Part shown: positions 1 through 64,000 of the stretch, piece by piece
Layout of the letters: every line of letters begins with the position of its first letter
Numbering within the stretch: the stretch's first letter is position 1
Source of the DNA: Methylothermaceae bacterium
Lineage (GTDB): Bacteria > Pseudomonadota > Gammaproteobacteria > Methylococcales > Methylothermaceae
DNA length: 64,000 nt
Reading direction: 5' to 3'
NCBI GenBank assembly: GCA_026981855.1
Contig: JALSIB010000022.1
Span: 1 to 64,000, forward strand
The notes under the pieces: generated by a model
The model's database searches: none
Told to the model about the DNA's origin: nothing
The model's input: only the letters and a program-made list of their open reading frames with translations
Made by a program: the position numbers and the translations under genes

Positions 1-2
1 TC

Positions 3-104
3 TTTTACCACTGGTGGCGGCGACACCCCGCTCCTGGCATCACTGACCCTCCCATTGACGACCTTTTCAACGAATCCGGTGGCTTGTTGGCGGGAATCAG
101 GTGA
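3..104 (+). CDS. Possible 3' end of an unidentified gene (partial)
   Basis: A frame open from the window edge ends at a TGA at 102-104 and would encode a tail of about 33 residues ending DLFNESGGLLAGIR. It converges with the dprA-like gene and overlaps its end by a few bases. No family can be recognised from so short a piece, and it may be chance; the sequence left of the window decides. Confidence 0.2.
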   Translation, partial: FYHWWRRHPAPGITDPPIDDLFNESGGLLAGIR

Positions 105-1044
105 AAAAATGGGGAGACGCCAGTGAAAACAACGCCTTGAAATCTACCTCTCTGATGTTCTCCGGTATCCACTCTGCACCAGCCTCGACGATCGCGGCAT
201 TCCCTGACTCCCCATCACTCGTCCGTTTAACCCATAGCGGTATCCATTGTTTTCTGATATTTTCCGTGGCGCCACTCCAGGTACCACCCTTTTTGCCCGA
301 GTGAACCACGACAGCGGCATCCGAAAGGCAATAGATGTACTTGTTTCGCTGCATGGCATTGCCCGCATTGAACCCGGCCTCGGGATAGAACGGCGACACC
401 AGCACGAGATTGTTCGCCATCAGGTATTTGCGGTACTTCGCACTTGAGCAGGTCCGCAGCAGACTGTCAGCCAGCACGCCGATGACGGTACCCTCGGCTT
501 CGAGGGCCCCGAGCATCGAAGCCTCGTCCACGCCTCTTGCACCACCCGAAACGATCGAATATCCGTTACTTGCCGCCAATTCCCCCAGCCCACGGCTGTA
601 GGCGAGATCCTGTTTCGTTGCATTACGGGATCCGATCACCGCCAAACCTCCACCATTGAGCAGAGCCTTCTTGCCGCAGCCAAACAACAAGGCGGGGGAG
701 TCCGTCCTGAGTCGTTTTTTCAAGCGCACCGGATAGTCGGGATCGGATCGTGTCATGACCCACAAACCCGCGCGCAACCACTTCTCCATCGCCAGTGCCA
801 GGGCCGAACCACGATTCAGCAGGCCCTCAACGCGATCCAGCGTAATAGTCTTGTCCGACCAGTCATTGAGGAGTTCATCCAGACGCCCTGTCATCAACTG
901 TTCAGGTGTCAGCGATCGTTCATGCAACCATAGCGCAAAACGCCCCCACTCCTTCGGCGTCAACGGCTTGACCGCTCCCTTTTGCGCCTTGGAAAAATGC
1001 GCGGTCAACAGCAACACGGCTTGTGTATGGGGTGATACCAACAT
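97..1044 (-). CDS. DprA/Smf-like nucleotide-binding protein
   Basis: A 315-residue protein of the DprA/Smf (SLOG-type Rossmann) family. The nucleotide-binding hallmarks are GSRN at residues 138-141 and SGGARGVD at 166-173, followed by a GGTWSGA segment near residue 250. The N-terminal 130 residues are helical and not clearly a SAM domain, and there is no C-terminal DprA winged helix. Classical DprA loads RecA on incoming single strands. Here the ATG directly follows the TGA of the upstream RecQ-phosphoribosyltransferase gene (TGA-ATG, no spacer), with GGAGA just upstream, so the two are translationally coupled. That pairing resembles the ShosA (DprA-like)/ShosT (phosphoribosyltransferase) anti-phage toxin-antitoxin pair more than a competence locus. 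The family is secure; the defence role is inferred. Confidence 0.85.
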   Translation of the reverse strand: MLVSPHTQAVLLLTAHFSKAQKGAVKPLTPKEWGRFALWLHERSLTPEQLMTGRLDELLNDWSDKTITLDRVEGLLNRGSALALAMEKWLRAGLWVMTRSDPDYPVRLKKRLRTDSPALLFGCGKKALLNGGGLAVIGSRNATKQDLAYSRGLGELAASNGYSIVSGGARGVDEASMLGALEAEGTVIGVLADSLLRTCSSAKYRKYLMANNLVLVSPFYPEAGFNAGNAMQRNKYIYCLSDAAVVVHSGKKGGTWSGATENIRKQWIPLWVKRTSDGESGNAAIVEAGAEWIPENIREVDFKALFSLASPHFFT

Positions 1045-3141
1045 TCAGTCTCCCGTACTCGTCGAGGCCAGGGCAACCGGGTAAACCACGCCGCTTCCCG
1101 CCTGCCGCAGCAAGGCAGCAAGCACAGTCACCGTCCATCCGGAATCGATAACATCATCCACCAGTAGCACGGGCGCATCAGGAACACTGTCGGAAATTGC
1201 GAATACGCCATCAAGATTTCGACACTGGTGGAAACGGTTCTGCTGGTTCTTCTGTGGTTCGTTGTCGATTATCTTGCGAATGGCATCCACGAAAGGCAAC
1301 CCAAGCCTGGCGGCAAGTCGCCGGGTAAAATCGGGTACCAGCTCCGGATGCCTAAGTGATGGCACGCAAGTCATCCAGCTAGGTGCGGGATCTGGCCGCC
1401 AACGTTGCTCGATCATCTCTGCGACAGCCTCCACTAACTCATCCCGGAAGTGACCGGCATGCTTGTCCTCTGCCACCAGGCCGCCCCATCCGGCATCCCC
1501 CCAGCGGGAGAGTATTCGCCCTTCCGATGCCTGAAGCTCAGGGGGTAGGTTGCCGCGAAAACCATACACTTGGAACGCCCCGGTAGCTACCTGCTTTTTC
1601 GGCTTGAAGGGCATCTCCGCATGCCTGAGAAACTGAGCGGCAGCAATCACCAAGGGTCGATCCACATTCGTGTCGACAACCGGCTTACCCAGGCAAACCG
1701 CGCACCGGCCGCAGTCCTCGGTTGCCGGATCATCCAAGGCATTCCGCAGATAAGCCATGAGGCAACGCTTGCTGTCGATGTAATCCTGCATCTCCTGCCA
1801 TTCGAGCTCCCGTTGCCGGGTCAGGCGTTCGATATGCTCGTGATCCATGCTGAATGGGACGGGTGTCCGGCGCCATTGGCTACCCTGTTTGATGACGGGT
1901 GCCGGGTTCTCCACACTGAGGATCTTCAACACCTTGTCTATCTGTCCACGCCTGAGATTGAGGTATCGTTCAATCTGAGGGACGCTCAACCCGTCATGGT
2001 CTGTCAACGTCTCCAGAATTGCATTCACGTCGCGCTCGTCGGGAAAGGCGCTGCGTCGGAAGTATTCGTGGATATCCTTGTCCTCCCTGCCTGAAAGAAG
2101 CACTCCGTATGCTTTTTCAATCGCCCGCCCAGCCCGGCCCACCTGTTGGTAATAGGCCACCACAGAACCGGCCGCCTGGTAATGAATGACAAACCCCAAA
2201 TCCGGCTTGTCGTAACCCATGCCCAATGCCGTGGTCGCGACCAGCGCTTTTATCTCATTTCTGAGTAGCAGGTCTTCAAGGTGTTGCCGATACTGGTTGC
2301 TGTCCTCAAAATCTTCATGCTCGACACCGTTGTAATAGGCCCTCGCCACAATCCCCTGTTGATTCAGCCAGGCCGCCACCTGTTTGGCATCACGCTTGGT
2401 GAGCACATAGACGATACCGGTACCAGGCAGTTCTGGAATATGTCGTGCCAGCCAGGCGAGCCGCGATGCTTGATCAGGCAATCGCAGTGTTTGTAGGACC
2501 AGACTGTCCCGCACCAGCGGCCCGCGTTGAATCTCGATATTTCCAAGTTGCGTCTGAACATCGTCTATAACCCGGTTGTTGGCGGTTGCCGTCGTACCGA
2601 GCACGGGCATATTCGGCGGCATCTGGCGTAACACATTGATCAAGCGCCGATAATCTGGACGAAAATCATGACCCCAATCCGAGATACAGTGGACCTCATC
2701 CACAACCAGCAGCCCGATGCGATCCGCCACAGGCAGCAGAACTTCTGCCACGAATGACTCGTTGGACAAGCGCTCTGGAGAAATCAGGATGGCATCGACC
2801 TGATCGGCCAACATTGCCTGCTGGATCTGGGGCCAATTGTCCTGATTGGTAGAATTGATGGTTTCCGCCCGAAGGCCGAGCCGGTGGGCAGCCTCTATCT
2901 GGTTACGCATCAGCGCCAATAGCGGTGAAACGATCACTGTCGGCCCTGCGCCACGGTCACGTAAGATACGCGTACTGATAAAGTACACCGAACTTTTGCC
3001 CCAGCCTGTGCGCTGTACTACCATCAGTTTTTGGCGGTGATTGACCAGCGCATCGATGGCTTCCCATTGACCATCGCGAAACTGGACGAATGGATTACCA
3101 ACCGCCAACTGCAACAAAGATTCTGCCTCGTATTTTTCCAT
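1045..3141 (-). CDS. RecQ-family helicase fused to a C-terminal phosphoribosyltransferase domain
   Basis: A 698-residue superfamily 2 helicase. Motif I is QRTGWGKS (43-50), where RecQ usually has PTGGGKS. Motif II is VDEVH, continuing into CISDWGHDFRPDY (147-164), and motif VI is QQVGRAGR (332-339). The RecQ zinc module is intact with Cys460, 477, 480 and 483. After it there is no ordinary RecQ-Ct/HRDC end. Instead about 200 residues finish with the PRPP-loop signature VLLVDDVIDSGWT (658-670), typical of type I phosphoribosyltransferases. It therefore joins 3'-5' unwinding to a PRTase fold. The dprA-like gene follows with no gap. The promoter must lie in or beside the IS1380 remnant upstream. 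The start ATG lacks a clear Shine-Dalgarno sequence. Fold assignments are strong; biological role is open (defence, DNA uptake or repair). Confidence 0.88.
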   Translation of the reverse strand: MEKYEAESLLQLAVGNPFVQFRDGQWEAIDALVNHRQKLMVVQRTGWGKSSVYFISTRILRDRGAGPTVIVSPLLALMRNQIEAAHRLGLRAETINSTNQDNWPQIQQAMLADQVDAILISPERLSNESFVAEVLLPVADRIGLLVVDEVHCISDWGHDFRPDYRRLINVLRQMPPNMPVLGTTATANNRVIDDVQTQLGNIEIQRGPLVRDSLVLQTLRLPDQASRLAWLARHIPELPGTGIVYVLTKRDAKQVAAWLNQQGIVARAYYNGVEHEDFEDSNQYRQHLEDLLLRNEIKALVATTALGMGYDKPDLGFVIHYQAAGSVVAYYQQVGRAGRAIEKAYGVLLSGREDKDIHEYFRRSAFPDERDVNAILETLTDHDGLSVPQIERYLNLRRGQIDKVLKILSVENPAPVIKQGSQWRRTPVPFSMDHEHIERLTRQRELEWQEMQDYIDSKRCLMAYLRNALDDPATEDCGRCAVCLGKPVVDTNVDRPLVIAAAQFLRHAEMPFKPKKQVATGAFQVYGFRGNLPPELQASEGRILSRWGDAGWGGLVAEDKHAGHFRDELVEAVAEMIEQRWRPDPAPSWMTCVPSLRHPELVPDFTRRLAARLGLPFVDAIRKIIDNEPQKNQQNRFHQCRNLDGVFAISDSVPDAPVLLVDDVIDSGWTVTVLAALLRQAGSGVVYPVALASTSTGD

Positions 3142-3145
3142 ATTT

Positions 3146-3457
3146 TCAGGGGATGTGGATTGATTGCTCCCTATGGCACTTGTTCACTGACCCACAACAC
3201 AAACCATACAAGTGCTGGGCCGCCATTGTCTCCAAAGAATGAGTGGTCCGGCTCGGATCACGCTGGTCCTGCAACGCCTCGGCCGCCGCCCGGTTCAGTC
3301 CGCTCTTGCCATCCACCTGACGCAGTAACAGCGCCCCGCCATCCGAACCAATGGTGCCACAGGTAAAATCCGCCTCGATCACCCGGCGGCCAACACGCCC
3401 AGATTCCATTCGTTCCGCAGTACACTTCGGGATCGGAACAATCTCCCTGGAATTGCT
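3146..3457 (-). pseudogene. IS1380-family transposase, truncated N-terminal remnant
   Basis: The minus strand encodes the start of an IS1380-type transposase: VEADFTxGxIxSDGGALLLRQVD-like core, then NRAAAEALQDQRDPSRTTHSLE and AQHLYGL. This is the family's conserved N-terminal block. It diverges after the YGLCCG position (about base 3190), where the family continues with an EDLNDH-like segment, and stops at 3146. The catalytic DDE region is absent and no intact start is found after the in-frame stop near 3460. It is therefore a dead fragment abutting the recQ-like gene. Terminal inverted repeats were not identified. Confidence 0.7.
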
Positions 3458-3521
3458 TCAAAATCCCGATTTTATCGGCTCTCGGAGGTTGTGCCGACCC
3501 CTGCTTGGTGAAATATCCGGG

Positions 3522-3836
3522 CTAAGCCGGCCCGTCGGGATTATCCACTTCCACAGGCCAGCTCACGATGTGGCGCAGGTCGAACTTTTGCCTCAGTTTG
3601 ACGATGACTTCCCTGACCTGTTCTTCTTCGGCGAAAAACTCGATGATCAACGGCAATTGCAGGGAAAGGGAAAGCAGCGAAGTGGTGTGGAGTCGTCCCG
3701 AATCCCCGTAACCTGCAATGGCACGGATCAACATGACATTGTTGACCTTCTCCTCGTCATGGAGGAATTGGAGGACCCGGTCGATGGGGGCTTCCCCTTC
3801 CAGGGTGTAGACTCGGGCGAGCCGGTATCGATTCAT
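3522..3836 (-). CDS. DUF190 family protein
   Basis: A 104-residue cytosolic protein matching the small DUF190 family, often found next to crcB. Visible features are the N-terminal [17 protein letters not shown] strand and an amphipathic IIEFFAEEEQVREVIVKLRQ helix. The fold is expected to be PII/ACT-like, which hints at a sensing or modulating role, but no reaction is known. I chose the ATG at 3836 because it overlaps the crcB stop (ATGA) and GGAG sits 6 bases upstream; an ATG 6 bases earlier would sit directly on GGAG. It is the last gene of the oad-crcB transcription unit. Confidence 0.85.
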   Translation of the reverse strand: MNRYRLARVYTLEGEAPIDRVLQFLHDEEKVNNVMLIRAIAGYGDSGRLHTTSLLSLSLQLPLIIEFFAEEEQVREVIVKLRQKFDLRHIVSWPVEVDNPDGPA

Positions 3837-4543
3837 AGCCATCTCCAGGCGGTTGATCCCAGCCACGCTCCCAGGGCGCAGACCAGGGTATTGAAAGAAA
3901 ACAGGAGCAGAGGAATGGACCAGCTGTGGCCGGCGTCGCCATGGCCTTCCAGCCAATGGAGGATCAGATAGAGGCCGGAAACCAGGGCGAACGCGCCCAG
4001 GCTGGCGATGAAGACGGTCGCCCGCCATTCGAGATTCAAATTCAGTTGTCTCGCCGCCAGCTCGAACAGGAAACCGAGCAGGAAAGCGCCGAGCAGATTG
4101 AGAATCACCTGACCATAGGGAAACATCTGTCCCTGCTGCAGCGAAAGCGGTAACACCATCAGAACCCGCCCCAGAACGACGCCCACCGCCACGGCGGTGA
4201 GACAAAGCAAGACACTGATCAGAACATTGGCGAGCGCGCGGACGAATTGTCCCTGTTCGATCAGCGTCAGGGTTTCCAGGGAAAAGGTGGAAAAAGTGGT
4301 GAACGCCCCGAGAAAGCCCACCAGCAGGGCGGGGCGATAGGCGGCTGCCAGTCTGCCGGCGGGTTCCGCCAGCAACCCTTCGCTGAGCAGGCCGATCAGA
4401 AACGAGCCGATGACGTTGACGGCCAGGGTGCCGTAGGGAAAGCCCTTTCCCAGCCATTGATAGACGCCGCTGGAAACCAGAAAGCGCAGCAAGGCTCCGA
4501 CGGCACCACCAAACAGGATGGCGACCGCCTGGAGTCCCGTCAT
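3833..4543 (-). CDS. crcB: Tandem CrcB (Fluc-type) fluoride channel, second repeat lacking helix 1
   Basis: A 236-residue membrane protein, about twice the usual CrcB length. Residues 1-130 are a complete CrcB unit of four helices, with the GALLR motif (16-20), FPYG then Asn43, and the Phe-box/sodium-site stretch [10 protein letters not shown] (79-88). Residues 141-236 repeat the family from helix 2 onward (FPYG 141-144, Asn149) but lack a helix 1, and the TTFS stretch has become GAFALVSG. The total is seven helices. CrcB channels export toxic fluoride as antiparallel dimers; losing one helix would invert the second unit and could give a single-chain antiparallel channel, as in eukaryotic FEX. 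The gene overlaps oadB and DUF190 by ATGA at both ends. Function is well supported for unit 1; unit 2 is diverged. Confidence 0.85.
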
Positions 4544-5667
4544 GGCACCAGCGAAAGCAGGATGCCCGCCGCCACGGCCGAGCCGATCACTCCGGCCACA
4601 TTGGGGCCCATGGCATGCATCAACAGGAAATTGTGAGGATTGTTTTCCAGGCCCACTTTGTTGGCGACCCGCGCCGCCATGGGAACCGCCGAAACACCGG
4701 CGGCGCCGATCAGCGGATTGATGGGCGTCTTGCCGAAGCGGTGCATGAGTTTCGCCATCAAGACGCCCGATGCCGTGCCCATGGCGAAGGCGATGGCGCC
4801 CAGTACCAGAATGCCCAGTGTCTCCAGACGCAAAAAACTGTCGGCATTGAGCTTGGAGCCCACAGACAACCCAAGGAAAATGGTGACGATGTTGATCAGT
4901 TCGTTCTGGGTGGTCCTGGCCAGTCGTTCCACCACGCCGCTTTCACGCATCAGGTTTCCCAGCGCGAACATGCCGATCAAAGGGGCGGCGGAAGGCAGCA
5001 GCAATGCCGTCAGCAGAATCAGCATCAGAGGAAAGGTGATCTTTTCCCGTTTTGATACCGTTCTCAGTTGCAGCATTTCCACCTGCCGCTCTTTTTCCGT
5101 CGTCAACAGCCGCATGATTGGTGGCTGGATCAGGGGAACCAGCGCCATGTAAGAGTAGGAAGCCACGGCGATGGCGCCCAGAAGATCGGGCGCCAGGCGT
5201 GAGGCGACATAGATGGAAGTGGGGCCGTCGGCGCCGCCGATGATGGCGATGGCGGCCGCGTCCCTGAGGGTGAATTCCAGCCCCGGCACCAGGTTGAGGG
5301 CGATGGCGCCGAGCAGGGTACCGAAGATCCCGAATTGGGCCGCGGCGCCGAGGAAGAGCGTCCTGGGATTGGCGAGCATGGGGCCGAAATCGGTCAAGGC
5401 GCCGACGCCCATGAAGATCAGCAGAGGAAAGATCCCCGTCTTGATGCCATAGTACAGGTAATGGAGGATACCGCCTTCATCGGAGATCCCGGCGACCGGG
5501 ATGTTGCTCAATACCGCGCCGAAGCCGATGGGAATCAGCAGCAAGGGCTCGAAACCCTTGCGGATGGCAAGGTAAAGCAGCAGCAGCCCGACTCCGATCA
5601 TGAGCAGCTGGCCGGCGGCGAAATTGGCCAGGCCCGTACTTTGCCAAAGCAGAGAAAGGTTCTCCAT
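4540..5667 (-). CDS. oadB: Oxaloacetate decarboxylase beta subunit (sodium pump)
   Basis: A 375-residue polytopic membrane protein of the Na+-transporting carboxylic acid decarboxylase beta family. It decarboxylates carboxybiotin and couples this to Na+ export. Family features include the [13 protein letters not shown] region (about 54-66), the GGADGPTS loop (about 142-149), and C-terminal [18 protein letters not shown], which holds conserved polar residues of the ion path. About ten hydrophobic segments are present and the length is typical. It starts 20 bases after oadA with AAGGA upstream and overlaps crcB by ATGA. The oadG-oadA-oadB set is complete. Confidence 0.95.
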
Positions 5668-5686
5668 ACCGTCAGATCCTTGTTGA

Positions 5687-7459
5687 TTAAGCCAGAGTGA
5701 TCAGGACATCGTCCACGGCCACCGCATCGCCTTCCTTGACCAGTACTGCCTGCACCGTGCCGCCATCCTTCGCCCGGACCTCCGTTTCCATCTTCATCGC
5801 TTCCAGAAGCACCACCACGTCGCCTTCGTTCACCCTGTCTCCCGGGCCGACGTTGACCTTGATGATGGTGCCGGCCATGGGAGCGGTGATCGATACGGCT
5901 CCGGCCGCCGGGGCGGCGGCGCTCACCGGCTGGCTTGCCTGGGTGGTGATTTGGGTCACCGCGCCGCCGGGGGCGACCTCGACGTGATAGACCTTTTGGT
6001 TGACCATGACCGTATAACTGGCGGCCTCCTGATTCGCGGCGGCCGACTGGATGTCCGTCTCGGGGGCTTCATCCTGGGGCTGCGGTTCGAAAGCGGCCGG
6101 ATTTCCCCGCTGCTGAAGAAATTTCCATCCCACCTGGGGAAACAGGGCGTAGATCAGCACATCTTCGATTTCCGCATCGCTCAACCGGACTTGATGTTCC
6201 TGCGCCAGTTTTTCGATTTCCCGGGTCAGTTTCTCCATTTCCGGTTCGAGGAGGTCGGCCGGACGGCAGGTAATCGGTTTTTCTCCCTGGAGCACCCGTT
6301 CCTGTAAATCCTTGTTGACCGGTGCGGGGGTGGCGCCGTATTCTCCCCGCAGCAGCGCCTGGACCTCCTTGGTGATGGTCTTGTAACGCTCGCCGCTGAG
6401 GACGTTGATCACCGCCTGGGTGCCGACGATCTGGGAAGAGGGCGTGACCAGGGGAATGAATCCGAGATCCTCCCTGACCCGGGGAATCTCCTTCAACACA
6501 TCGTCGATCCTGTCGGCGGCGTTCTGTTCCTTGAGCTGATTCTCCATGTTGGTGAGCATGCCGCCCGGCACCTGGGCGACCAGGATGCGACTGTCCACCC
6601 CCTTCAGGGCTCCCTCGAACCTGGCATATTTCTTCCGCACGTCACGGAAATACAGGCCGATTTCTTCCACCAGCTCCAGATCAAGGCCGGTATCGCGCTC
6701 CAGTCCCTGGAAGATGGCAATGAGGGTTTCCGTGGGGCTGTGGCTGTAGGTCATGCTCATGGACGACACGGCCGTGTCCACGTTGTCGATGCCCGCCTCG
6801 GCGGCGGCATACAAAGTGGCCACGCTCAGCCCCGTGGTGGCGTGGCAGTGGAGGTGGACGGGGATGTCCAGGGCTTCTTTCAAGCGGGTCACCAGTTCCG
6901 TGGCCACATGGGGCGTGAGCAGCCCCGCCATGTCCTTGATGCAGACCGAATGGGCGCCCAGGTCTTCGATACAGCGGCCGAGATTGACCCAGGTGTCGAT
7001 CGTGTGAACCGGGCTGGTGGTGTAGGAAAGCGTCCCCTGGGCATGCCTGCCGGCGGCGATGACGGCTTTGACGGCGTGTTCGATGTTGCGCAGGTCGTTG
7101 AGGGCGTCGAAGATGCGGAAAACATCGATGCCGTTTTCCGCCGCCCGTTCCACGAAGGCATCGACCACATCGTCCGCGTAATGGCGGTATCCGAGGAGGT
7201 TCTGGCCCCGCAGCAGCATCTGCAACGGGGTGTGGGGCAACGCCTGTTTGAATGCCCGCAGCCGCTCCCAGGGATCCTCTCCCAGATAGCGGATGCAGGC
7301 GTCGAAAGTGGCCCCTCCCCAGACTTCAAGGGACCAGAAGCCGACCTGATCCAGTTTGGGGCAGATCGGCAACATATCTTCCAGACGGAACCGGGTGGCC
7401 AGGAGGGACTGGTGGGCGTCGCGTAAAACGACCTCGGTGATCCCTAGGGGCTTGGTCAT
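5687..7459 (-). CDS. oadA: Oxaloacetate decarboxylase alpha subunit with biotinyl domain
   Basis: A 590-residue cytosolic carboxyltransferase that moves CO2 from oxaloacetate to biotin. The TIM-barrel catalytic part begins [14 protein letters not shown] (11-24), which carries the metal/substrate residues. It includes the HLHCHATTG metal site (about 202-210) and the KDMAGLL loop (about 176-182). A PYC_OADA helical region follows. An Ala/Pro-rich linker near residues 470-520 leads to a lipoyl-like biotin carrier with the AMKMET motif; Lys556 is the biotinylated residue. The closest alternative is the pyruvate carboxylase B subunit, but the flanking oadB and oadG settle the assignment. AGGAGA lies upstream of the ATG. 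Confidence 0.95.
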
Positions 7460-7494
7460 GATGGGAAATCTCCTGAAAATTGAACGGGGATTGG

Positions 7495-7737
7495 TCAGTT
7501 CGAGCGATCTTCGCGATAGCGATGAATGGCGGCGCCGATGGCGGCGATCAGCTCATCGTCGTCTTGCGGGCGGGCTTTGGGTCCCGCCCCGGCCACCGGC
7601 TGACCCGCTTCCGGGAGGAAGCGTCCTATGGTCCAGGACATCAAGGTTACGGCGACCACCAACATGGCCAGGAACACGAAAACGATTCCCATGCCGATGA
7701 ACATGAGCTCTATACCGCTGCCAAACATTTCGCTCAT
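7495..7737 (-). CDS. oadG: Oxaloacetate decarboxylase gamma subunit
   Basis: An 80-residue protein with one N-terminal transmembrane helix ([20 protein letters not shown]) followed by a charged cytosolic tail rich in Pro, Asp and Arg, the standard OadG layout. Gamma anchors and assembles the alpha and beta subunits and binds zinc through its C-terminal tail. Sequence conservation in the family is low, so position as the first gene before oadA carries much of the weight. The promoter should lie in the 348-base gap shared with divergent ftsH. Confidence 0.88.
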
Positions 7738-8085
7738 TTGTCAAGCCTTTGTTCTGATTGTGTTTTTTCTGAATCCATGGGCGCAAACCAATTAAATTTA
7801 GCATTTTGAAAGAAAAAAATATACAGAACCTTCCGCCATCCCGTCCGACTGACCACCTGTCACTTCTGCCGGAGGAGTCCGTCAGCGGCCGGGGAGGGCC
7901 GCGCCGGGCCTGAATTCACGGACGAATTTGGTCCGGCGGACGCTTCTCTGATACCGAAAAAGCAAACCGATGGATGTTGAGCCCGCCCGATCGGGATTGC
8001 CCGGCCGCGCGCCATCGCTTGAACAATCGGCGGTCGAACCCCACATAGTCAACCCGAAGTGGGAAAATGGTGGAGGTCAGGAACC
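7738..8085. promoter_or_regulatory. Divergent intergenic region between oadG and ftsH
   Basis: 348 bases with no convincing gene. It must carry the promoters of oadGAB-crcB-DUF190 (minus) and ftsH (plus). It is A/T-rich near 7795-7825 and contains one copy of the dispersed element listed at 7853-7879. No sigma-54-type motif or riboswitch could be made out. Confidence 0.5.
7853..7879 (-). repeat. Dispersed repeat, copy 1
   Basis: On the minus strand this contains CAGAAGTGACAGGTGGT, which recurs as TAGAAGTGACAGGTGGT at 37146-37172. Both copies lie 70-130 bases upstream of a minus-strand operon and are followed by a GCGGAAG block and an A/T-rich tract. It could be a shared regulatory site or debris of a mobile element; two copies cannot decide. 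Confidence 0.4.
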
Positions 8086-10020
8086 ATGAGACATTCCCGT
8101 AAAGATTCTCCGCAAGACGGTGGGTTTTCCGATATCCTGAACTCACTCTGGCAACAGCTGAAAGGATGGCAAGGTATGCAGAAGAAACCGGAAATCGAAA
8201 TCAACAAACCCGGAAAAGTGCCTTTCTGGCAGGATCCCCGTTACAACTGGATCGCCTATTTCCTGTTGGCGATGCTGATTCTTTCCCTCTGGCAGAACTA
8301 TGCCGAGGTTCGCCAGCTCGAGATTCCCTATAACCAGTTTCTGGAATATGTGGAACAGGGCAAGGTGGAAAAAGTGGTGGTCGAGGAAAAGAAGATCACC
8401 GGTTTCCTCAAGCCTGAAACGCCGGAGGCCAAGCCTCAGCCTTTCGTCACCATCCCCTTGTGGGATGACAAGTTGGCCGAGAAACTCAAACAACATGGGG
8501 TGGAATTCATCGTCCGGCCGCAGACGACCAACTGGTTGGCCTATTTCTTCTTCAGTTGGGTGCTTCCCCTGGCGCTGCTGTTCTGGTTCTGGAGCTGGAT
8601 GGCCAGGCGCATGGCGGGCGGGCGCGGTATTCTCAGTCTGGGCAAGCGGGCCAAGATCTATGCCGAATCCGATGTGAAAGTGCATTTCGACGACGTGGCC
8701 GGTTGCGAGGAAGCCAAGCAGGAGCTCAAGGAAGTGGTCGAATTTCTCAAGGATCCGAAGAAGATCCAGAGCCTGGGGGGGCGGCCACCGAAGGGCGTGC
8801 TGCTGGTGGGGCCGCCGGGTACCGGCAAGACTTTGCTGGCCAGGGCGGTCGCCGGAGAGGCGGGGGTGCCTTTCTTCAGCATCACCGGTTCCGAATTTAT
8901 CGAGATGTTCGTCGGCGTGGGGGCCGCCCGGGTGCGGGATTTGTTCGAGCAGGCCAGGCAGAAGGCCCCCTGCATCATCTTCATCGACGAGATCGACGCC
9001 ATCGGCAGAACCCGCGGCGCGTCGCCGGTCAGCCACGAGGAGCGCGAACAGACCCTCAATCAGCTGCTGGCGGAAATGGACGGATTCGATCCCGCTTCCG
9101 GGGTCGTGGTGATGGCGGCCACCAACCGGCCGGAGATTCTCGACAAGGCGTTGCTGCGTCCCGGGCGTTTCGATCGCCAGATCGCGGTGGACAAGCCGGA
9201 TCTTGCCGGCCGTGAAGCGATTCTCAAGATCCATACCCGCAACAAGAAACTGTGCCCCGACGTGGACTTGCATGTGGTGGCGCTGCGTACTCCCGGTTTC
9301 GTCGGCGCCGAGTTGGAGAACGTCTGCAACGAGGCGGCGATCATCGCGGTCCGGCGCAATCACGATTGCATCGCCATGGAAGATTTCGAATCCGCCATCG
9401 ACCGGGTGATCGCCGGGCTGGAACGCAAGACCCGGGCCCTCAGCCCCAAGGAGAAGGAAAGGGTGGCTTATCACGAATCCGGCCACACCATCGTGGCCGA
9501 GATCGTTCCCACCGGTGAGCCCGTGCACAAGGTTTCGATCATTCCCCGGGGCGTCGGTGCGCTGGGTTATACCCTGCAACTGCCGGTGGAGGAAAAATTC
9601 CTCGCCACCGAGGATGAATTGAAGGATCAGCTGGCGATCCTGCTGGGAGGCCGCACCGCCGAGGAGATCGTCTATGGGGACGTTTCCACCGGCGCCCAGA
9701 ACGACCTGGAAAAAGCCAGCGAGATCGCCCGCAACATGGTCTGTTACCTGGGTATGAGTTCGAAACTGGGGCCTGGAACCTGGGGGCAGCGTCAGCAGTT
9801 GGCCTATCTGGAGGGCGGGGTGCAGGAATTCAAGAACTACAGCGAGGAAACCGCCCGCCTGATCGACATGGAGGTGCGCGAACTTCTTGACGAAGCCCAT
9901 CGCCGGGCGCGGGAGATTCTCGAAACCCGGCGCGACATCCTCGACAGCCTGGCCAAGGCCCTGGAGGAAAAGGAAGTGCTGAGCGGCGAGGAAGTCAAGG
10001 ACATTCTCCGCCGGCCATGA
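8086..10020 (+). CDS. ftsH: ATP-dependent zinc metalloprotease FtsH
   Basis: A 644-residue membrane-anchored AAA+ protease that degrades misfolded membrane and some soluble proteins. There are two transmembrane helices (about 60-80 and 160-180) around a small periplasmic domain. The AAA module has Walker A GPPGTGKT (242-249), Walker [10 protein letters not shown], and an SRH ending RPGRFDRQI. The zinc site is HESGH (463-467; most FtsH have HEAGH), with the third ligand Asp in the [10 protein letters not shown] segment. I start at the ATG at 8086, which has GGAGG about 9 bases upstream; a GTG at 8059 in frame has none. It is transcribed alone, with a GC hairpin just after the stop. The unusual N-terminal extension and the Ser in the zinc motif suggest a secondary paralogue rather than the housekeeping copy. 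Confidence 0.93.
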
Positions 10021-10033
10021 CCGGTCCCGTGGG

Positions 10034-10056
10034 GGCGCGGGAGACCCGCCCGCGCC
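10034..10056. terminator. GC-rich hairpin between convergent genes
   Basis: A perfect 8-bp stem, GGCGCGGG (10034-10041) with CCCGCGCC (10049-10056), and a 7-base loop. It sits between the stops of ftsH and the nickel permease. No T-run follows on either strand, so a role as an attenuating or Rho-assisted end is inferred. Confidence 0.45.
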
Positions 10057-10062
10057 ACCGCC

Positions 10063-10776
10063 TCAAACCAGCAGCTGCCGTCCCAGGGGAATGCAGATCA
10101 ACACGCCGCTGATCAGGGTGAAGAGGCCGATTCCCGCTTGGAGTCCGCCGTGCATCCAGGTCAGGCGCCGGCTGGTGATCTTGAGCGGCAAGGCGATCAC
10201 CATGGAAATCAGGGCCATCCCCAAAACCGAACCGATGCCGAAGACCAGCATGTAGAGCATCCCCAGCCAAGGGTCGTCCAGCGTCTGCAAGGTGAGCAGG
10301 ATCAGGGCGGCCGACCCCGCCATCCCGTGCATCATTCCCACCAGCAGGGCGCGCAGGGGAAAGCCGGGCGGATGTTCGTGGCGGTGGGCCAAGTCGTCGT
10401 GGGAAGTGTGGTGTTTGTGGGAGTGGGCGTGGAAATGCACCGTGCCGTCTTCGTGGCGGTGCATGTGAAAGTGAATCCGGTCACGCCACAAGCGGCGCAG
10501 CACGTCCAGCCCGAGGCCGATCAGCATGACGCCGACCAGAAATTCCAGCCCCGTGGCGATTCGTTCCGGTATCACGCTGTCCATCCAGATCACCACCGAG
10601 CCGAACAGGAACAATGTCAGGGTGTGCCCCACCCCCCATGTGGCCCCCAGGCCGATGGTGTGCCGCAGGGAAGGGGAACGGGTGGCCAGAGAGGCGACGG
10701 CGGCCAGGTGATCGCTTTCGAGAGCGTGGCGCATGCCGATCAGTAAGCTCATGATCAGGATGGCGAAAGTGGTCAT
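10063..10776 (-). CDS. NicO/UreH-type nickel permease with His-rich loop
   Basis: A 237-residue inner-membrane protein with about six helices. Helix 1 carries HALESDH (17-23), the H-x4-D-H signature of nickel/cobalt permeases. The central cytosolic loop (about residues 95-135) holds about 16 histidines in pairs such as HFHMHRHEDG and HFHAHSHKHH, a metal-gathering region. It is the last gene of the hyp chain, 28 bases after hypE with GGAG upstream, so supply of Ni2+ for the hydrogenases is the natural role. UreJ/HupE families are alternatives with the same substrate; there is no urease in the window. Confidence 0.82.
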   Translation of the reverse strand: MTTFAILIMSLLIGMRHALESDHLAAVASLATRSPSLRHTIGLGATWGVGHTLTLFLFGSVVIWMDSVIPERIATGLEFLVGVMLIGLGLDVLRRLWRDRIHFHMHRHEDGTVHFHAHSHKHHTSHDDLAHRHEHPPGFPLRALLVGMMHGMAGSAALILLTLQTLDDPWLGMLYMLVFGIGSVLGMALISMVIALPLKITSRRLTWMHGGLQAGIGLFTLISGVLICIPLGRQLLV

Positions 10777-10804
10777 TTCGATTTCTCCAATTTTGGGTGA
10801 TCCC

Positions 10805-11830
10805 TCAACAGATTCGGGGCAGTTGTTCGCCCACCAGCAGATCGACGATGCGCTCGCCGCCGAAACCGGTGGAAAGCACCACGGTGGCGGCCGGGCTTTC
10901 GCTCACTTCGCCGATGACCGCCGCATCCCTGCCGGCAGGGTGCGTCCGCATGGCATCCACCAGTGCTTCGGCATCTTCGGCGGGCACCACGGCCACCAAC
11001 TTGCCTTCGTTGGCCAGATAGAGCGGATCCAGCCCCAGGATTTCGCACATGCCTCGCACCTCGTCCCGGATGGGAATGCGGGGTTCATCCAGCCGCATGC
11101 AGCCCTGGCTTGCGGCGGCGAACTCGTTGAGCACCGTGGCCAGGCCGCCGCGGGTGGCATCCCGCAGGCAGCGGATATCCGGACAGGCGGCCAGCATGGC
11201 CTGGATCAACCCGGCCAAAGGCTGGCAGTCGGTTTCGATGCTGCTCTCCAGCGCCAGCTCGCCACGGGCATCGACGATGGCGGCGCCGTGGTCGCCGATA
11301 TAGCCGTTGACCACAATCACATCCCCGGGGCGGATGCGGGTTGGCGACAGCTCCACCCCGGCCGGAATCACCCCGATGCCGGCGGTGTTGATGAACAGCT
11401 TGTCCGCCGCCCCCCGGTGCACCACCTTGGTGTCGCCGGTGACGATCTGCACCCCGGCATCGGCCGCGGTGGCCTTCATGGAGGCCACCACCTGCCGCAG
11501 GGTGTCCAGCGGCAGGCCTTCCTCCAGGATCATGCCGCAGGAAAGATACAGCGGCACCGCGCCGCCCACGGCCAGATCGTTGACCGTGCCGGTGACCGCC
11601 AGCTTGCCGATGTCGCCGCCAGGGAAGAACAGCGGGTCCACCACGTAGGAGTCGGTAGTGAAGGCCAGCCGGTCACCCCGGGCCAGCAGCGCGTTCAATT
11701 GCAGCCGGGCCTGATCTTCCAGCGCCGCCAGGATGTCGTTGCCGTAACCGGCCACGAACAGTTCCCGGATCAGCTCGTGCATCACCTTGCCGCCGGCGCC
11801 GTGGGCCAGCGTGATGATCTCTCCGCTCAC
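10805..11830 (-). CDS. hypE: Hydrogenase maturation protein HypE
   Basis: A 341-residue AIR-synthase-like enzyme that dehydrates the carbamoyl group on its C-terminal cysteine to a thiocyanate, giving the cyanide ligands of the NiFe site. The N-terminus ITLAHGAGGK, the TDSYVVDPLFFPGGDIGKLAV block and the mandatory C-terminal PRIC with terminal Cys are all present. The start is the GTG at 11830, which overlaps the hypD stop (GTGA); an upstream frame extension seen in the same phase is overlap with hypD. Confidence 0.95.
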   Translation of the reverse strand: MSGEIITLAHGAGGKVMHELIRELFVAGYGNDILAALEDQARLQLNALLARGDRLAFTTDSYVVDPLFFPGGDIGKLAVTGTVNDLAVGGAVPLYLSCGMILEEGLPLDTLRQVVASMKATAADAGVQIVTGDTKVVHRGAADKLFINTAGIGVIPAGVELSPTRIRPGDVIVVNGYIGDHGAAIVDARGELALESSIETDCQPLAGLIQAMLAACPDIRCLRDATRGGLATVLNEFAAASQGCMRLDEPRIPIRDEVRGMCEILGLDPLYLANEGKLVAVVPAEDAEALVDAMRTHPAGRDAAVIGEVSESPAATVVLSTGFGGERIVDLLVGEQLPRIC

Positions 11831-12972
11831 GAAGCCCGCCTCCGCTTCAGTTCCTCCACCGAAATGCGGCCGTAGTGGTAATAGGCGGCACAGGCGCCCT
11901 CCGAAGACACCATCAGGGCCCCCATGGGCGTCTCCGGCGTACACTGGCTGCCGTAGACCTTGCATTCCCAGGGGCGGATCACCCCCTTGAGCACCTCGCC
12001 GCACTGGCAGGATTTGGGGTCGGCGATCTTGATGTTGGGCACGGCGAACTTGCGCTCGGCATCGAAACGGGCGTAGGCCTCCCGCATGCGCACCCCGGAG
12101 TGGTCGATGGAACCCAGACCGCGCCACTCGAAGAATTCACGCAGCTCGAACACCCGCGCCACCGCGTCCAGCCCGGTCCGGTTGCCCCCCTCGGGCACGA
12201 TGCGGGCGTACTGGTTTTCCACCTCGCAGCGGCCCTCTGCGATCTGGCGCACCACCATCCACAGCGACTGCAGGATGTCCAAAGGCTCGAAACCGGTGAT
12301 GACGATGGGCTTGCCGTAGTCCCGGGCAACGAAATGGAACGGCCGCTCCCCCACCACCATGCTCACGTGCCCCGGGGCGAGAAAGCCATCCAGCTGCATG
12401 TCGGGGGAATCCAGAATGGCCTTGATGGTGGGCACGGTGGTGATGTGGTTGCAGAACAGGGAGAAATTATCGATGCCCTCGCGTTCGGCCTGCAGCACGG
12501 TCAGGGCGGTGCTGGGCATGGTGGTCTCGAAGCCCAGGGCGAAGAAAATCACCTCCCGTTCCGGGTGCTTGCGGGCCAGCGCCAGGGCATCCAGGGGTGA
12601 ATAGACCATGCGGATGTCGGCCCCGTCGGCCTTGGCCTGCAGCAGGCTTTTCTTCGAGCCGGGCACCCGCATGGCGTCACCGAAGGTGGTGAAGATCACC
12701 TCGGGCCGCCGGGCCAGCGCCACGCAATCGTCCACCCGCCCCATGGGCAGCACGCACACCGGGCAGCCCGGTCCGTGCACCAGCTCGATGCCTTCCGGCA
12801 GCATCTGTTCCAGCCCGTAGCGGAAGATGGTGTGGGTGTGGCCGCCGCAGAACTCCATGATCTGCAGCGGGCGCTCCCGAACGGTCTCGATACGCTCCAG
12901 CAAAACCTCGATCTGCCGGATCAGCGCCCGGGCCTTGTCCGGGTCGCGGAACTCGTCGACGAATTTCATCAT
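11827..12972 (-). CDS. hypD: Hydrogenase maturation protein HypD
   Basis: A 381-residue iron-sulfur protein, the scaffold with HypC on which Fe(CN)2CO is assembled. It shows MEFCGGHTHTIFRYG (43-57) and GPGCPVCVLP (69-78), holding the iron-binding cysteines, then the FALGFETT motif. The C-terminal [4Fe-4S] ligands lie in the PKSCQCGEVLKG and CKVYGSQCTPETPMGALMV segments. Length is normal. It overlaps the SIS-domain gene upstream and hypE downstream by ATGA/GTGA. Confidence 0.96.
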   Translation of the reverse strand: MMKFVDEFRDPDKARALIRQIEVLLERIETVRERPLQIMEFCGGHTHTIFRYGLEQMLPEGIELVHGPGCPVCVLPMGRVDDCVALARRPEVIFTTFGDAMRVPGSKKSLLQAKADGADIRMVYSPLDALALARKHPEREVIFFALGFETTMPSTALTVLQAEREGIDNFSLFCNHITTVPTIKAILDSPDMQLDGFLAPGHVSMVVGERPFHFVARDYGKPIVITGFEPLDILQSLWMVVRQIAEGRCEVENQYARIVPEGGNRTGLDAVARVFELREFFEWRGLGSIDHSGVRMREAYARFDAERKFAVPNIKIADPKSCQCGEVLKGVIRPWECKVYGSQCTPETPMGALMVSSEGACAAYYHYGRISVEELKRRRAS

Positions 12973-13664
12973 TCATGCTCCTGTTGCCCGTGGGTGGGCC
13001 GGACCCGGCCGCGCCGGTCGGCCAGCAGGGTATGGGTCAGATCCCACAGGATGTGATAGCAGGCCACATGGGTCTCCTGCACCCGGTGGATGGAGTCGGT
13101 CTCCACCACCAGACAATGGTCCAGCAGGCCCGAGCGCAACATCTGGCCGCCGTCGCCACCGGCGAAGCCGATGGTCTTGAGCCCCATCTCCCGCGCCTTG
13201 GCGAAGGCGGTCATCAGGTTGTCGGAATTGCCGCTGGTGGAAAAACCCGCCAGCACGTCACCGGCCCGGCCGTGGGCCTCGATCTGGCGGGCGAAAATGT
13301 GCCTGACCCCCACGTCGTTGGCCACCGCCGAGCACATGGCCATGTCCATGGCCAGATTCATGGCCGGCAGGGCCGGACGGCCGGCGGTGACCGGGTGCTG
13401 GAACTCCACCGCCAGATGGGCGGCGTCGCAACTGGAGCCGCCATTGCCCATGGTGAACAGCCGCCCGCCGGACTGATAACAGGCCGCCAGCGTGCGGGCG
13501 CAGGCGATCAGCGCCTCGGCCTGCTCGGCGAAGAAACGCGCCTTCACCTCCTGGCTGTGAGCCGCTTTCTGCCGCACCGATACCAGCAGGGCACGATGCT
13601 CTTCGTCCGCGTCCTTGCGGCCGCCGGACAGGAAGGGATAGAGGCCATCCAAAGGGTCGTTCAC
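12969..13664 (-). CDS. SIS-domain, GmhA-like sugar-phosphate isomerase within the hyp cluster
   Basis: A 231-residue SIS-domain protein. The signature MGNGGSSCDAAHLAVEF (about 91-107), the FSTSGNSDN phosphate-binding loop (about 160-168) and the fold length match GmhA (sedoheptulose-7-phosphate isomerase) and DiaA. It is inserted between hypC and hypD with ATGA overlaps on both sides, so it is made together with the maturation proteins. No LPS-heptose genes are nearby. A role in hydrogenase assembly, or in a phosphosugar reaction tied to it, is only inference; the isomerase-type fold is secure. It carries four extra Cys-free charged C-terminal residues typical of none of the subfamilies. Confidence 0.8.
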   Translation of the reverse strand: MNDPLDGLYPFLSGGRKDADEEHRALLVSVRQKAAHSQEVKARFFAEQAEALIACARTLAACYQSGGRLFTMGNGGSSCDAAHLAVEFQHPVTAGRPALPAMNLAMDMAMCSAVANDVGVRHIFARQIEAHGRAGDVLAGFSTSGNSDNLMTAFAKAREMGLKTIGFAGGDGGQMLRSGLLDHCLVVETDSIHRVQETHVACYHILWDLTHTLLADRRGRVRPTHGQQEHE

Positions 13665-13945
13665 GGCGCCCCCCCGCTGGCGCGCATGGTGCGCAGTTCC
13701 TCTTCCACCTCCCCCAGCTCCTCCAGCAGGGCCAGGGTCTTGGCCGCCTCCGCCTCGTCGATGCGGCTCATGGCAAAGCCCACGTGCACCAGCACCCAGT
13801 CGCCCACACAGTCGGTCACCGGGTGTTGCGCATCCACGATGCAGGCGATGTTCACCTGCCGCCGGACGCCGGAGACGTCCACCTTGGCCAGCATCTGCTG
13901 TTCATCGATGATTTCTATGATCTGTCCGGGAATGCCGAGACACAT
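13661..13945 (-). CDS. hypC: Hydrogenase maturation chaperone HypC
   Basis: A 94-residue chaperone that, with HypD, delivers the Fe(CN)2CO unit to a large subunit. The defining start MCLGIPGQI puts the essential Cys at position 2, so I choose the ATG at 13945 rather than a GTG 6 bases upstream. GDWVLVHVGFAMSRIDEAEA is the typical second half. A second family member, hupF, lies at 26000-26317; the two probably serve different hydrogenases, HypC more likely Hox or sensor and HupF the uptake enzyme. Confidence 0.95.
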   Translation of the reverse strand: MCLGIPGQIIEIIDEQQMLAKVDVSGVRRQVNIACIVDAQHPVTDCVGDWVLVHVGFAMSRIDEAEAAKTLALLEELGEVEEELRTMRASGGAP

Positions 13946-13952
13946 GTGCACC

Positions 13953-16343
13953 TTACCTCGTTTCAGTGATTGAATCGCCGTCCAGGCCGCTGTCGTGGGC
14001 CGGGTCGCCGCACAGGGCCCGGGCCGCGGCGATACAGGCCTGGCCCAGCGCCAGTCCGCCGTCGTTGGCCGGCACTTGGCGGTGGTACAGCACCTTCAGG
14101 CCGGCCTGCTCCAACCGGGTGATGAGCCGCTCGCCCAGCAAGCGGTTCTGCAACACGCCGCCGCTGAGTGCCACGGTATCACAATGGAGCCTGCCGGCCG
14201 CTTCCCGGGCCAGGCAGGCCCACCCATCCGCCAGGCCGTGGTGGAAACGCCGGGCAATCACCGGCGCATCCTCCCCCGCATCCACGTCGGCATGGATCGC
14301 GGGCCAGAGCGGTGCGGGGTCGATGACAGCCACCTGCCCGTCCCCGTCGGCCGCGGCAAGCCCGGGTACCCGCACCTCGTACGCGCCACAGGCCGGATCG
14401 GCCTGCCAGGCCAGGGACTCCAGCGCCATGGCCGCCTGCCCCTCGTAGCTGATCCGCTCCGGCGCAATCCCGATGAAGGCGGCCACCGCGTCGAACAACC
14501 GCCCGGCGGAGGAAGCCTTCGGACAGTTGAGCCCCTGCTCCAGCATGCGGGTGATGGCCGCCACGGGCTTGCCCCAAAACAGGCCGTCATCCAGCAAGGC
14601 CGGCGCTTCCTGCCACAGGCGGGCGACCAGATTGCGCCAGGGCTCGCGCATGGCCATGGCGCCACCCGGCAAAGGGGCCGGGCGCAGGGTGGCGATGCGC
14701 CGGCAACGCCGAAACCCGCCCCACAGCAACTCTCCGCCCCACAATGCTCCGTCGGGGCCGGCCCCCAGACCGTCCAGCACGATGCCCAGCACCGGCGGGC
14801 AGTCGGGTTGGAATCCGTGTTCGGCCAGCACCGAGGCCAGATGGGCATGGTGATGCTGCACGTCCCGCACCGGCCAGCCCCGCTCACGGCCCAGCGCACG
14901 TCCGTGAGCACTGCTGCGGTAGGCCGGATGCATGTCCACGGCCAGCTGCCGCGGCTCGAACTGGAACAGCGCCTGCAACCGTTCCAGTTGCGCCAGCCAG
15001 TCCTGCCAGGCCTGGGGCTGTTCCAGATCGCCGATGTACTGCGACAAGATGGCCTCCGTCCCCCGCAGCAGGCAAAAGGTGTTCTTCAACTCGCCGCCCA
15101 GCGCCAGCACCGCCGGAGCCTCGGCAAAACCGCCCGCCAGGCGCACCGGCGCCGGCGCCAGCCCCCGTCCGCGGCGCAGGGGCGTGGTGCGCTCTCCCAC
15201 CAGCCGCAGCACCGAGTCGTCCACCCGGTTGACGATCTCCCGATCGTGCATAAGAAAGACATCCGCCACCTCCCCCAGGTTTTCCAGCGCTTCCTGGTTA
15301 CCGGTGCACTGCGGCCGGCCGAAACGGTTGCCGGAGGTGAACACCAGCGGGGTATCGAAACCGGCCAGCAACAGGTGGTGCAGCGGGCTCATGGGCAGCA
15401 TGAACCCCAGCGCCCGGGTATGCGGGGCCAGGGAGGCCGGCAAGCATTCCGGACCAGGGTGCTCCAGCAGCACGATGGGCGCGGCCCGGTCCTGCAGCGC
15501 CTCGGCTTCGGCGCCGCAGATGCGGCGGTAACGGCCGATCACCTCCAGATCCCGGGCCATCAGGGCCAGCGGCTTGTGCGGCCTGCGTTTGCGGTCACGC
15601 AGGCGTTGGATGGCCTGTTCATCGGTGGCATCCACCACCAAGTGGAAACCGCCGACGCCCTTGACCGCCACGACGGCACCGGCACGCAACCGGGCCGCAG
15701 CCGCCATCACAGGATCGTTTTCATCCAGCACCTTGCCCCGACTGTCGCACAGCCACAGCCGGGGGCCGCAGTGGGGACAGGCGATTGGCTGGGCGTGGAA
15801 GCGGCGGTCGGCGGGGTCTTCGTACTCTTTTTGGCAATGGTCGCACAGGGGGAAAACCGCCATGCTGGTACTGGCCCGGTCGTAGGGCAGCCGTTTCAGG
15901 ATGGAAAACCGCGGCCCGCAATGGGTGCAATTGGCAAAAGCGTGGCCATAACGCCGCTGACTCCTGTCGAATACCTCCGCCAGACAGGCGGGGCAGGTGG
16001 CCACGTCCGGCAAGATCAGGGTGGCCGCTTTCCCGCCCCCGGTGGCCGCAATCTCGAACCCCTGGGGGAGGGGCGTTTCGGGGAAGGGCATCTCAACCAC
16101 GGCATCGATCCGGGCCAGTGGGGGCGGGGTGCTGTGCAAAGCGGTCATGAAGCGGGCGATGGCCGTCTCCGGGCCGCCGAGTTCGATATGGACGCCGTCA
16201 CCGTCGTTCCAGACCCTTCCCCGCAGCCCCAGATCACGGGCCAGGCGCCAGACGAAGGGGCGCATGCCGACACCCTGCACGATTCCGCGCACCCGCAAGG
16301 CGAGAATCCGGTTGGGGGGAAGGGTTGCCTCGAGCGCCCGCAT
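13953..16343 (-). CDS. hypF: Carbamoyltransferase HypF
   Basis: About 796 residues. HypF uses carbamoyl phosphate and ATP to carbamoylate the C-terminal Cys of HypE. The N-terminal acylphosphatase-like domain has VRGIVQGVGMRPFVWRLA. Two zinc-finger motifs follow (CPACLAEVFDRSQRRYGHAFANC and CDHCQKEYEDPADRRFHAQPIACPHC, each in part). Then come a YrdC-like domain with KGVGGFHLVVDAT and a Kae1-like domain with VQHHHAH and DGLGAGPDGALWGGE. The C-terminal LSGGVLQN is intact. The ATG at 16343 starts 3 bases beyond the hupV stop; a GTG at 16361 is an alternative. Neither has a strong ribosome site, consistent with coupling to hupV. Confidence 0.95.
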   Translation of the reverse strand: MRALEATLPPNRILALRVRGIVQGVGMRPFVWRLARDLGLRGRVWNDGDGVHIELGGPETAIARFMTALHSTPPPLARIDAVVEMPFPETPLPQGFEIAATGGGKAATLILPDVATCPACLAEVFDRSQRRYGHAFANCTHCGPRFSILKRLPYDRASTSMAVFPLCDHCQKEYEDPADRRFHAQPIACPHCGPRLWLCDSRGKVLDENDPVMAAAARLRAGAVVAVKGVGGFHLVVDATDEQAIQRLRDRKRRPHKPLALMARDLEVIGRYRRICGAEAEALQDRAAPIVLLEHPGPECLPASLAPHTRALGFMLPMSPLHHLLLAGFDTPLVFTSGNRFGRPQCTGNQEALENLGEVADVFLMHDREIVNRVDDSVLRLVGERTTPLRRGRGLAPAPVRLAGGFAEAPAVLALGGELKNTFCLLRGTEAILSQYIGDLEQPQAWQDWLAQLERLQALFQFEPRQLAVDMHPAYRSSAHGRALGRERGWPVRDVQHHHAHLASVLAEHGFQPDCPPVLGIVLDGLGAGPDGALWGGELLWGGFRRCRRIATLRPAPLPGGAMAMREPWRNLVARLWQEAPALLDDGLFWGKPVAAITRMLEQGLNCPKASSAGRLFDAVAAFIGIAPERISYEGQAAMALESLAWQADPACGAYEVRVPGLAAADGDGQVAVIDPAPLWPAIHADVDAGEDAPVIARRFHHGLADGWACLAREAAGRLHCDTVALSGGVLQNRLLGERLITRLEQAGLKVLYHRQVPANDGGLALGQACIAAARALCGDPAHDSGLDGDSITETR

Positions 16344-16345
16344 CG

Positions 16346-17794
16346 TCAATGCACCGTGCACACCATGCAGGGATCGAAGGAGCGGACCACGTGCTGGATG
16401 GCGATCGCGTCATGGCCGTTATTCCCCACCGCCAGTCCGCGCAAGGCCTGTTCCAGGGGGCCGGGCACGCCGTCTGCGTCCCGGGGGGAGAAATTCCAGG
16501 TGGTGGGTGCGACGATCTGATAGTTGAGAATGCGGCCGTTGCGGATCCGCATCCAGTGTCCCAGCGCCCCGCGTGCGGCTTCCACCAGCCCGGCGGATTC
16601 GGCCTCGTCCGGCAGGGAGGCGTGAACGCAGAATGGTTCCCGCGGACGCAACGTCCTGATCCAGTTTTCCATCACCGGCACCAGCAGGGCCAGTTCCAGA
16701 ACCCGCGCCACCACCCGGTTGCGGACGTTGCCACCGCTTTCGGCCACCAGCCCCCGGATCAGCGGGTGACCATCGATCAGTTGCCGGGCCAGGGCGCCGG
16801 TTTCCATGGGGTGGCCGTCGAGTCTCGGAGCCTTGCACCAGCTGTAGGCGCCGGGCTTGTCGGCCACCGGAAGGGTGATGCCCTCAAGGGGATGGCTCGG
16901 TCCGTTGCGGGCCTGCATCCAGCTGTGGGTCACGTCCTCGCGGATGGCGCCCGGTTCCAGGGGATGGCGCTTTCCCGCCATCCAGATGCCGGGGGCGAAA
17001 TGGTGGCGTTCGCCTTCCTGGTAAGCGCCGTAGCTGAGAAAGTGGTCGCAGGCCCGGCCGATGCGATGAAGGTTCAGATCCCGGGCGACCAGCAGGAAGC
17101 GGCCGAAATCCGAACCGGCGTGGTTTTCGGCCCACGTTTCCAGGGCTTGGAGGGTGTCGATCGCCGCGACGTCCTCCAGGGCGTCGCCGCCGAACAAAGT
17201 CCGTTCCAGGAAGTGGCGGAAACGGCCGGCGATCTGAAGCAGGCGGATTTTTTCCCGCGGTTCCACCGGACGGCTGCTGCCCCCGGGCTGGATGGAAAGG
17301 GTGTGGGGCCATTTTCCGGCGAGGATACCGGTCAGATGCATGAAGGCGGCGCGGGCCGGCAGCACCTCTCCGGCGGCTTTGCCTTCCTGGGCGCGGAAAC
17401 GGGCGCTGATGGCCGCGTGCCAGGGGCGCCCCGCATAGGATCGGTGGGCGAAGTCCGGCATGAAGAAAAGGTAGAAATGGGTCAGGTGGTCGGCCAGATT
17501 CTCGCAGGCCAGTACCAGGTTGGAGGCCAGGCGGCCGTTTTCGGGTGCCTCCAGCCCCATGGCGGCAGCCAGCGCCCGGGCTGCCGCCATGGATTGAGAC
17601 ACCGAGCAGATGCCGCAGATGCGGGGGGTGTAGACCAGCGCGTCGCGGGGGTCGCGGCCGTGGAGGATCTGCTCGAATCCCCGGTAGAGTGGGGAATTGA
17701 CCCAGGCCGACGTGATGATCCCCTGGTCGATTTCCACCTGCACCTCGAGGTCGCCCTCAACCCGGTTGAAAGGGCCGTAAATCCTTCGACTCAT
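16346..17794 (-). CDS. hupV: Regulatory (H2-sensing) NiFe hydrogenase large subunit HupV/HoxC
   Basis: A 482-residue group 2 type NiFe large subunit. The nickel ligands are RICGICSVSQS (about 60-70; SVSQS is a group 2 mark) and DPCMVCTVH at the very end. The protein stops at that His: no cleavable C-terminal extension is present. This is known for H2-sensor hydrogenases and means no maturation protease is needed. The neighbouring hupU, hupT and hupR make it the sensor of group 2b rather than a cyanobacterial-type 2a uptake enzyme. It is cytosolic, and overlaps hupU by ATGA. Confidence 0.92.
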   Translation of the reverse strand: MSRRIYGPFNRVEGDLEVQVEIDQGIITSAWVNSPLYRGFEQILHGRDPRDALVYTPRICGICSVSQSMAAARALAAAMGLEAPENGRLASNLVLACENLADHLTHFYLFFMPDFAHRSYAGRPWHAAISARFRAQEGKAAGEVLPARAAFMHLTGILAGKWPHTLSIQPGGSSRPVEPREKIRLLQIAGRFRHFLERTLFGGDALEDVAAIDTLQALETWAENHAGSDFGRFLLVARDLNLHRIGRACDHFLSYGAYQEGERHHFAPGIWMAGKRHPLEPGAIREDVTHSWMQARNGPSHPLEGITLPVADKPGAYSWCKAPRLDGHPMETGALARQLIDGHPLIRGLVAESGGNVRNRVVARVLELALLVPVMENWIRTLRPREPFCVHASLPDEAESAGLVEAARGALGHWMRIRNGRILNYQIVAPTTWNFSPRDADGVPGPLEQALRGLAVGNNGHDAIAIQHVVRSFDPCMVCTVH

Positions 17795-18795
17795 GTTCCT
17801 TTCCCCCCGCTGGAAGGCGGCACCTCGCTGTGCTCGGAAACGGCGTTGCGGCGCAGCCGTTCCGGCGTGGCCGCCTTGGCCAGGGAGGCCAGGGCCACGA
17901 ACCAGGCCTTGGGCATGTCGCAGGGCAGGCCGACCGGAATCCCCGCCACCTTCGGTGTCTCGAGAAATGCGTGCGCCGGGGTGTCGAATTCCGGCGCGGT
18001 GCAATTGACGCAGGCGTATCCTCCCTTGATGCAGGAGCCGCCGCCGTTCCAGGAGCGGATATTGCAATCGGCCCGTGCCTGGGTGCCGAGACAGCCGAGA
18101 TTTTCCATCATGCACCCCTGGTCGCCCGCTTTTTCGGCGCTGGCCTTGTATTCATAGTATTCATTCCGGGGACAGCCGTGATGAACCAGGTGGTCGGTGT
18201 AACTGCGGGGTCGGTTGAACTCGTCCAGCTCCTGGTCGTCCAGTTCTCCCAGGGCCAGTTGTCCCAGGGTGTCGGTGACCCAGCCGGGGTGGACGGGACA
18301 GCCGGCTACGTTGATCACCGTCATCCCGCCGGGGGATCGCCAGTCCTCCGCCAGCAGCCCGCCACGCCTTGCGCCGTCGAACTGAAGGCCGACCGCCTCG
18401 CCGGGATTGACGCCGGCGGCGGTGATGCCGCCGAAGGCGGCGCAGCTGCCGATCGCCACCGTGTAGCGCGCCAGGCCGGCCAGTTCGCGTATCCATTCCA
18501 TCATCGGGCGTCCGGTTCCGGCCAGCATGTGGAACCGGCCGCTGCCGCCCGGTCCCCGCATCACCGAGCCTTCGAGACAGAGAATGTCGAGGCGCTGGCG
18601 GCCGCCGGTGATGGCTTCCAGCAGGGCGATGAAGTCTCCGGCGCCGGCCTCGCTGAGGGATGGGTGCCAGAGCAGTTCGATGTTGGACAGGGCCAGGGTG
18701 TCGTACAGATGGGGATCTTCGGCGTTGAGCAACGACAGGCTGCATCCGCCGCAACCGCCGGACTGGAGCCACAGGAGTGTCAGTGGCTCAGCCAT
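17791..18795 (-). CDS. hupU: Regulatory NiFe hydrogenase small subunit HupU/HoxB
   Basis: About 334 residues with three Fe-S clusters. The proximal-cluster start is LQSGGCGGCSLSLL, and later cysteines lie in IGSCAAFGG, VAGCPVHPGW, HGCPRNEYYEYKAS, GCMMENLGCLG and CIKGGYACVNC. There is no twin-arginine signal or C-terminal anchor, so the protein stays in the cytoplasm, unlike HupS. It passes electrons from HupV during H2 sensing. The ATG at 18795 overlaps the hupT end; an ATG at 18810 is also possible. Its partner kinase is encoded immediately upstream. Confidence 0.92.
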   Translation of the reverse strand: MAEPLTLLWLQSGGCGGCSLSLLNAEDPHLYDTLALSNIELLWHPSLSEAGAGDFIALLEAITGGRQRLDILCLEGSVMRGPGGSGRFHMLAGTGRPMMEWIRELAGLARYTVAIGSCAAFGGITAAGVNPGEAVGLQFDGARRGGLLAEDWRSPGGMTVINVAGCPVHPGWVTDTLGQLALGELDDQELDEFNRPRSYTDHLVHHGCPRNEYYEYKASAEKAGDQGCMMENLGCLGTQARADCNIRSWNGGGSCIKGGYACVNCTAPEFDTPAHAFLETPKVAGIPVGLPCDMPKAWFVALASLAKAATPERLRRNAVSEHSEVPPSSGGKGT

Positions 18796-20155
18796 CGGCG
18801 GGTGCTTCATCGGTTCCGAGGGGAATTTCGAGGATGAACTCGGCCCCCCCCCGGGGGTGGTTGCGGAAGCGCAGCGCCCCGCCGCATTGCTCAGTGGCCA
18901 GGCCATAACTGATGTACAGCCCCAGACCGGTGCCCTTGCCGACCTCCTTGGTGGTGAAGAAGGGATCGAAGATTCTCAGCGCATCGGCTTCCGGAATCCC
19001 CGGCCCGTGGTCGCGGACGACAACCCGCGCATGGTCCGCATCCTGTTCGATGCGGATGTCGAGCCTGGGGCGGGGTGTTTCTTCCATGGCGTCGATGGCG
19101 TTTTGCACCAGATTGATGAGAATCTGGTGGATGTGGCCTTCGTTGCCGTGAACCGGCAGCTCTTCCGGGAGGTCGAGGGTGACCTCGGGCGGGGTGGGGG
19201 AAGTGCGGGCGACCCAACCGACCGCGTTTTCGGTCAGGCGCGGCAGGTCGAACCAGCTTTTGTTTTGTGGCCGGGGGGTGGCGAAGCGGCGCAGATTCTG
19301 GACGATGGCGCTCACCCGTTCGGCCCCCTCGAGGGAACCGTCGATGAGGGGACCGATGTCCTGCAGCACCCGGTCGATTTTCAGACGCTTGCGCAGGCGT
19401 TCCATCTCCGCCTGCGGGCTTCCCTCGTGGAAGGCCGTCAGGTAGCGTTGCAGCCGATCCTCGTAGCGCTTGAGGGCGTGCATGTTGCCGAAGACGAAAC
19501 TGATGGGGTTGTTCAATTCGTGGGCGACCCCGGCCACCAGTCTGCCGAGGGAGGCCATCTTTTCCGCCTGCAGCAATTGTTGCTGGGCGTCTTTGAGTTG
19601 CTGATGGGCGTCTTGCAGTTCGTGATAGGCGCGGCGGAGCTCTCCCAGTTGCCTGCCGGTGAGGACGATTCCCGAAAACACGCCCCGGTTGTCGTAACGG
19701 GGGTTGCAATTGATGGCGATGGGAATGGAGCCGCCGTCGCGGCCTCGCATCCGGGCCTCGCAATCGGTGACGGCTTTTTCCCGTGTCCGGTGCGGCAGCT
19801 CGTTTGCCAGGGAGGCCGATTCCTCGGTGAACAGGATGTGCAGCGCCTGGCCCACCAACGCTTCTTCGGGAAGGCCGGCCAGATCGAGCATGGCCTGATT
19901 CACCCGCTGGATACGGCCGTGGATGTCGGCCACCACCAGTACGTCGGACATGGCAGACAGCACGCTGTCGATGAACCGCTGCGCCTCTTCCAGCGCCTCG
20001 TTCTTGCGTTCCAGCTCCACCTGATGGCGCACCAGGTCGGCGTAGATCGAATCCATGCGGCGGACGACCTCGATCCACGCCTCTTCGCCGAGGGCGGTGA
20101 CTTCCAGGGGGCGGCCCGGCTCACCGGCGGCGGGGGTGGGAGGAGAAAGCTCCAT
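18788..20155 (-). CDS. hupT: H2-signalling histidine kinase HupT/HoxJ
   Basis: A 455-residue soluble kinase. A PAS domain occupies about residues 60-180 ([20 protein letters not shown]). A coiled coil rich in Gln ([20 protein letters not shown]) leads to the HisKA box with [11 protein letters not shown], whose His is the phosphorylation site. The HATPase domain shows [10 protein letters not shown] (N box), DHGPGIP (G1), [17 protein letters not shown] (F/G2). No membrane helix is present, as expected for a kinase that binds HupUV. It starts 3 bases after hupR, with GGAAGGA upstream. A GC-homopolymer stretch of C5G9 lies near its 3' end (18844-18857). Confidence 0.92.
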
Positions 20156-20158
20156 CGT

Positions 20159-21628
20159 TTACCGTCCTTCCGCTTCCAGCCGCCGGACTTTTTCCAGCCC
20201 GTACCGCTCCAGCTTGCTCCGCAGCCCGACCCGTGAAAGGCCGAGCTCCTGGGCGGCACGGGTCTTGTTCCAGCGGTGGCGGATCAGGGTTTCCTTGAGA
20301 ATCATCGCCTCCAGGGACTCGATCCGCTCCTTGAGAGTGCCTTCCATGCCGGTGAGCAGATCCATCTCTCCGGCCGCTTCTTCGGGGGTGGCGCGCAGCA
20401 CGTGGGGGGAGATGAGTTCGGCGCCCAACCAGTCGCCGCGGCACAATACCAGCATTCGTTTGACCTCGTTCTGCAGTTCGCGCACGTTGCCGGGCCAGGG
20501 ATAGCCTTGAAGGCATTGCAGGGCTTCGGCGGTAAAGCCCTTGACCTGTTTTCCCAGCTGTTCCATGGCTTCGGCGAGAATGTGTTCGGCCAGCAGGGGA
20601 ATGTCCGCCGGCCGTTCCCTGAGCGCCGGCATCCCGATGGTGAAGGTGGCGATCCGGTAATAGAGATCGCGGCGGAAACGTCCGGCCCGGACTTCCTCTT
20701 CGAGGTCGCGGTTGGTGGCGGCGATCACCCGGACATCGATCTTGCGCCGGCTGTTGCTGCCCACCGGACGGATTTCCCCTTCCTGGAGCACGCGCAGCAG
20801 TTTGACCTGGGAGGCCGGGCTGATTTCGCCGATTTCATCGAGGAATATGGTGCCGCCATTGGCCCGTTCCATCAGGCCGGTGCGGTCTTCCACCGCGCCG
20901 GTGAAAGCGCCGCGTTTGTGGCCGAACAGTTCGGATTCGAGCAGTTCGTCCGGAATCGCGCCGCAGTTTTCGGTGACGAAAGGGTGATCCCGCCGCAAAC
21001 TGTTGTAATGCAGGGCCCGGGCGCACAGTTCCTTGCCGGTGCCCGATTCGCCGCTGATAAGCACGTTGACGTCGAAGGCCGCCACGGTCCGGATCAGCTC
21101 GCATACGGCGTTCATGCAGCTGTCGGGGCCGCGGATGATTCCCTGAACGTCTTCGAAGCGGGATTGCAGTACCCGCCGCTTGTCCTCGATATTGCGGGCC
21201 AGAACGGACGGTTTGATCTTCAGTTCGACGGCGAGCTGTTCGTTTTCCCGTTGCAGATGGAACACCTGTACCGCGTTGCGCAGTTTGAGAATCAGATCGT
21301 CCGGGTTCCAGGGCTTGCTGATGTACTGGAAGATGCCGCTTTCATTGATGGCGTCGATGATGTCGCCGGCATCGGCGTAGCCGGAAATGATCATGCGCAC
21401 GACTTCCGGCCACAGCTCGCGCACCTGGGCGAGGAATTCCACGCCGTTCATTTCCGGCATGCGCTGGTCGCACAGGATCACCTGCACCCACTCCCGTTCG
21501 AGGATCTGCCGGGCCTCGGTCACCGAGGTGGCGGTGAAGACCTCGAATTCCTCCTCCAGGATGCGTTCGAGAGACTCGACCGAGCGCCGTTCGTCATCGA
21601 CGACCAGGATGGTGGGCAGGGTTTCCAT
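20159..21628 (-). CDS. hupR: NtrC-family hydrogenase regulator HupR/HoxA
   Basis: A 489-residue sigma-54 activator. The receiver domain (1-120) has the acidic DD pair (11-12), phospho-acceptor Asp in ILCDQRMPE and the conserved Lys in YISKPW. A linker with coiled-coil character follows. The AAA+ core has Walker A GESGTGKE, the sigma-54 contact loop GAFTGA and Walker [12 protein letters not shown]. The C-terminal Fis helix-turn-helix includes [20 protein letters not shown]. All catalytic parts look intact. Sigma-54-like motifs precede hupD, hupS and hoxF, its likely targets. In known HupR/HoxA systems the non-phosphorylated form activates; that is family knowledge, not visible here. Confidence 0.94.
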
Positions 21629-21629
21629 T

Positions 21630-22475
21630 TCAGGCGGCGCTTCCTTCGGTTTCCAGGCCGAGAAGGCGGGCTTCCCGGTTGAGCCTCAGCCAGCGGTGCC
21701 AATGCTCCAGCCCCTCGCCGCTTCGGGCCGAGACCCGGAGCACCTGGATGCCCGGATTGACCCGGCGGGCGTATTCGATGCAGCGGTCCACGTCGAAGTC
21801 CAGATGGGGCAGCAGGTCGATCTTGTTGAGCAGCATCAGGCCCGCGGCGTGGAACATGTCCGGATATTTCAGCGGCTTGTCCTCGCCTTCGGTGACCGAG
21901 AGGATCACCACCTTGACGGCTTCTCCCAGGTCGAACGCCGCCGGACACACCAGGTTGCCCACGTTCTCGATGAACAGCACCGACCCTTGTCCGGGCGCGA
22001 GGTGCTCGGCGGCGTGTCCAACCATGTGGGCATCCAGGTGGCAGCCCTTGCCGGTGTTGATCTGAATGGCCCTGGCGCCGGTGGCGCGAAGGCGTTCGGC
22101 ATCGTGGCTGGTTTCCTGATCCCCTTCGATCACGCTCATGGGCATCTCGTCGCGCAGTTCTTCCAGGGTCCGGGCGAGCAGGGTGGTCTTGCCCGAGCCC
22201 GGACTGGAGACCAAGTTCAACGCCAGGATGCCCTGGCGGGCGAACAGGCGCCGGTTCGCCTGGGCGTAGCGGTCGTTCTTGGCCAGGATGTCTTCTTCGA
22301 TCTGCACCATCCGGGACTGGGACAGTCCCGGCGCATGGGCGCGCGCCGGCCCGTGGCCGTAGTGGTGGGGGTGAGGGGAGTCGTGATGATGATGGGAAGG
22401 GGCATGGTCGCCGTGGGCGTGTTCATGGCCCTCGATCCGGGTTTCTCCTTCTCCGCATCCGCAAACGCTGCACAT
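21630..22475 (-). CDS. hypB: Nickel-insertion GTPase HypB
   Basis: A 281-residue metal chaperone and GTPase that delivers nickel with HypA. The N-terminus [10 protein letters not shown] contains the CxxCGC high-affinity nickel site. It is followed by a histidine-rich stretch (about residues 17-47, over 12 His) for storage or donation of nickel. The G domain has P-loop [18 protein letters not shown] (switch/metal Cys region) and NKIDLL. Only one base separates it from hupR downstream; two bases separate it from hypA upstream. Confidence 0.96.
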
Positions 22476-22477
22476 GG

Positions 22478-22819
22478 TTATTCTACCTCCAGTTCCTTGA
22501 TCCGCATTTCGTCACCGCCGGTCACCTGAAGTTGATGACCACCGCAGTCGGGGCAGGGGTCATAACGATGGGAGACGGCGATGCTCTTGGCACAGGGCAG
22601 GCACCATGCCCGCCCCGGAATCTGTATGATGTTGAGCCGGGCGCCCTCGGCCAGGGTTCCCCGGCACACTACCTCGAAGCTGAAGCGCAGGGCCTCCGTT
22701 TCCACCCCTGACAGGGCGCCGATTTCCAGCCATACCTGTTTCACCCGGTGATAGCTTTGAATTCTGGCCTGTTCCTCCAGAACTTGCAACACGCCTTCGC
22801 ACAGGGACATCTCATGCAT
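22478..22819 (-). CDS. hypA: Nickel chaperone HypA
   Basis: A 113-residue protein that binds nickel at its N-terminus (MHEMSLC, with His2 and Glu3) and structural zinc through two Cys pairs, CLPC (about 73-76) and CPDC (about 89-92). It works with HypB in nickel insertion. The ATG at 22819 overlaps the hupK end by 8 bases. Confidence 0.95.
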
Positions 22820-23906
22820 GGACCGCCTCCAGCTCGATCTTGTGATCCACGCAGGGATCGATGGCCAGCACCAGCCATCCGGCCAGCCGGGCGATACGAG
22901 TTTCGTCCCGGCCCTCGATCGCCTTCAACAGCCTGTAGGCGATCCCCCGGGGATGGAAGTTCCATTCGGTGGGCGCCAGGATGCGGTAGGCGCGCACTTT
23001 GCCGGATTCGAGCAGAACCTTGTGGATCAACCATCCCCGCGCGGTTTCCACGCACGCCATGGAACCGCCGGCCGGGAGCGGGGTGGCGGGATGCGGATCG
23101 TCCGGCAGGCGGGTCAGCCGGTGCAAGGTGTCCGCCAGGGCGGCCAGGCGGCGGACGAACAGCCCGCATGGGGCGGGCAGGCGACATGCCCGCCGGTCGC
23201 CGGGGGCGGTATGGCGGGGGACGCCGGCCACGTGAGGGTGAAGGACATAATCCCGCCATTCCCGGCTGTCGAGCGCCTTCTCCACCTTCGGCAGATCCTC
23301 CCGTCCCAGGGGCGGGGGGATGGCCGTTTCGGCCAGGGCGCAGGTCAGGGTGGTGCCAAGAAAACGGGCGGCAGGGGTCGCGCCCCTTGTCATCCAGGCA
23401 AGCAGGGCATTCTCGTCGCGCGCCAGGAAGTCCGCCGCGTCCTCACCGAGGATTTCCCTTTCCACGTTTGCGCGCAATCGTTCCAGATCCTTGCGGATTC
23501 GCTTCAGGTCCACCTGTGCGGGCGCGCCGCTCACCCGCGCCAGCAGGGCGCCGGCCGGCCGGGTCAGGCGGGCGGCTCCGTCCGCGTCGGGGCTCCCCCA
23601 GGTCAGGAGAATCCGAAACAGGGATTCGCGCAGGTTTTCCAGCAACAGGGTCAGGATTTCCCGCGGTGTGACCGCCGGAGTGTTTCCGGAGGCAAGGGCG
23701 AAGGCATGGCGGGCGGCGATCGAATGGGCGTTTCCGCACAGCGTGAACAGGCGGGGCAACATGGCCAGGACATCTTGTTCCCCCCGTCCCTCGAAAAGAT
23801 CCGTGAGGTGGGGGAGACGGCCGGAAGTGATTTCGACTCCGGTGATACGGTGCCCGTCCCATGACAGCCGGATAAGAATACGTTGCCGTGTCAGGCGGGT
23901 GTTCAT
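22812..23906 (-). CDS. hupK: Hydrogenase assembly protein HupK/HoxV
   Basis: A 364-residue degenerate relative of hydrogenase large subunits, found in aerobic uptake clusters. The C-terminal DPCVDH recalls the nickel site DPCxxC with the second Cys lost, and the N-terminal RxCxxC is gone (LCGNAHSIAARHAF remains). TEWNFHPRG mirrors the large-subunit W-N-x-x-P-R motif. HoxV/HupK is thought to act as a scaffold that hands the iron unit to the uptake large subunit under oxygen. I start at the ATG at 23906, which overlaps hybE by ATGA; the frame continues upstream only as overlap. Confidence 0.85.
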   Translation of the reverse strand: MNTRLTRQRILIRLSWDGHRITGVEITSGRLPHLTDLFEGRGEQDVLAMLPRLFTLCGNAHSIAARHAFALASGNTPAVTPREILTLLLENLRESLFRILLTWGSPDADGAARLTRPAGALLARVSGAPAQVDLKRIRKDLERLRANVEREILGEDAADFLARDENALLAWMTRGATPAARFLGTTLTCALAETAIPPPLGREDLPKVEKALDSREWRDYVLHPHVAGVPRHTAPGDRRACRLPAPCGLFVRRLAALADTLHRLTRLPDDPHPATPLPAGGSMACVETARGWLIHKVLLESGKVRAYRILAPTEWNFHPRGIAYRLLKAIEGRDETRIARLAGWLVLAIDPCVDHKIELEAVHA

Positions 23907-24403
23907 CGTTGTGGCGCGCCGGAAGTGGAGAGGAGGGAGCGAAACAGATCCCGCCTGCTGACAGGGCGGCGCGCTTTCTCCGGGGGGCGGGTTTTTGCCG
24001 GCGGTTCGAACAGGGCCTGGAGAACGTTTTGGGCGGTGGCCACGGCATGGTTCTGGGTGGGAAATTCGAACATCGGCGAATAGAGAGAACAGGTCAGGTA
24101 ATGCCCCAGTTCCGTTTCGTGGGCCACGATGCTTTCCACCGTTCCGGCGGGGAATTCCCGGCGCAGCGATGCGCCCACGCGGAGGTGGGCGCAGTCCGCG
24201 CCGGCGCCCGGCAGTTGAATGAGATTCATGAACCAAGGGGTGATCAGGATTCCGCACCAGCCGTCTTCCCGGGGACGGAAACCGACCGCCTCGACCCGCA
24301 GGCGGGGGTTGAGGAGCGGCACGTCCCGCATCCGCTCTTCTTGGATACGGAGAAAGATCCGCTCCAGCAGGGGGCCGGGGTTTCCGCCGTGGTGGGTGTT
24401 CAT
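23903..24403 (-). CDS. hupJ: NiFe-hydrogenase assembly chaperone HybE/HupJ
   Basis: A 166-residue HybE-family protein. Conserved blocks are EAVGFRP, GILITPWFMNLI and LRREFPAGTVESIVAHETELGHYLTCSLYSPMFEF. HybE/HupJ proteins bind the Tat-exported small subunit or its partner and hold back premature export. It overlaps hupI and hupK by ATGA at both ends. The C-terminal 40 residues, rich in Arg, Pro and Lys, are extra and look disordered. Confidence 0.88.
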   Translation of the reverse strand: MNTHHGGNPGPLLERIFLRIQEERMRDVPLLNPRLRVEAVGFRPREDGWCGILITPWFMNLIQLPGAGADCAHLRVGASLRREFPAGTVESIVAHETELGHYLTCSLYSPMFEFPTQNHAVATAQNVLQALFEPPAKTRPPEKARRPVSRRDLFRSLLSTSGAPQR

Positions 24404-24624
24404 TGGTCGTCCGGCAGGCGCATGAACCCTTCCCTGTCGCCGTCGCATTCGGGGCAGCGCCAGTGATCCGGAAGACGGGCGAAAGGCGTGCCGGGCGGGA
24501 TTTGCCAGTAGTCGTCTCCCCGGGCCGGATCGTAGACGTACCAACAGATCTTGCATTCCATCCTGGCGTCTTCCGGGAGGGCGTCGTTCCCTCCTCCGGG
24601 GCAGGCGTTCTCGAAGGTCTTCAT
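24400..24624 (-). CDS. hupI: Rubredoxin HupI/HoxR
   Basis: A 74-residue rubredoxin. The iron ligands are CKIC (about 24-27) and CPEC (about 59-62), with the aromatic WYVYDP and PDHWRCP cores. The N-terminal 20 residues with one extra Cys are typical of the hydrogenase-cluster subtype. It is implicated in building the small subunit's Fe-S clusters in air. Start ATG overlaps the hupH stop. Confidence 0.93.
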   Translation of the reverse strand: MKTFENACPGGGNDALPEDARMECKICWYVYDPARGDDYWQIPPGTPFARLPDHWRCPECDGDREGFMRLPDDQ

Positions 24625-25478
24625 CCGTACATTGCCGTGATTTCCCCCAGGCGTTCGGCGCTGTCGTCGATATCCTCCTGGGCCGCCAGGGCCACCTCGG
24701 GAATGGCGGTGATCTCTATGGTGTTGAGGATCAGCACGTCCTGGGAATTGAAATATTTGATCCACCACACGTTGTCCTTGGCCGTGGCGCCGATCCGGCA
24801 GTTGCCGTAACCCCGTGACAGGAGCGTGGTGGGGCCGACCCCCAGCCTTTCACCGAGCGCCAGGAGGTCTTCCGGTGTCAGCGGCAAAAGGGTGAGGTTG
24901 ATGACGTGGGCCGGCCGGCCGGGCCGAAAGGCCGCGATGGCGTCGGCGATCTCGACCAGCAGCGCCGGGGAGTTTTGTACCCCGGCGGGCAGGGTGGCGG
25001 GATCGGTGTCGACCGCCCGGTCGCCGGAAAAGCTGTGTTCACGCACCGCGGCGGGAATGTCCGCGATTTCGATGGCGTCGTCCAGCAGGTGTCCGTCCGC
25101 CGCAGCGCGGGTCTGGATGCGCCACAGGCCCGTCAGCACCGATTCCTGGATCTGCAGCCGGGTCTCTCCCCGTTCCACCGTGATGCTGACTTCGCCTTCC
25201 CCCAGGATCTGGTTGATCAGGCTGTTTTCTTCCGCTGTGAGGTGGTTCATCCCCAGGTGAACGGGTGGCTGGCCGCAGCGATAGTCGGAAATGCCCTGGT
25301 GCAGTGCCTGAAGCAGCTGGCGGGCGGCAGGCAGTTTTCCAATGTTTTCCGGCTCGGGGAGGGAAACGATTTCGTGTTGGAACATGCCCCGGGGCATTTC
25401 CATGAATTCGAATGCGTCACCGTCGTCGGGCTGGCTGCCGGGGCCGAGGGGAACGACGGGGATATCGATGGGTTTCAT
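24621..25478 (-). CDS. hupH: Hydrogenase expression/formation protein HupH/HoxQ (HyaF-like)
   Basis: A 285-residue cytosolic assembly factor of the HupH/HyaF family. It has the N-terminal MPRGMFQHEIVSLPEPENI block, NHLTAEENSLINQILGEGEVSI in the middle and a C-terminal VGPTTLLSRGYGNCRIGAT with NVWWIKYFNSQDVLILNTIEI, all family hallmarks. It assists Fe-S cluster or small-subunit maturation for aerobic membrane hydrogenases. Fifteen bases separate it from hupG. Confidence 0.92.
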   Translation of the reverse strand: MKPIDIPVVPLGPGSQPDDGDAFEFMEMPRGMFQHEIVSLPEPENIGKLPAARQLLQALHQGISDYRCGQPPVHLGMNHLTAEENSLINQILGEGEVSITVERGETRLQIQESVLTGLWRIQTRAAADGHLLDDAIEIADIPAAVREHSFSGDRAVDTDPATLPAGVQNSPALLVEIADAIAAFRPGRPAHVINLTLLPLTPEDLLALGERLGVGPTTLLSRGYGNCRIGATAKDNVWWIKYFNSQDVLILNTIEITAIPEVALAAQEDIDDSAERLGEITAMYG

Positions 25479-25493
25479 AGGCGTCCCCCTGCC

Positions 25494-25973
25494 TCAGGCC
25501 TGGTCGCGTGCGGCGTCGGTGACGACGGGAATGCCGATGCCGCGGGGCTGGCCGGATTCGCTCTGAAGGATTTTTTCGATCCGTTCCAGATATACCTCCC
25601 AGTCCTGTATCTTGCAGATGCTTCCCAGATACGTTTGTCCCCTGACGAAGACCAGGGCGGGCCACTGTTGAAAGCCATACAGTTGCTGCAACGCCTTTTC
25701 ATCCTGGCGGGAGATGACCGCGGCCCGGAGGCGTCCGCCGAAGTGTTCGACCAATTCCGGCAGAACCACCGCCACGTCGTTGCTTTCCGGATATTTCTTG
25801 GCGTCCTCGGGGAAGAACAGGACGGTGACGGTTTCCGGTTCCTGACGGAGGAAAGCGTCCAGTTCACCGGCTCCCAGAAGGGGAAAGCCGTATTCTTCGA
25901 TAAGCCGCCGGATGAGTGGGGAGCAGGTGCCCATTTGTGCCATGGCGGAGGCCTGATTCAGGGAATCTTCCAT
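25494..25973 (-). CDS. hupG: Thioredoxin-like hydrogenase chaperone HupG/HoxO (HyaE-like)
   Basis: A 159-residue thioredoxin-fold protein without the CxxC pair. Where thioredoxins have it, this protein reads VLFFPEDAKKYPESNDV; the strand QWPALVFVRG follows. HyaE/HoxO proteins bind the Tat signal of the hydrogenase small subunit before export. I chose the ATG at 25973 as the first Met of the family core; the long frame upstream is overlap with hupF. Twenty-six bases separate it from hupF. Confidence 0.9.
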   Translation of the reverse strand: MEDSLNQASAMAQMGTCSPLIRRLIEEYGFPLLGAGELDAFLRQEPETVTVLFFPEDAKKYPESNDVAVVLPELVEHFGGRLRAAVISRQDEKALQQLYGFQQWPALVFVRGQTYLGSICKIQDWEVYLERIEKILQSESGQPRGIGIPVVTDAARDQA

Positions 25974-25999
25974 ATGAGTTTTCCTCGGTAAAGGGTTGA

Positions 26000-26317
26000 T
26001 TAACGATTGATGGGTTTGTCCGGTTTCAAATGGGGCGGCAAGGGAGGATCGCGGCCCGCGAGGTCGGAAAACAGGGCATCGATGTCCGCCTCTCCGCCTC
26101 CCATGACGGTTTCCAGTGCCGCGAGCGCGGCGAGGGTTTTTTTCGCGTCGTCCTCGCTGAGGACTTCCCGGGCGGTGTCGAGAAACGTCATCACCCAGCT
26201 TCCCGGAGGTTGCTCGCCGACCAGGGATAGGTCGATTTCGCGCTGCTCGCCACGGTATTGACACAAGGCCCGCAGGCCCTCCCGGCGTATGATCTGCATG
26301 GGAAGCCCGAGGCACAT
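26000..26317 (-). CDS. hupF: HypC-family chaperone HupF/HoxL
   Basis: A 105-residue paralogue of HypC, starting MCLGLPMQI with the catalytic Cys2. The core GSWVMTFLDTAREVLSEDDAKKT and the longer, acidic and proline-rich tail ending PPHLKPDKPINR fit HupF/HoxL, the large-subunit stabiliser used under oxygen. It overlaps hupD by one base (TGATG). Confidence 0.93.
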   Translation of the reverse strand: MCLGLPMQIIRREGLRALCQYRGEQREIDLSLVGEQPPGSWVMTFLDTAREVLSEDDAKKTLAALAALETVMGGGEADIDALFSDLAGRDPPLPPHLKPDKPINR

Positions 26318-27018
26318 CAGTCCTGCCTCCGGCGGTCCACATGGACGGTCATGTAACCCGCCCGCCGGTCCAGAGGTTTGGGATCGAAACGGATATCGGT
26401 CCGGCGGAGCACCCGCACATCTCCTGTGCGTGGCGCCTCACGGGGCGAGGGGCGGTCGCGCTCGTAGGCTTCCAGGTCGATTTCCGGCGGTGTGAGGGGC
26501 AGCGCTTCTGTCAAGAGTGCCTTCCGTCTGCGGGCTTCGATTCCCAGGCGGGACAGCCATTCCAGCACCGCTTCGATGGCCGGCGCTATCTGCGCCTTGA
26601 CCACCGGGCGCAGACTGCCGCCGTAGTCTTCCAGTTCCTGCGGCTGAACGCCCGCCAGCAACAATTTTTCCGGAAGATCCCCCAGCAGTGCGGCCATCGA
26701 CAGTACTTCCTGGAAGCCGGTCTGGTGCAGGCTCATCTTCCGCGCGCCCATGAACCGGGGAACTTCGTCGCCTTCGACCAGCTTCAAGGTTCCGGGTGCC
26801 AGACCGTAATCGACGGCGTCAAATACCACCAGATAATCCGCCTCCTGTACGTGTTGTAGCAGGTAAATTCCCTGGGTGCCGCCATCCATCAGCCGGACAT
26901 GGGGGGGGAACTCGTATTGCCGGTTCAATGTTTCAACGGCCCGGACGCCGAACCCCTCGTCGGCCCACAGAATGTTTCCGATGCCCAGGATCAGCACTTT
27001 CTTGTCGTTTTGCTTCAT
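26317..27018 (-). CDS. hupD: Uptake hydrogenase maturation endopeptidase HupD/HyaD
   Basis: A 233-residue nickel-dependent protease that trims the HupL C-terminus after nickel insertion. It shows GIGNILWADEGFGVRAVE, with the Glu/Asp nickel ligand, then DGGTQG, VFDAVDYG and the HQTGFQEVL segment carrying the third ligand His. About 40 residues at the C-terminus (ERDRPSPREAPRTGD and on) are extra. The ATG at 27018 is the first of the maturation chain; a sigma-54-like promoter lies 38-53 bases upstream. Confidence 0.93.
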   Translation of the reverse strand: MKQNDKKVLILGIGNILWADEGFGVRAVETLNRQYEFPPHVRLMDGGTQGIYLLQHVQEADYLVVFDAVDYGLAPGTLKLVEGDEVPRFMGARKMSLHQTGFQEVLSMAALLGDLPEKLLLAGVQPQELEDYGGSLRPVVKAQIAPAIEAVLEWLSRLGIEARRRKALLTEALPLTPPEIDLEAYERDRPSPREAPRTGDVRVLRRTDIRFDPKPLDRRAGYMTVHVDRRRQD

Positions 27019-27055
27019 CTGCCGGAAATTTTCCTTTCGTATGTGATCTTCCCTT

Positions 27056-27071
27056 CGCAAATGCCGGGCCA
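27056..27071 (-). promoter_or_regulatory. Sigma-54-like promoter for the hupD maturation chain
   Basis: The minus strand reads TGGCCC-GGCAT-TTGCG, matching the -24/-12 consensus TGGCAC-N5-TTGCW with GG and GC 12 bases apart. A start near 27045 would give a short leader to hupD at 27018. The match is good but not perfect. Confidence 0.55.
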
Positions 27072-27228
27072 AAATTGCGACGATGTTCACGGAATATTGA
27101 AAGTCGCGGGCTTTCGGATTTTTGGGGCGAAAGGGAAAAACGATAAAGTGAAAAGATAATATCCGGTTTGAACTAAAAACCGAATAGATGAATTCCAAAT
27201 GTCCCGTATTGGGCGACCGGCAGAAAAG

Positions 27229-27239
27229 TTGTCGTTCAA
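27229..27239. promoter_or_regulatory. Possible HupR operator (TTG-N5-CAA)
   Basis: TTGTCGTTCAA matches the TTG-N5-CAA palindrome reported for HupR in Rhodobacter. It lies about 115 bases upstream of the predicted hupS start site, a usual place for an NtrC-type activator. Only six bases are fixed, so chance is a real alternative. Confidence 0.3.
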
Positions 27240-27319
27240 TATGACAGAAAGATTAAAAAGTTTGCGGAGGAGTCGGGCGGTTTTGTGCTAAGGGTTTGTT
27301 GTCCATGGGGATTCATGGG

Positions 27320-27335
27320 TGGCATGGTCCCTGCT
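27320..27335 (+). promoter_or_regulatory. Sigma-54-like promoter for hupSLC
   Basis: TGGCAT-GGTCC-CTGCT has the GG/GC pair at correct spacing and the TGGCAY half intact; the -12 half has C for T. It is 62 bases upstream of the hupS ATG. With HupR in the window, sigma-54 control is expected. Confidence 0.5.
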
Positions 27336-27396
27336 TGGTTTCCCGGCAGGCCAGCTTGAGACGAGCCGGGATATAAAAACCGAGGAGGCTATCGCC

Positions 27397-28476
27397 ATGA
27401 CCGAAACCTTTTATGAAGTGATGCGGCGGCAGGGCATCTCGCGCCGCAGTTTTCTGAAATTTTGCAGTCTGACCGCCGCGGCGTTGGGGTTGGGGCCACA
27501 GTTTGCGGGCAAGATCGCCCACGCGATGGAAACCAAGCCCCGTATTCCCGTTCTGTGGTTGCACGGGCTGGAGTGCACCTGCTGTTCGGAGTCCTTCATC
27601 CGCTCCGCCCACCCTTTGGCCAAGGATGTGATTTTGTCGATGGTGTCCCTGGACTACGACGACACCATCATGGCCGCCTCGGGTCATCAGGCCGAGGCGA
27701 TCGTCGATGAGATCGTGGAGAAATACAAGGGCAACTACCTGGTGGCGGTGGAAGGCAATCCCCCGCTCAACGAGGACGGCATGTACTGTATCATCGGCGG
27801 CAAGCCTTTCGTCGAGCAGCTCCGCTACGCCACCGAGCACTGCAAGGCCATCATTTCCTGGGGGTCTTGCGCTTCCTACGGCTGCGTCCAGGCGGCCAGG
27901 CCCAACCCCACCCGGGCCACCCCGGTTCACAAGGTCATCACCGGAAAACCGATCATCAAGGTGCCGGGCTGTCCGCCGATCGCCGAGGTGATGACGGCGG
28001 TGATCACCTATCTGCTGACCTTCGAGCAAATTCCCGAACTGGACCGCCAGGGACGCCCGAAGATGTTCTACAGTCAGCGTATCCACGACAAATGCTACCG
28101 CCGTCCCCACTTCGACGCCGGCCAGTTCGTGGAAAGCTGGGACGACGAAGGCGCGCGCAAGGGTTACTGCCTTTACAAGATGGGCTGCAAGGGCCCCACC
28201 ACTTACAACGCCTGTTCCACCATCCGCTGGAACGAGGGAACCTCCTTTCCCATCCAGGCCGGTCACGGTTGTATCGGCTGTTCGGAGGACGGTTTCTGGG
28301 ACAAGGGTTCCTGGTACGCCAGACTGACCGACATCAAGCAGTTCGGGGTGGAGGCGAACGCCGACCGGATCGGCGGTGGCTTGGCGGCCGTGGTGGGTTC
28401 CGCCGTGGCCGTCCACGCCGCTGTCAGCGCCGTCAAGCATAAAGAACATCAAGAAGAGAAGAAGGGAGACGAATAA
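27397..28476 (+). CDS. hupS: O2-tolerant uptake NiFe hydrogenase small subunit
   Basis: A 359-residue Tat-exported Fe-S subunit. The signal peptide has RRSFLKF (16-22) and ends AHA before Met44. After cleavage there, Cys60, 62, 63, 158, 163 and 192 become mature Cys17, 19, 20, 115, 120 and 149, exactly the six ligands of the [4Fe-3S] proximal cluster in oxygen-tolerant group 1d enzymes. Medial and distal cluster ligands lie in the [22 protein letters not shown] and [12 protein letters not shown] segments. A C-terminal hydrophobic helix ([20 protein letters not shown]) anchors it. GAGGAGG precedes the ATG. Confidence 0.97.
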
Positions 28477-30290
28477 TGGCCGTGATCAAGACACCCAATG
28501 GATATTCCCTGGACACCGGCGGCCGGCGCGTGGTGGTCGATCCGGTTACCCGTATCGAGGGTCACATGCGTTGCGAGGTCAACGTGGACGAGAACAATGT
28601 GATTCGCAACGCCGTTTCCACCGGCACCATGTGGCGTGGCCTCGAAGTGATCCTCAAGGGGCGCGATCCCCGCGATGCTTGGGCTTTCGTGGAGCGGATC
28701 TGCGGCGTGTGCACCGGTTGTCACGCCCTGGCCTCGGTGCGTGCGGTGGAGGATGCCCTGGGCATCGAGATTCCCCGCAACGCCCACCTGATCCGTGAGA
28801 TGATGGCAAAAACGCTCCAGGTGCACGATCATGTGGTGCATTTCTACCATTTGCATGCGCTCGACTGGGTCAATCCGGTCAATGCGTTGAAAGCCGACCC
28901 GCGGGGAACCTCCAGGCTTCAGCAGACGGTTTCCCCCCATCACCCGCTCTCCAGCCCCGGTTATTTCCGGGACATCCAGACGCGGATCCGCAAATTCGTC
29001 GAGTCTGGTCAGTTGGGGCCTTTCAAGAACGGTTACTGGGACAATCCCGCCTACAAGCTGTCCCCGGAAGCGGATCTGATGGCCGTCGCCCATTACCTGG
29101 AGGCGCTCGATCTGCAGAAGGAGTTTGTCAAGGTCCACACGGTCTTCGGAGGCAAGAATCCGCACCCCAACTATCTGGTGGGCGGTGTGCCCTGCGCCAT
29201 CAACATGGACGGCGATCTGTCGGCGGGCGCGCCCCTCAACATGGAGCGGCTCAATTTCGTCCGGGCCCGCATCCAGGAGATGGTGGATTTCTGCAAGAAC
29301 GTCTACGTGCCGGATGTCATCGCCATCGCCAGCTTCTACAAGGACTGGCTCTATGGTGGCGGTCACGGGGCCTACAACGTCATGGATTACGGCGCGTACC
29401 CCAAGATTCCTTATCACAAGTCCACCGATCAATTGCCCGGCGGGGTGATCCTCAACGGCAACTGGGACGAGATTCACGAGATCGATCCCCGCGATCCGGA
29501 GCAGGTGCAGGAATTCGTCGCCCATTCCTGGTATTCCTATCCGAACGAAAGCGTCGGGCTCCATCCCTGGGATGGCATCACCGAGCCGAATTTCGAGCTG
29601 GGTCCCAACACCAAAGGCACCAAGACCCATATCAAGGAACTGGACGAAAACGCCAAGTATTCCTGGATCAAGGCGCCGCGCTGGCGCGGTCACGCCGTCG
29701 AGGTGGGGCCGCTGTCGCGCTACACCCTGGCTTATGCCCATGGAGTCGATTACGTGCGCAACCAGGTGGAAACCAGCCTGGCTTTCTTCAATCGGCTGGC
29801 CGGGACCGACCTGGATCCCAAAACGGCGCTTCGCAGCACCATCGGACGTACGCTGGCCCGCGCACTGGAGGCGGAATATTGCGCCGACATGATGGTGGAC
29901 GACTGGAATGAATTGATCGCCAACATAAAGTCCGGCGATACCGCTACCGCCAACATGTCCAAGTGGGATCCCGCCACCTGGCCGTCCGAGGCCAAGGGCG
30001 TGGGGACGGTGGCGGCTCCGCGCGGTGCGCTGGGGCACTGGATCCGGATCAAGGATGGCCGGATCGAGAACTATCAATGCGTGGTGCCCACCACCTGGAA
30101 TGGTTCCCCCCGCGATCCTGCCGGCAACATCGGCGCGTTCGAGGCCTGCCTCATGAACACCCCCATGGAGCGCCCCGACGAACCGGTCGAGATCCTCCGC
30201 AGCCTGCACAGTTTCGACCCTTGCCTGGCGTGCTCCACCCATGTGATGAGCGAGGACGGCGAGGAACTGACCCAGGTCAAGATTCGCTGA
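28476..30290 (+). CDS. hupL: O2-tolerant uptake NiFe hydrogenase large subunit
   Basis: A 604-residue catalytic subunit that oxidises H2 in the periplasm. The nickel ligands are [10 protein letters not shown] (about 74-83) and DPCLACSTH near the C-terminus. Fifteen further residues ([15 protein letters not shown]) form the propeptide removed by HupD after the His. [12 protein letters not shown] near the N-terminus is the family signature. Length is typical. The ATG overlaps the hupS stop by one base. It lacks its own signal and travels with HupS. Confidence 0.97.
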
Positions 30291-30348
30291 GATATGCAAT
30301 CCCGGTTCCAGGCCGCAGGGCCTGGAACCTTTCGCGAGGAGAAACGCA

Positions 30349-31059
30349 ATGTCCGCCAATGTATCGAACCGACATGAAGAGTCGGCTGTTTACGTCTATC
30401 AAATACCTCTGCGGCTGTGGCATTGGATCAATGCCCTGGCCGTCGTGGTGCTGGTGGTGACCGGCTATCTGATCGCCAGCCCGCTGTCGAGCGTTCCCGG
30501 GGAAGCCAGCGAAAATTTTCTGATGGGGTATATCCGTTTCACCCATTTCACGGCCGGTTATGTCCTGGCCATCGGGTTTCTGTTCCGGATCTACTGGAGC
30601 ATCGTGGGAAACGCGCTTTCACGGGAAATATTTCTGCCGCCGGTTCACCGGCTCGACTGGTGGAAGGGGGTGCTGCATGAAATCCGGTGGTATCTTTTCC
30701 TCACCCGGGAGCCCAAGACCTACCTGGGGCACAATCCGCTGGCGACCATCGCCATGCATGTGATGTTCGTGTGGGGCACGGTGTTCATGATCGTGACCGG
30801 ATTCGCTCTCTACGGCGAGGGAACCGGCATGGGGTCGTGGCAGTACGAATTGTTCAGCGCCTGGGTCATCCCCTTGTTCGGACAGAGCCAGGATGTCCAC
30901 ACCTGGCATCATCTGGTCATGTGGTATCTGGTGATCTTCGTCATCGCTCATGTGTATGTGGCGGTTCGGGAGGACATCATGTCGAATCAGTCCGTCCTCA
31001 GCGCCATGATTACCGGTTGGCGCACTTTCCGGAAGCCGGGAAACCCCGGAGCCGATTGA
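30349..31059 (+). CDS. hupC: Hydrogenase b-type cytochrome HupC
   Basis: A 236-residue membrane cytochrome that passes electrons from HupSL to quinone. There are four transmembrane helices. Haem-ligand histidines lie in LRLWHWINALAV (helix 1), FTHFTAGYVLAIGF (helix 2) and DVHTWHHLVMWYLVIFVIAHVYVAVREDI (helix 4), the HyaC/HupC pattern. GCGAGGAG precedes the ATG. It ends the operon; no hupE or other gene follows on this strand. Confidence 0.95.
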   Translation: MSANVSNRHEESAVYVYQIPLRLWHWINALAVVVLVVTGYLIASPLSSVPGEASENFLMGYIRFTHFTAGYVLAIGFLFRIYWSIVGNALSREIFLPPVHRLDWWKGVLHEIRWYLFLTREPKTYLGHNPLATIAMHVMFVWGTVFMIVTGFALYGEGTGMGSWQYELFSAWVIPLFGQSQDVHTWHHLVMWYLVIFVIAHVYVAVREDIMSNQSVLSAMITGWRTFRKPGNPGAD

Positions 31060-31086
31060 TTCCACTTTTCCCCCCGCCGCCGGCAT

Positions 31087-31129
31087 AAAAAAATCCGCTG
31101 CCGCCTCTTCTGTGGAGGTGACAGCGGAT
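31087..31129 (-). terminator. Rho-independent terminator, minus strand
   Basis: A stem built from ATCCGCTG and CAGCGGAT, extended by CCGCCTC/GAGGTG, encloses a small loop. On the minus strand it is followed by seven T. It lies about 240 bases after the RND permease stop and could also stop hupC readthrough as a stem. Confidence 0.7.
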
Positions 31130-31320
31130 GAAAGGGAGGAGTCTCTCGCCAACTGAAAACCGGCCGCCGGGAAATCACCCTGGAGCGGATCGCCCGCTAT
31201 GGCGGAGCCGGGCGGGTGGCTGCGATTCCCGGCGCTGATGAGAGGATACTCCAAGGGGGATAAACCTGACCTGAACGGCGCGGTGGAAATTCCGGCTGGG
31301 TTGGGGGAAGGCGAATTGAC

Positions 31321-31341
31321 GTGACCGGCCAGGCCGGTCAC
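31321..31341. terminator. Perfect 21-base palindrome after the RND operon
   Basis: GTGACCGGCC and its exact complement GGCCGGTCAC flank a single A. It is 28 bases beyond the RND permease stop. It can fold as an 8-bp stem with a 5-base loop. No T-run follows, so it may be an RNA-stabilising end or a protein-binding site. Confidence 0.4.
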
Positions 31342-31369
31342 AGAGTGTCATGCGCAGGGCGATAGCGGG

Positions 31370-34300
31370 TTATTGCGGAGCGGGTTCCTTTTTCCGGTTC
31401 AACAGGTGGTAGACCACCGGAATCACCAGCAGGGTGAAGCTGGTGGAAGCGAAAATGCCGAAGATGAAGCTCCAGGCCAGTCCTGAAAAAATCGGATCTA
31501 AAGTGATCACTACAGCACCGAACATGGCTGTAGAAGCCGTGAGGATGATTGGGCGCATGCGGACGGCGCCAGCTTCGATCAGGGCGTCGGAAAGGGAGGC
31601 GCCCTGAGACTGAAGTCGCTGGATGAAGTCGATCAGGATGATGGAGTTGCGTACCACGATGCCGGCCAGGGCGATCATGCCGATCATGGCGGTGGCGGTG
31701 AAGAAGATGGGGTTGGGATATTGGCCGATGGAGCCGGCAAACAGGTTGAGCAGCCAGAACCCGGGCATGATGCCGATGATGGTCAGGGGGATGGCGATCA
31801 TGATCACCACCGGCATGCCCAGCGAGTCGGTCTGCATTACCAGCAGGATGTAGATCATCACCAGGGCGGCGGCGAAAGCCAAGCCCAGGTCACGAAACAC
31901 GTCCACGGTGATTTTCCACTCACCCTCGCCTCGCAGGGTGAAGTCGTAACCTTCCGGCAGCGGGTCGTCCTCGAACATCCGGGTCAGCTCGATCACTGCT
32001 TCCACCGGGGCATGGCCGGCCATTTCGGCGATCACATAACCGACGGGTTTGAGATTCTTGTGATAGCGGGTCACGGGTACGGATTCCTGTTCGAAATGCC
32101 CCAGTTCGCTCAGCGGAATCAGTCTCCCGTCGGCACTGCGGATCCGCAGGGTCGCGAGCATTTCCGGGTGGGATCGGAGCGGGCGTTCGAGCCGCACGAC
32201 CGCCGGCGCGGGCTGGCGTTCGTAAGGGGCGTGAAGCAGTCCCGTCCGGCTGCCGCCCAGGGCGGTCGCCAGGGTTTCGCTGACCTGGCGCACGCTGATG
32301 CCATGGAGGGCGGCTTTCGCCTGATCCAGCCGGAAATGCAACTGGTTCTGGGGTTCGTCCACGAAATCGTCCACGTCCACCAGAATATCGAGTTTTTCGA
32401 ATCCCTCGCGCACCTTGAGGGTATTGGCCGCCAAATCGTCATAGGACGCGCCGGGCGGTCCGTAGACCTCCGCCACCACGGTTGAGAGCACCGGCGGGCC
32501 CGGCGGAATCTCGACGATCTTGATGCTGACGCCGTGCCTGGCGGCGATGCGCTCGATGTCGGGACGGATACGCAGGGCGATTTCGTGAGACTGTTGTTCG
32601 CGTGCGTGTTTGTGGACCAGATTGATGCGGATGTCGCCTTGCCAGCTGCCATGCCGCAGATAATAGTGGCGTACCAGGCCGTTGAAGTCCATGGGGGATC
32701 CCTGCCCCACGTAAGTCTCGAAATCGGTCACTTCGTTTACCGTGCCCAGATAGTCTTCCAGCTCCCGGGCCACCGCATCGGTTCGTTCCAGACTGCTGCC
32801 CCGGGGCATGTCGATGACCAGCTGCAATTCGTTCTTGTTGTCGAAGGGGAGCAGCTTCAGCGGTATGGCGAAGACCACCAGCAGACACGCGGCAAAGAAC
32901 AACACGGCGACGAAGCCCAGAAACAGATACGAGCGCTTGGGCGTTTGGATGATCGGCCCCAGAATTCTTTCGTACAGGCGATAGAAAGCGGTCTGCCGGA
33001 TTTTGAAAGGTTTTTCATTTCCTTTTCCATACTCCACCTGGAGCAGATGGTAGCTGGCCCAGGGGGTGACGGTGAAAGCCACCAGCAGTGACATCAGCAT
33101 CGCGACCGGTACGTTGAAAGCCATCGGCGCCATGTAGGGGCCCATCATGCCGGTGATGTAGAACATCGGCAGGAAGGAGACGATCACCGTGAAGGTGGCG
33201 TAGATGGTCGGTGGCCTGACTTCGTCCACCGCGGTGAGGGCGGCCTCCAGCGGGGGTTGCTTGCGCAGCTTGAAGTGACGGTAGATGTTTTCCACGTCGA
33301 CGATGGGATCGTCCACCAACAGGCCCAGGGACAAAACCAAGGCGAAAAGTGTCACCCGGTTGATGGTGTAACCGAACACCAGATCGCAGAACAGGGTCAC
33401 GCCCAGGGTCATGGGGACGGCGATGGCGACGATGAAGGCTTCCCGGACCCCCAAGGCTATGGCGAGAATGGTCACTACGATGGCGATGGCGACGAACAGA
33501 TGTTCCACCAGCTCGTTGACCTTGTCGTTGGCGGTTTCCCCATAGTCGCGGGTGACGGTGACCGTCACCTGGGAGGGAATGACGCTGCCGTGCAGCGATT
33601 CCATCTTGGCGATGACGTTGCGGGCGACGGTCACGGCGTTGGCGCCGCGCCGTTTGGGAACCGCGATGGTGACTGCCGGCCGGTCGTCGCCGGGCTCCGC
33701 CTGGGGGCCTGCGATCCGTTTGCTGTGGTGGGCCTGGGGGCCGAAACCGATGCGGGTGTAGGTTTCGATCTCCGCCGGTCCGTCTTCGACCCTGGCCACC
33801 TCGCGTAAATAGACCGGTCTGCCATGATGCTGAGCGACGACCGTGTTTTCCGCCTGTTCCAACGATTGCCAGAACGGCCCGGCTTCGAGGCGGACCCGGC
33901 GGTTTTGGTGATCGTATTCGCCGGCCTGAAGATTGAAATTGGCCTGGCCCAGGGATCGGATCAGTTCCCCCAGGCTGAGCCGATAGGCCGCCAGCCTGGC
34001 GGGATCGGGATAGATCTTCAGGGTGCGCCGTTGCCCGCCGGTGATCCAGATTTTTCCGGTGTCCTCCACCTGGCCGATCTTGTCCACCAGTTCCTCGGCA
34101 ACACGCCTCAGCTCATAGGTACCATAGGCGGGGTCGGAGGAAGACAGGGTCAGCAGAACGATGGGAACGTCGTCGATTTCCACCGGCTTGACGATCCAGG
34201 AAGTCACGAAGGGGGGGATCATGTCCTGATTGGACATCAGCTTGCTCCAGGTCTTGAGCAGGCTGTCCTCGCGGTCCTCACCGACGTAATAGCGCACGGT

Positions 34301-34597
34301 GGCGATGGCCCGCCCCGGCATCGACATGGAATAAACGTATTCGACCCCCGGAATTTCCCACAGCTTGTGTTCCATCGGCGTGGCCACCAGTTTTTCCACC
34401 TCGTCCACCGAGGCGCCGGGCGCTTCTACCATGATGTCCATCACCGGCACCACGATCTGCGGTTCTTCTTCCCGGGGGGTCAGCAGCAGGGCGGCCACCC
34501 CCATCAGCAGGGAGCCGATGAGGATCAGCGGCGAGAGCCGGGAGGTGATGAAGACCTTGACGATCCGGGCGGTGAAGCCCAAGGCGTTGTCAGTCAC
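31370..34597 (-). CDS. RND-family efflux permease
   Basis: A 1075-residue inner-membrane proton antiporter of the AcrB/MexF superfamily with twelve helices and two large periplasmic loops. The helix-4 proton-relay motif is GLLVDDPIVDVENIYRH with the Asp pair. REEEPQIVVPVMDIMVEAPGA is the N-terminal porter region; the HME-type helix-4 signature is absent, so a hydrophobic or amphiphilic substrate is likelier than a metal. The start is a GTG directly after the adaptor's TAA. It works with the two genes upstream as a tripartite pump; the substrate cannot be read from sequence. Confidence 0.93.
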   Translation of the reverse strand: MTDNALGFTARIVKVFITSRLSPLILIGSLLMGVAALLLTPREEEPQIVVPVMDIMVEAPGASVDEVEKLVATPMEHKLWEIPGVEYVYSMSMPGRAIATVRYYVGEDREDSLLKTWSKLMSNQDMIPPFVTSWIVKPVEIDDVPIVLLTLSSSDPAYGTYELRRVAEELVDKIGQVEDTGKIWITGGQRRTLKIYPDPARLAAYRLSLGELIRSLGQANFNLQAGEYDHQNRRVRLEAGPFWQSLEQAENTVVAQHHGRPVYLREVARVEDGPAEIETYTRIGFGPQAHHSKRIAGPQAEPGDDRPAVTIAVPKRRGANAVTVARNVIAKMESLHGSVIPSQVTVTVTRDYGETANDKVNELVEHLFVAIAIVVTILAIALGVREAFIVAIAVPMTLGVTLFCDLVFGYTINRVTLFALVLSLGLLVDDPIVDVENIYRHFKLRKQPPLEAALTAVDEVRPPTIYATFTVIVSFLPMFYITGMMGPYMAPMAFNVPVAMLMSLLVAFTVTPWASYHLLQVEYGKGNEKPFKIRQTAFYRLYERILGPIIQTPKRSYLFLGFVAVLFFAACLLVVFAIPLKLLPFDNKNELQLVIDMPRGSSLERTDAVARELEDYLGTVNEVTDFETYVGQGSPMDFNGLVRHYYLRHGSWQGDIRINLVHKHAREQQSHEIALRIRPDIERIAARHGVSIKIVEIPPGPPVLSTVVAEVYGPPGASYDDLAANTLKVREGFEKLDILVDVDDFVDEPQNQLHFRLDQAKAALHGISVRQVSETLATALGGSRTGLLHAPYERQPAPAVVRLERPLRSHPEMLATLRIRSADGRLIPLSELGHFEQESVPVTRYHKNLKPVGYVIAEMAGHAPVEAVIELTRMFEDDPLPEGYDFTLRGEGEWKITVDVFRDLGLAFAAALVMIYILLVMQTDSLGMPVVIMIAIPLTIIGIMPGFWLLNLFAGSIGQYPNPIFFTATAMIGMIALAGIVVRNSIILIDFIQRLQSQGASLSDALIEAGAVRMRPIILTASTAMFGAVVITLDPIFSGLAWSFIFGIFASTSFTLLVIPVVYHLLNRKKEPAPQ

Positions 34598-35689
34598 TTA
34601 ACCGTCTCCCCCGGGCTTGCCCGATCCATTGGGAAGCAACACCACGTCCCCGGGAGAGAGCCCCGAGAGGATTTCCACCCTGCCGTCGATGACGCTTCCG
34701 GTTCTTACCAGACGAACGAAGGCTTTGCCGTCGATGACCTGGGTCACCTGTTCGAGCTGGCCGACCCGCTTGACGGCTGCAAGTGGCACCAAGCGGGTTT
34801 TCTGTCTGCCACAGGACTGTTCGGCCCAGACGAATGCGCCGGGCAGCAAGGCAGGTTCCGGCGGCAGAGCGGCTTTGACCAGAAGGGTGTGGCTGGCGGG
34901 ATCGGCGGCGGCGGATTTGTCCGTCACTTCGGCGGCCAGCCGTTTCCCGGAGGCCGGATCGATGATCGTCAGGGATTGCCCCGGCTCGAGCAAACGGGCG
35001 CAGTGTTCGGGAATGGCGGTTTCGATCCGCATCCGGGAAGGATTCTGCAAAGCCAGAATGGGTTTTCCGGGCAGCCCCATGTCCCCCGGATCAGCGAAAC
35101 GTTCGACCACTTCTCCCGGGAAAGGCGCCCTGATCCGGGTTTCATTCAGTTGGGCCCGCAAAGCCTCCACCTGATGACGCGACTGTTCGACCCGGGCACG
35201 GCTGGTCCTGGCTGCCGCCACGGCGGCGTCGAGGGCTTGCCGGGTGGCGGCGCCCTGGGCATGGAGGGTGGTTATCCTGCGGGCATCGGCTGCCGCCCGT
35301 GCCGCCTGGGCCCTGGCGGCCGCCACGGCGGAGCGGGCCGCTTGCAGACGCGCCCTGATTTGATGGTCGTCGAGCCGCGCCAAAAGCTGTCCTTTATCGA
35401 CTTTGGCACCGATATCGACGGTGATTTCCATGATCCTTCCGGGAATCTTGGGCGCCACCCGGGCGATGGTATGGGTGGTGACGGTCGCGGGCCAGCGCAG
35501 CGTCAGGGGCAAGATCTCCTCCTCGACCCGGGTGGTGGGGCCTTGCGCCCGGGGTGCCATGGATTCGCCGTTTCCGGGGGGCACCTTGGCGGCGAAGGTG
35601 CCCTGGAGGTAAAGCAGCAGGAGGATCAGCCCCACTGCGGCGGCCGGTCCCCAGATCAGGCGGCTGGAAAGGGAACGTGGGGTGCTCAT
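34598..35689 (-). CDS. RND efflux periplasmic adaptor (membrane fusion protein)
   Basis: A 363-residue adaptor with one N-terminal helix (LIWGPAAAVGLILLLLYLQG). The lipoyl half-motif GRIMEITVDIGAKVDKGQLLARLD is followed by a long Ala/Arg/Gln coiled-coil hairpin (about 110-185) and the beta-barrel half GEVVERFADPGDMGLPGKPI. The ATG at 35689 overlaps the outer-membrane gene by ATGA. It links the permease to the TolC-like channel. Confidence 0.92.
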   Translation of the reverse strand: MSTPRSLSSRLIWGPAAAVGLILLLLYLQGTFAAKVPPGNGESMAPRAQGPTTRVEEEILPLTLRWPATVTTHTIARVAPKIPGRIMEITVDIGAKVDKGQLLARLDDHQIRARLQAARSAVAAARAQAARAAADARRITTLHAQGAATRQALDAAVAAARTSRARVEQSRHQVEALRAQLNETRIRAPFPGEVVERFADPGDMGLPGKPILALQNPSRMRIETAIPEHCARLLEPGQSLTIIDPASGKRLAAEVTDKSAAADPASHTLLVKAALPPEPALLPGAFVWAEQSCGRQKTRLVPLAAVKRVGQLEQVTQVIDGKAFVRLVRTGSVIDGRVEILSGLSPGDVVLLPNGSGKPGGDG

Positions 35690-37077
35690 AAGGGAGACTC
35701 CTGTTGGAACCAGAGGCCGGTGACCCGTTTGAGTTCGGCCTGGGCGATGAGGGCGTTGAAGCGGGCGCTTATCCAATGCAGGCGCGCCGCGGCGCGATCG
35801 GTTTCGGCTTCGAGAAAACGGGTGACGGTGGCGGTGCCGCCACGATATTGGGCCCGGACCAAGCGCAGGGCCTCGTCGGCGGCTTCGACCTGACGCCGGG
35901 CGACCTCCAGCCGCGCCAGCGCCTCGCGCAGATTCAGCCAGGCCTGTTTGACTTCCTGTTCCACCTGGAGGCGGGTTCGCTCCGCCATGGCCCTGGCTTC
36001 GTCGAGCCGCTGCCGGGCCTGCTGGATGCGGGCACTGACGGCGCCGCCCGAAAACAGATCGAGACGGGCTTGGACACCGACGGTCAGGTTGTCCTTGTCG
36101 GTGGAAAACCCTGGATCCTTACTGTTCTGGCCATAGACCAGGAAAGCGTCCACGGAGGGCAGCCGCGCGCCTTTGGCGGCCAGCAGTTCCTTTTCTCTCG
36201 CCGCCACCTGGCGGTTCGCCGCCCGCAATTCCGGCCTGGCCTCCATGGCCTTTTCGAGCCAGTTCGGGAACTCGCCGGCCGAGGTGGGCGGTTCGGTCTC
36301 GCCGGGCGCGATCTGGATATCTTCAGCGGCCGGCAACGCCAGCAGATTTCTCAATACCGCCTTGGCCGATTCGCTCAGGTTTTCCGCCCTGATCCGTTGT
36401 TCCCGGGCCCGGGCCAGCCTGACCTCCAGGGACAGCACGTCCGATTTCAACGCCATGCCCTGGCGCCGCCGCGCTTCCATGAAATCCAGTTCCCTGCTGA
36501 CCGTGGTCAGGGTCCGTTGGGCCACCTCCAGTCGTTTCGGGGCCTCGAGCAAATGATAAAAGGCGGTGCTGACGGCGGTGGCCAGTTGGTTGCGGAGGGC
36601 GGTCTTGCGGATCGTCGCCGCATCGACCCCCAGCCGCGCGGCCTGTTGGGCGTAATAATCCTGGCCGCCCCGGAACAGGGACCAGCGGACGCCCACTTCC
36701 GGGCGGAAGTCCTCCTCGTAGCCGGGTTGGTTGATGTCGGCGCCGGGACTGAAGCGGCGTTGGGAGACGATCATGCCGAAAGCGCGGGCGGGGTCGTTGG
36801 AGTGGGTGTAACTCAGGCCCGCGTAGACCTGTGGCATGAACGCCGCCCGGATCTCGCGCAGTCTCGCCATGGAAGCGCCGATTCTGGCCTCGGCGGCCCG
36901 CATGTCGGGGTTGTTGCGGAGGGCGAGGTCGATGGCGCGGGGCAGGGTCAGGGCGGCGGTGGCAACCGGAACGGGTTCAGGGGGCTCCCCATGGGAGGGG
37001 GCCGTGGCCGCGATGAGCGGGAAGGCCAGGAAAAACAGTCTCAAGCCCCGGTGAACCGTCATGTCGATATTGATCAA
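35686..37077 (-). CDS. TolC-family outer-membrane efflux channel
   Basis: A 463-residue OEP-family protein with a Sec signal peptide (about 1-30) and two OEP repeats, each a pair of long coiled-coil helices. Examples are ALTLPRAIDLALRNNPDMRAAEARIGAS near residue 45 and the second repeat starting WLEKAMEARPELRAANRQV. It is first in the pump operon (channel-adaptor-permease). No regulator gene is adjacent. Confidence 0.92.
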   Translation of the reverse strand: MINIDMTVHRGLRLFFLAFPLIAATAPSHGEPPEPVPVATAALTLPRAIDLALRNNPDMRAAEARIGASMARLREIRAAFMPQVYAGLSYTHSNDPARAFGMIVSQRRFSPGADINQPGYEEDFRPEVGVRWSLFRGGQDYYAQQAARLGVDAATIRKTALRNQLATAVSTAFYHLLEAPKRLEVAQRTLTTVSRELDFMEARRRQGMALKSDVLSLEVRLARAREQRIRAENLSESAKAVLRNLLALPAAEDIQIAPGETEPPTSAGEFPNWLEKAMEARPELRAANRQVAAREKELLAAKGARLPSVDAFLVYGQNSKDPGFSTDKDNLTVGVQARLDLFSGGAVSARIQQARQRLDEARAMAERTRLQVEQEVKQAWLNLREALARLEVARRQVEAADEALRLVRAQYRGGTATVTRFLEAETDRAAARLHWISARFNALIAQAELKRVTGLWFQQESPL

Positions 37078-37145
37078 TCCAGATTTTGGGTACTCGACAT
37101 TTTATTAGAGAATTCGAATAAAGCAAACCGAATACTTCCGCAGCT

Positions 37146-37172
37146 TACCACCTGTCACTTCTATCGGAAGGG
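37146..37172 (-). repeat. Dispersed repeat, copy 2
   Basis: Second copy of the element at 7853-7879; 16 consecutive bases (AGAAGTGACAGGTGGT) are identical. CTTCCG and CGGAAG flank it here as an inverted pair 24 bases apart. It sits between the hoxI stop and the start of the efflux operon. Confidence 0.4.
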
Positions 37173-37230
37173 GGAGTCATGATTGTCTTGAGTCCGACAG
37201 GGTTCCGGGCACGGAAAGCAAGGGGGATAA

Positions 37231-37734
37231 CTATAGCTTGCCTTTCCCCGCGGTGGTGATGTAGTCGGCGAGCGCCAATTGCTGTTTGCCGATATCGGCG
37301 AGCGTCTGGTGGACGCGTTTGATGACCGCCCGCATGAAGTCGTACATCAGTTCGGGGTGACGGGTGATCAGGGGTTTGAAGTCCTCCGCCCTGAAACAGA
37401 TCACCGCGGCATCACCCAGGGCCATCACCGATGCAGTGTGGGGGGTGTTGTCGATGAAGCTCAATTCACCCACCAGATCGCCTTTTTCCAGTACGTGCAG
37501 GATTCGGGGCGGGGAACCCTTTTTGAGCTCCTTGACCAGAGCCAACCGTCCGGCGGTGACGATATAGAAACTGTTGTCCGTATCTCCCTGATGGAACAGA
37601 TATTCCCCATCCTTCAGTTTTTTTTCGCAACAAGCGCATTCGGCCAGAACGCGCGCGCCCTCCTCGCCGATATAGAGGCCGAGGGGGGCCTCCAGGATCA
37701 ATTGGGTGATGTGATCGGTGTCGGGTTTTTTCAT
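37231..37734 (-). CDS. hoxI: Cyclic-nucleotide-binding-fold protein HoxI
   Basis: A 167-residue protein with a single CNB/CRP-type beta-roll (about 35-140). It shows DGEYLFHQGDTDNSFYIVTAGRLALV and GDLVGELSFIDNTPHTASVMA. There is no helix-turn-helix, so it is not a transcription factor. In Ralstonia, HoxI ends the hoxFUYHWI operon and binds the soluble NAD-hydrogenase as an extra subunit linked to NADPH activation. Gene order, length and fold match here. It overlaps hoxW by ATGA. Confidence 0.85.
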   Translation of the reverse strand: MKKPDTDHITQLILEAPLGLYIGEEGARVLAECACCEKKLKDGEYLFHQGDTDNSFYIVTAGRLALVKELKKGSPPRILHVLEKGDLVGELSFIDNTPHTASVMALGDAAVICFRAEDFKPLITRHPELMYDFMRAVIKRVHQTLADIGKQQLALADYITTAGKGKL

Positions 37735-38261
37735 CTGGATCTGACTCCGCTTGAATGGTTTTGAAAAGAAAGAGAAGCAAGGTATGCTGTCGCCGCTTCC
37801 AGATTCCGCTTGGCGCCGGGGGTCAGGCCCAGTTGCAGCGCCCAGGCGTAACCCCGGATGGTGAGAAGATGGGTTGTTGGCGCTTGGCCGAAGCATTGTC
37901 TGGCAGTGGCCAGGATGGCCGGCACCGATATGGCATGAGAGGTGAAACTGAAATCCATTCGGGGATGGACCTCTTCCAGCTGGAAGTCGGGCACATCGGC
38001 TGCTTTGGTGGCGTCCACGAACAGCACCCGTCTTTTGCGGTGGATCAAGTCTGCATCTTCCAAATGGAGTTGATAATGCCTGAGCCGTTCTCCCCGGGTG
38101 CACAGGTGGTTGTTCTCCAACCAGTCGATGAAGGCCCAGCCCAGGCCATCGTCCTGGCGTCCCACGTTGCCGATACCGTAAATCAGGCAATCGGGGGCAT
38201 CATAGTCGCGCAGGTCGATCGCGCACCTGGAGAGAGGAAACCGTTCAGCGGCCACGCTCAT
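37731..38261 (-). CDS. hoxW: Bidirectional hydrogenase maturation protease HoxW
   Basis: A 176-residue member of the HybD/HoxW protease family. YGIGNVGRQDDGLGWAFIDWL carries the first Asp ligand, and FVDATKAADV and FTSHAISVPAIL the later Asp and His. It removes the HoxH C-terminal extension after nickel insertion. The start overlaps the end of hoxH by 17 bases. Confidence 0.9.
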   Translation of the reverse strand: MSVAAERFPLSRCAIDLRDYDAPDCLIYGIGNVGRQDDGLGWAFIDWLENNHLCTRGERLRHYQLHLEDADLIHRKRRVLFVDATKAADVPDFQLEEVHPRMDFSFTSHAISVPAILATARQCFGQAPTTHLLTIRGYAWALQLGLTPGAKRNLEAATAYLASLSFQNHSSGVRSR

Positions 38262-39717
38262 CGATCAGCCTTCCATCGGTATCGTAAACACTGATCACCA
38301 GCGGCATTTGGCCCATGGCGTGGGTGGCGCAGCTCAGGCAAGGGTCGTATGCGCGGATGCCCACCTCGATGGCGTTCATCATCCCTTCGGTGATTTCCGC
38401 CTTGCCGTCCAGATATTTGTCGGCGACCGAACGGACGGTGCGGTTCATGACGGTATTGTTCTGGGTGGTGGCCACGACCAGATTGGCGAACGTCACGTTG
38501 CCTTCCCGGTTGGCGCGGTAGTGATGCAGCAGTGTGCCGCGGGGGGCTTCCACGACGCCGATACCCTCGCCGGTCCAAGCCGATTCGGGAGGGGTGAGGG
38601 TAAGCGACTCCTCCTGTAATGCCGGGTCGTTCAGCAGCTCCTTGATCAGTTCGGCGGAATGCAGGATCTCAATGGCCCGGGCCCAGTTGGTATGAAGGGT
38701 CATATCGTTGGCCTTGCCGTCGGTGTAATCGTGAAAACGCTCCAGCGCCGCCTTGGCGAGGGGGGTGTTTTCGCCATAGCTGCGGGTCACGTTGACCCGG
38801 CCGAGTGGCCCGACCCGGACCGAACCCGCCTCGCGCCCCAGCGCCTTGAGGTAGGGGAACTTCATGTAGCTCCATTCCTCGGTGGCTTCAGCGAAATGCT
38901 CCAGGTAGTCGTGGTAATCGAACTCGGCGATCACCGATTTGTTTTTGTCCACGATCCGCATCTTTCCGTGATAGTAATCGACGTTACCTTCTTCGTCCAC
39001 CAGGGAAAGGTTGAGGGCGGGTACCTCGGCAAAACTGTCCACTTCCTTGCGATGTTTCTCGTGGAAATCGTAAAACAGTTCCAGCCCTTCCAGTGCGTAT
39101 TCGATCACCTGATCGACGGACAGCAGGTCGTCCCCGCCCTTGAGCAGGCGGTCGCGTTCCTCGATGCTGAGATGCTTGTTGACACCCCCGGGAACCGAGC
39201 TGATGCCGTGCATGCGCTTTCCGAAGACGGTTTTGATGACTTCCTGACCCCACTTGCGCAGGGCGACCACCCGTTTCACCAGGCCGGGGTTGGCTTCCAC
39301 CAGGCCGAGCACATTGCGTTGTTCGGGGGGGGCGTCCATGCCAAACAGCATTTCCGGAACGATCAGGTAGAAATAGGCGGTGGTGTGGGACTGGAGTTGC
39401 TGTCCGTAATGGCCGAGCCGGCGAATCTTTTCAGCCGCGGGAAGGATGCGCATTCCGCTGGCGTGACCGACGCCGACGATATCGTCCAGCGCCTTGGCGC
39501 CGCACAGGTGGTGACTGACAAAGCAGATACCGCAGATCCGCTGCATCAGCATTGGCGCTTCCCAGTAGGGGTGGCCCTGAATGAATTTTTCGAAACCGCG
39601 AAATTCCACCACGTGCAATTTGGCGTCCATCACGCGGTTGTCGTCATCCAGGATGACAGTCACTTTGCCATGGCCTTCGATTCGGGTGACGGGGTCTATG
39701 ACCAGTTTTCTACTCAT
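38245..39717 (-). CDS. hoxH: NAD-linked bidirectional hydrogenase large subunit HoxH
   Basis: A 490-residue group 3d large subunit. It starts [18 protein letters not shown]; the nickel ligands are RICGICFVSHH (about 60-70) and DPCLSCATH, followed by a propeptide of about 24 residues beginning AMGQMPLV, the HoxW substrate. With HoxY it splits or forms H2 in the cytoplasm. Twelve bases separate it from hoxY. Confidence 0.96.
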   Translation of the reverse strand: MSRKLVIDPVTRIEGHGKVTVILDDDNRVMDAKLHVVEFRGFEKFIQGHPYWEAPMLMQRICGICFVSHHLCGAKALDDIVGVGHASGMRILPAAEKIRRLGHYGQQLQSHTTAYFYLIVPEMLFGMDAPPEQRNVLGLVEANPGLVKRVVALRKWGQEVIKTVFGKRMHGISSVPGGVNKHLSIEERDRLLKGGDDLLSVDQVIEYALEGLELFYDFHEKHRKEVDSFAEVPALNLSLVDEEGNVDYYHGKMRIVDKNKSVIAEFDYHDYLEHFAEATEEWSYMKFPYLKALGREAGSVRVGPLGRVNVTRSYGENTPLAKAALERFHDYTDGKANDMTLHTNWARAIEILHSAELIKELLNDPALQEESLTLTPPESAWTGEGIGVVEAPRGTLLHHYRANREGNVTFANLVVATTQNNTVMNRTVRSVADKYLDGKAEITEGMMNAIEVGIRAYDPCLSCATHAMGQMPLVISVYDTDGRLIDERGR

Positions 39718-39729
39718 GGCGGGCCTCGT

Positions 39730-40359
39730 TCAATCGTAGCGGATGAGGGATGTCGGGAGATCGACCTCGCGTCCGTTCACCAAGTCGTCAAGTACCTTGA
39801 AGATGGAAGCGGCGTCGGGGGGACAGCCGGGAATGAAGTAATCCATCTTCACCACTTCATGACAGGGATAGACGTGGGTGGTGATCTTGGGGATGTCGGG
39901 GTGATGGGGGATGCGAGGCGGGGCATCCGTTTCGGCTGTGGGTGCGTCGAGATAAGCCTCTTTCAGGCACTCCCCCAGCGGCACCATGTTGCGCATGGCC
40001 GGAACCCCGCCCCATACCGCGCAGGCCCCCACGGAGATCAGAATGTCGCAGTTTTCCCGGAAATGCTCCAACGTCTCGATATTTTCATCGTTGGCGACGC
40101 CGCCTTCGATGAAGCCGATGGCGCAACGATGGGGAATGCGTTTGACATCGGTGAGCGAGGAGCGGGTGATGTTGATCTTGTCTAGCAGTCTCAGCAGATT
40201 TTCATCCATGTCCAGGAATGAGAGCGTGCATCCCCAACAGCCGCACAGGGCGATCATGGCTACTTGGATTTTTTCCTCCCTCTTGGCGCGTGTTTGGGGG
40301 TCAAGGGTGGCCGCCGGGAGAGTGTGGGAGGGGATTTCGGGTTGTATCGGTCTGGTCAT
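39730..40359 (-). CDS. hoxY: NAD-linked hydrogenase small subunit HoxY
   Basis: A 209-residue small subunit with one [4Fe-4S] proximal cluster. Ligands lie in ALCGCWGCTLSFLD (about 38-51), VGACAVWGG and IPGCPPDA. The short length, without medial and distal clusters, is normal for HoxY. It overlaps hoxU by ATGA. Confidence 0.95.
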   Translation of the reverse strand: MTRPIQPEIPSHTLPAATLDPQTRAKREEKIQVAMIALCGCWGCTLSFLDMDENLLRLLDKINITRSSLTDVKRIPHRCAIGFIEGGVANDENIETLEHFRENCDILISVGACAVWGGVPAMRNMVPLGECLKEAYLDAPTAETDAPPRIPHHPDIPKITTHVYPCHEVVKMDYFIPGCPPDAASIFKVLDDLVNGREVDLPTSLIRYD

Positions 40360-41060
40360 TTTCGGCTCCTTTCCAGAGTGCGTTCGCGGATGGATTTGAC
40401 TTCGAATTTTCGTTGACCGATGGGCTTGTCGTAACCGACACCCTTGGCGATGATGCAGCCTACCGGGCAAAGCTCCGCCGCTTCGCGCACCTGCTCCGGT
40501 GGCATGCGGTCTGCCAGCGCGACATCGATTTCGATGCTGGCGTGGGTGCCACGGTCATCGATGGTGAAAATCTTGCGGCCCGTTTCGTGGTCGCGCACGA
40601 ATTCCACACAGCGCTGGCAGAAGATACAGCGGTCGCGTTCGAGCCAGATATATTTGGCGACGTGTTCCCGCGTTCTCGGCGGAAAACGATAGGGAAACCG
40701 TGACACCAGCATGCCGACTTCGTAGCCCACCGCCTGCAATTCACAGCGGCCGCTCTTCTCGCAGCTGGGACAATTGTGGTTGCCCTCGGCGAACAGCAGT
40801 TCCACCAGCGCCTTGCGCATGTCGTTCAAGTCGGCGGCATCGACCTCTACCGTCATGCCCTCCGCGACCGGTACGGTACAGGATGCCATCACATTGCCAT
40901 TGACCCGCACTGAACAGGCCCGGCAGGTTCCCAGGCAGGGCTTGCCGCGCTGATAGCAGAGGGTGGGGATGTAGACGCCATTGTCGGCGGCGACATCCAC
41001 CAGAAGCGTGCCGGCAGTGGTTTCGATTTCTTTGCCGTCCAGTGTGATACGGATATTCAT
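40356..41060 (-). CDS. hoxU: Diaphorase Fe-S subunit HoxU
   Basis: A 234-residue NuoG-like electron carrier. A plant-type [2Fe-2S] domain has CYQRGKPCLGTCRAC and C in VMASCTV. Next is an H-x3-C-type cluster (HNCPSCEKSGRC), then cysteines CIFCQRCVEF and CPVGC. It wires HoxF to HoxYH. Overlaps by ATGA with hoxF and hoxY. Confidence 0.95.
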   Translation of the reverse strand: MNIRITLDGKEIETTAGTLLVDVAADNGVYIPTLCYQRGKPCLGTCRACSVRVNGNVMASCTVPVAEGMTVEVDAADLNDMRKALVELLFAEGNHNCPSCEKSGRCELQAVGYEVGMLVSRFPYRFPPRTREHVAKYIWLERDRCIFCQRCVEFVRDHETGRKIFTIDDRGTHASIEIDVALADRMPPEQVREAAELCPVGCIIAKGVGYDKPIGQRKFEVKSIRERTLERSRK

Positions 41061-42865
41061 TTTGATTTCTCCTGGGCCAGTGCCTGGCAGGCATGTTCAT
41101 ATTCCCGGGTCGCATTTTCCAGGTCGAAGGAAGGCAGTAACGGCCCCTGTGGCCGGGCCAGTTTTTCGCGGTAGATCTGGGGGAATTTTTCCAATGTCGT
41201 CAGTAAAGGCTTGGGCGCGGTGGTTCCGAGCCCGCAACGGCTGGTGCCGCGCATCAGATTGCCCCAGTTGACGATGTCATCAAGATCTTGCCGGGTCGCC
41301 CGGCCGGCGATGATCAGGCGTATTTTGTGATGGAGATCGACCCCACCGGCGCGGCAGGGAACACAAATTCCGCAAGACTCGTCGACGAAGAAGCGCATGA
41401 AATGCTCGACCACCCGGAGCAGGTCGCGGCTGTGGTCGAAGATCATGAACGAGCCGTTGCAGGACAGGTCGCTATAGCACAACCGGCGCTCGCCGTCGGC
41501 GGCTGCTGAAACACATTCGCCGGAAGGCCCGCTGATCTGCACGGCCCGGGTGTTCCGGGCTCCGACGGTATCAAGGACTTCATTGAGGGAAACGCCCCAT
41601 TCGATTTCATAGATGCCTGGGGCGGCGCAATCGCCGGAGACGCTCAACAATCTGGTGCCGCTGGATTCCGGGGTGCCCAGGCTGCTGAACCAGTCGGCGC
41701 CCTGTTCCATGATGGCGGTGACAGCGGCGAAGGTTTCGACGTTATTGATGCACGTGGGCATACCGAGGTAACCCTGCTGGATGGGATAGGGGGGTTTGAC
41801 TCGCGGGGTTCCCCGCTTGCCTTCGCAGGATTCGATCAAAGCGGTTTCGTCACCGCAAACGTAAGCGCCCGCACCCATCTGAATGCGTATGTCGAAGTCG
41901 AACTCCCGTCCGAGAATGCTCCGTCCCAGCAAGCGTTCGGCGCGCAGATCCGTGATCTGCTGCTCCAGATAATCTTTGAGATACCAATATTCGGCCCGCA
42001 GATAGAGAATTCCGGTGCGGGCACCGATGGCATGAGCGGCGACGGTCATGCCCAGCAGGACATCTCGGGGGGAGCGGGTGAGAAGAACCCGGTCCTTGAA
42101 GGTTCCCGGCTCCCCCTCGTCGGCGTTGCAGATCACGACTTTTTCCCGTCCCGGGGCCTCGCGCCCGAGGCGCCACTTCAGGCCGGTGGGAAAGCCGGCA
42201 CCGCCACGGCCGCGGATTCTCGACAGCGTGACTTGTTCCACGACCTGTTCCGGCAGCAGATCAAGGGTTTTTTCCAGTATCTGCGCGTGCGGCCTGTCTT
42301 GCTGGAAGAAGACAGGGCCGCAGATACGGATATTGTCCGCCACCTGGGCCTGAACGTATTCCAGCCGCCGGGTGTCGAACTGGTCCGGATTGGCGATTTC
42401 AGATGGAGTCGCGCCCTGTTTCAAGCGGTTGATGATAGTGCGAACCTTCTCCGGGGTCAGGCGGGTGAATACGACCTCGTCCACCATCATGGCCGGTTCC
42501 TGGTCGCTGAGCCCGATACAGTTGGTGTCGTACAATCCGAAGGTCGCGGACGGATCGACGCTTCCGAAAGTGGTGCCGGTTTCCCGCTCAAGGGTCGCGC
42601 GAACCTCGTCGTAGCCTTGCATCCGGGCGATGACGGTGTCGGCCAGGTAGAGGGTATGCCGGCCCGCCGGCTTGTCGTGAAAAAAATGGTAGAAAGTCAG
42701 GGTTTCCCGGACATCGTTGGCAGACATGTTCAGCCCTTCGGCCAATGCCGTGACCGCAGCGTCCGGAATATAGCCGGCTTGGCGTTGGATGTCCCACAGC
42801 ATGTCGATCAGGCGGGTCTTGTCCGCGTGGTAACGTTCCAGGATAGGGTGGATATTTGTAGTCAT
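41057..42865 (-). CDS. hoxF: Diaphorase flavin subunit HoxF
   Basis: About 602 residues. The N-terminal NuoE-like part (about 1-150) is followed by the NuoF-like module with FMN/NAD motifs GRGGAGFPTGLKW and NADEGEPGTFKDR, YVCGDETALIESCEG, and the [4Fe-4S] site ESCGICVPCRAG with a distal Cys in SRCGLG. The expected [2Fe-2S] cysteines of the NuoE part are largely missing, as is common in HoxF. It reduces NAD+ with H2-derived electrons or the reverse. I take the ATG at 42865, which has GAGGTG at proper distance; an ATG ten codons earlier is possible. Confidence 0.94.
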   Translation of the reverse strand: MTTNIHPILERYHADKTRLIDMLWDIQRQAGYIPDAAVTALAEGLNMSANDVRETLTFYHFFHDKPAGRHTLYLADTVIARMQGYDEVRATLERETGTTFGSVDPSATFGLYDTNCIGLSDQEPAMMVDEVVFTRLTPEKVRTIINRLKQGATPSEIANPDQFDTRRLEYVQAQVADNIRICGPVFFQQDRPHAQILEKTLDLLPEQVVEQVTLSRIRGRGGAGFPTGLKWRLGREAPGREKVVICNADEGEPGTFKDRVLLTRSPRDVLLGMTVAAHAIGARTGILYLRAEYWYLKDYLEQQITDLRAERLLGRSILGREFDFDIRIQMGAGAYVCGDETALIESCEGKRGTPRVKPPYPIQQGYLGMPTCINNVETFAAVTAIMEQGADWFSSLGTPESSGTRLLSVSGDCAAPGIYEIEWGVSLNEVLDTVGARNTRAVQISGPSGECVSAAADGERRLCYSDLSCNGSFMIFDHSRDLLRVVEHFMRFFVDESCGICVPCRAGGVDLHHKIRLIIAGRATRQDLDDIVNWGNLMRGTSRCGLGTTAPKPLLTTLEKFPQIYREKLARPQGPLLPSFDLENATREYEHACQALAQEKSK

Positions 42866-42895
42866 GGTTTCATTCACCTCGATGCCTTGAGTCAT

Positions 42896-43395
42896 CCGTC
42901 GGTCAGAGCCTGTCTTGCCGCGGTTGTTTTCCAGGTTGCACGGGATTTTCCAGTTTCCCAGAGAGAAACGTCGAGGATTCGGGATGAGCGCAGCCTCTTA
43001 CGCAATCATACCCCCACAGAGGGACAAGACTACAGGGGCCCGGTTTTCGACCGCCCGGCTCGCATCGGATTTTGAAATCGGTGGCTTCGTTTCCGGCGGG
43101 CGGTGAAAAAATTTATTTTCCTCTCCTCCTTATGGCGACTTACGCAATAAAGGTGCCAGTTGGTGTTTGAGGTTGTGGAGGCGATTGTGGCGGGTTTGGC
43201 CGCTGTGATTCCGTTTTGCGTGAATGCCAATAATGGAAATATTCCTTCCATTGGGAAGGGGCGCAGGGCTTGATAATGTCCACATTTACCGTGATGATGG
43301 TTCTGGTATCCATTTCGGGTCTGCTCTAACATATTCCCCTGGTGGTGTATGTGGCGTTGAGCTTCCGCAGACCCGCCTGTCGGCGATTCCCCTTG
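42896..43395. promoter_or_regulatory. Leader region upstream of hoxF
   Basis: About 500 bases. I see no convincing gene; a 100-codon open frame on the minus strand (43030-43332) overlays the predicted promoter and has odd composition. The sigma-54-like motif at 43143-43158 is the clear signal. The rest may hold activator sites and decayed DNA at the end of the adjoining pseudogene. Confidence 0.5.
43143..43158 (-). promoter_or_regulatory. Sigma-54 promoter for hoxFUYHWI
   Basis: The minus strand reads TGGCAC-CTTTA-TTGCG, a full match to the ten fixed positions of the -24/-12 consensus. A start near 43131 would give a leader of about 265 bases before hoxF. HoxA/HupR-type control of hox operons by sigma-54 is established in Ralstonia. 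Confidence 0.7.
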
Positions 43396-43957
43396 TCAGG
43401 GGAGCCCCGGCAAGTGATACTTCCGAATCCGGTAGCGAAGCGTTTCCCGGGTGGTGTTCAACAATCGGGCGGCCGCAGTGACATTGTTGGCGGTTCTTTC
43501 GAGGGCGGTCTGGATGATCCGCTTTTCCATCTCTTCCAGCGACAGCGAACCGTCCAGAGGAAGACGGATCGTGGAATCTTCGTCGACGGGAGGTGTCTGC
43601 CCCGGCAGATGATACAGATCCTCACGGAAATGGCCTTGCCGGATCATTTGCTGGAGATCCTCGTTGCTGGCGGCGATGATCTGAATATCGACCTGGATCT
43701 CTTTTTCACCCCCAAGCCGGCGGAATCGTTTGTCTTCGATCGCCTTGAGCAATTTCGCCTGGGTGGCGAGTTCCAGTTCACCGATTTCATCGAGAAACAG
43801 TGTGCCTCCGTCCGCTTGTTCGAGCAGACCGTGGTGTCTTCCTTTGGCGCCGGTGAAGGCGCCCGGTTCATAACCGAACAGCTCCGCCTCCACCAGCTCA
43901 TGAGGCAGCGCCGCGCAGTTCAGTTCCACCCAGGGGCCGTCCGCACGGCAGCCGGGC
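43396..43957 (-). pseudogene. Decayed sigma-54 response regulator (no receiver, no Walker A)
   Basis: The frame begins inside the AAA+ domain at [22 protein letters not shown]-like sequence and keeps GAFTGA and [11 protein letters not shown], then ASNEDL. It jumps from FREDLYH straight to [11 protein letters not shown] and the Fis helix-turn-helix ([21 protein letters not shown]). Missing are the whole receiver domain, Walker A and the sensor II/lid segment, so two deletions are needed. The 5' break coincides with the broken end of the kinase gene. The DNA-binding tail could still fold, but activation is impossible. Confidence 0.8.
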
Positions 43958-45049
43958 GTCGAGACCGGCGGGGATTTTGATATGCAGATGGACGCTGGCG
44001 GGAAGCTGATAATGCAGTAATTCCAGGGTTTCTTCCACGACCTCGACCAGATCCAGACGGCGCAAGGGTTCAGGCTGGTGACGGGCCTGATCCAGCAATT
44101 GATTGAGGTGGCGGCTGAGACGTTCCAGCTCGGAAATGATCAGATCGAACCGGTGCCGGGTCTCCTCATCCCCGCTCTCGGTGCGCAGGTTATGGAGTGC
44201 GACCCGGATTCCGGCCAATGGATTGCGTAACTCATGGGCCAGTCCGGCTGCCAACTCGCCGACCGCCGCGAGCCTTTCGGCCCGGACCAGATCACGATTC
44301 TGGGCCAGCAGGGCGCCGGTGGCCTGGCGAACCTGGGTTTCCAGTTGTTCGGTGCGTTCACGCCGTACCTGTTCCAGTTCCGCCAGCCGGTTGACCAAGT
44401 GGTTGTAATTGCGCAAAAGCGTTTGCCAGGGAGGGGTGCTGTCCCGGGTGTCGATGGGTTCGAATCGCCCATCCGCCAGTTGGACGAGCAAGGTGTTCAT
44501 GCGTCGCAAGGGCGCTATCAGCCAACGCCGCGCCAGAATGGCCGCCAAAGCCGCCAGGAATATCAGCACCGCCATACCCAACAGGCTGGTTTCAAGTTCG
44601 AGTTCCGTGTCTGTCACGACTTTGGCCAGCAGTTCGCGTTCACGCCGGTTCTCCCGGGCGAGCAGGGACTGGAGCTGATGAATAGCGGATTCGATGTCGG
44701 GGGGGGCGGAATTCGAACCGGCCAGGGCCTCCAGCAAGGGTGGAATGGCCTCGGGCCAATCAGACTTTAAGGTATTCAATTCGTGACGGATTTCTTCCAG
44801 GAGGCGGGGATCGGGATGATCGGGCGACAGGGCCTGGAGGCGGGGATGGATTTCCTGCAGATGATTGACCTGGGAAACGGTGGCCTCGATCCGGTGGATG
44901 CGTTCAAGATTGCGCCAACTGAGAAGAATGAAGATCGCCATCATGGCGATCACGATCAGGCTCAACAACACCGCACCAGCGACGATGGGGCGGTACAGGA
45001 GGCGATTGATGGGAGGCACGGGGTATCCGGTCATGGAAAGAGGGTCCAT
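43945..45049 (-). pseudogene. Truncated sensor histidine kinase (ATPase domain lost)
   Basis: About 365 residues of a ZraS/NtrB-like membrane kinase. It has two transmembrane helices (about 20-45 and 157-175) around a helical periplasmic sensor, a HAMP region, and a HisKA box AHELRNPLAGIR. The HATPase domain breaks off within its first strand at [10 protein letters not shown], where the sequence crosses into the regulator gene in another frame. N, G1 and G2 boxes are absent. One deletion removed the kinase 3' half and the regulator 5' half. Whatever signal this pair served is lost. Confidence 0.8.
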
Positions 45050-45103
45050 TATATCCCATTCCCGGCCGGTTACCCTGGCCTGCCGGTCGAACGCTTTACT
45101 TCA

Positions 45104-45451
45104 TCATGCCTTTTTGACGAATTCCGACTTCAATTTCATCGCGCCGATGCCCGGAATCTTGCAATCGATATCGTGGTCGCCTTCAACCAGGCGGATGTTC
45201 TTGACCTTGGTGCCGACCTTGACCACGGAAGAACTTCCTTTGACTTTCAGGTCCTTGATCACGATGACGCTGTCGCCATCCTCGAGCTTGTTTCCGTGGG
45301 CATCGGTCACGACCGCCGGGACTTCCCCCGGCTCCCGGGGTTCGTCCTTGCTCCACTCATGCCCACATTCCGGGCAGATATAGAGATGATTGTCTTCATA
45401 GGTGTATTCGGAATTGCATTGTGGACAGGAAGGAAGCGTATTCAAGGTCAT
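45104..45451 (-). CDS. PhnA/YjdM-like zinc-ribbon protein
   Basis: A 115-residue protein with an N-terminal zinc ribbon (CPQC at about 9-12, CPEC at about 26-29) and a C-terminal SH3-like PhnA domain ([27 protein letters not shown]). The family name comes from E. coli phnA but it is not a phosphonate hydrolase and its role is unknown. It follows the DUF2490 gene by 22 bases with GAGGG upstream, so it may be the last gene of the sulP-hyf unit. Confidence 0.88.
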
Positions 45452-45473
45452 TGCCCTCTTTGTTTTGTCAAGA

Positions 45474-46184
45474 TCAAAAATGAAAGCCGATATTGGTGAA
45501 CAGGATATGGTCGACCAGGTTGTCTTTGGAGGTTCCCTTGCGGACGAATTGGTTCATGTACCCCACCGTCAGTCTGGTCTTGGCGATCAAGGGGATGTCC
45601 AGGCCGGCGAAGACACGGTTTTCGGTGAAACCGTCGCTGCGCCAGCTGCTGGAATTGAGATACCAGAATACTTCGTCATTGAGCAGAAAGTTCAGCTCGG
45701 GAAAGCCCGGAAGCGGATGGCTCCATTGGAAAAACTGGCGCAGCCGCAGGCCCATGTTATTGCTGTGGAGCTTGTCATTCACCCGTTCCTCCAATCGCGT
45801 CCGGGCGGTCATCCGTCCCCACTCGTGTGACAGGCTGCGCCAGCCAAGTTCCTGGTAGGCCCGGTTCTCGTTGAACCGGTCCAGCCAGTTGCGGGTGTAG
45901 CCCAGTCCCGCGTGAAAGTGGCGGTCGAAGTGATAATTGAACTGGACGAACAGCAGGTTCTCGGTCAGCTTGTTGGCGCGGTTGCCGTACTGTTCCTGGG
46001 CAAGGTGGCTCAAACGGGCCTGATTGAGCACGCTCCAGCTGAATTTTTTCAGCGCGGGTGAAAGACTTTGGAAACTTCCCTGGGCGGAGAGTCCATACCA
46101 TCCAAAGAAGGCATTTTGCGCTGCACCCGCGCCTTCGGCGACTCCCAATCCCAGAATCAAGAGAAAAAATATACGAAACTTCAT
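45474..46184 (-). CDS. DUF2490 outer-membrane beta-barrel protein
   Basis: A 236-residue protein with a Sec signal ([21 protein letters not shown]) and alternating strands ending in aromatic FHF, as in small outer-membrane barrels. DUF2490 marks include [20 protein letters not shown] and RTRLEERV. The function is unknown. The ATG overlaps the hyfI stop by ATGA, so it is co-translated with an inner-membrane complex, which is odd for a barrel. Confidence 0.85.
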
Positions 46185-46708
46185 TGTTTGATTCTCCTTC
46201 TGCCCATTGCTTCGAGGATACCGCCGAGGAGGGCGGCTGGTGGCGGGGGGCAGCCTGGAATTTTCACATCCACGGGGATGACGTTTTCCACCGCCCCGCA
46301 ACTTGCGTAGGATTCTCCAAACTCTCCACCACAAACGGCGCAGTCGCCGCAGGCGATGACCCATTTGGGATCCGGGGTGGCGTCATAGGTCCGGCGCAGG
46401 GCCGCTTCCATGTTGCGGGAAACAGGGCCTGTCACCAGCAAGGCGTCGGCATGGCGCGGAGAAGCGACGAAATGGACCCCGAAGCGCTCCACATCGTAGT
46501 AGACGTTGTTCAAGGCATGGATTTCCAGCTCGCAACCATTGCACGAGCCGGCATCCACCTCGCGGATGGCCAGGCTGCCTGCGAAATCCTTGTCGATCAG
46601 GCGTTTGACCTCCACGCCCAGTCTTTCCACATCCGGATCGCGCTCGATTTTGCGTAGGGATTCGGTCTTGAGACCGGTCTTGAGCATCTTGACGTATTGT
46701 CGCCACAT
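46181..46708 (-). CDS. HyfI/HycG-like (NuoB-like) Fe-S subunit
   Basis: A 175-residue subunit with the single [4Fe-4S] site of the NuoB/HycG family: SCNGCELEIHAL (about 55-66), ACGDCAVCGG and IPGCPPPP. All four ligands of an N2-type cluster are retained, so it can carry electrons even though its partner large subunit lacks nickel ligands. It sits after hyfG, separated by a 114-base insert carrying a palindromic repeat. Confidence 0.9.
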   Translation of the reverse strand: MWRQYVKMLKTGLKTESLRKIERDPDVERLGVEVKRLIDKDFAGSLAIREVDAGSCNGCELEIHALNNVYYDVERFGVHFVASPRHADALLVTGPVSRNMEAALRRTYDATPDPKWVIACGDCAVCGGEFGESYASCGAVENVIPVDVKIPGCPPPPAALLGGILEAMGRRRIKQ

Positions 46709-46744
46709 GATGTTGTCTCTTTGGTTTATTTAATTTGGTTTTCA

Positions 46745-46816
46745 CCGCAGAGACGCAGAGGACGCAGAGAAAAAATAAAAAATTTAAAAAACTCTGCGCT
46801 CTCTGTGTCTCTGCGG
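46745..46816. repeat. Palindromic MITE-like repeat between hyfG and hyfI
   Basis: Two 25-base arms (46745-46769 and 46792-46816) are complementary at 22 of 25 positions. They begin CCGCAGAGACGCAGAGGACG on the left and surround an A/T-rich core of 22 bases. Such CGCAGAGACGCAGAG palindromes recur in many proteobacterial genomes. It is the only sizeable gap in an otherwise overlapping operon, so it looks inserted. Confidence 0.75.
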
Positions 46817-46822
46817 GGAGTC

Positions 46823-48394
46823 CTAAAGATCGACCCCGGAATAGGAACCGTTGACCGACTTGTTACACACTGGAAAATCCGGCACGATGTTTTCCAGCAC
46901 GATCCGCTCCAGGGCCGGCCAGTTGAGCCAGCTGGGGTCCCGGGGGTAATAACGGTCGATACGGCCATTCTTCCCGAAGCGCACATAGGTGATGATCTCT
47001 CCGCGCCAGCCTTCGACGATGCCAAGCCCCTCGGCGCCTTCGTCAAGTTCTGGAAGGTCCACCCGGACTTCTCCCGCGGGTAACCTGCCCAGCAGCACCC
47101 TCAACAGCCGCATCGCCACCCGGATCTCCTTGTAACGGATCCAGAAGCGCGAGCCCACGTCTCCCACCTCCTCGACCGGCACCTTGACCTTGAGCTGGTC
47201 GTAGGGGGGATAAGGGGCATCGCGGCGGGCGTCGAAGGATTGGCCGCTGGAACGGCCGACGTAGCCCAGACAGCCCAGGGTGGCGGCGGTTTGTGGTGTC
47301 AGGATGCCGGTAGTGTAGAGCCTGTCTCCCAGGGTGGTGTTGCGATCCACGATGTCCAACAGTTCATCCAGTTCGCGCCCCAGCCGGTTGAGGGCCGTAT
47401 CGAGCCGCTCGATTGCTTCCCTGTCGAGGTCCACCGCGACGCCTCCGGGGACGACCCGGTCCATCAGCAGGCGGTGACCGAAGACATCGCGGTTGTCGCG
47501 CAGCCAGTTTTCCCGCAGACGGCCGAACTGGTAATGGGCGAAGGCGTAGCCGACATCGTTGCAGATCGCACCCATATCGCCCAGATGATTGGCGATCCGC
47601 TCCCGCTCGGCCAGGATGGCGCGCAAAGAGGCGGCTCTGTCCGGGATTGTGATGCCCGCGGCCCGTTCCATGGCCAGACAGGCGGCCCAGGCATGTCCGA
47701 CCGTGGTGTCCCCCGAGACCCTTCCCGCCAGCCGGGCCAGCCCTTCGGGATTCCGGCCTTCGGCCAGTTTCTCGATCCCCTTGTGGACATAGCCGAGGTG
47801 TTCCTCGAGGTTGAGCACGGTTTCGCCCACTGCCTGAAAGCGAAAATGTCCCGGTTCGATGATCCCGGCATGGACCGGCCCCACCGGAATCTCATAGACA
47901 CTGGCGCCCTGGGCTTTGACGAAAGGGTAGTCCTTGTCGGGGGGCGTCTTCTCCAGGGGATTGCCGGCGAGCGGGAAGTCCTTGCGCAGCGGATGTTCGT
48001 CCCCGCTCCAGGCCTGGTGGCGGGTCCAGCGGCGCGGGTCGGGATGGTCCAGAAAGCGGATGCCGAACAAATCCTGAGTATGACGCTCGCACCGATCGGC
48101 GGCCAGGAAATGCGGTGTTTGGGAAGGCAGCTCCGGGGTCTGGGGAGAAATCTCCGTTCTCAGCAAGACATACTTGCCTCCTTTTTCAAGCAGGCTGTTG
48201 ACCCGCAGGGTGTCTCCCAGGTCTTCGGCCCAACCGGCGCTCCAGCGCCATCCGGCTTCCCTGGCGAGGCGGGCGGCGTTTCCCCAGTGGCCGGATTCGA
48301 TTTGCCATACCCGGGCCGGCAAAAGCTCGTGTTCGCCCTGCCTGGGGATGCCCTCGGTTTCCAGGAGAGAAACAAGATCGTTCACGTGGGTCAT
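46823..48394 (-). CDS. HyfG/HycE-like (NuoCD-like) subunit lacking NiFe ligands
   Basis: A 523-residue fusion of a NuoC-like part (about 1-150, HTQDLFGIRFLDHPDPRR) and a NuoD/large-subunit part (PVGPVHAGIIEPGHFRF at about 170-186). Where hydrogenases carry RxCGxC, it reads AGRVSGDTTVGH (223-234); where they carry DPCxxC, it ends VCNKSVNGSYSGVDL. No four-cysteine nickel site can form, so it is not a hydrogenase. It belongs with energy-converting hydrogenase-related (Ehr) complexes of unknown chemistry. It overlaps hyfF by ATGA. Confidence 0.88.
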   Translation of the reverse strand: MTHVNDLVSLLETEGIPRQGEHELLPARVWQIESGHWGNAARLAREAGWRWSAGWAEDLGDTLRVNSLLEKGGKYVLLRTEISPQTPELPSQTPHFLAADRCERHTQDLFGIRFLDHPDPRRWTRHQAWSGDEHPLRKDFPLAGNPLEKTPPDKDYPFVKAQGASVYEIPVGPVHAGIIEPGHFRFQAVGETVLNLEEHLGYVHKGIEKLAEGRNPEGLARLAGRVSGDTTVGHAWAACLAMERAAGITIPDRAASLRAILAERERIANHLGDMGAICNDVGYAFAHYQFGRLRENWLRDNRDVFGHRLLMDRVVPGGVAVDLDREAIERLDTALNRLGRELDELLDIVDRNTTLGDRLYTTGILTPQTAATLGCLGYVGRSSGQSFDARRDAPYPPYDQLKVKVPVEEVGDVGSRFWIRYKEIRVAMRLLRVLLGRLPAGEVRVDLPELDEGAEGLGIVEGWRGEIITYVRFGKNGRIDRYYPRDPSWLNWPALERIVLENIVPDFPVCNKSVNGSYSGVDL

Positions 48395-49857
48395 TGCGGC
48401 ATTCCTCCACTGATGAGTTGGGCGGCATGGTCGAACCAGTCAGCCAGGACACCGGGAATCGCCAGGCCCAGAAGCAGCACCAGAGCCAGGTGGGCGAAGA
48501 CCGGCATCATGTTGGCCTGCACTGGTTTCTGGCCTTCAGGTTTCCTCCCGAAGACGATGGGATGCAGGTGCCGGAACAGCCCGCCGAAGGCGATGGCAAG
48601 CCCAAGAAGCAGCGGCAGGGCCAGCCAGGGATAGCTCTCCATGGTGGCCACCAGGACCAGAAACTCACTCACGAATACGCCGAAAGGTGGAAAACCGGCG
48701 ATCGCCAGGGTGCCGACCAACAGTCCCCAGCCCACCTGGGGCTGGGTCGCGATGAGGCCGCGGATCTTGTCCATCCGCTGGGTGCCGGCGATCTGGGAAG
48801 CATGACCGACGGTGACGAAGATGGCCGATTTGGTCAGGGAATGAACGGTCATATGCATCAGGGCGGCGAAGGTCGCAAGCGGGGTGCCGATACCGAAGGC
48901 GAAGGTCATGGTCCCCATGTGCTCGATGGAGGAATAACTGAACAGACGTTTGATGTTCCGTTGACGGTGAAGGAAGAAGACCGCCACCAGAAACGACAAC
49001 AAGCCGAATCCCATCATCAGGTAACCGGGCAGGGGACCCGGCACCGCCTGAGTGACGATCATCTTGCTGCGCACGATGGCGTACAGGGCATCGTTGAGCA
49101 ACAGGCCGGAGAGAATGGCCGACATCGGTGTCGGACCTTCTGAATGAGCGTCGGGCAGCCAGCTGTGCAGCGGTACCAGTCCTACTTTGGTGCCATAACC
49201 GACCAGCAGGAATACGAAGGCGATCTTCATCACCGTGGGGTCGAACTCGGAGGCGTGGACATACAGGGTGGTCCATTCCAGCGCCTCGTCCCCGGTGCCC
49301 AGGATCTGGGAGGCGGCAAAATAGAGCAGAATGGTACCGAACAGCGCCTGGGCGATGCCGACCCCGCACAGGATGAAGTATTTCCAGGCCGCTTCCACCG
49401 ATTCGGGAGTGCGGTAGAGGCTGACCAGGAGCACCGTCGCCAGGGTCGCACCCTCCATGGCCACCCACAGGATGCCCATGTTGTTGGTCACCAGAATCAG
49501 GTACATGGCGAGCATGAAGCCCTGGTACATGGCGTAATAGAGACGCAACCGCCGATGGGTCAGGCGGCCGATCTCGCGCTCGTGCTCCATGTAGGGTCCG
49601 GAGAAGATGCCGGTGGTCAGTCCCACCAGGGCGGTCAGGGCGATCAGGTAGACACTGAAGGAATCCACCAGCCACCAGTGATCGTCCGAGATCAGGGTTC
49701 CGGCGCGTAGCACGATCAGCGCCAGAATCACCGAGATGGCGAAAGTGGCGGCGTTGACCCAGTTGTTGAAGCGTCCGGCCCAGGGCTTGTGACCCACCAG
49801 GGCCAGGACCGGCATGGCCAGGAGAGGAATCAGCAATAACAGGTAGAGTGCGATCAT
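48391..49857 (-). CDS. HyfF-like (NuoN/NuoM-like) antiporter subunit
   Basis: A 488-residue membrane protein with about 14 helices of the Mrp/complex I antiporter family. The core segments are MEGATLATVLLVSLYRTPESVEAAWKY (helix 5 Glu), KVGLVPLHSWLPDAHSEGPTPMSAILSG (broken helix 7 with Lys) and MHMTVHSLTKSAIF (helix 10-11 Lys). These are the proton-path residues. It overlaps hyfG and hyfE by ATGA. Confidence 0.92.
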   Translation of the reverse strand: MIALYLLLLIPLLAMPVLALVGHKPWAGRFNNWVNAATFAISVILALIVLRAGTLISDDHWWLVDSFSVYLIALTALVGLTTGIFSGPYMEHEREIGRLTHRRLRLYYAMYQGFMLAMYLILVTNNMGILWVAMEGATLATVLLVSLYRTPESVEAAWKYFILCGVGIAQALFGTILLYFAASQILGTGDEALEWTTLYVHASEFDPTVMKIAFVFLLVGYGTKVGLVPLHSWLPDAHSEGPTPMSAILSGLLLNDALYAIVRSKMIVTQAVPGPLPGYLMMGFGLLSFLVAVFFLHRQRNIKRLFSYSSIEHMGTMTFAFGIGTPLATFAALMHMTVHSLTKSAIFVTVGHASQIAGTQRMDKIRGLIATQPQVGWGLLVGTLAIAGFPPFGVFVSEFLVLVATMESYPWLALPLLLGLAIAFGGLFRHLHPIVFGRKPEGQKPVQANMMPVFAHLALVLLLGLAIPGVLADWFDHAAQLISGGMPQ

Positions 49858-50534
49858 TCGTTGTCCTCGATTTCGGTCAGGCGACTGAGACGGTCCACAT
49901 CGAGCGAGTCGATGCTCTCGCGGATCTGGAAGAAAAACACCCCGAAAATCACCGCGGCCACCATCACGTCGAAGGCGACGCCCAGTTCCACCACCAACGG
50001 CATCCCGTAGGTGGAGACCACGGCCGAAAAGAACAAGGCGTTTTCCATTGCCATGAATCCCACCACGTGACTGATGGCCTGACGATGGGAGATCATCAAG
50101 AGCATTCCCAAAAGCAGCGTGGCGGCACTGGCGGCGATGATGTTACGGGTCTCCAGTTCCGACAACTCCACCACCGGGAGGGTGACATAGTAGCTGAACA
50201 CCACCAGGGAAGCCGCGCCCAGAAGCAGCTGCAACGGCCGTTTGACCTCGTCGATGGTCCGGTGCAGCCCCATGCGCAGGATCAGCCAGTGCAGCAGCAA
50301 CGGAATCAGAACCCCCTTCAGTCCCAGGGTGAGGGTGGCGGAGATGATCAAATGAGGGGAATTCTGCACGATGGCCACCAGGGCGGTGGTGGCCGCCAGC
50401 AGGATACCCTGCAGGGCGAACAGGTTGACCAGGGCGGTCACCCGGCTTTGGGCCAACATCACGAACGAGGTGAACAGAACCAGCGCGGCCAGCAGTAAGA
50501 CCGCCTGGCCATAGAGCGAAGTCAGGGTTTCCAT
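49854..50534 (-). CDS. HyfE-like membrane subunit (NuoK/MrpC-related)
   Basis: A 226-residue protein with seven helices. The C-terminal half carries HVVGFMAMENALFFSAV, where the Glu mirrors the NuoK proton-path residue, then ELGVAFDVMVAAVIFGVFFFQI. The HyfE family pairs with HyfB and HyfF in hydrogenase-4. TGATG overlap with hyfC. Confidence 0.9.
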   Translation of the reverse strand: METLTSLYGQAVLLLAALVLFTSFVMLAQSRVTALVNLFALQGILLAATTALVAIVQNSPHLIISATLTLGLKGVLIPLLLHWLILRMGLHRTIDEVKRPLQLLLGAASLVVFSYYVTLPVVELSELETRNIIAASAATLLLGMLLMISHRQAISHVVGFMAMENALFFSAVVSTYGMPLVVELGVAFDVMVAAVIFGVFFFQIRESIDSLDVDRLSRLTEIEDNE

Positions 50535-51475
50535 CAGCCAACCTCCAGAATGACGTGAGTGAGCATCCCCAACAGGGCGAGCAGGTAAGCGAATCCCAGG
50601 AAATGTTGGGCCCGGAACAGCCGCATCTTGGCCAGTACGGCTTCGGCGAGGACCAATACGACGGTGATTCCCACCAGCTTGACGAGGATGGCTATCATCC
50701 CCCAGCCCAGGGCGGCCAGGCCGAAGTTGTCCGCCAGGCCCCAAGGCATGAAGATGTTGGCCAGCAGGACCGCGTAGATCATCATCCGGATCTGGGCCGC
50801 CCATTCGATCAGGGCCAGGTGGTGGCCGCTGTATTCCAGGATCATGGCTTCGTGGATCATGGTCAGTTCCAGATGGGTGGCGGGGTTGTCCACGGGAATG
50901 CATCCGGTCTCGGCCACCGCCACCAGGGCAAGACCCAGGCCGGCGAATACGAACGACGGGCGGATGGTCAGGGGTTCGTGGAGCAGGGTGGCGATGGCCG
51001 CCGACAGATTGGTGGTGGACATGGACACCGCCAGCGTGAACACCGCCATCAGCATCGCCGGTTCCGCCAGCGAGGCCACGGTCATTTCCCGGGAAGATCC
51101 CATGCCGCCGAAGGCGGTGCCGATGTCCAGCCCCGCCAGGGCCTGGAAGAAGCGGGCCAGGGCGAAGAAGCCCACCAGCACGATCACGTCCGCCAGTCGG
51201 GCAGTAGGCAGCTGGACCGCCACCAACGGCACGATGGCCGCCGCCAGGACCGCCACCGAGAAGATGATGTAGGGTGCCATGTGGAAGATCCACGAGGCCC
51301 CCTCGGCCACCACCGTCTCCTTGCGGATCAGTTTGAACAGGTCCCGATAGGGCTGGAGCACCGAAGGCGCCATCCGGTTCTGGCTCCAGCATTTGAGCTT
51401 CTTGATCCAGCCGGCCAGCAGGGGCGCCGTGGCCACGAACAGGATCACCTGTAACAGATTCAATAACCAAGCCAT
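50534..51475 (-). CDS. HyfC-like (NuoH-like) membrane anchor subunit
   Basis: A 313-residue protein with eight helices. NuoH-family signatures are APLLAGWIKKLKCWSQNRMAPSVLQPYRDLFKL and AETGCIPVDNPATHLELTMIHEAMILEYSG, with the acidic residues of the quinone-site funnel. The MAWLLN start at 51475 forms a TGATG overlap with hyfB; a GTG five codons earlier is possible. Confidence 0.92.
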   Translation of the reverse strand: MAWLLNLLQVILFVATAPLLAGWIKKLKCWSQNRMAPSVLQPYRDLFKLIRKETVVAEGASWIFHMAPYIIFSVAVLAAAIVPLVAVQLPTARLADVIVLVGFFALARFFQALAGLDIGTAFGGMGSSREMTVASLAEPAMLMAVFTLAVSMSTTNLSAAIATLLHEPLTIRPSFVFAGLGLALVAVAETGCIPVDNPATHLELTMIHEAMILEYSGHHLALIEWAAQIRMMIYAVLLANIFMPWGLADNFGLAALGWGMIAILVKLVGITVVLVLAEAVLAKMRLFRAQHFLGFAYLLALLGMLTHVILEVG

Positions 51476-53664
51476 CAGCTGATCACCCACAGTAGAAAAA
51501 TCAAAGTGAAGAAGGAGTACCCCAGATAGACCCGGATGTTGCCGGTCTGGAGGCGGCCGATGTGGCGCACGCTCCAGCGCAGCCAGCGCTCCACGGGCTC
51601 ATAGAACCAGCGCCACAGGAGGTCGCTGACATGGAGCCGGTAGCGGATCCCGGTGACCTTCAAGCCGTCCGCGTCGGCACTCTGCTTTTCGATCTCCTCG
51701 TGGACCACGAAGCTGTCGGCGAAGATGCGCCGGAAGGGCATCGCGAAGGCGCTGGCGGTGTATTCCATCCGTGGCGTCAGAGCGCCGAAGCCGCAGTCCC
51801 ATGGATAGGCTTCGCGCTCGGGGTGTTCATGGCCGGGATGGAGCCATTCGTAACTCAGCATCCACGCCAGCCCCATGGCCAGCATCACCCCCAGGGCGGC
51901 ATACGACGCTGTATCCGCGGATACGGGGGCCAGCCACATCCAGCCCCGACTGGCGGTTTCCGGAAGCCCGCTGCCGGTCAGTTGCACGGTCAGTCCCTCC
52001 AGCAGCCGGACCAGCGGAGTCGGCAAGACACCCAGGAGCAGGCACAACCCGGCCAGCCACCCCATGCCGGCTATGGCGGCCGACGATTCGAGCCGGCGGG
52101 TGTGTTGGGCGTGGTGGCTGCGAGGCTTGCCGAGAAACACCACCCCGAACACTTTGACGAAACAGGCTGCCGCCAGTCCACCGCTCAAAGCCAGCATGGC
52201 GGCAGTGACCGGAACGAAACTGCGCAGCACCCCGCTGTCTAGGGCCGAGACCTGCAGGGCTGCCTGGTAGGTCAGCCACTCGGAGACGAAGCCGTTGAAG
52301 GGCGGCAGCGCAGAGATGCTGATACAGCCGATCAGAAACAGCACCGCCGTGACTGGCATCCGGTGGATCAGCCCGCCCATGCGTTCGATGTCCGATTCGT
52401 GGGAACGTTGCAGAATCACGCCCGCCCCCAAAAACAGCAGGCTCTTGAAGATGGCGTGATTCAGTGTGTGGCAGAGGGCGGCGATCAGGCCGATGGCGCC
52501 CAGGGTGGGGTGGCCGTCACTGTAGAACAGGATGGCCAGTCCCAGCCCCATGAAGATGATGCCGATGTTCTCCACCGAGTGGTAGGCCAGCAGCCGCTTG
52601 AGATTGTGTTGCATCAAGGCGTACAGCACTCCGAGGACCGCCGATGCGGCGCCCAACACCAGTACTACCACGCCCCATTGCCACAGCAGATCACCCAGGA
52701 GATCGAAGGTGAAGCGGATGAACCCGTACACCGCGATCTTGAGCATCACCCCCGACATCAGCGCCGAGATGTGGGAGGGGGCGACCGGATGGGCCTCGGG
52801 AAGCCACGCGTGCAAGGGTACGATCCCGGCCTTCATGCCAAATCCGATCAATGCCAGGACGAAAGCGACCGATGCCCATAGCGGTGTCAGAGTGGCCTGT
52901 TTCATGGCGGCGAAGGTGAAGCCGTCGCCAAAGCCCACCAGCACGCCATAGGCCAGAATGATGAACAGGGCGCCGATTTCCGCCATCAGCAGATAGATGA
53001 AGGCGGCGTGCCGATTGGCCGCGTGTTCGTGGGTATAGGCCACCAGGAAATAACTGGCCACCGACATCAGTTCCCAGGCGATCATGAAGAAAAAGGCGTC
53101 GGCGGCGAGCAACACCAGTTGCATGCCGGCGATGAACAGTCCGGTGGCCAGGGCCAGCAGCGACAAGGGATGGGTCCCGTGTTCATATTCGCGCACATAG
53201 TGGGGGCCGAACACCGACACTGCCAGCAACACCACGCTGATGACGCACAGAAAGAAGCCGGAGAGGGCGTCGATGTGCAGATTCCAGTCCAGCCACGGCA
53301 GCCCCAGCGGCAGGCTCAGGTCGACCGCCGCCCGGCCGATGAGGGCGGTGCCACCTCCCAGCAGGCCGGCGATCCCCGACAGTCCCAGGAGCAGGAAGCT
53401 GGCATGACGAAGCAACCGGGGATGGCGGTCGGCGCCCAGGCCAAGGAAACCGGAAGCCAGGGAGAAAGCCACGGCCAGGAGACTGAAGGGAAGGGCCGCG
53501 TCCTTGCCCTCGATGCCCCAGTAGGCAGAGACGAGCACCAGGCCCGCCGTCAGGGCGATCAGAACCTGCGGATGGCTTTTCAGTTCCCCGCTCGCGAAAC
53601 TCAGTCCCTGGCGGGCTTTGAGACGGGTTTGCCTGATCGTGGTCGCTACAAGATTACGGATCAT
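51475..53664 (-). CDS. HyfB-like (NuoL-like) antiporter subunit
   Basis: A 729-residue membrane protein with about 16 helices. It shows FFFMIAWELMSVASYFLVAYTHEHAANRHAAFIYLL (helix 5 Glu), KAGIVPLHAWLPEAHPVAPSHISALMSG (broken helix 7 Lys) and CHTLNHAIFKSLLFLGAG (helix 11). The C-terminal 200 residues include a soluble insert (HPEREAYPWDCGFGALTPRMEYTASAF) and a final helix, as in HyfB. The ATG overlaps the sulP stop by ATGA, so translation of the complex starts from the transporter message. Confidence 0.93.
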   Translation of the reverse strand: MIRNLVATTIRQTRLKARQGLSFASGELKSHPQVLIALTAGLVLVSAYWGIEGKDAALPFSLLAVAFSLASGFLGLGADRHPRLLRHASFLLLGLSGIAGLLGGGTALIGRAAVDLSLPLGLPWLDWNLHIDALSGFFLCVISVVLLAVSVFGPHYVREYEHGTHPLSLLALATGLFIAGMQLVLLAADAFFFMIAWELMSVASYFLVAYTHEHAANRHAAFIYLLMAEIGALFIILAYGVLVGFGDGFTFAAMKQATLTPLWASVAFVLALIGFGMKAGIVPLHAWLPEAHPVAPSHISALMSGVMLKIAVYGFIRFTFDLLGDLLWQWGVVVLVLGAASAVLGVLYALMQHNLKRLLAYHSVENIGIIFMGLGLAILFYSDGHPTLGAIGLIAALCHTLNHAIFKSLLFLGAGVILQRSHESDIERMGGLIHRMPVTAVLFLIGCISISALPPFNGFVSEWLTYQAALQVSALDSGVLRSFVPVTAAMLALSGGLAAACFVKVFGVVFLGKPRSHHAQHTRRLESSAAIAGMGWLAGLCLLLGVLPTPLVRLLEGLTVQLTGSGLPETASRGWMWLAPVSADTASYAALGVMLAMGLAWMLSYEWLHPGHEHPEREAYPWDCGFGALTPRMEYTASAFAMPFRRIFADSFVVHEEIEKQSADADGLKVTGIRYRLHVSDLLWRWFYEPVERWLRWSVRHIGRLQTGNIRVYLGYSFFTLIFLLWVIS

Positions 53665-55568
53665 GGTTGTTTTTCCGATGTGACAGGTTTACCTTCCAGG
53701 CCCCGGACCTCACAGCGGTCCGGCCGCTCGTTGACAAAGGCGTTGATGTAGTCGAGGGGTGGCTGAGCGAAACACCAGGCATCGGACAAGTCGAAGACCA
53801 CTTTTTTGTCACGGGGCAATTGCTCCAATTGCGCCTGCATTTGTTTCTGGACCAAGTCCATCAGCCTGGCACCTTTGATCTTTACCTCGACCTGGCCATC
53901 GCTTTCATGGATCTCAAGGAACTGGTTCAACAGCTTTGTCGCCGATTGCCGCTTCCGTGCCGCCAGCGGGTGGCTGGAGACGGCTTCGTGGGCTTCCAGG
54001 CCATGGATCTCACAATGGCCCCCACGTTTTTCATAGTCCTCACAGAACTCGTGGATGAATTCCATCACCGTGTGGTCGATGAAATCGGCGTTGGAAAGAT
54101 CGATGAGTATCCGTTTGCCCCGGGGCAGTTCCGTGAGGCTGCTTTTCAGTGACAGGAAATTGGAGAAGATCGCCACGCCATCTATGCGTACATGCCAGGT
54201 ATCCTGATCAATTTGATCGACCTGGAAGGCGATGCTGAACAGTTGCTTCAGATTGACGCCGCGCAGAACGTGGAGCACGATCTTGGTGGCGATGCCGATG
54301 GCCACCCCGATCAGCAGATCGGTGGCCAGTACCCCGAGAATGGTGACCACGAACAGGAACAACTGCTCCTTGCCGATCTCCCAGGTCTTGTAGAACTCCT
54401 GTGGCGAAGCGAGCTTGTAGCCGGTGAACACCAGCAACGCCGCCAGGGCCGCCTTGGGGATCTCGTGGATGACCGCCGGAAACAAGGCAACGAACACCAG
54501 CATGAACAGGCCATGGAAGAAATTCGACCACTGGGTGCGGGCACCGAACTGGATGTTGGCGGTGGAACGGACGATTTCCGAGATCATCGGCAGTCCGCCG
54601 ATGGCGCCGGACACCGAGGAGCCGATGCCGAGGCCGGTCAGGTCCTTGTTGAGATCGGTCTGGCGTTGCCACGGGTCCAGCTTGTCGATGGCCGCTGCCG
54701 AAAGCAGGCTTTCCAGGCTGGACACCAGGCAGATGCTGACGACCGAAATCCAGAAGGCGGTCGTGCCGATCATGGAAAAATCGGGGAAGGCGAATCCGTC
54801 CAGAAAGCTCTGGGGTACCGGTAGGAGCTCCTGAGGGCCGACGCTGTAGAAAGTGGAATGCCAGGAATATTTGTGCGGATGCTCCAGGTCGAAGTAAAGC
54901 CCCATGGCCAGTCCCACCGCCACCACGATGAGGGGGGCGGGAATGATTTGCAGCAGCCGCAAGCGGGGACGGAGAATCTCCCAGCCGATCATGATCGCCA
55001 GACAGGTGAAGCCGATGACCGCGATTTCCGGGTTCATTTCCCCCAGGGCATGGGGAATGGCCGCTAGGTTCTCCAGCAGCTCCCCCTCCGGTTTGACGTC
55101 GATCATCACGTAGAACTGCTTGATGATGATAATGATCCCGATGGCCGCCAGCATGCCGTGAACCACTGAGGCCGGGGCCAGGGCGACGAAGCGGCCGGCG
55201 CGGAGAAAACCCAGTATCACCTGGAGAATTCCGGCGACGACGATGGCTGCCAGAGCCCGGTGATAACCGGCCAGGGGATCTCCGCCTCCCAGGCTTTCCA
55301 CCGCGCCCAGGGTGACCACGATGAGACCTGCCGCCGGACCGGAAATGGTGACGTGGGAACCGTTGATTCTCGATACCAGCAGTCCGCCCACCATGGCGGC
55401 GATGATGCCGGCCATGGGGGGGAAGTTGGAAGCCATCGCAATACCCAGGCACAGGGGCAGGGCGATGAGAAAGATCTGGAAGCCGGCGATCATGTCCTGA
55501 CGCCAGCTTTCCTTCAGTCCGGCCAAGCCGGTCAGCGGAATCCTGGAACGTTCGATCGTTGCGCTCAT
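53661..55568 (-). CDS. SulP-family anion transporter with tandem STAS-like domains
   Basis: A 635-residue transporter. The 14-helix SulP core starts DMIAGFQIFLIALPLCLGIAMASNFPPMAGIIAA; SRINGSHVTISGPAAGLIVVTLGA holds the substrate-site helix 3, and GLPMISEIVRSTANIQFGARTQWSNFFHG helix 10 region. A STAS domain follows (about 440-530; LPRGKRILIDLSNADFIDHTVMEF). A second STAS-like repeat is at about 560-630 (LPRDKKVVFDLSDAWCFA). SulP proteins move sulfate, bicarbonate or dicarboxylates. Leading a complex I-like operon makes bicarbonate attractive, by analogy with DAB-type CO2 uptake, but the substrate is inferred. Confidence 0.9.
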   Translation of the reverse strand: MSATIERSRIPLTGLAGLKESWRQDMIAGFQIFLIALPLCLGIAMASNFPPMAGIIAAMVGGLLVSRINGSHVTISGPAAGLIVVTLGAVESLGGGDPLAGYHRALAAIVVAGILQVILGFLRAGRFVALAPASVVHGMLAAIGIIIIIKQFYVMIDVKPEGELLENLAAIPHALGEMNPEIAVIGFTCLAIMIGWEILRPRLRLLQIIPAPLIVVAVGLAMGLYFDLEHPHKYSWHSTFYSVGPQELLPVPQSFLDGFAFPDFSMIGTTAFWISVVSICLVSSLESLLSAAAIDKLDPWQRQTDLNKDLTGLGIGSSVSGAIGGLPMISEIVRSTANIQFGARTQWSNFFHGLFMLVFVALFPAVIHEIPKAALAALLVFTGYKLASPQEFYKTWEIGKEQLFLFVVTILGVLATDLLIGVAIGIATKIVLHVLRGVNLKQLFSIAFQVDQIDQDTWHVRIDGVAIFSNFLSLKSSLTELPRGKRILIDLSNADFIDHTVMEFIHEFCEDYEKRGGHCEIHGLEAHEAVSSHPLAARKRQSATKLLNQFLEIHESDGQVEVKIKGARLMDLVQKQMQAQLEQLPRDKKVVFDLSDAWCFAQPPLDYINAFVNERPDRCEVRGLEGKPVTSEKQP

Positions 55569-55579
55569 GGAATCTCCTG

Positions 55580-55601
55580 AAATGAAATTGCGATTTCATT
55601 T
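55580..55601. promoter_or_regulatory. Perfect inverted repeat in the sulP leader
   Basis: AAATGAAAT and its exact complement ATTTCATTT flank a 4-base loop. It lies 12 bases upstream of the sulP ATG, next to the AGGAGA ribosome site, and at the predicted transcription start. It may be an operator or a 5' stem-loop of the message. Confidence 0.55.
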
Positions 55602-55608
55602 TAGGGTA

Positions 55609-55624
55609 AGCACTAACTGTGCCA
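55609..55624 (-). promoter_or_regulatory. Sigma-54-like promoter for the sulP-hyf operon
   Basis: The minus strand reads TGGCAC-AGTTA-GTGCT: a perfect -24 half and a -12 half with one change (G for T), GG and GC 12 bases apart. The start would fall near 55598, in the inverted repeat. It would place this operon with the hydrogenase sigma-54 set. Confidence 0.5.
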
Positions 55625-55775
55625 ATGAGAAATATCTAATGAATCAAAGCGCTAGGCGGTGCTTTTCTGCGTGAAGGTGGATATGAACCATCGGGGGTGG
55701 GGCAAATCCACCGGAAGGCCCGGAGATCTATCGATGAGCCGGAACCGGGTGGAGTGGGAGGGAATGGCTTCGTCG

Positions 55776-57779
55776 TTACGGTAATGGTTTTAACGTGGTT
55801 CGCATCACGTCTACCACGTAATGGTAGCCATCCACTGTTTCATCTCTATCGTCGCCGGGGCTGCTGGGGACGTTCGAGCGGGAGATCAGGAAATGCAAGT
55901 CCACTCCATGGCCGTCTTGGCTGGGCCGGGTGTAACGGTCGATCAATAAGGGGGCATACCCGCTGACCGTGCTCCAGGAAGCAGCCTGAGACCGGCAGGC
56001 GGGGCGAGTGGGTTCCAGCCCGCTTTGCGGGTCTGCCGGAACCGGGAGAGGGCGGAATTTCGGGTCGACGGGGAGCTTTCCGTGATGCAGCTCGGGTTCC
56101 AATGCCACATTCCAGACCCAGGGCCGCAACGGATCGCCGGTAACGAGGACCGTCCCCAGGTCCGCATCCAACGGTTCAGCCTCGGCAGGGAGGGTCTGAT
56201 ACTTGTAGGCAGGCGACAACAGCATGACCAGCCGGTCGATACGGGTGCCATCGGCCAGGGTGGTATCGACATGGATCGCTTTGGTGTAGCCGATTCCTCC
56301 CGCGACAGGGGTGGTGCCGCAAGCCGCCTCGAAGCGCTCGTAAGCGCTGGGATCCCCCGCCACGATGATGGCCTTGGCATCTGTTTCGGATCTGGTCCAG
56401 CATTTTCCCCCATCATTCGGATCGGTGTAGTCCGTACCCGCGAAATACCAGGGCTTGAGAGGGTGGCTGGGATTCGTTGCGGCGTCGAGTAAGTCCTGGC
56501 GGGAGATGAAAGCCAGATAGACATCGCTGGTTTTCCACCAGCCGCTGCCGAACAGAAGCATTCCCCGCTTGTCCGCCCCCTCGGGGAGTGGAAGCCCGCA
56601 AGGGCCGGAGCGGTTCATGTCCTGATAATCGTTGGCATCGACCGGGAGAGCGAAGGCGTGAATGAAACGGGCCTGGGTGCCTCCCGATGAGAAAGGTTGT
56701 CCGGCGTTCACGACTTTCCAGTTCAGGCCCATATCGGTGCTGACGGCCAGATAGGAGCGGGCTTCCTCCAACTTGTCCGGATCTTGCACGCCCGCCACCA
56801 TGAATAAGGTGCCGTCTATCGCCCAGGCACCGGTGGGGGTCGTGTTGATCTCCGGTACCGTTTGTTCGCAGGGGCTTTTATGGATACCGGGAAGGTAAAC
56901 GGAGCGGAATCCATCGTCGATCACCTGGTCGCACACCGGAGAATGGTCGCCTTCTTCGAAGTTGCGATATACGTGTTGCAGGAAAATCCCGTCACTGGGA
57001 TCGGGATCCGCCGACAGGCCGATGGCATCGCCCTCGAAGGTGCCCAACGGTCCGCTGAATTCGTTGGAGACGCGGGAAAGTTTTTTTACTTTGTCATCGT
57101 TTTTTATCGACCATTCCAGATCGAGTTGGTCGGTGTCGCCGAAGAGATAAAGGGTCAGGGCGGCGGTTTCGTCCTCCGGGTCACGAACGGTGACCGGCAC
57201 TCCGAGATCGGTGCCCCAGACAATGTCGCCGCCGGAATCGGAAGAGCGGATGTGTTCCGGATAGCTGTCTTTTTCCCTGATTTCGCCATAGCCGATCAAT
57301 GTATTGACATACCGGGTGTTTTCCACCGTGAAACGCTCGCCGGCGGCAGGATCGGCCCGTTGGATTTCGAATAAGAGTGGTTGAACACCGATTCGCCTCA
57401 ATCTTGCGGTGTATGTTCGGCTCCGGCCGTCCCGGAAATGGACCGCCACGCTTGGAATCTGCAATTCCCCGGTCTCGGGATCGTAGCCGGGCAAGGGTTC
57501 GGAAGGTTGCGCGGCGAATGCTTCGGGACACTGCCGGGCTGAAACCAATTGCCATTTCAGGGGTGAGCTGTTCTCGACATGACTGAGGCGGGCGGCATAG
57601 ATCCTCGATCCTGCACGGACCCTGGCCAGATAGAGTTCCCCCGTATCCATGTGATATTGAGAGACTGGTTCGATACAATCCGTCTCTTGCTTTTCATCCC
57701 ATTCCTGGCTGGCGGGGCTTGGGCCGGTATAGGCCGTTGTTCCTGTTATGAAGATGAAGCATAGGATTCTGTTGAGCAT
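55776..57779 (-). CDS. Secreted hypothetical protein, possible beta-propeller
   Basis: A 667-residue protein I cannot assign. It opens with a short signal-like segment (MLNRILCFIFITGTTAYTGP). The mature part has eight cysteines (for example in TDCIEP, RQCPEA, PVCDQV, SPCEQT, GKCWTR), suggesting disulfides in the periplasm or outside. SGGDIVWGTDLGVPVTVRD and LTLYLFGDTD resemble DUF4185/sialidase-like propeller blades, and SYLAVSTDMGLNWKVV an Asp-box-like turn. I chose the ATG at 57779 because the signal starts there; the longer frame overlaps the divergent gene's promoter. It stands alone on this strand. Confidence 0.65.
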   Translation of the reverse strand: MLNRILCFIFITGTTAYTGPSPASQEWDEKQETDCIEPVSQYHMDTGELYLARVRAGSRIYAARLSHVENSSPLKWQLVSARQCPEAFAAQPSEPLPGYDPETGELQIPSVAVHFRDGRSRTYTARLRRIGVQPLLFEIQRADPAAGERFTVENTRYVNTLIGYGEIREKDSYPEHIRSSDSGGDIVWGTDLGVPVTVRDPEDETAALTLYLFGDTDQLDLEWSIKNDDKVKKLSRVSNEFSGPLGTFEGDAIGLSADPDPSDGIFLQHVYRNFEEGDHSPVCDQVIDDGFRSVYLPGIHKSPCEQTVPEINTTPTGAWAIDGTLFMVAGVQDPDKLEEARSYLAVSTDMGLNWKVVNAGQPFSSGGTQARFIHAFALPVDANDYQDMNRSGPCGLPLPEGADKRGMLLFGSGWWKTSDVYLAFISRQDLLDAATNPSHPLKPWYFAGTDYTDPNDGGKCWTRSETDAKAIIVAGDPSAYERFEAACGTTPVAGGIGYTKAIHVDTTLADGTRIDRLVMLLSPAYKYQTLPAEAEPLDADLGTVLVTGDPLRPWVWNVALEPELHHGKLPVDPKFRPLPVPADPQSGLEPTRPACRSQAASWSTVSGYAPLLIDRYTRPSQDGHGVDLHFLISRSNVPSSPGDDRDETVDGYHYVVDVMRTTLKPLP

Positions 57780-57897
57780 AGGTGTGCCTCTGATGTGGCT
57801 TCCCGGGGGAGTGTCGGATTTTACCCCGATTGTCCGCTTTATGGGCAACCATGTAATATGGTTGGCTGAAACTTGGTTGTTTCCAGTGGAGTTCCTT

Positions 57898-58713
57898 ATG
57901 TTTGGCAGCAGAGACCGGTTCCGCGGTTTGTCCATTTCAAAAGTTTCGCCCATGGCCGCCGCTTTTCTGCTTTTCGTGTTCTGGTCGGCAATCGCTGCCG
58001 CCCGGGAGCGCGAGATCGTTGTCATGGCAAGCCTTTGGCCGCCTTATGAAGATCCAAAACTGCCGGGGCATGGCCTGGCGGCTTCCATCGTCAGCGCGGC
58101 CCTGCAACGGTCCGGTTATCGTGTCGAAATCGAGTTTCATGGGTGGAGCCGGGTCCTGGAGAGTGCCAGGGGCGGCGGTTCCGCCGTGGTCGCGGCGGCC
58201 TGGCGCAGCCCCGGACGTGAACGGTATTTCCTCTTTTCCGAGCCTTATCTTGTCAATGAAATCAAATTTCTCAAGCGCCGGGGCACGCCTTTCGTTTATG
58301 AAAACCTGGAGGATTTGAAGGGCCTTCGAATCGGGGTGGTCTATGACTATGTGTACGGGCCTGAATTCGACCGCTCGCAAATTTTCACCAGGGCGCCGGA
58401 AACCCACGTGGTGCCGAATATCATGGAACTTCTGGACGGAAACATAGATTTGCTGGTGGGTGACGAGCGGACCCTTCGCTATGAATTGGTCCGACATTTC
58501 GGTAAGCGCCGGAAGGAACTCGAGTTTCTGCCAAAGCCGTTGTCGACGCGGGCACTGTATCTGGCGGTCAGCCGTGCCCATCCCCGGGCGGCCGCCATCG
58601 TCGAGGGTTTCAACCGCGGACTGGCCGCGATCAAGGCCGATGGCACCTATCGCAAGCTGTTGAGACAAAGCAACGAGGAGATCTGGAAGCGCAGCTATCT
58701 GGTTGACCGCTGA
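57898..58713 (+). CDS. Periplasmic substrate-binding protein, family 3-like (PBPb)
   Basis: A 271-residue solute-binding protein. A signal peptide (core AAAFLLFVFWSAIAAA) precedes REREIVVMASLWPPYEDPKLPGHGLAASIVSAALQRSG, the PBPb N-lobe, and LEDLKGLRIGVVYDYVYGPEFDR with the C-lobe hinge. No ABC permease or ATPase is adjacent, so it may be a stand-alone sensor or orphan receptor; the usual ligands are amino acids. GGAG 7 bases upstream of the ATG at 57898 supports that start. Confidence 0.8.
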   Translation: MFGSRDRFRGLSISKVSPMAAAFLLFVFWSAIAAAREREIVVMASLWPPYEDPKLPGHGLAASIVSAALQRSGYRVEIEFHGWSRVLESARGGGSAVVAAAWRSPGRERYFLFSEPYLVNEIKFLKRRGTPFVYENLEDLKGLRIGVVYDYVYGPEFDRSQIFTRAPETHVVPNIMELLDGNIDLLVGDERTLRYELVRHFGKRRKELEFLPKPLSTRALYLAVSRAHPRAAAIVEGFNRGLAAIKADGTYRKLLRQSNEEIWKRSYLVDR

Positions 58714-58738
58714 CCTGTTCCAACCCTCTTCTGCAACG

Positions 58739-60076
58739 ATGACGACCATGAAACCCCGATCGCGATATTCCAGGCTGGCAGGGGCTTTGATCCTCGCCCT
58801 TTTGTCGAGTGCCTGCGCCACTTACCGGCCGCCTCCGCCGGTGGATGTTTCGACATGGCGGCCTCACGCCAGCACTGCCGGTGACGGCAAGATTCAGGTC
58901 AAGGTCGCCGTTTTGACGGATCGGGAGGTCGCCCGGGTTTTCGGGCTGGATCTTCGCAGTCGCTGGATTCAGGCTGTGTGGCTGGAAGTCCGCAACGATG
59001 ACCGGGTTCCCTACTGGCTGCTTTTTCCCTCCCTCGACCCCGACTATTTTTCCCCCGATGAAGTGGCTTATTCCTTCCATGGCCGTCTGAGCCGGCAGGG
59101 TTACCGCTCTCTGGCGGAATATCTGCGGTCGCACGCCTATCGTAATCCGGTGTATCCGGGACAGACCCGTTCGGGGTTCGTCTTCGTCAATCTGGATGAA
59201 GGGCTGAAGGAGGTCGACGTGCAGCTTCTTTCCGGCCATGAGAAGAAAGCCTTCACGTTTTTTATCGAAGTGCCCGGTCTCCACACCCGCAGTTTCAAGG
59301 ATGTTCAGCGCTCGCTTTCGCCTGAGGGAATTCAGGAAATCGAAGAGGGCGAGCTTCGCTATGCCTTGACCTATCTTCCCTGCTGCACCACCGATGCCGA
59401 TGGCGAAGGGGAAGGAGATCCGCTCAATCTGATTTTCATCGGCAATCCGGAAGATCTGGTGCCCGCGTTCATCCGCCGGGGGTGGCGCCCGGCGGAGGAC
59501 ACCTATTGGGATTCGATCGTGAAAACCGTCGGTTCCTTCCTCTTCGGCCACCGCTACCGTTACTCGCCGGTCAGTCCCTTGTACGTGTTTGGCAGGAAAC
59601 AGGACATCGCCCTGCAAAAGGCCCGTGATACCATCAACCGCAGGAATCACCTGCGTCTTTGGCTCACGCCGCTGCGTTATCGGAACAAGGCCATCTGGAT
59701 CGGCCAGATCAGCCGGGACATCGGGGTGCGTTTCACCTTGAAGTCCAAAACCGGCGTCACCCACAAGATCGACCCGGATATGGACGAGACGCGCAATGCC
59801 ATCGTCCAGGACATGTTGTTCTCCCAGGGGCTGGTCAAGCTTGGATTCGTCAAGGGGGTCGGCGTTTCCACGCCCCAGGCCCCCAGTTACAACCTGACCG
59901 GCGATCCCTACTTCACCGATGGGCTGAGGGCCGTTCTGTTCATGGACCGGAAGCCTGTTTTGATGAAGGATATTCAGTTCTTCGACTGGGATGTCCCGGG
60001 GGACAGCGGTTTCCAGCAAGTACGTTCCAGAGAGTCTGATGCCGGTGCTGCCGGCGGGGCTTCGGCCATCGATTGA
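58739..60076 (+). CDS. LssY C-terminal-domain lipoprotein
   Basis: A 445-residue predicted lipoprotein with lipobox LLSSAC near residue 27 (Cys is the lipidation site). The C-terminal 200 residues match the LssY_C family: VSPLYVFGRKQDIALQKARDTINRRNHLRLWLTPLRYRNKAIWIGQISRDIG and DPDMDETRNAIVQDMLFSQGL. LssY_C is also seen at the end of PAP2/DedA proteins; its activity is unknown. It starts 25 bases after the binding-protein gene and is probably in its operon. The region between lipobox and LssY_C is not recognised. Confidence 0.78.
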   Translation: MTTMKPRSRYSRLAGALILALLSSACATYRPPPPVDVSTWRPHASTAGDGKIQVKVAVLTDREVARVFGLDLRSRWIQAVWLEVRNDDRVPYWLLFPSLDPDYFSPDEVAYSFHGRLSRQGYRSLAEYLRSHAYRNPVYPGQTRSGFVFVNLDEGLKEVDVQLLSGHEKKAFTFFIEVPGLHTRSFKDVQRSLSPEGIQEIEEGELRYALTYLPCCTTDADGEGEGDPLNLIFIGNPEDLVPAFIRRGWRPAEDTYWDSIVKTVGSFLFGHRYRYSPVSPLYVFGRKQDIALQKARDTINRRNHLRLWLTPLRYRNKAIWIGQISRDIGVRFTLKSKTGVTHKIDPDMDETRNAIVQDMLFSQGLVKLGFVKGVGVSTPQAPSYNLTGDPYFTDGLRAVLFMDRKPVLMKDIQFFDWDVPGDSGFQQVRSRESDAGAAGGASAID

Positions 60077-60080
60077 TGCC

Positions 60081-61109
60081 CTATAGCCGCCATTGTAATC
60101 CCACGCCACAGTTGTAGCTGAGATCCCCCCTGGGTTCGAAGCTTTCCTTGCGGTAGGCGGTCTGGAACTCGGCCATCAGGCGCAGGGCGGGGGTGAGGCG
60201 ATAGTAGAGCGCGATTTCACCCTGGGCGAAGTCTTCGTGGTGTCCCTTTCGGACGTCCCCCCGCAAACCACTGGTCCAGTTGTTGCGCTCGTAGTGTGCG
60301 CCCAGTTCGAAAGTCAGGGTCTCGGTGAGGTCATACAATATTTCGGTGGTCAGAAAATGATTTTTGTAAGAGATATCGTCGCGTAATTCCGGCTGGTGCC
60401 GGCCTTTCGCCAGTGCGCGTTCGAAGTGATAGCCCAACACGATTTCCCAGCGGTCGGTGGGCTCCAGTTCAGTATGTATCCCGATGGTCCAGAAATCGTT
60501 GTCGCGCTGCTTGAAGGGATGTTCGTAGCGGCGGATGCCGTAGCGGCCGTAAATGCGGGTATTGAGCTGTTCGCTGAAACGGTGACCGAATCCGAGGCTC
60601 CAAAAATGGGTTGTGACTTCCTCCCCGGCCAGCCTGATCGTCTCTCCGGATTCCGGCTCTTCCCCGGAAAGGGGGCGAACCGCGTTGCGGCCCAAGTACA
60701 GATCGGGAATGGCGGTATATCGCAAGATGAGGCGATTATCGAGTGGTAACTGATGAATATAGTGAACCCCTACCAGAGGATGGGTGAAACGGGACTCTTC
60801 AGTGAAAATCAACCCTTCGGCCTTGAGGCCGATCTGCCCGGCCCCCAGTGGTGTATCGAAGTCGTTCAGGAGTTCGAGTTCCGGTTGATAGATGAAATCT
60901 TCCCGCTTGTCGGCGAATTCGCTCTCGATCAACGGTTGGGTGGGGTCCTGGTCGTGGGACAATCTGCGGCTGGCGGAAAATTGGGAGACATCGGTGGTGA
61001 AGAAGAAGTAGTTTTCGATGCTGGCCCGCCATTCCGCCATTGCCGTCAAGGGATAGAGCAGGCCAAGGAGAACAAGTATGCGGGAAGTGGTCATGGAAAC
61101 AGCGGACAT
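60081..61109 (-). CDS. Outer-membrane beta-barrel protein, function unknown
   Basis: A 342-residue protein with signal peptide (MTTSRILVLLGLLYPLTAMA) and dense amphipathic strands ending in QWRL, typical of a porin-like or surface barrel. Strand-turn repeats such as RYTAIPDLYLGRNAVRPL and HFWSLGFGHRFSEQLNTRIYGRYGIRRYEH are visible. No enzyme motif is seen. Its end lies 4 bases from the convergent LssY_C gene. Start could be the ATG at 61109 or 61094; neither has a strong ribosome site. Confidence 0.7.
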   Translation of the reverse strand: MSAVSMTTSRILVLLGLLYPLTAMAEWRASIENYFFFTTDVSQFSASRRLSHDQDPTQPLIESEFADKREDFIYQPELELLNDFDTPLGAGQIGLKAEGLIFTEESRFTHPLVGVHYIHQLPLDNRLILRYTAIPDLYLGRNAVRPLSGEEPESGETIRLAGEEVTTHFWSLGFGHRFSEQLNTRIYGRYGIRRYEHPFKQRDNDFWTIGIHTELEPTDRWEIVLGYHFERALAKGRHQPELRDDISYKNHFLTTEILYDLTETLTFELGAHYERNNWTSGLRGDVRKGHHEDFAQGEIALYYRLTPALRLMAEFQTAYRKESFEPRGDLSYNCGVGLQWRL

Positions 61110-61179
61110 AAGGGATGCGTGATGATGGTCGGGGTCTTGGAAGCGGGAAGCGGCCACCGGCCGCTCGTCGCATCCAGGT

Positions 61180-61308
61180 TCACAGAATTTTGGTAAGTTC
61201 ACGGGATATCCGCCTGGACAGCCTGAATTTTTCGGCGGATTCGTCTCGCTCACCCCAGGTGTCCAGCGCGAAATCGACCGCCAGCGACAGCAAGAACGCA
61301 ACAATCAT
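61180..61308 (-). CDS. Putative 42-residue membrane miniprotein
   Basis: A short frame starts MIVAFLLSLAVDFALDTWGE and ends in a basic tail SRRISRELTKIL. AAGGAG sits 7 bases upstream of the ATG, a strong ribosome site in a 490-base gap. One hydrophobic helix plus charged tail is typical of small membrane proteins. It is 70 bases upstream of the outer-membrane barrel gene on the same strand. No family is recognised. Confidence 0.4.
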   Translation of the reverse strand: MIVAFLLSLAVDFALDTWGERDESAEKFRLSRRISRELTKIL

Positions 61309-61521
61309 TTTTTCACTCCTTACATAATGGGTTGTTATCGATGGATTCTGTGGTCAGGTCCTGGATGGGGTGTTATTTTAATGAAGTTATAACGATATTA
61401 TAAAAATATATAATAATAACGCGTGATTTATCTATTTCCTTATGGAATAAGTCGGTCTGCCCAGGTGACTCGCACCCATATCGCCTTTGGTGATGTATAT
61501 AAGAAAACAATAAAAAACTGT

Positions 61522-61537
61522 TGCAATGGCGGAGCCA
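61522..61537 (-). promoter_or_regulatory. Possible sigma-54-like promoter upstream of the barrel gene
   Basis: The minus strand reads TGGCTC-CGCCA-TTGCA, with GG/GC spacing right and a perfect -12 half. It would direct transcription toward the miniprotein and barrel genes from about 61511. The rest of 61310-61600 is A/T-rich and must also hold the promoter for the cytochrome c gene on the plus strand. Confidence 0.35.
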
Positions 61538-61601
61538 GTGGGGTAACTTCAATTTTTACCTTGTCGTGTTGAAACTGAACTTGAACGTCAGGAGCGCCAA
61601 T

Positions 61602-61901
61602 ATGAAAAAAATCCTTGTTGTTTCCGTTTTGATGGGGGTATTTGGGGGGGCAAGCGCCGCCGATATCGAAGCAGGCAAGCAAAAATCGGCCACCTGTGCC
61701 GGTTGTCATGGCGCCGATGGCATGGCGATCAATCCCCAGTATCCGAATCTTGCAGGGCAAAATGCCGCTTATCTGGTCGCGGCGATGAAGGCCTACAAGG
61801 ACGGAAGCCGCAATCACCCGGTGATGAAGGCCATGGTTTCGGCCTTGGGCGATGCGGATATGGAGAACATCGCGGCGTATTATGAAAGCCTGAGGAAATA
61901 G
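61602..61901 (+). CDS. Periplasmic cytochrome c (c553/c4-like, one haem)
   Basis: A 99-residue class I cytochrome c. The signal peptide ends GGASAA; the haem site is CAGCH (32-36), and the Met ligand is likely in [11 protein letters not shown]. The [23 protein letters not shown] block is typical of c4/c553 families. AGGAG lies upstream of the ATG. The multihaem gene follows 67 bases later, so it may feed electrons to or from that protein. Confidence 0.92.
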
Positions 61902-61968
61902 AACCGTTTCCGCCTGCCGTGACAGCTGAGACAGAAGCGGGTGGCCTGTTCACAGAGGAGGTTCGATC

Positions 61969-64000
61969 ATGAACATAAAGCCGATCGTGGCGCTCGTGTT
62001 GCTGCTTCCAGGTGTCGCGGCAGCCGTTCCGGAAGCCCGGAAACCCAAGAACGATTACAACATCACCATCAATTACGAGCTGGGCATGCACTGCACCGGC
62101 TTCGACTTTTCCTATTGCTGTATCCTGCCCCCCTATAACTCTATTCAAAGCCAGGTGGTCAAGACCGCCACAGGCCCCTTCGACCTGCCCAGGTTGCTGG
62201 GCGCCGACCCCAAGGATCCCACGGTGCTGGTGGACGGCGACAAGCGTTACAAGCTGGAATACGGTCATGTGGACAACACCTATTCCGAGGGCGCCAAGCT
62301 CTACTACTGGACCGTTCCCTACGATGTCAACGGAGATGGCAAGTACGGCGAGAACGAGAACGTCGCCAACGCCTATTGGCCCCATCTGTATGTCTACAAG
62401 GATCTGAAAGGCGGTAACCCCAAACAGACCAGCAAGGACAGCGAGAAAAAGCGGGTCGGGATCGAGATTCCGGTGCCGCTGGACAACGGTCCGGCCGGAG
62501 CCGCCGTCCCCAGCCCCATGAAAGGCGGGCATCTGCATTATACCGGAAAGGAAGGAACCATCGTGTTCACCAAGGCACCGGTGCTCGACAACGTGCCGAT
62601 CGTCTTGACCAATCCCGGGATCTGGGATGCGCTCGGTCTGCCGCTGACGCCTTTCAATGACAGCATCGTGACCAAGAACCCGCTGACGGTGGTCGAAAGT
62701 GACATCCGGCCCTACCAGGAGGCGTGGGTCCGCCTGGTGGATGCCGAGACCGGCAAGCCGGTGCTCGACAGCCACAGTGGCAAGCCGATCGAGTTCACCG
62801 GCACCAATCCCATCGACGTACCCAACTGTTCCAACTGCCATTCCAACGAGAACGCCAACGGCGACAAATACACCCTCTATAAACGCGAGTTCGCCTTCTG
62901 GAAAGGCTTGGGGGCCAGCGACTACATCGCCGGTCTCAAGGCCACCTCGGTTTCCATATTGCAGATTCACGACGCCAAGCACGGAACCCGGTTCATCGCC
63001 AAGTACGACCCCGACAGCCGTTCCCTTTCCAATCGTCTGGGACGCGACCCGGTTCTGTGCCAGAAGTGTCACGCCGACAATGTGATCGGCGTATTGCAGT
63101 CCAAGGGGGTCGCCGAGGCGTTGACCGGCAACAAGGTTCCAGGTGACGTGCCCCTGCCGCCTTTGAGCGAGGCGCTCCACCGCGCTCATCAGACGATCCG
63201 CCCCTTGCCCGACAGCCAGGGCCGGACCGGCACCTGCGCCGGCTGTCATCCGGCCCACCGCCAGGACGGTTCTCTGGACGGCTATCCGATCACCCCCCAG
63301 GGAACCAACCACTATGCCGAGGCCGACAACCGGGACACCAAAGGCGGCTGTTTCGCCGGCCGGGACGTGCATTCGAATCCCGGCAAGGACAAGGACGGGG
63401 TGGAGACGCCGGAGCACCTGAACGCCATCGGCCAGTGGCTCCAGGCCAACGTCTCGAAGATCGGCAATGGCCAGGGGGGCAAGGGGCTTTGGTGCACCAA
63501 CTGTCACAACCAGCTATCGCGGGAATTGTATCAGCGCGACCACATCACCCATGCCTTCCGCCAGGAGGGTGAAACCCTGCGAGACAAATCGTTGCCCGAA
63601 ATCGCCAAGGCGATCGGTGTCAGCGAAAGGGAGCTGATCGAAAAATATCTCGATCCGAAGGTCGTGTTGGACAAGAAGGGCCACGATACGCCGGGAAAAT
63701 CCGGTATCTTGTTGACCTGGGCCAGGGAGAGGACGGTGGCGGATATCGCCATCATCGCGATGAAGGGGGATCAGCCCTTGATCCACAAGGACGAGGACGG
63801 CGACATCAATGTGTCCATACTGTCGGCCGATCCCAAGGCCGACCCCAAGTCTCTGACCCTGCCCAAGGGAGCCACCGGCGCGCTGGCGGTTTCCTACGAC
63901 GCGGCGGACCACGGGCGCGACTACTGGTTGTCGCCGGGAGCGCCCCATTGTGCCGACTGTCACGCGCCGCCTTTCGTGGAAGGCCAGGGTGGGGTGGCGT
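61969..64000 (+). CDS. Multihaem cytochrome c, 3' end beyond the window
   Basis: At least 677 residues, cut by the window edge. A signal peptide (MNIKPIVALVLLLPGVAAAV) precedes a haem-free domain of about 270 residues (NYELGMHCTGFDFSYCCILPPYNS). Then five CxxCH sites follow: CSNCH 287, CQKCH 364, CAGCH 423, CTNCH 509 and CADCH 661. More may lie outside. The wide spacing and long non-haem start resemble the surface-associated multihaem proteins of methanotrophs such as Methylococcus; that resemblance is from memory of the layout and not proven. GAGGAGG precedes the ATG. Confidence 0.88.
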   Translation, partial: MNIKPIVALVLLLPGVAAAVPEARKPKNDYNITINYELGMHCTGFDFSYCCILPPYNSIQSQVVKTATGPFDLPRLLGADPKDPTVLVDGDKRYKLEYGHVDNTYSEGAKLYYWTVPYDVNGDGKYGENENVANAYWPHLYVYKDLKGGNPKQTSKDSEKKRVGIEIPVPLDNGPAGAAVPSPMKGGHLHYTGKEGTIVFTKAPVLDNVPIVLTNPGIWDALGLPLTPFNDSIVTKNPLTVVESDIRPYQEAWVRLVDAETGKPVLDSHSGKPIEFTGTNPIDVPNCSNCHSNENANGDKYTLYKREFAFWKGLGASDYIAGLKATSVSILQIHDAKHGTRFIAKYDPDSRSLSNRLGRDPVLCQKCHADNVIGVLQSKGVAEALTGNKVPGDVPLPPLSEALHRAHQTIRPLPDSQGRTGTCAGCHPAHRQDGSLDGYPITPQGTNHYAEADNRDTKGGCFAGRDVHSNPGKDKDGVETPEHLNAIGQWLQANVSKIGNGQGGKGLWCTNCHNQLSRELYQRDHITHAFRQEGETLRDKSLPEIAKAIGVSERELIEKYLDPKVVLDKKGHDTPGKSGILLTWARERTVADIAIIAMKGDQPLIHKDEDGDINVSILSADPKADPKSLTLPKGATGALAVSYDAADHGRDYWLSPGAPHCADCHAPPFVEGQGGVA

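Follow-up and report, generated by a model that had tools for sequence, protein, structure and literature searches.

The window analysed here, a 64,000-nucleotide stretch of a Methylothermaceae bacterium contig, carries near its start a gene for a RecQ-type helicase with a C-terminal phosphoribosyltransferase (PRTase) domain, followed by a DprA-like gene. This raises the question of whether the pair is a new defence module, a member of a known system or part of the machinery for DNA repair and uptake, and whether it could still function. The original prediction regarded the arrangement as new and modelled it on ShosTA, but the fusion and its DprA-like partner have a family name of their own. 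PADLOC identifies the 698-residue protein as PsyrT (1022.7 bits over residues 3-698, full length) and the 315-residue protein as PsyrA (486 bits, profile positions 1-307 of 398), and these matches uphold the proposal of a toxin-antitoxin or candidate defence module. Since PADLOC names the pair PsyrTA and a literature exists on RqlHI, the helicase-PRTase fusion is already known, and by profile similarity the pair is a member of the PsyrTA family, also named RqlHI, in which a helicase-PRTase toxin is joined by a DprA-like antitoxin. PsyrTA was validated as a toxin-antitoxin pair by Sberro et al. (2013), as cited in PMC8790059, and RqlHI was studied by Russell and Mulvey (2015; PMC4670107). The finding is thereby settled as a known system and need not be pursued as a new one; what the locus adds to the family is modest, namely a natural truncation of the antitoxin, an accessory insertion and the nesting of relatives in BREX and type I restriction operons.

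Both genes lie on the minus strand, psyrT (rqlH) at 1045-3141 and psyrA (rqlI) at 97-1044, and the psyrT stop codon is immediately followed by the ATG of psyrA, an operon-like gap of 0 bp. The pairing is general: in essentially all bacterial relatives with approximately 50% identity or more, on contigs reaching far enough, PsyrA is encoded within 60 bp 3′ of PsyrT. The fusion expected from the open reading frame was confirmed by Pfam, AlphaFold and Foldseek. PsyrT contains the Pfam domains DEAD and Helicase_C, and its helicase core (residues ~20-345; 2107-3084, minus strand) retains intact motifs (Walker A K49 in GWGKS, D148 in DEVH and QVGRAGR at 333) and is matched over residues 10-342 by the RecQ structure 1oyw in the PDB. 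Identity as a canonical RecQ was rejected (TIGR01389, 264.4 bits versus a curated cut-off of 640.2). The RecQ zinc-binding cysteines C460, C477, C480 and C483 (1693-1764, minus strand) coincide with a weak match to RecQ_Zn_bind (residues 442-484; 23.8 bits, slightly below the cut-off of 25). The PRTase domain (residues 500-698; 1048-1644, minus strand) also falls slightly below the Pfam cut-off (Pribosyltran, 25.8 versus 26.3 bits), and this piece scores 249 bits against the PADLOC PsyrT profile. An AlphaFold model of residues 500-698 (pLDDT 84, pTM 0.85, built from 11 sequences) matched the type I PRTases APRT, PurF and ComF in a Foldseek search of the PDB, with a top query-normalised TM among the matches listed of 0.55 (Helicobacter pylori ComF, 7p0h). 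The PRTase assignment therefore stands despite the sub-threshold Pfam score. The PRPP loop, VDDVIDSG, occupies residues 661-668 and includes D663; this residue, K49 and D148, all mutated in studies of E. coli RqlH, carry identical numbers in the window protein.

The DprA-like gene does follow without a spacer, as originally described, but it is not intact, its tail being read from an insertion sequence (IS). The 315-residue product has a SLOG-type Rossmann domain and scores 134.9 bits against DNA_processg_A (Pfam); a canonical DprA identity was rejected (TIGR00732, 96.2 bits versus a curated cut-off of 191). Residues 1-307 are native, whereas the last eight codons (308-315) and the stop codon derive from the IS. 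Because the insertion interrupts psyrA, the protein lacks the C-terminal helix-turn-helix (HTH, profile positions 308-398), and positions 309-396 are instead encoded at the beginning of another contig, C19. The first base of the window is also that of its contig, C22, and falls inside the IS, so that the sequence past the 3′ end of psyrA sits on a different contig. The left end of the IS (CTGGCGTCTCCCC..., 1-123, minus strand) terminates C22 and is followed by a 10-bp target-site duplication, GTTGTTTTCA (124-133, minus strand), whose second copy is on C19. There the element ends in ...GGGGAGACACTAG; the two ends form imperfect inverted repeats, each flanked by GTTGTTTTCA. Since the ~120-bp ends occur in 34-35 places, mostly at contig edges (for the left end, 34 complete copies of its outermost 118 bp; for the right end, 35 places), the element is a high-copy IS at which the assembly also breaks. 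A single IS, with approximately 35 copies and nearly identical ends, occupies most contig edges of this genome. On contig C50 (~6500-8650; L002, L048), a RecQ/DpdF-like helicase reading frame begins with the IS-end residues MKKWGDAS...; this second defence-type helicase gene thus appears to have been disrupted by the same IS or to have received a copy at its start.

Loss of the HTH probably leaves the pair functional. In E. coli, RqlI 1-320, from which the HTH has been removed, still rescues cells from RqlH, and truncations at 250 or 320 rescue partly or fully (PMC4670107); by analogy, PsyrA 1-307 should still neutralise PsyrT. HTH-less PsyrA proteins also occur naturally in relatives (L030, 334 residues; L028, 327 residues). 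psyrT is intact and under purifying selection (dN/dS 0.05-0.10 versus relatives), as is the native part of psyrA (residues 1-307, 0.06-0.07), most of the history recorded in these values being older than the IS insertion. Such a natural truncation, found together with an intact psyrT, leads to the prediction that neutralisation can do without the HTH in a second lineage as well. The IS may have changed the control of the operon.

PRTase-dependent toxicity and physical interaction of the partners, like the dispensability of the HTH, are properties established in E. coli RqlHI. There, toxicity and SOS induction by RqlH require the PRTase residue D663, and RqlI binds the PRTase region of RqlH and neutralises its toxicity (PMC4670107), so that the proposal that the PRTase is the toxic part finds support by analogy. 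The helicase mutations K49A and D148A made viability and SOS induction worse, not better (PMC4670107); since mutating the helicase renders the PRTase more harmful, the RqlH helicase at least restrains the toxin. By extension to the window pair, PsyrA would bind the PRTase region of PsyrT and keep the toxin off. The helicase would most likely engage aberrant DNA, whether phage DNA that is broken or being replicated, or damaged host DNA, upon which the hold of PsyrA on the PRTase would be released. The freed PRTase would then act near DNA, through a presumed chemistry on a presumed target, and growth would halt with SOS induction. Anti-phage databases list PsyrTA as a defence system, and a benefit against phage, in the window copy as elsewhere, would complete this scheme.

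The surroundings of the pair bear on how it arrived. Directly upstream of psyrT lies a transposase remnant (3146-3409, minus strand), an N-terminal fragment of approximately 70 residues of an IS1380-type DDE enzyme that covers only positions 4-72 of the 435 in DDE_Tnp_1_4; the transposase is indeed dead, as had been supposed. In the congeners G003, G009 and G005 a DUF190 gene is directly followed by the gene that in the window genome (G000) is on C19, whereas in G000 the transposase remnant, psyrT, psyrA and a hydrolase gene lie between these two. Because the DUF190 gene and the C19 gene adjoin in the congeners, C22 and C19 are confirmed as neighbours, and the psyrTA module was inserted between housekeeping genes as an accessory element, in line with the accessory location originally proposed. 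In G005 a PsyrT of 90% identity is encoded on a different contig. In G003 and G009 the hydrolase gene that here adjoins psyrA is found close to recQ, though in a different orientation; replacement of recQ at its locus was rejected, the flanks showing a plain insertion between the DUF190 gene and the next gene.

The distribution of the family is sparse. PsyrT is present at family-level score in approximately 10 of 379 genomes of the class (completeness at least 97%), a count that leaves out three weaker full-length matches, so the pair is not universally conserved; universal conservation beside housekeeping genes would have spoken against a defence module. Within the genus, all four PsyrT-bearing genomes (G000, G004, G005 and G008) lack a canonical RecQ, which is present in five of the remaining six. 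Mutual exclusion as a general rule was nevertheless rejected, there being no class-wide association (RecQ over cut-off absent in 5/10 PsyrT genomes versus 137/379 overall). A phage-borne origin was likewise set aside, as none of the phage records covers 80% of PsyrT. The neighbours of the window copy that were checked, on the C22 side, include no other defence gene.

The suggested search for the fusion in defence contexts was more productive among relatives. These loci were picked by similarity to the window PsyrT, not drawn at random, and we therefore claim no rate of nesting. At L034 (3213-18094), psyrTA lies between brxC and pglX, both assigned by HMM, and a DRT UG5-nitrilase reverse transcriptase is encoded 3′ of pglX. 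It follows brxC at L027 and L029, where the subsequent pglX was assigned by eye, and in a BREX locus on an Acinetobacter plasmid it lies between pglX and a DUF262 gene/pglZ. Taken by locus, BREX-nested copies were observed at L034, L027, L029 and L064, in the brxC-pglX interval or after pglX. On an E. coli plasmid psyrTA lies between hsdS and hsdR, and the same variant occurs on two E. coli chromosomes; it is present in 53 of 5,426 E. coli genomes. Copies nested in type I systems comprise L063, L114 and L115 (hsdM-hsdS-psyrTA-hsdR in E. coli) as well as L022, where a type I restriction gene lies 3′ of the pair, and L035, where hsdM and hsdS lie 5′ of it. A regulator-like gene lies 5′ of psyrT in both L022 and L035, and in L022 the psyrT frame overlaps at its start with a small open reading frame. 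Neighbours at L031 include a type IIG enzyme and HEC-01A- and DruE-like genes, and at L033 a type II methyltransferase is encoded upstream. No obvious defence neighbour was seen at L030, beside a Nostoc plasmid copy or at the common E. coli site between gntU and yhgN. We found no discussion of nesting in BREX or type I operons in the open-access literature searched, although it may have been reported. This nesting is the point most worth following, since it makes the PsyrTA trigger testable in those hosts.

Taken together, we consider it highly probable that the window pair is a PsyrTA-type toxin-antitoxin pair with a toxic PRTase restrained by PsyrA, that it arrived as an accessory insertion and that an IS later cut away the HTH of PsyrA, leaving residues 1-307 that should neutralise. 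A selfish addiction module, kept for its own stability with little or no anti-phage role, is a possible but rather unlikely alternative. Toxin-antitoxin behaviour has been shown for RqlHI/PsyrTA, the solitary Nostoc plasmid copy lies beside parA/parB genes, and the window copy is itself an accessory insertion; moreover, one native-host study, in E. coli NILS69, detected no protection by PsyrTA in its assays, and the strain expressing it showed a growth defect (PMC12409345). The repeated nesting in BREX and type I restriction-modification operons instead points to a role in defence. It is not decisive, because a large survey of metagenome-assembled genomes found PsyrTA under-represented in defence islands overall, yet, where it does occur in them, significantly co-localised with other families (PMC10924106). 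A more specific proposal, which we regard as speculative and on balance unlikely, is that psyrTA serves larger DNA-modification defences as a back-up effector, placed between brxC and pglX in BREX or between hsdS and hsdR in type I restriction. Its helicase would respond to DNA intermediates or failures of these systems, and the cell would be killed once they are overcome; the window copy would then be a stand-alone derivative.

It is quite improbable that the window locus is a decaying remnant in which the IS killed the antitoxin and the module is being lost. The IS junction with the lost HTH and the transposase debris upstream of psyrT would fit such a history, but psyrT is intact with a signature of purifying selection (mostly from before the IS), a toxin without its antitoxin would be counter-selected, and both the rescue by truncated RqlI and the natural HTH-less relatives argue against loss of the antitoxin function. 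That the pair serves DNA repair or uptake, handling incoming single-stranded DNA during natural transformation with toxicity as a side effect of imbalance, is very improbable: DprA and ComF are competence proteins, ComF gave the highest query-normalised fold match listed and an analysis from 2017 placed the fusion together with DNA uptake and an SOS-like response (PMC5512222), but because the genome has a separate canonical DprA (261 bits, above cut-off) and a separate ComF/GntX-type PRTase adjoining bioB, psyrTA is unlikely to be mere transformation machinery, the role that the original prediction had set against its own, and the module is sparse, occurs at varied sites, on plasmids and in defence operons, and transformation was undetectable in RqlHI-bearing extraintestinal E. 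coli (PMC4670107).

The PsyrTA-type toxin-antitoxin pair of the window can be placed among known systems by its degree of likeness. With DpdF of the Dpd system it shares the RecQ-like helicase core (NCBIfam DpdF, 141.5 bits); assignment as DpdF was rejected, since the score is far from the cut-off of 550 and no other Dpd protein was identified alongside. RqlH of Mycobacterium smegmatis, in which the protein was first identified, has the same helicase-PRTase architecture, but the RqlI partner is absent in nearly all Gram-positive genomes (PMC4670107), unlike the window pair. ShosTA likewise combines a PRTase toxin with a DprA-like antitoxin, and both the ShosA profile and a PDB structure named DprA-like antitoxin ShosA (9vzo, E = 4e-10) match PsyrA. 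This structure is a possible template for the antitoxin; papers on it or on the mechanism of the PRTase toxin were not found in the open-access literature searched. ShosT, however, has no helicase fusion, whereas the window PRTase is fused to a RecQ-like helicase, and the comparison with ShosT that had been suggested gave only a weak hit (42 residues, E = 2e-4), while the PsyrT profile scores 249 bits. With the ShosA profile (93 bits) a distant second to PsyrA (486 bits), membership of ShosTA was rejected; ShosTA is a relative of the window pair, not its parent family. RqlHI of extraintestinal E. coli (PMC4670107) also couples a helicase-PRTase to a DprA-like partner, with K49, D148 and D663 at the same positions, but its sequence has diverged and its insertion site is different, the common E. 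coli copy lying between gntU and yhgN. Compared with the PsyrTA family profile, the window PsyrA is without positions 308-398, the HTH, but the pair has in common with PsyrTA of Pseudomonas syringae (Sberro et al., 2013) its gene order, spacing and domains, over the full length of PsyrT and in PsyrA up to the IS.

Follow-up and report, generated by a model that had tools for sequence, protein, structure and literature searches.

The operon described here, from the genome of a methane-oxidising Methylothermaceae bacterium, almost certainly encodes a complex of the Ehr (energy-converting-hydrogenase-related) type that is not a hydrogenase, an assignment made by gene content and cysteine loss, with the Geobacter and Mycobacterium references compared by description. 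Its large subunit, EhrL, has conserved polar residues where a [NiFe] hydrogenase has its nickel ligands, and a gene for a SulP-family anion transporter is part of the same operon. The window, that is the whole stretch of DNA analysed, comprises 64,000 nucleotides (contig JALSIB010000022.1 of assembly GCA_026981855.1), in which the following genes lie together:

45474..46184, minus strand: DUF2490 protein, overlapping the EhrS gene by 4 nt
46181..46708, minus strand: EhrS, NuoB-like small subunit with cluster cysteines C56, C59, C123 and C153
46823..48394, minus strand: EhrL, fused NuoC/NuoD-like large subunit without nickel ligands (from Pfam, HycE alignments, fold and cysteine inventory)
48391..49857, minus strand: HyfF-like antiporter-type subunit
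49854..50534, minus strand: HyfE-like membrane subunit, its family match under the curated cut-off (the family scan used 49854-50543; the start was placed at 50534)
50534..51490, minus strand: HyfC-like (NuoH-type) membrane subunit
51475..53664, minus strand: HyfB-like (NuoL-type) antiporter subunit
53661..55568, minus strand: SulP-family anion transporter with a STAS domain, its stop overlapping the HyfB start

A NuoB-like small subunit and membrane subunits of Mrp/NuoL, NuoH and HyfE type are found here in one cluster, as in Ehr, and the comparison with Ehr that the initial annotation had suggested fits both by gene content and by cysteine loss. HyfB, HyfC and HyfF are clear subunits of the complex-I/hydrogenase-4 type. 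Five successive gene junctions overlap, and the genes for SulP and HyfB are translationally coupled through a shared ATGA of 4 nt. The core of six genes (HyfB-C-E-F-EhrL-EhrS) is retained in nearly all sufficiently sequenced loci, and the DUF2490 gene comes after EhrS in several methanotrophs. No NuoI/ferredoxin-like gene lies within the operon, which bears out an earlier remark that a ferredoxin subunit is not encoded, and no formate dehydrogenase gene was noticed there. The 114-nt gap between ehrL and ehrS, missing in relatives, is due to a palindromic repeat at 46743-46818; three inverted pairs occur in the genome.

Two further loci of the window lie close by. A two-component system at 43396-45049 adjoins the operon and appears decayed: of the 483 residues of a relative, the kinase aligns with 1-371 alone and has no HATPase domain, and the sigma-54 regulator is without its receiver and part of its middle, although this truncation may be an assembly error instead of decay. 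At 37731-42895 lies an NAD-linked Hox [NiFe] hydrogenase cluster composed of a HoxEF fusion, U, Y, H and a protease-like gene, with the nickel motifs of HoxH intact.

The EhrL reading frame encodes 523 aa with both ends clean and consists of the Pfam domains Complex1_30kDa and Complex1_49kDa. By sequence, its best match among solved structures is HycE of the E. coli formate hydrogenlyase (7z0s_E, E 7e-63), and an AlphaFold model (mean pLDDT 90; the 173-178 loop and last residues are of low confidence, which limits fine pocket geometry) superposes on the same chain with Z 48.7 and an rmsd of 1.9 Å over 519 residues. In the pairwise alignment, and likewise in a MAFFT alignment with HycE, MbhL and Nqo4, RVCGIC of HycE is opposite RVSGDT of EhrL (residues 225-230) and DPCYSC is opposite NGSYSG (residues 515-520), so both CxxC pairs are replaced, just as the initial annotation had read from the sequence. 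The five cysteines of EhrL, at 102, 239, 278, 375 and 510, form no CxxC anywhere in the protein, and displaced but intact pairs are thereby excluded. EhrL accordingly has neither of the CxxC pairs (L1, L2) by which a group 4 [NiFe] hydrogenase is recognised. As a control, HoxH from the same window has both motifs, RICGIC and DPCLSC, which indicates that the method would detect them and that the loss of nickel ligands is specific to EhrL. [NiFe] enzymes need their nickel ligands, and from this established knowledge it follows that the EhrL complex would be expected neither to make nor to use H2. In the fold alignment the last residue of EhrL, 523, superposes on residue 537 of HycE, its mature C-terminus, so EhrL is without the C-terminal maturation peptide, which is also missing from some group 4 enzymes.

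The residues that took the place of the cysteines are themselves conserved. Homologues were drawn from two sources, 274 genomes of the class, 35 of which carry Ehr, and named genomes, in which at least 580 candidate loci were confirmed and the best 80 retained. Across an alignment of 53 diverse large subunits, D229, N515 and Y518 never vary, S227 is found in 49, S517 in 50 and G520 in 52, position 230 is Ser or Thr in 51, and S519 is conserved as well, so that a search for conserved residues at the former nickel site, as proposed at the outset, did find them. R464 of the RG[DE] motif and E180 and H183 of EPGHFR are invariant or nearly so, and all but two of the 53 sequences end with the Leu of the C-terminal ...DL. 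Conservation to this degree in diverse homologues excludes chance, and, judged from these alignments, the EhrL pocket is a maintained, non-hydrogenase, polar site and not a product of decay.

The small subunit has kept the ligands of its single cluster. All 16 aligned homologues of EhrS share C56, C59, C123 and C153, and in a set of 93 these are conserved to at least 93%, which upholds the view that the NuoB-like subunit retains four Fe-S cysteines, and their layout is that of a hydrogenase (CxxC...C...C). In the membrane arm, Glu198, Lys278, Lys309, His399, His403 and Lys407 of HyfB (82 homologues) and Glu135, Lys224, His335, His339 and Lys343 of HyfF (92 homologues) are at least 93% conserved, the position of HyfB Lys309 being occupied in HyfF by a conserved Asn255. 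These channel residues make ion translocation plausible and back the earlier suggestion that the complex can move protons. That it can also move electrons, claimed at the same time, stands in part: the cluster ligands of EhrS make it plausible, but no subunit for electron input is encoded, which counts against a redox role and leaves the pump only a candidate in that respect.

Ehr complexes have been described several times (PMC6349859, PMC10284858, PMC6728331, PMC7894505, PMC13194489), by 2005 according to a citation within PMC13194489. Members include Geobacter sulfurreducens GSU0739-45, the Rv0081-87 locus of M. tuberculosis, comammox Nitrospira and ehrABCDLS of Methylacidiphilum, and their function is given as unknown (PMC7894505, PMC6728331, PMC10284858, PMC6688271). 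These complexes likewise combine NuoL-, HyfC- and HyfE-type subunits with large and small subunits without NiFe ligands; the window operon differs from them in including SulP. For the hydrogenase-like cluster of Acidithiobacillus, given as hyfBCEFGI in PMC7735108, the motifs SGD[TS][TS][AV][GA]Y and NLSYSGHDL were already reported in 2018 (PMC6002666). They match SGDTTVGH and NGSYSGVDL of the window at nearly every position, and with these motifs and the Ehr descriptions in print the core finding is known, the window being a further example. The Acidithiobacillus loci may differ in that SulP is absent beside Ehr at the inspected loci of family f169, which is by our guess Acidithiobacillaceae.

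Compared with the E. coli formate hydrogenlyase and hydrogenase-4 (HycE, HyfG), the fold and the membrane subunits are alike, whereas the window complex is without the nickel cysteines, the maturation peptide and ferredoxin subunits of the HycB/HycF type. Respiratory complex I (NuoB/NuoCD/NuoH/NuoL) shares the NuoCD fold (Z about 43-45) and the antiporter residues, but its NuoB has tandem cysteines where EhrS has CxxC. In the alignment with Nqo4 the His and Tyr of complex I, which we take to be its quinone-binding pair, fall on I179 and G228 of EhrL, so that a quinone, if used at all, would be held differently.

SulP recurs at Ehr operons of several lineages and there belongs to two distant SulP subfamilies, which a quick tree with very long branches serves only to place far apart. 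In a neighbourhood sample made up of the best 80 of at least 580 matches plus about 20 more, and so biased to close relatives, Pfam scans place SulP at 9 of the 78 genes directly upstream and at 5 of the 118 in second or third upstream position; in neither downstream set does it rank with the 25 commonest families. Counted per locus, SulP is upstream in 14 of 79 and downstream in 0 of 90, a comparison that ignores phylogeny and in which most cases are methanotrophs; among 35 additional loci of one order (one of them, in G207, already counted) it is upstream in four. At least seven changes of SulP adjacency fall on the EhrL tree, an approximate figure for which the incomplete contigs L056, L057 and L109 as well as L072 were scored as without SulP. 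In a Methylocaldum the SulP gene lies within the Ehr operon, and in the same spot, between HyfF and EhrL, a plasmid of Methylocalor cossyra holds a remnant, a 103-aa ORF (L165:9464-9775) in which a fragment of the SulP N-terminus is fused to one of its STAS domain. Most Ehr loci are without SulP, which together with this remnant marks it as accessory. The window SulP, considered as a candidate for the bicarbonate type (BicA/DauA), scores far under the cut-off for every NCBIfam subfamily. In the literature covered, which took in few subscription papers, we found no earlier notice of a link between SulP and Ehr, and this neighbourhood looks to be the new part of the finding.

The best-supported role would be that of an ion pump resembling complex I but with its site remodelled, and the mechanism set out below, which is read from sequence, seems to us as a whole about evenly poised between right and wrong. 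The membrane arm of HyfB, C, E and F, of complex-I/hydrogenase-4 type, would bear a two-protein peripheral module of EhrL and EhrS. The EhrS cluster would be reduced directly by a soluble donor, the simplest guess being a ferredoxin-like protein, and electrons would pass to a small acceptor in the remodelled EhrL pocket, presumably neither protons/H2 nor a quinone held by the His/Tyr pair of complex I. This redox reaction would then drive translocation of H+ or Na+ via HyfC/HyfB/HyfF, in line with the proposal for Ehr that a redox reaction in the cytoplasm is coupled to the translocation of charge (PMC6349859). In the present operon, anion movement through the co-translated SulP probably draws on the resulting gradient or local pH, or offsets it, the putative anion being most likely bicarbonate.

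That the complex is instead a hydrogenase whose ligands have moved, or that the gene is in decay, is extremely improbable, even though its subunits are annotated as hydrogenase 4 or formate hydrogenlyase and the adjacent two-component system is decayed. Displaced cysteines were rejected on the alignment and the absence of any CxxC from EhrL, and a pseudogene on the conservation of the complex: the genes are open and overlapping, and the replacement motif is common to several phyla. A different view would make EhrL and EhrS a structural cap without redox activity on a membrane arm that acts as an ion antiporter, for instance in pH homeostasis. The subunits are of the Mrp/Mbh antiporter type, no electron-input subunit is encoded and a role in pH has been proposed for the Ehr of Methylacidiphilum (PMC6688271), but the strong conservation of the four cluster cysteines and of the pocket at the old active site would make little sense if no chemistry took place there, and we consider such a cap unlikely.

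Equally unlikely, in our estimate, is that Ehr is an inorganic-carbon machine like the cyanobacterial NDH-1MS/Cup or DAB, in which a NuoL-type arm, partnered by SulP and carbonic anhydrases, would power the hydration of CO2 or the build-up of bicarbonate. NDH-1MS and DAB share with Ehr a NuoL-type subunit and a neighbourhood that at times includes SulP and carbonic anhydrase. Besides the SulPs of two subfamilies, including that within the Methylocaldum operon, this reading draws on L093, where a gamma-carbonic anhydrase separates SulP from HyfB, on a beta-CA beside hyf in Acidithiobacillus caldus (PMC3826726), and on the nearest non-Ehr relatives of the window SulP, which are found close to DabA in three genomes. 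It also draws on the Thiomonas MAG, in which cbbM (RuBisCO), cbbQ and a VWA-domain (CbbO-like) gene directly follow ehrS (L092:6374-10899). CsoSCA-like proteins adjoin EhrS in L079, L037, L216, L219 and L220, the 35 additional loci of one order accounting for three of these cases. Those at L079:12376-13434 and L037:6232-7365 are free-standing and weakly related to carboxysomal CsoSCA (PF20686, E 1.6e-5; CsoSCA in the PDB, E 2e-4); their CMDGR and YHFS...GC motifs resemble what we take to be the metal and dyad residues, and they are possibly an undescribed group of carbonic anhydrases. Against a carbon role, SulP or carbonic-anhydrase neighbours are missing at most Ehr loci, and in the window's genome it is the other SulP, not that of the operon, that is paired with a carbonic anhydrase. 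Co-occurrence with RuBisCO or DabA, tested as backing for this role, showed no association in the 274 genomes (RuBisCO in 18 of 35 Ehr carriers and 113 of 239 others, p 0.72; DabA, p 1.0). Neither RuBisCO nor DabA (PF10070), the latter setting DAB apart, was found in the window's genome, and a Calvin-cycle autotroph was rejected for lack of RuBisCO. The SulP and carbonic-anhydrase neighbours suggest a link to bicarbonate/CO2 all the same, and we treat a carbon role as the leading novel hypothesis, short of a conclusion; that Ehr is an energised CO2/bicarbonate system, its NiFe pocket remodelled for such chemistry or the complex powering a partner SulP and carbonic anhydrase, is quite doubtful.

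Ehr-type complexes are found in hundreds of species, usually labelled hydrogenase-4 or formate hydrogenlyase, and such labels can inflate claims of H2 metabolism for methanotrophs, nitrifiers and acidophiles. The recurrent SulP and carbonic-anhydrase neighbours offer a concrete, testable hypothesis together with candidate model operons, and if it is true, NDH-1MS and DAB would be joined by Ehr as a third route, of which the SulP-Ehr operon of methanotrophs would be the compact form.
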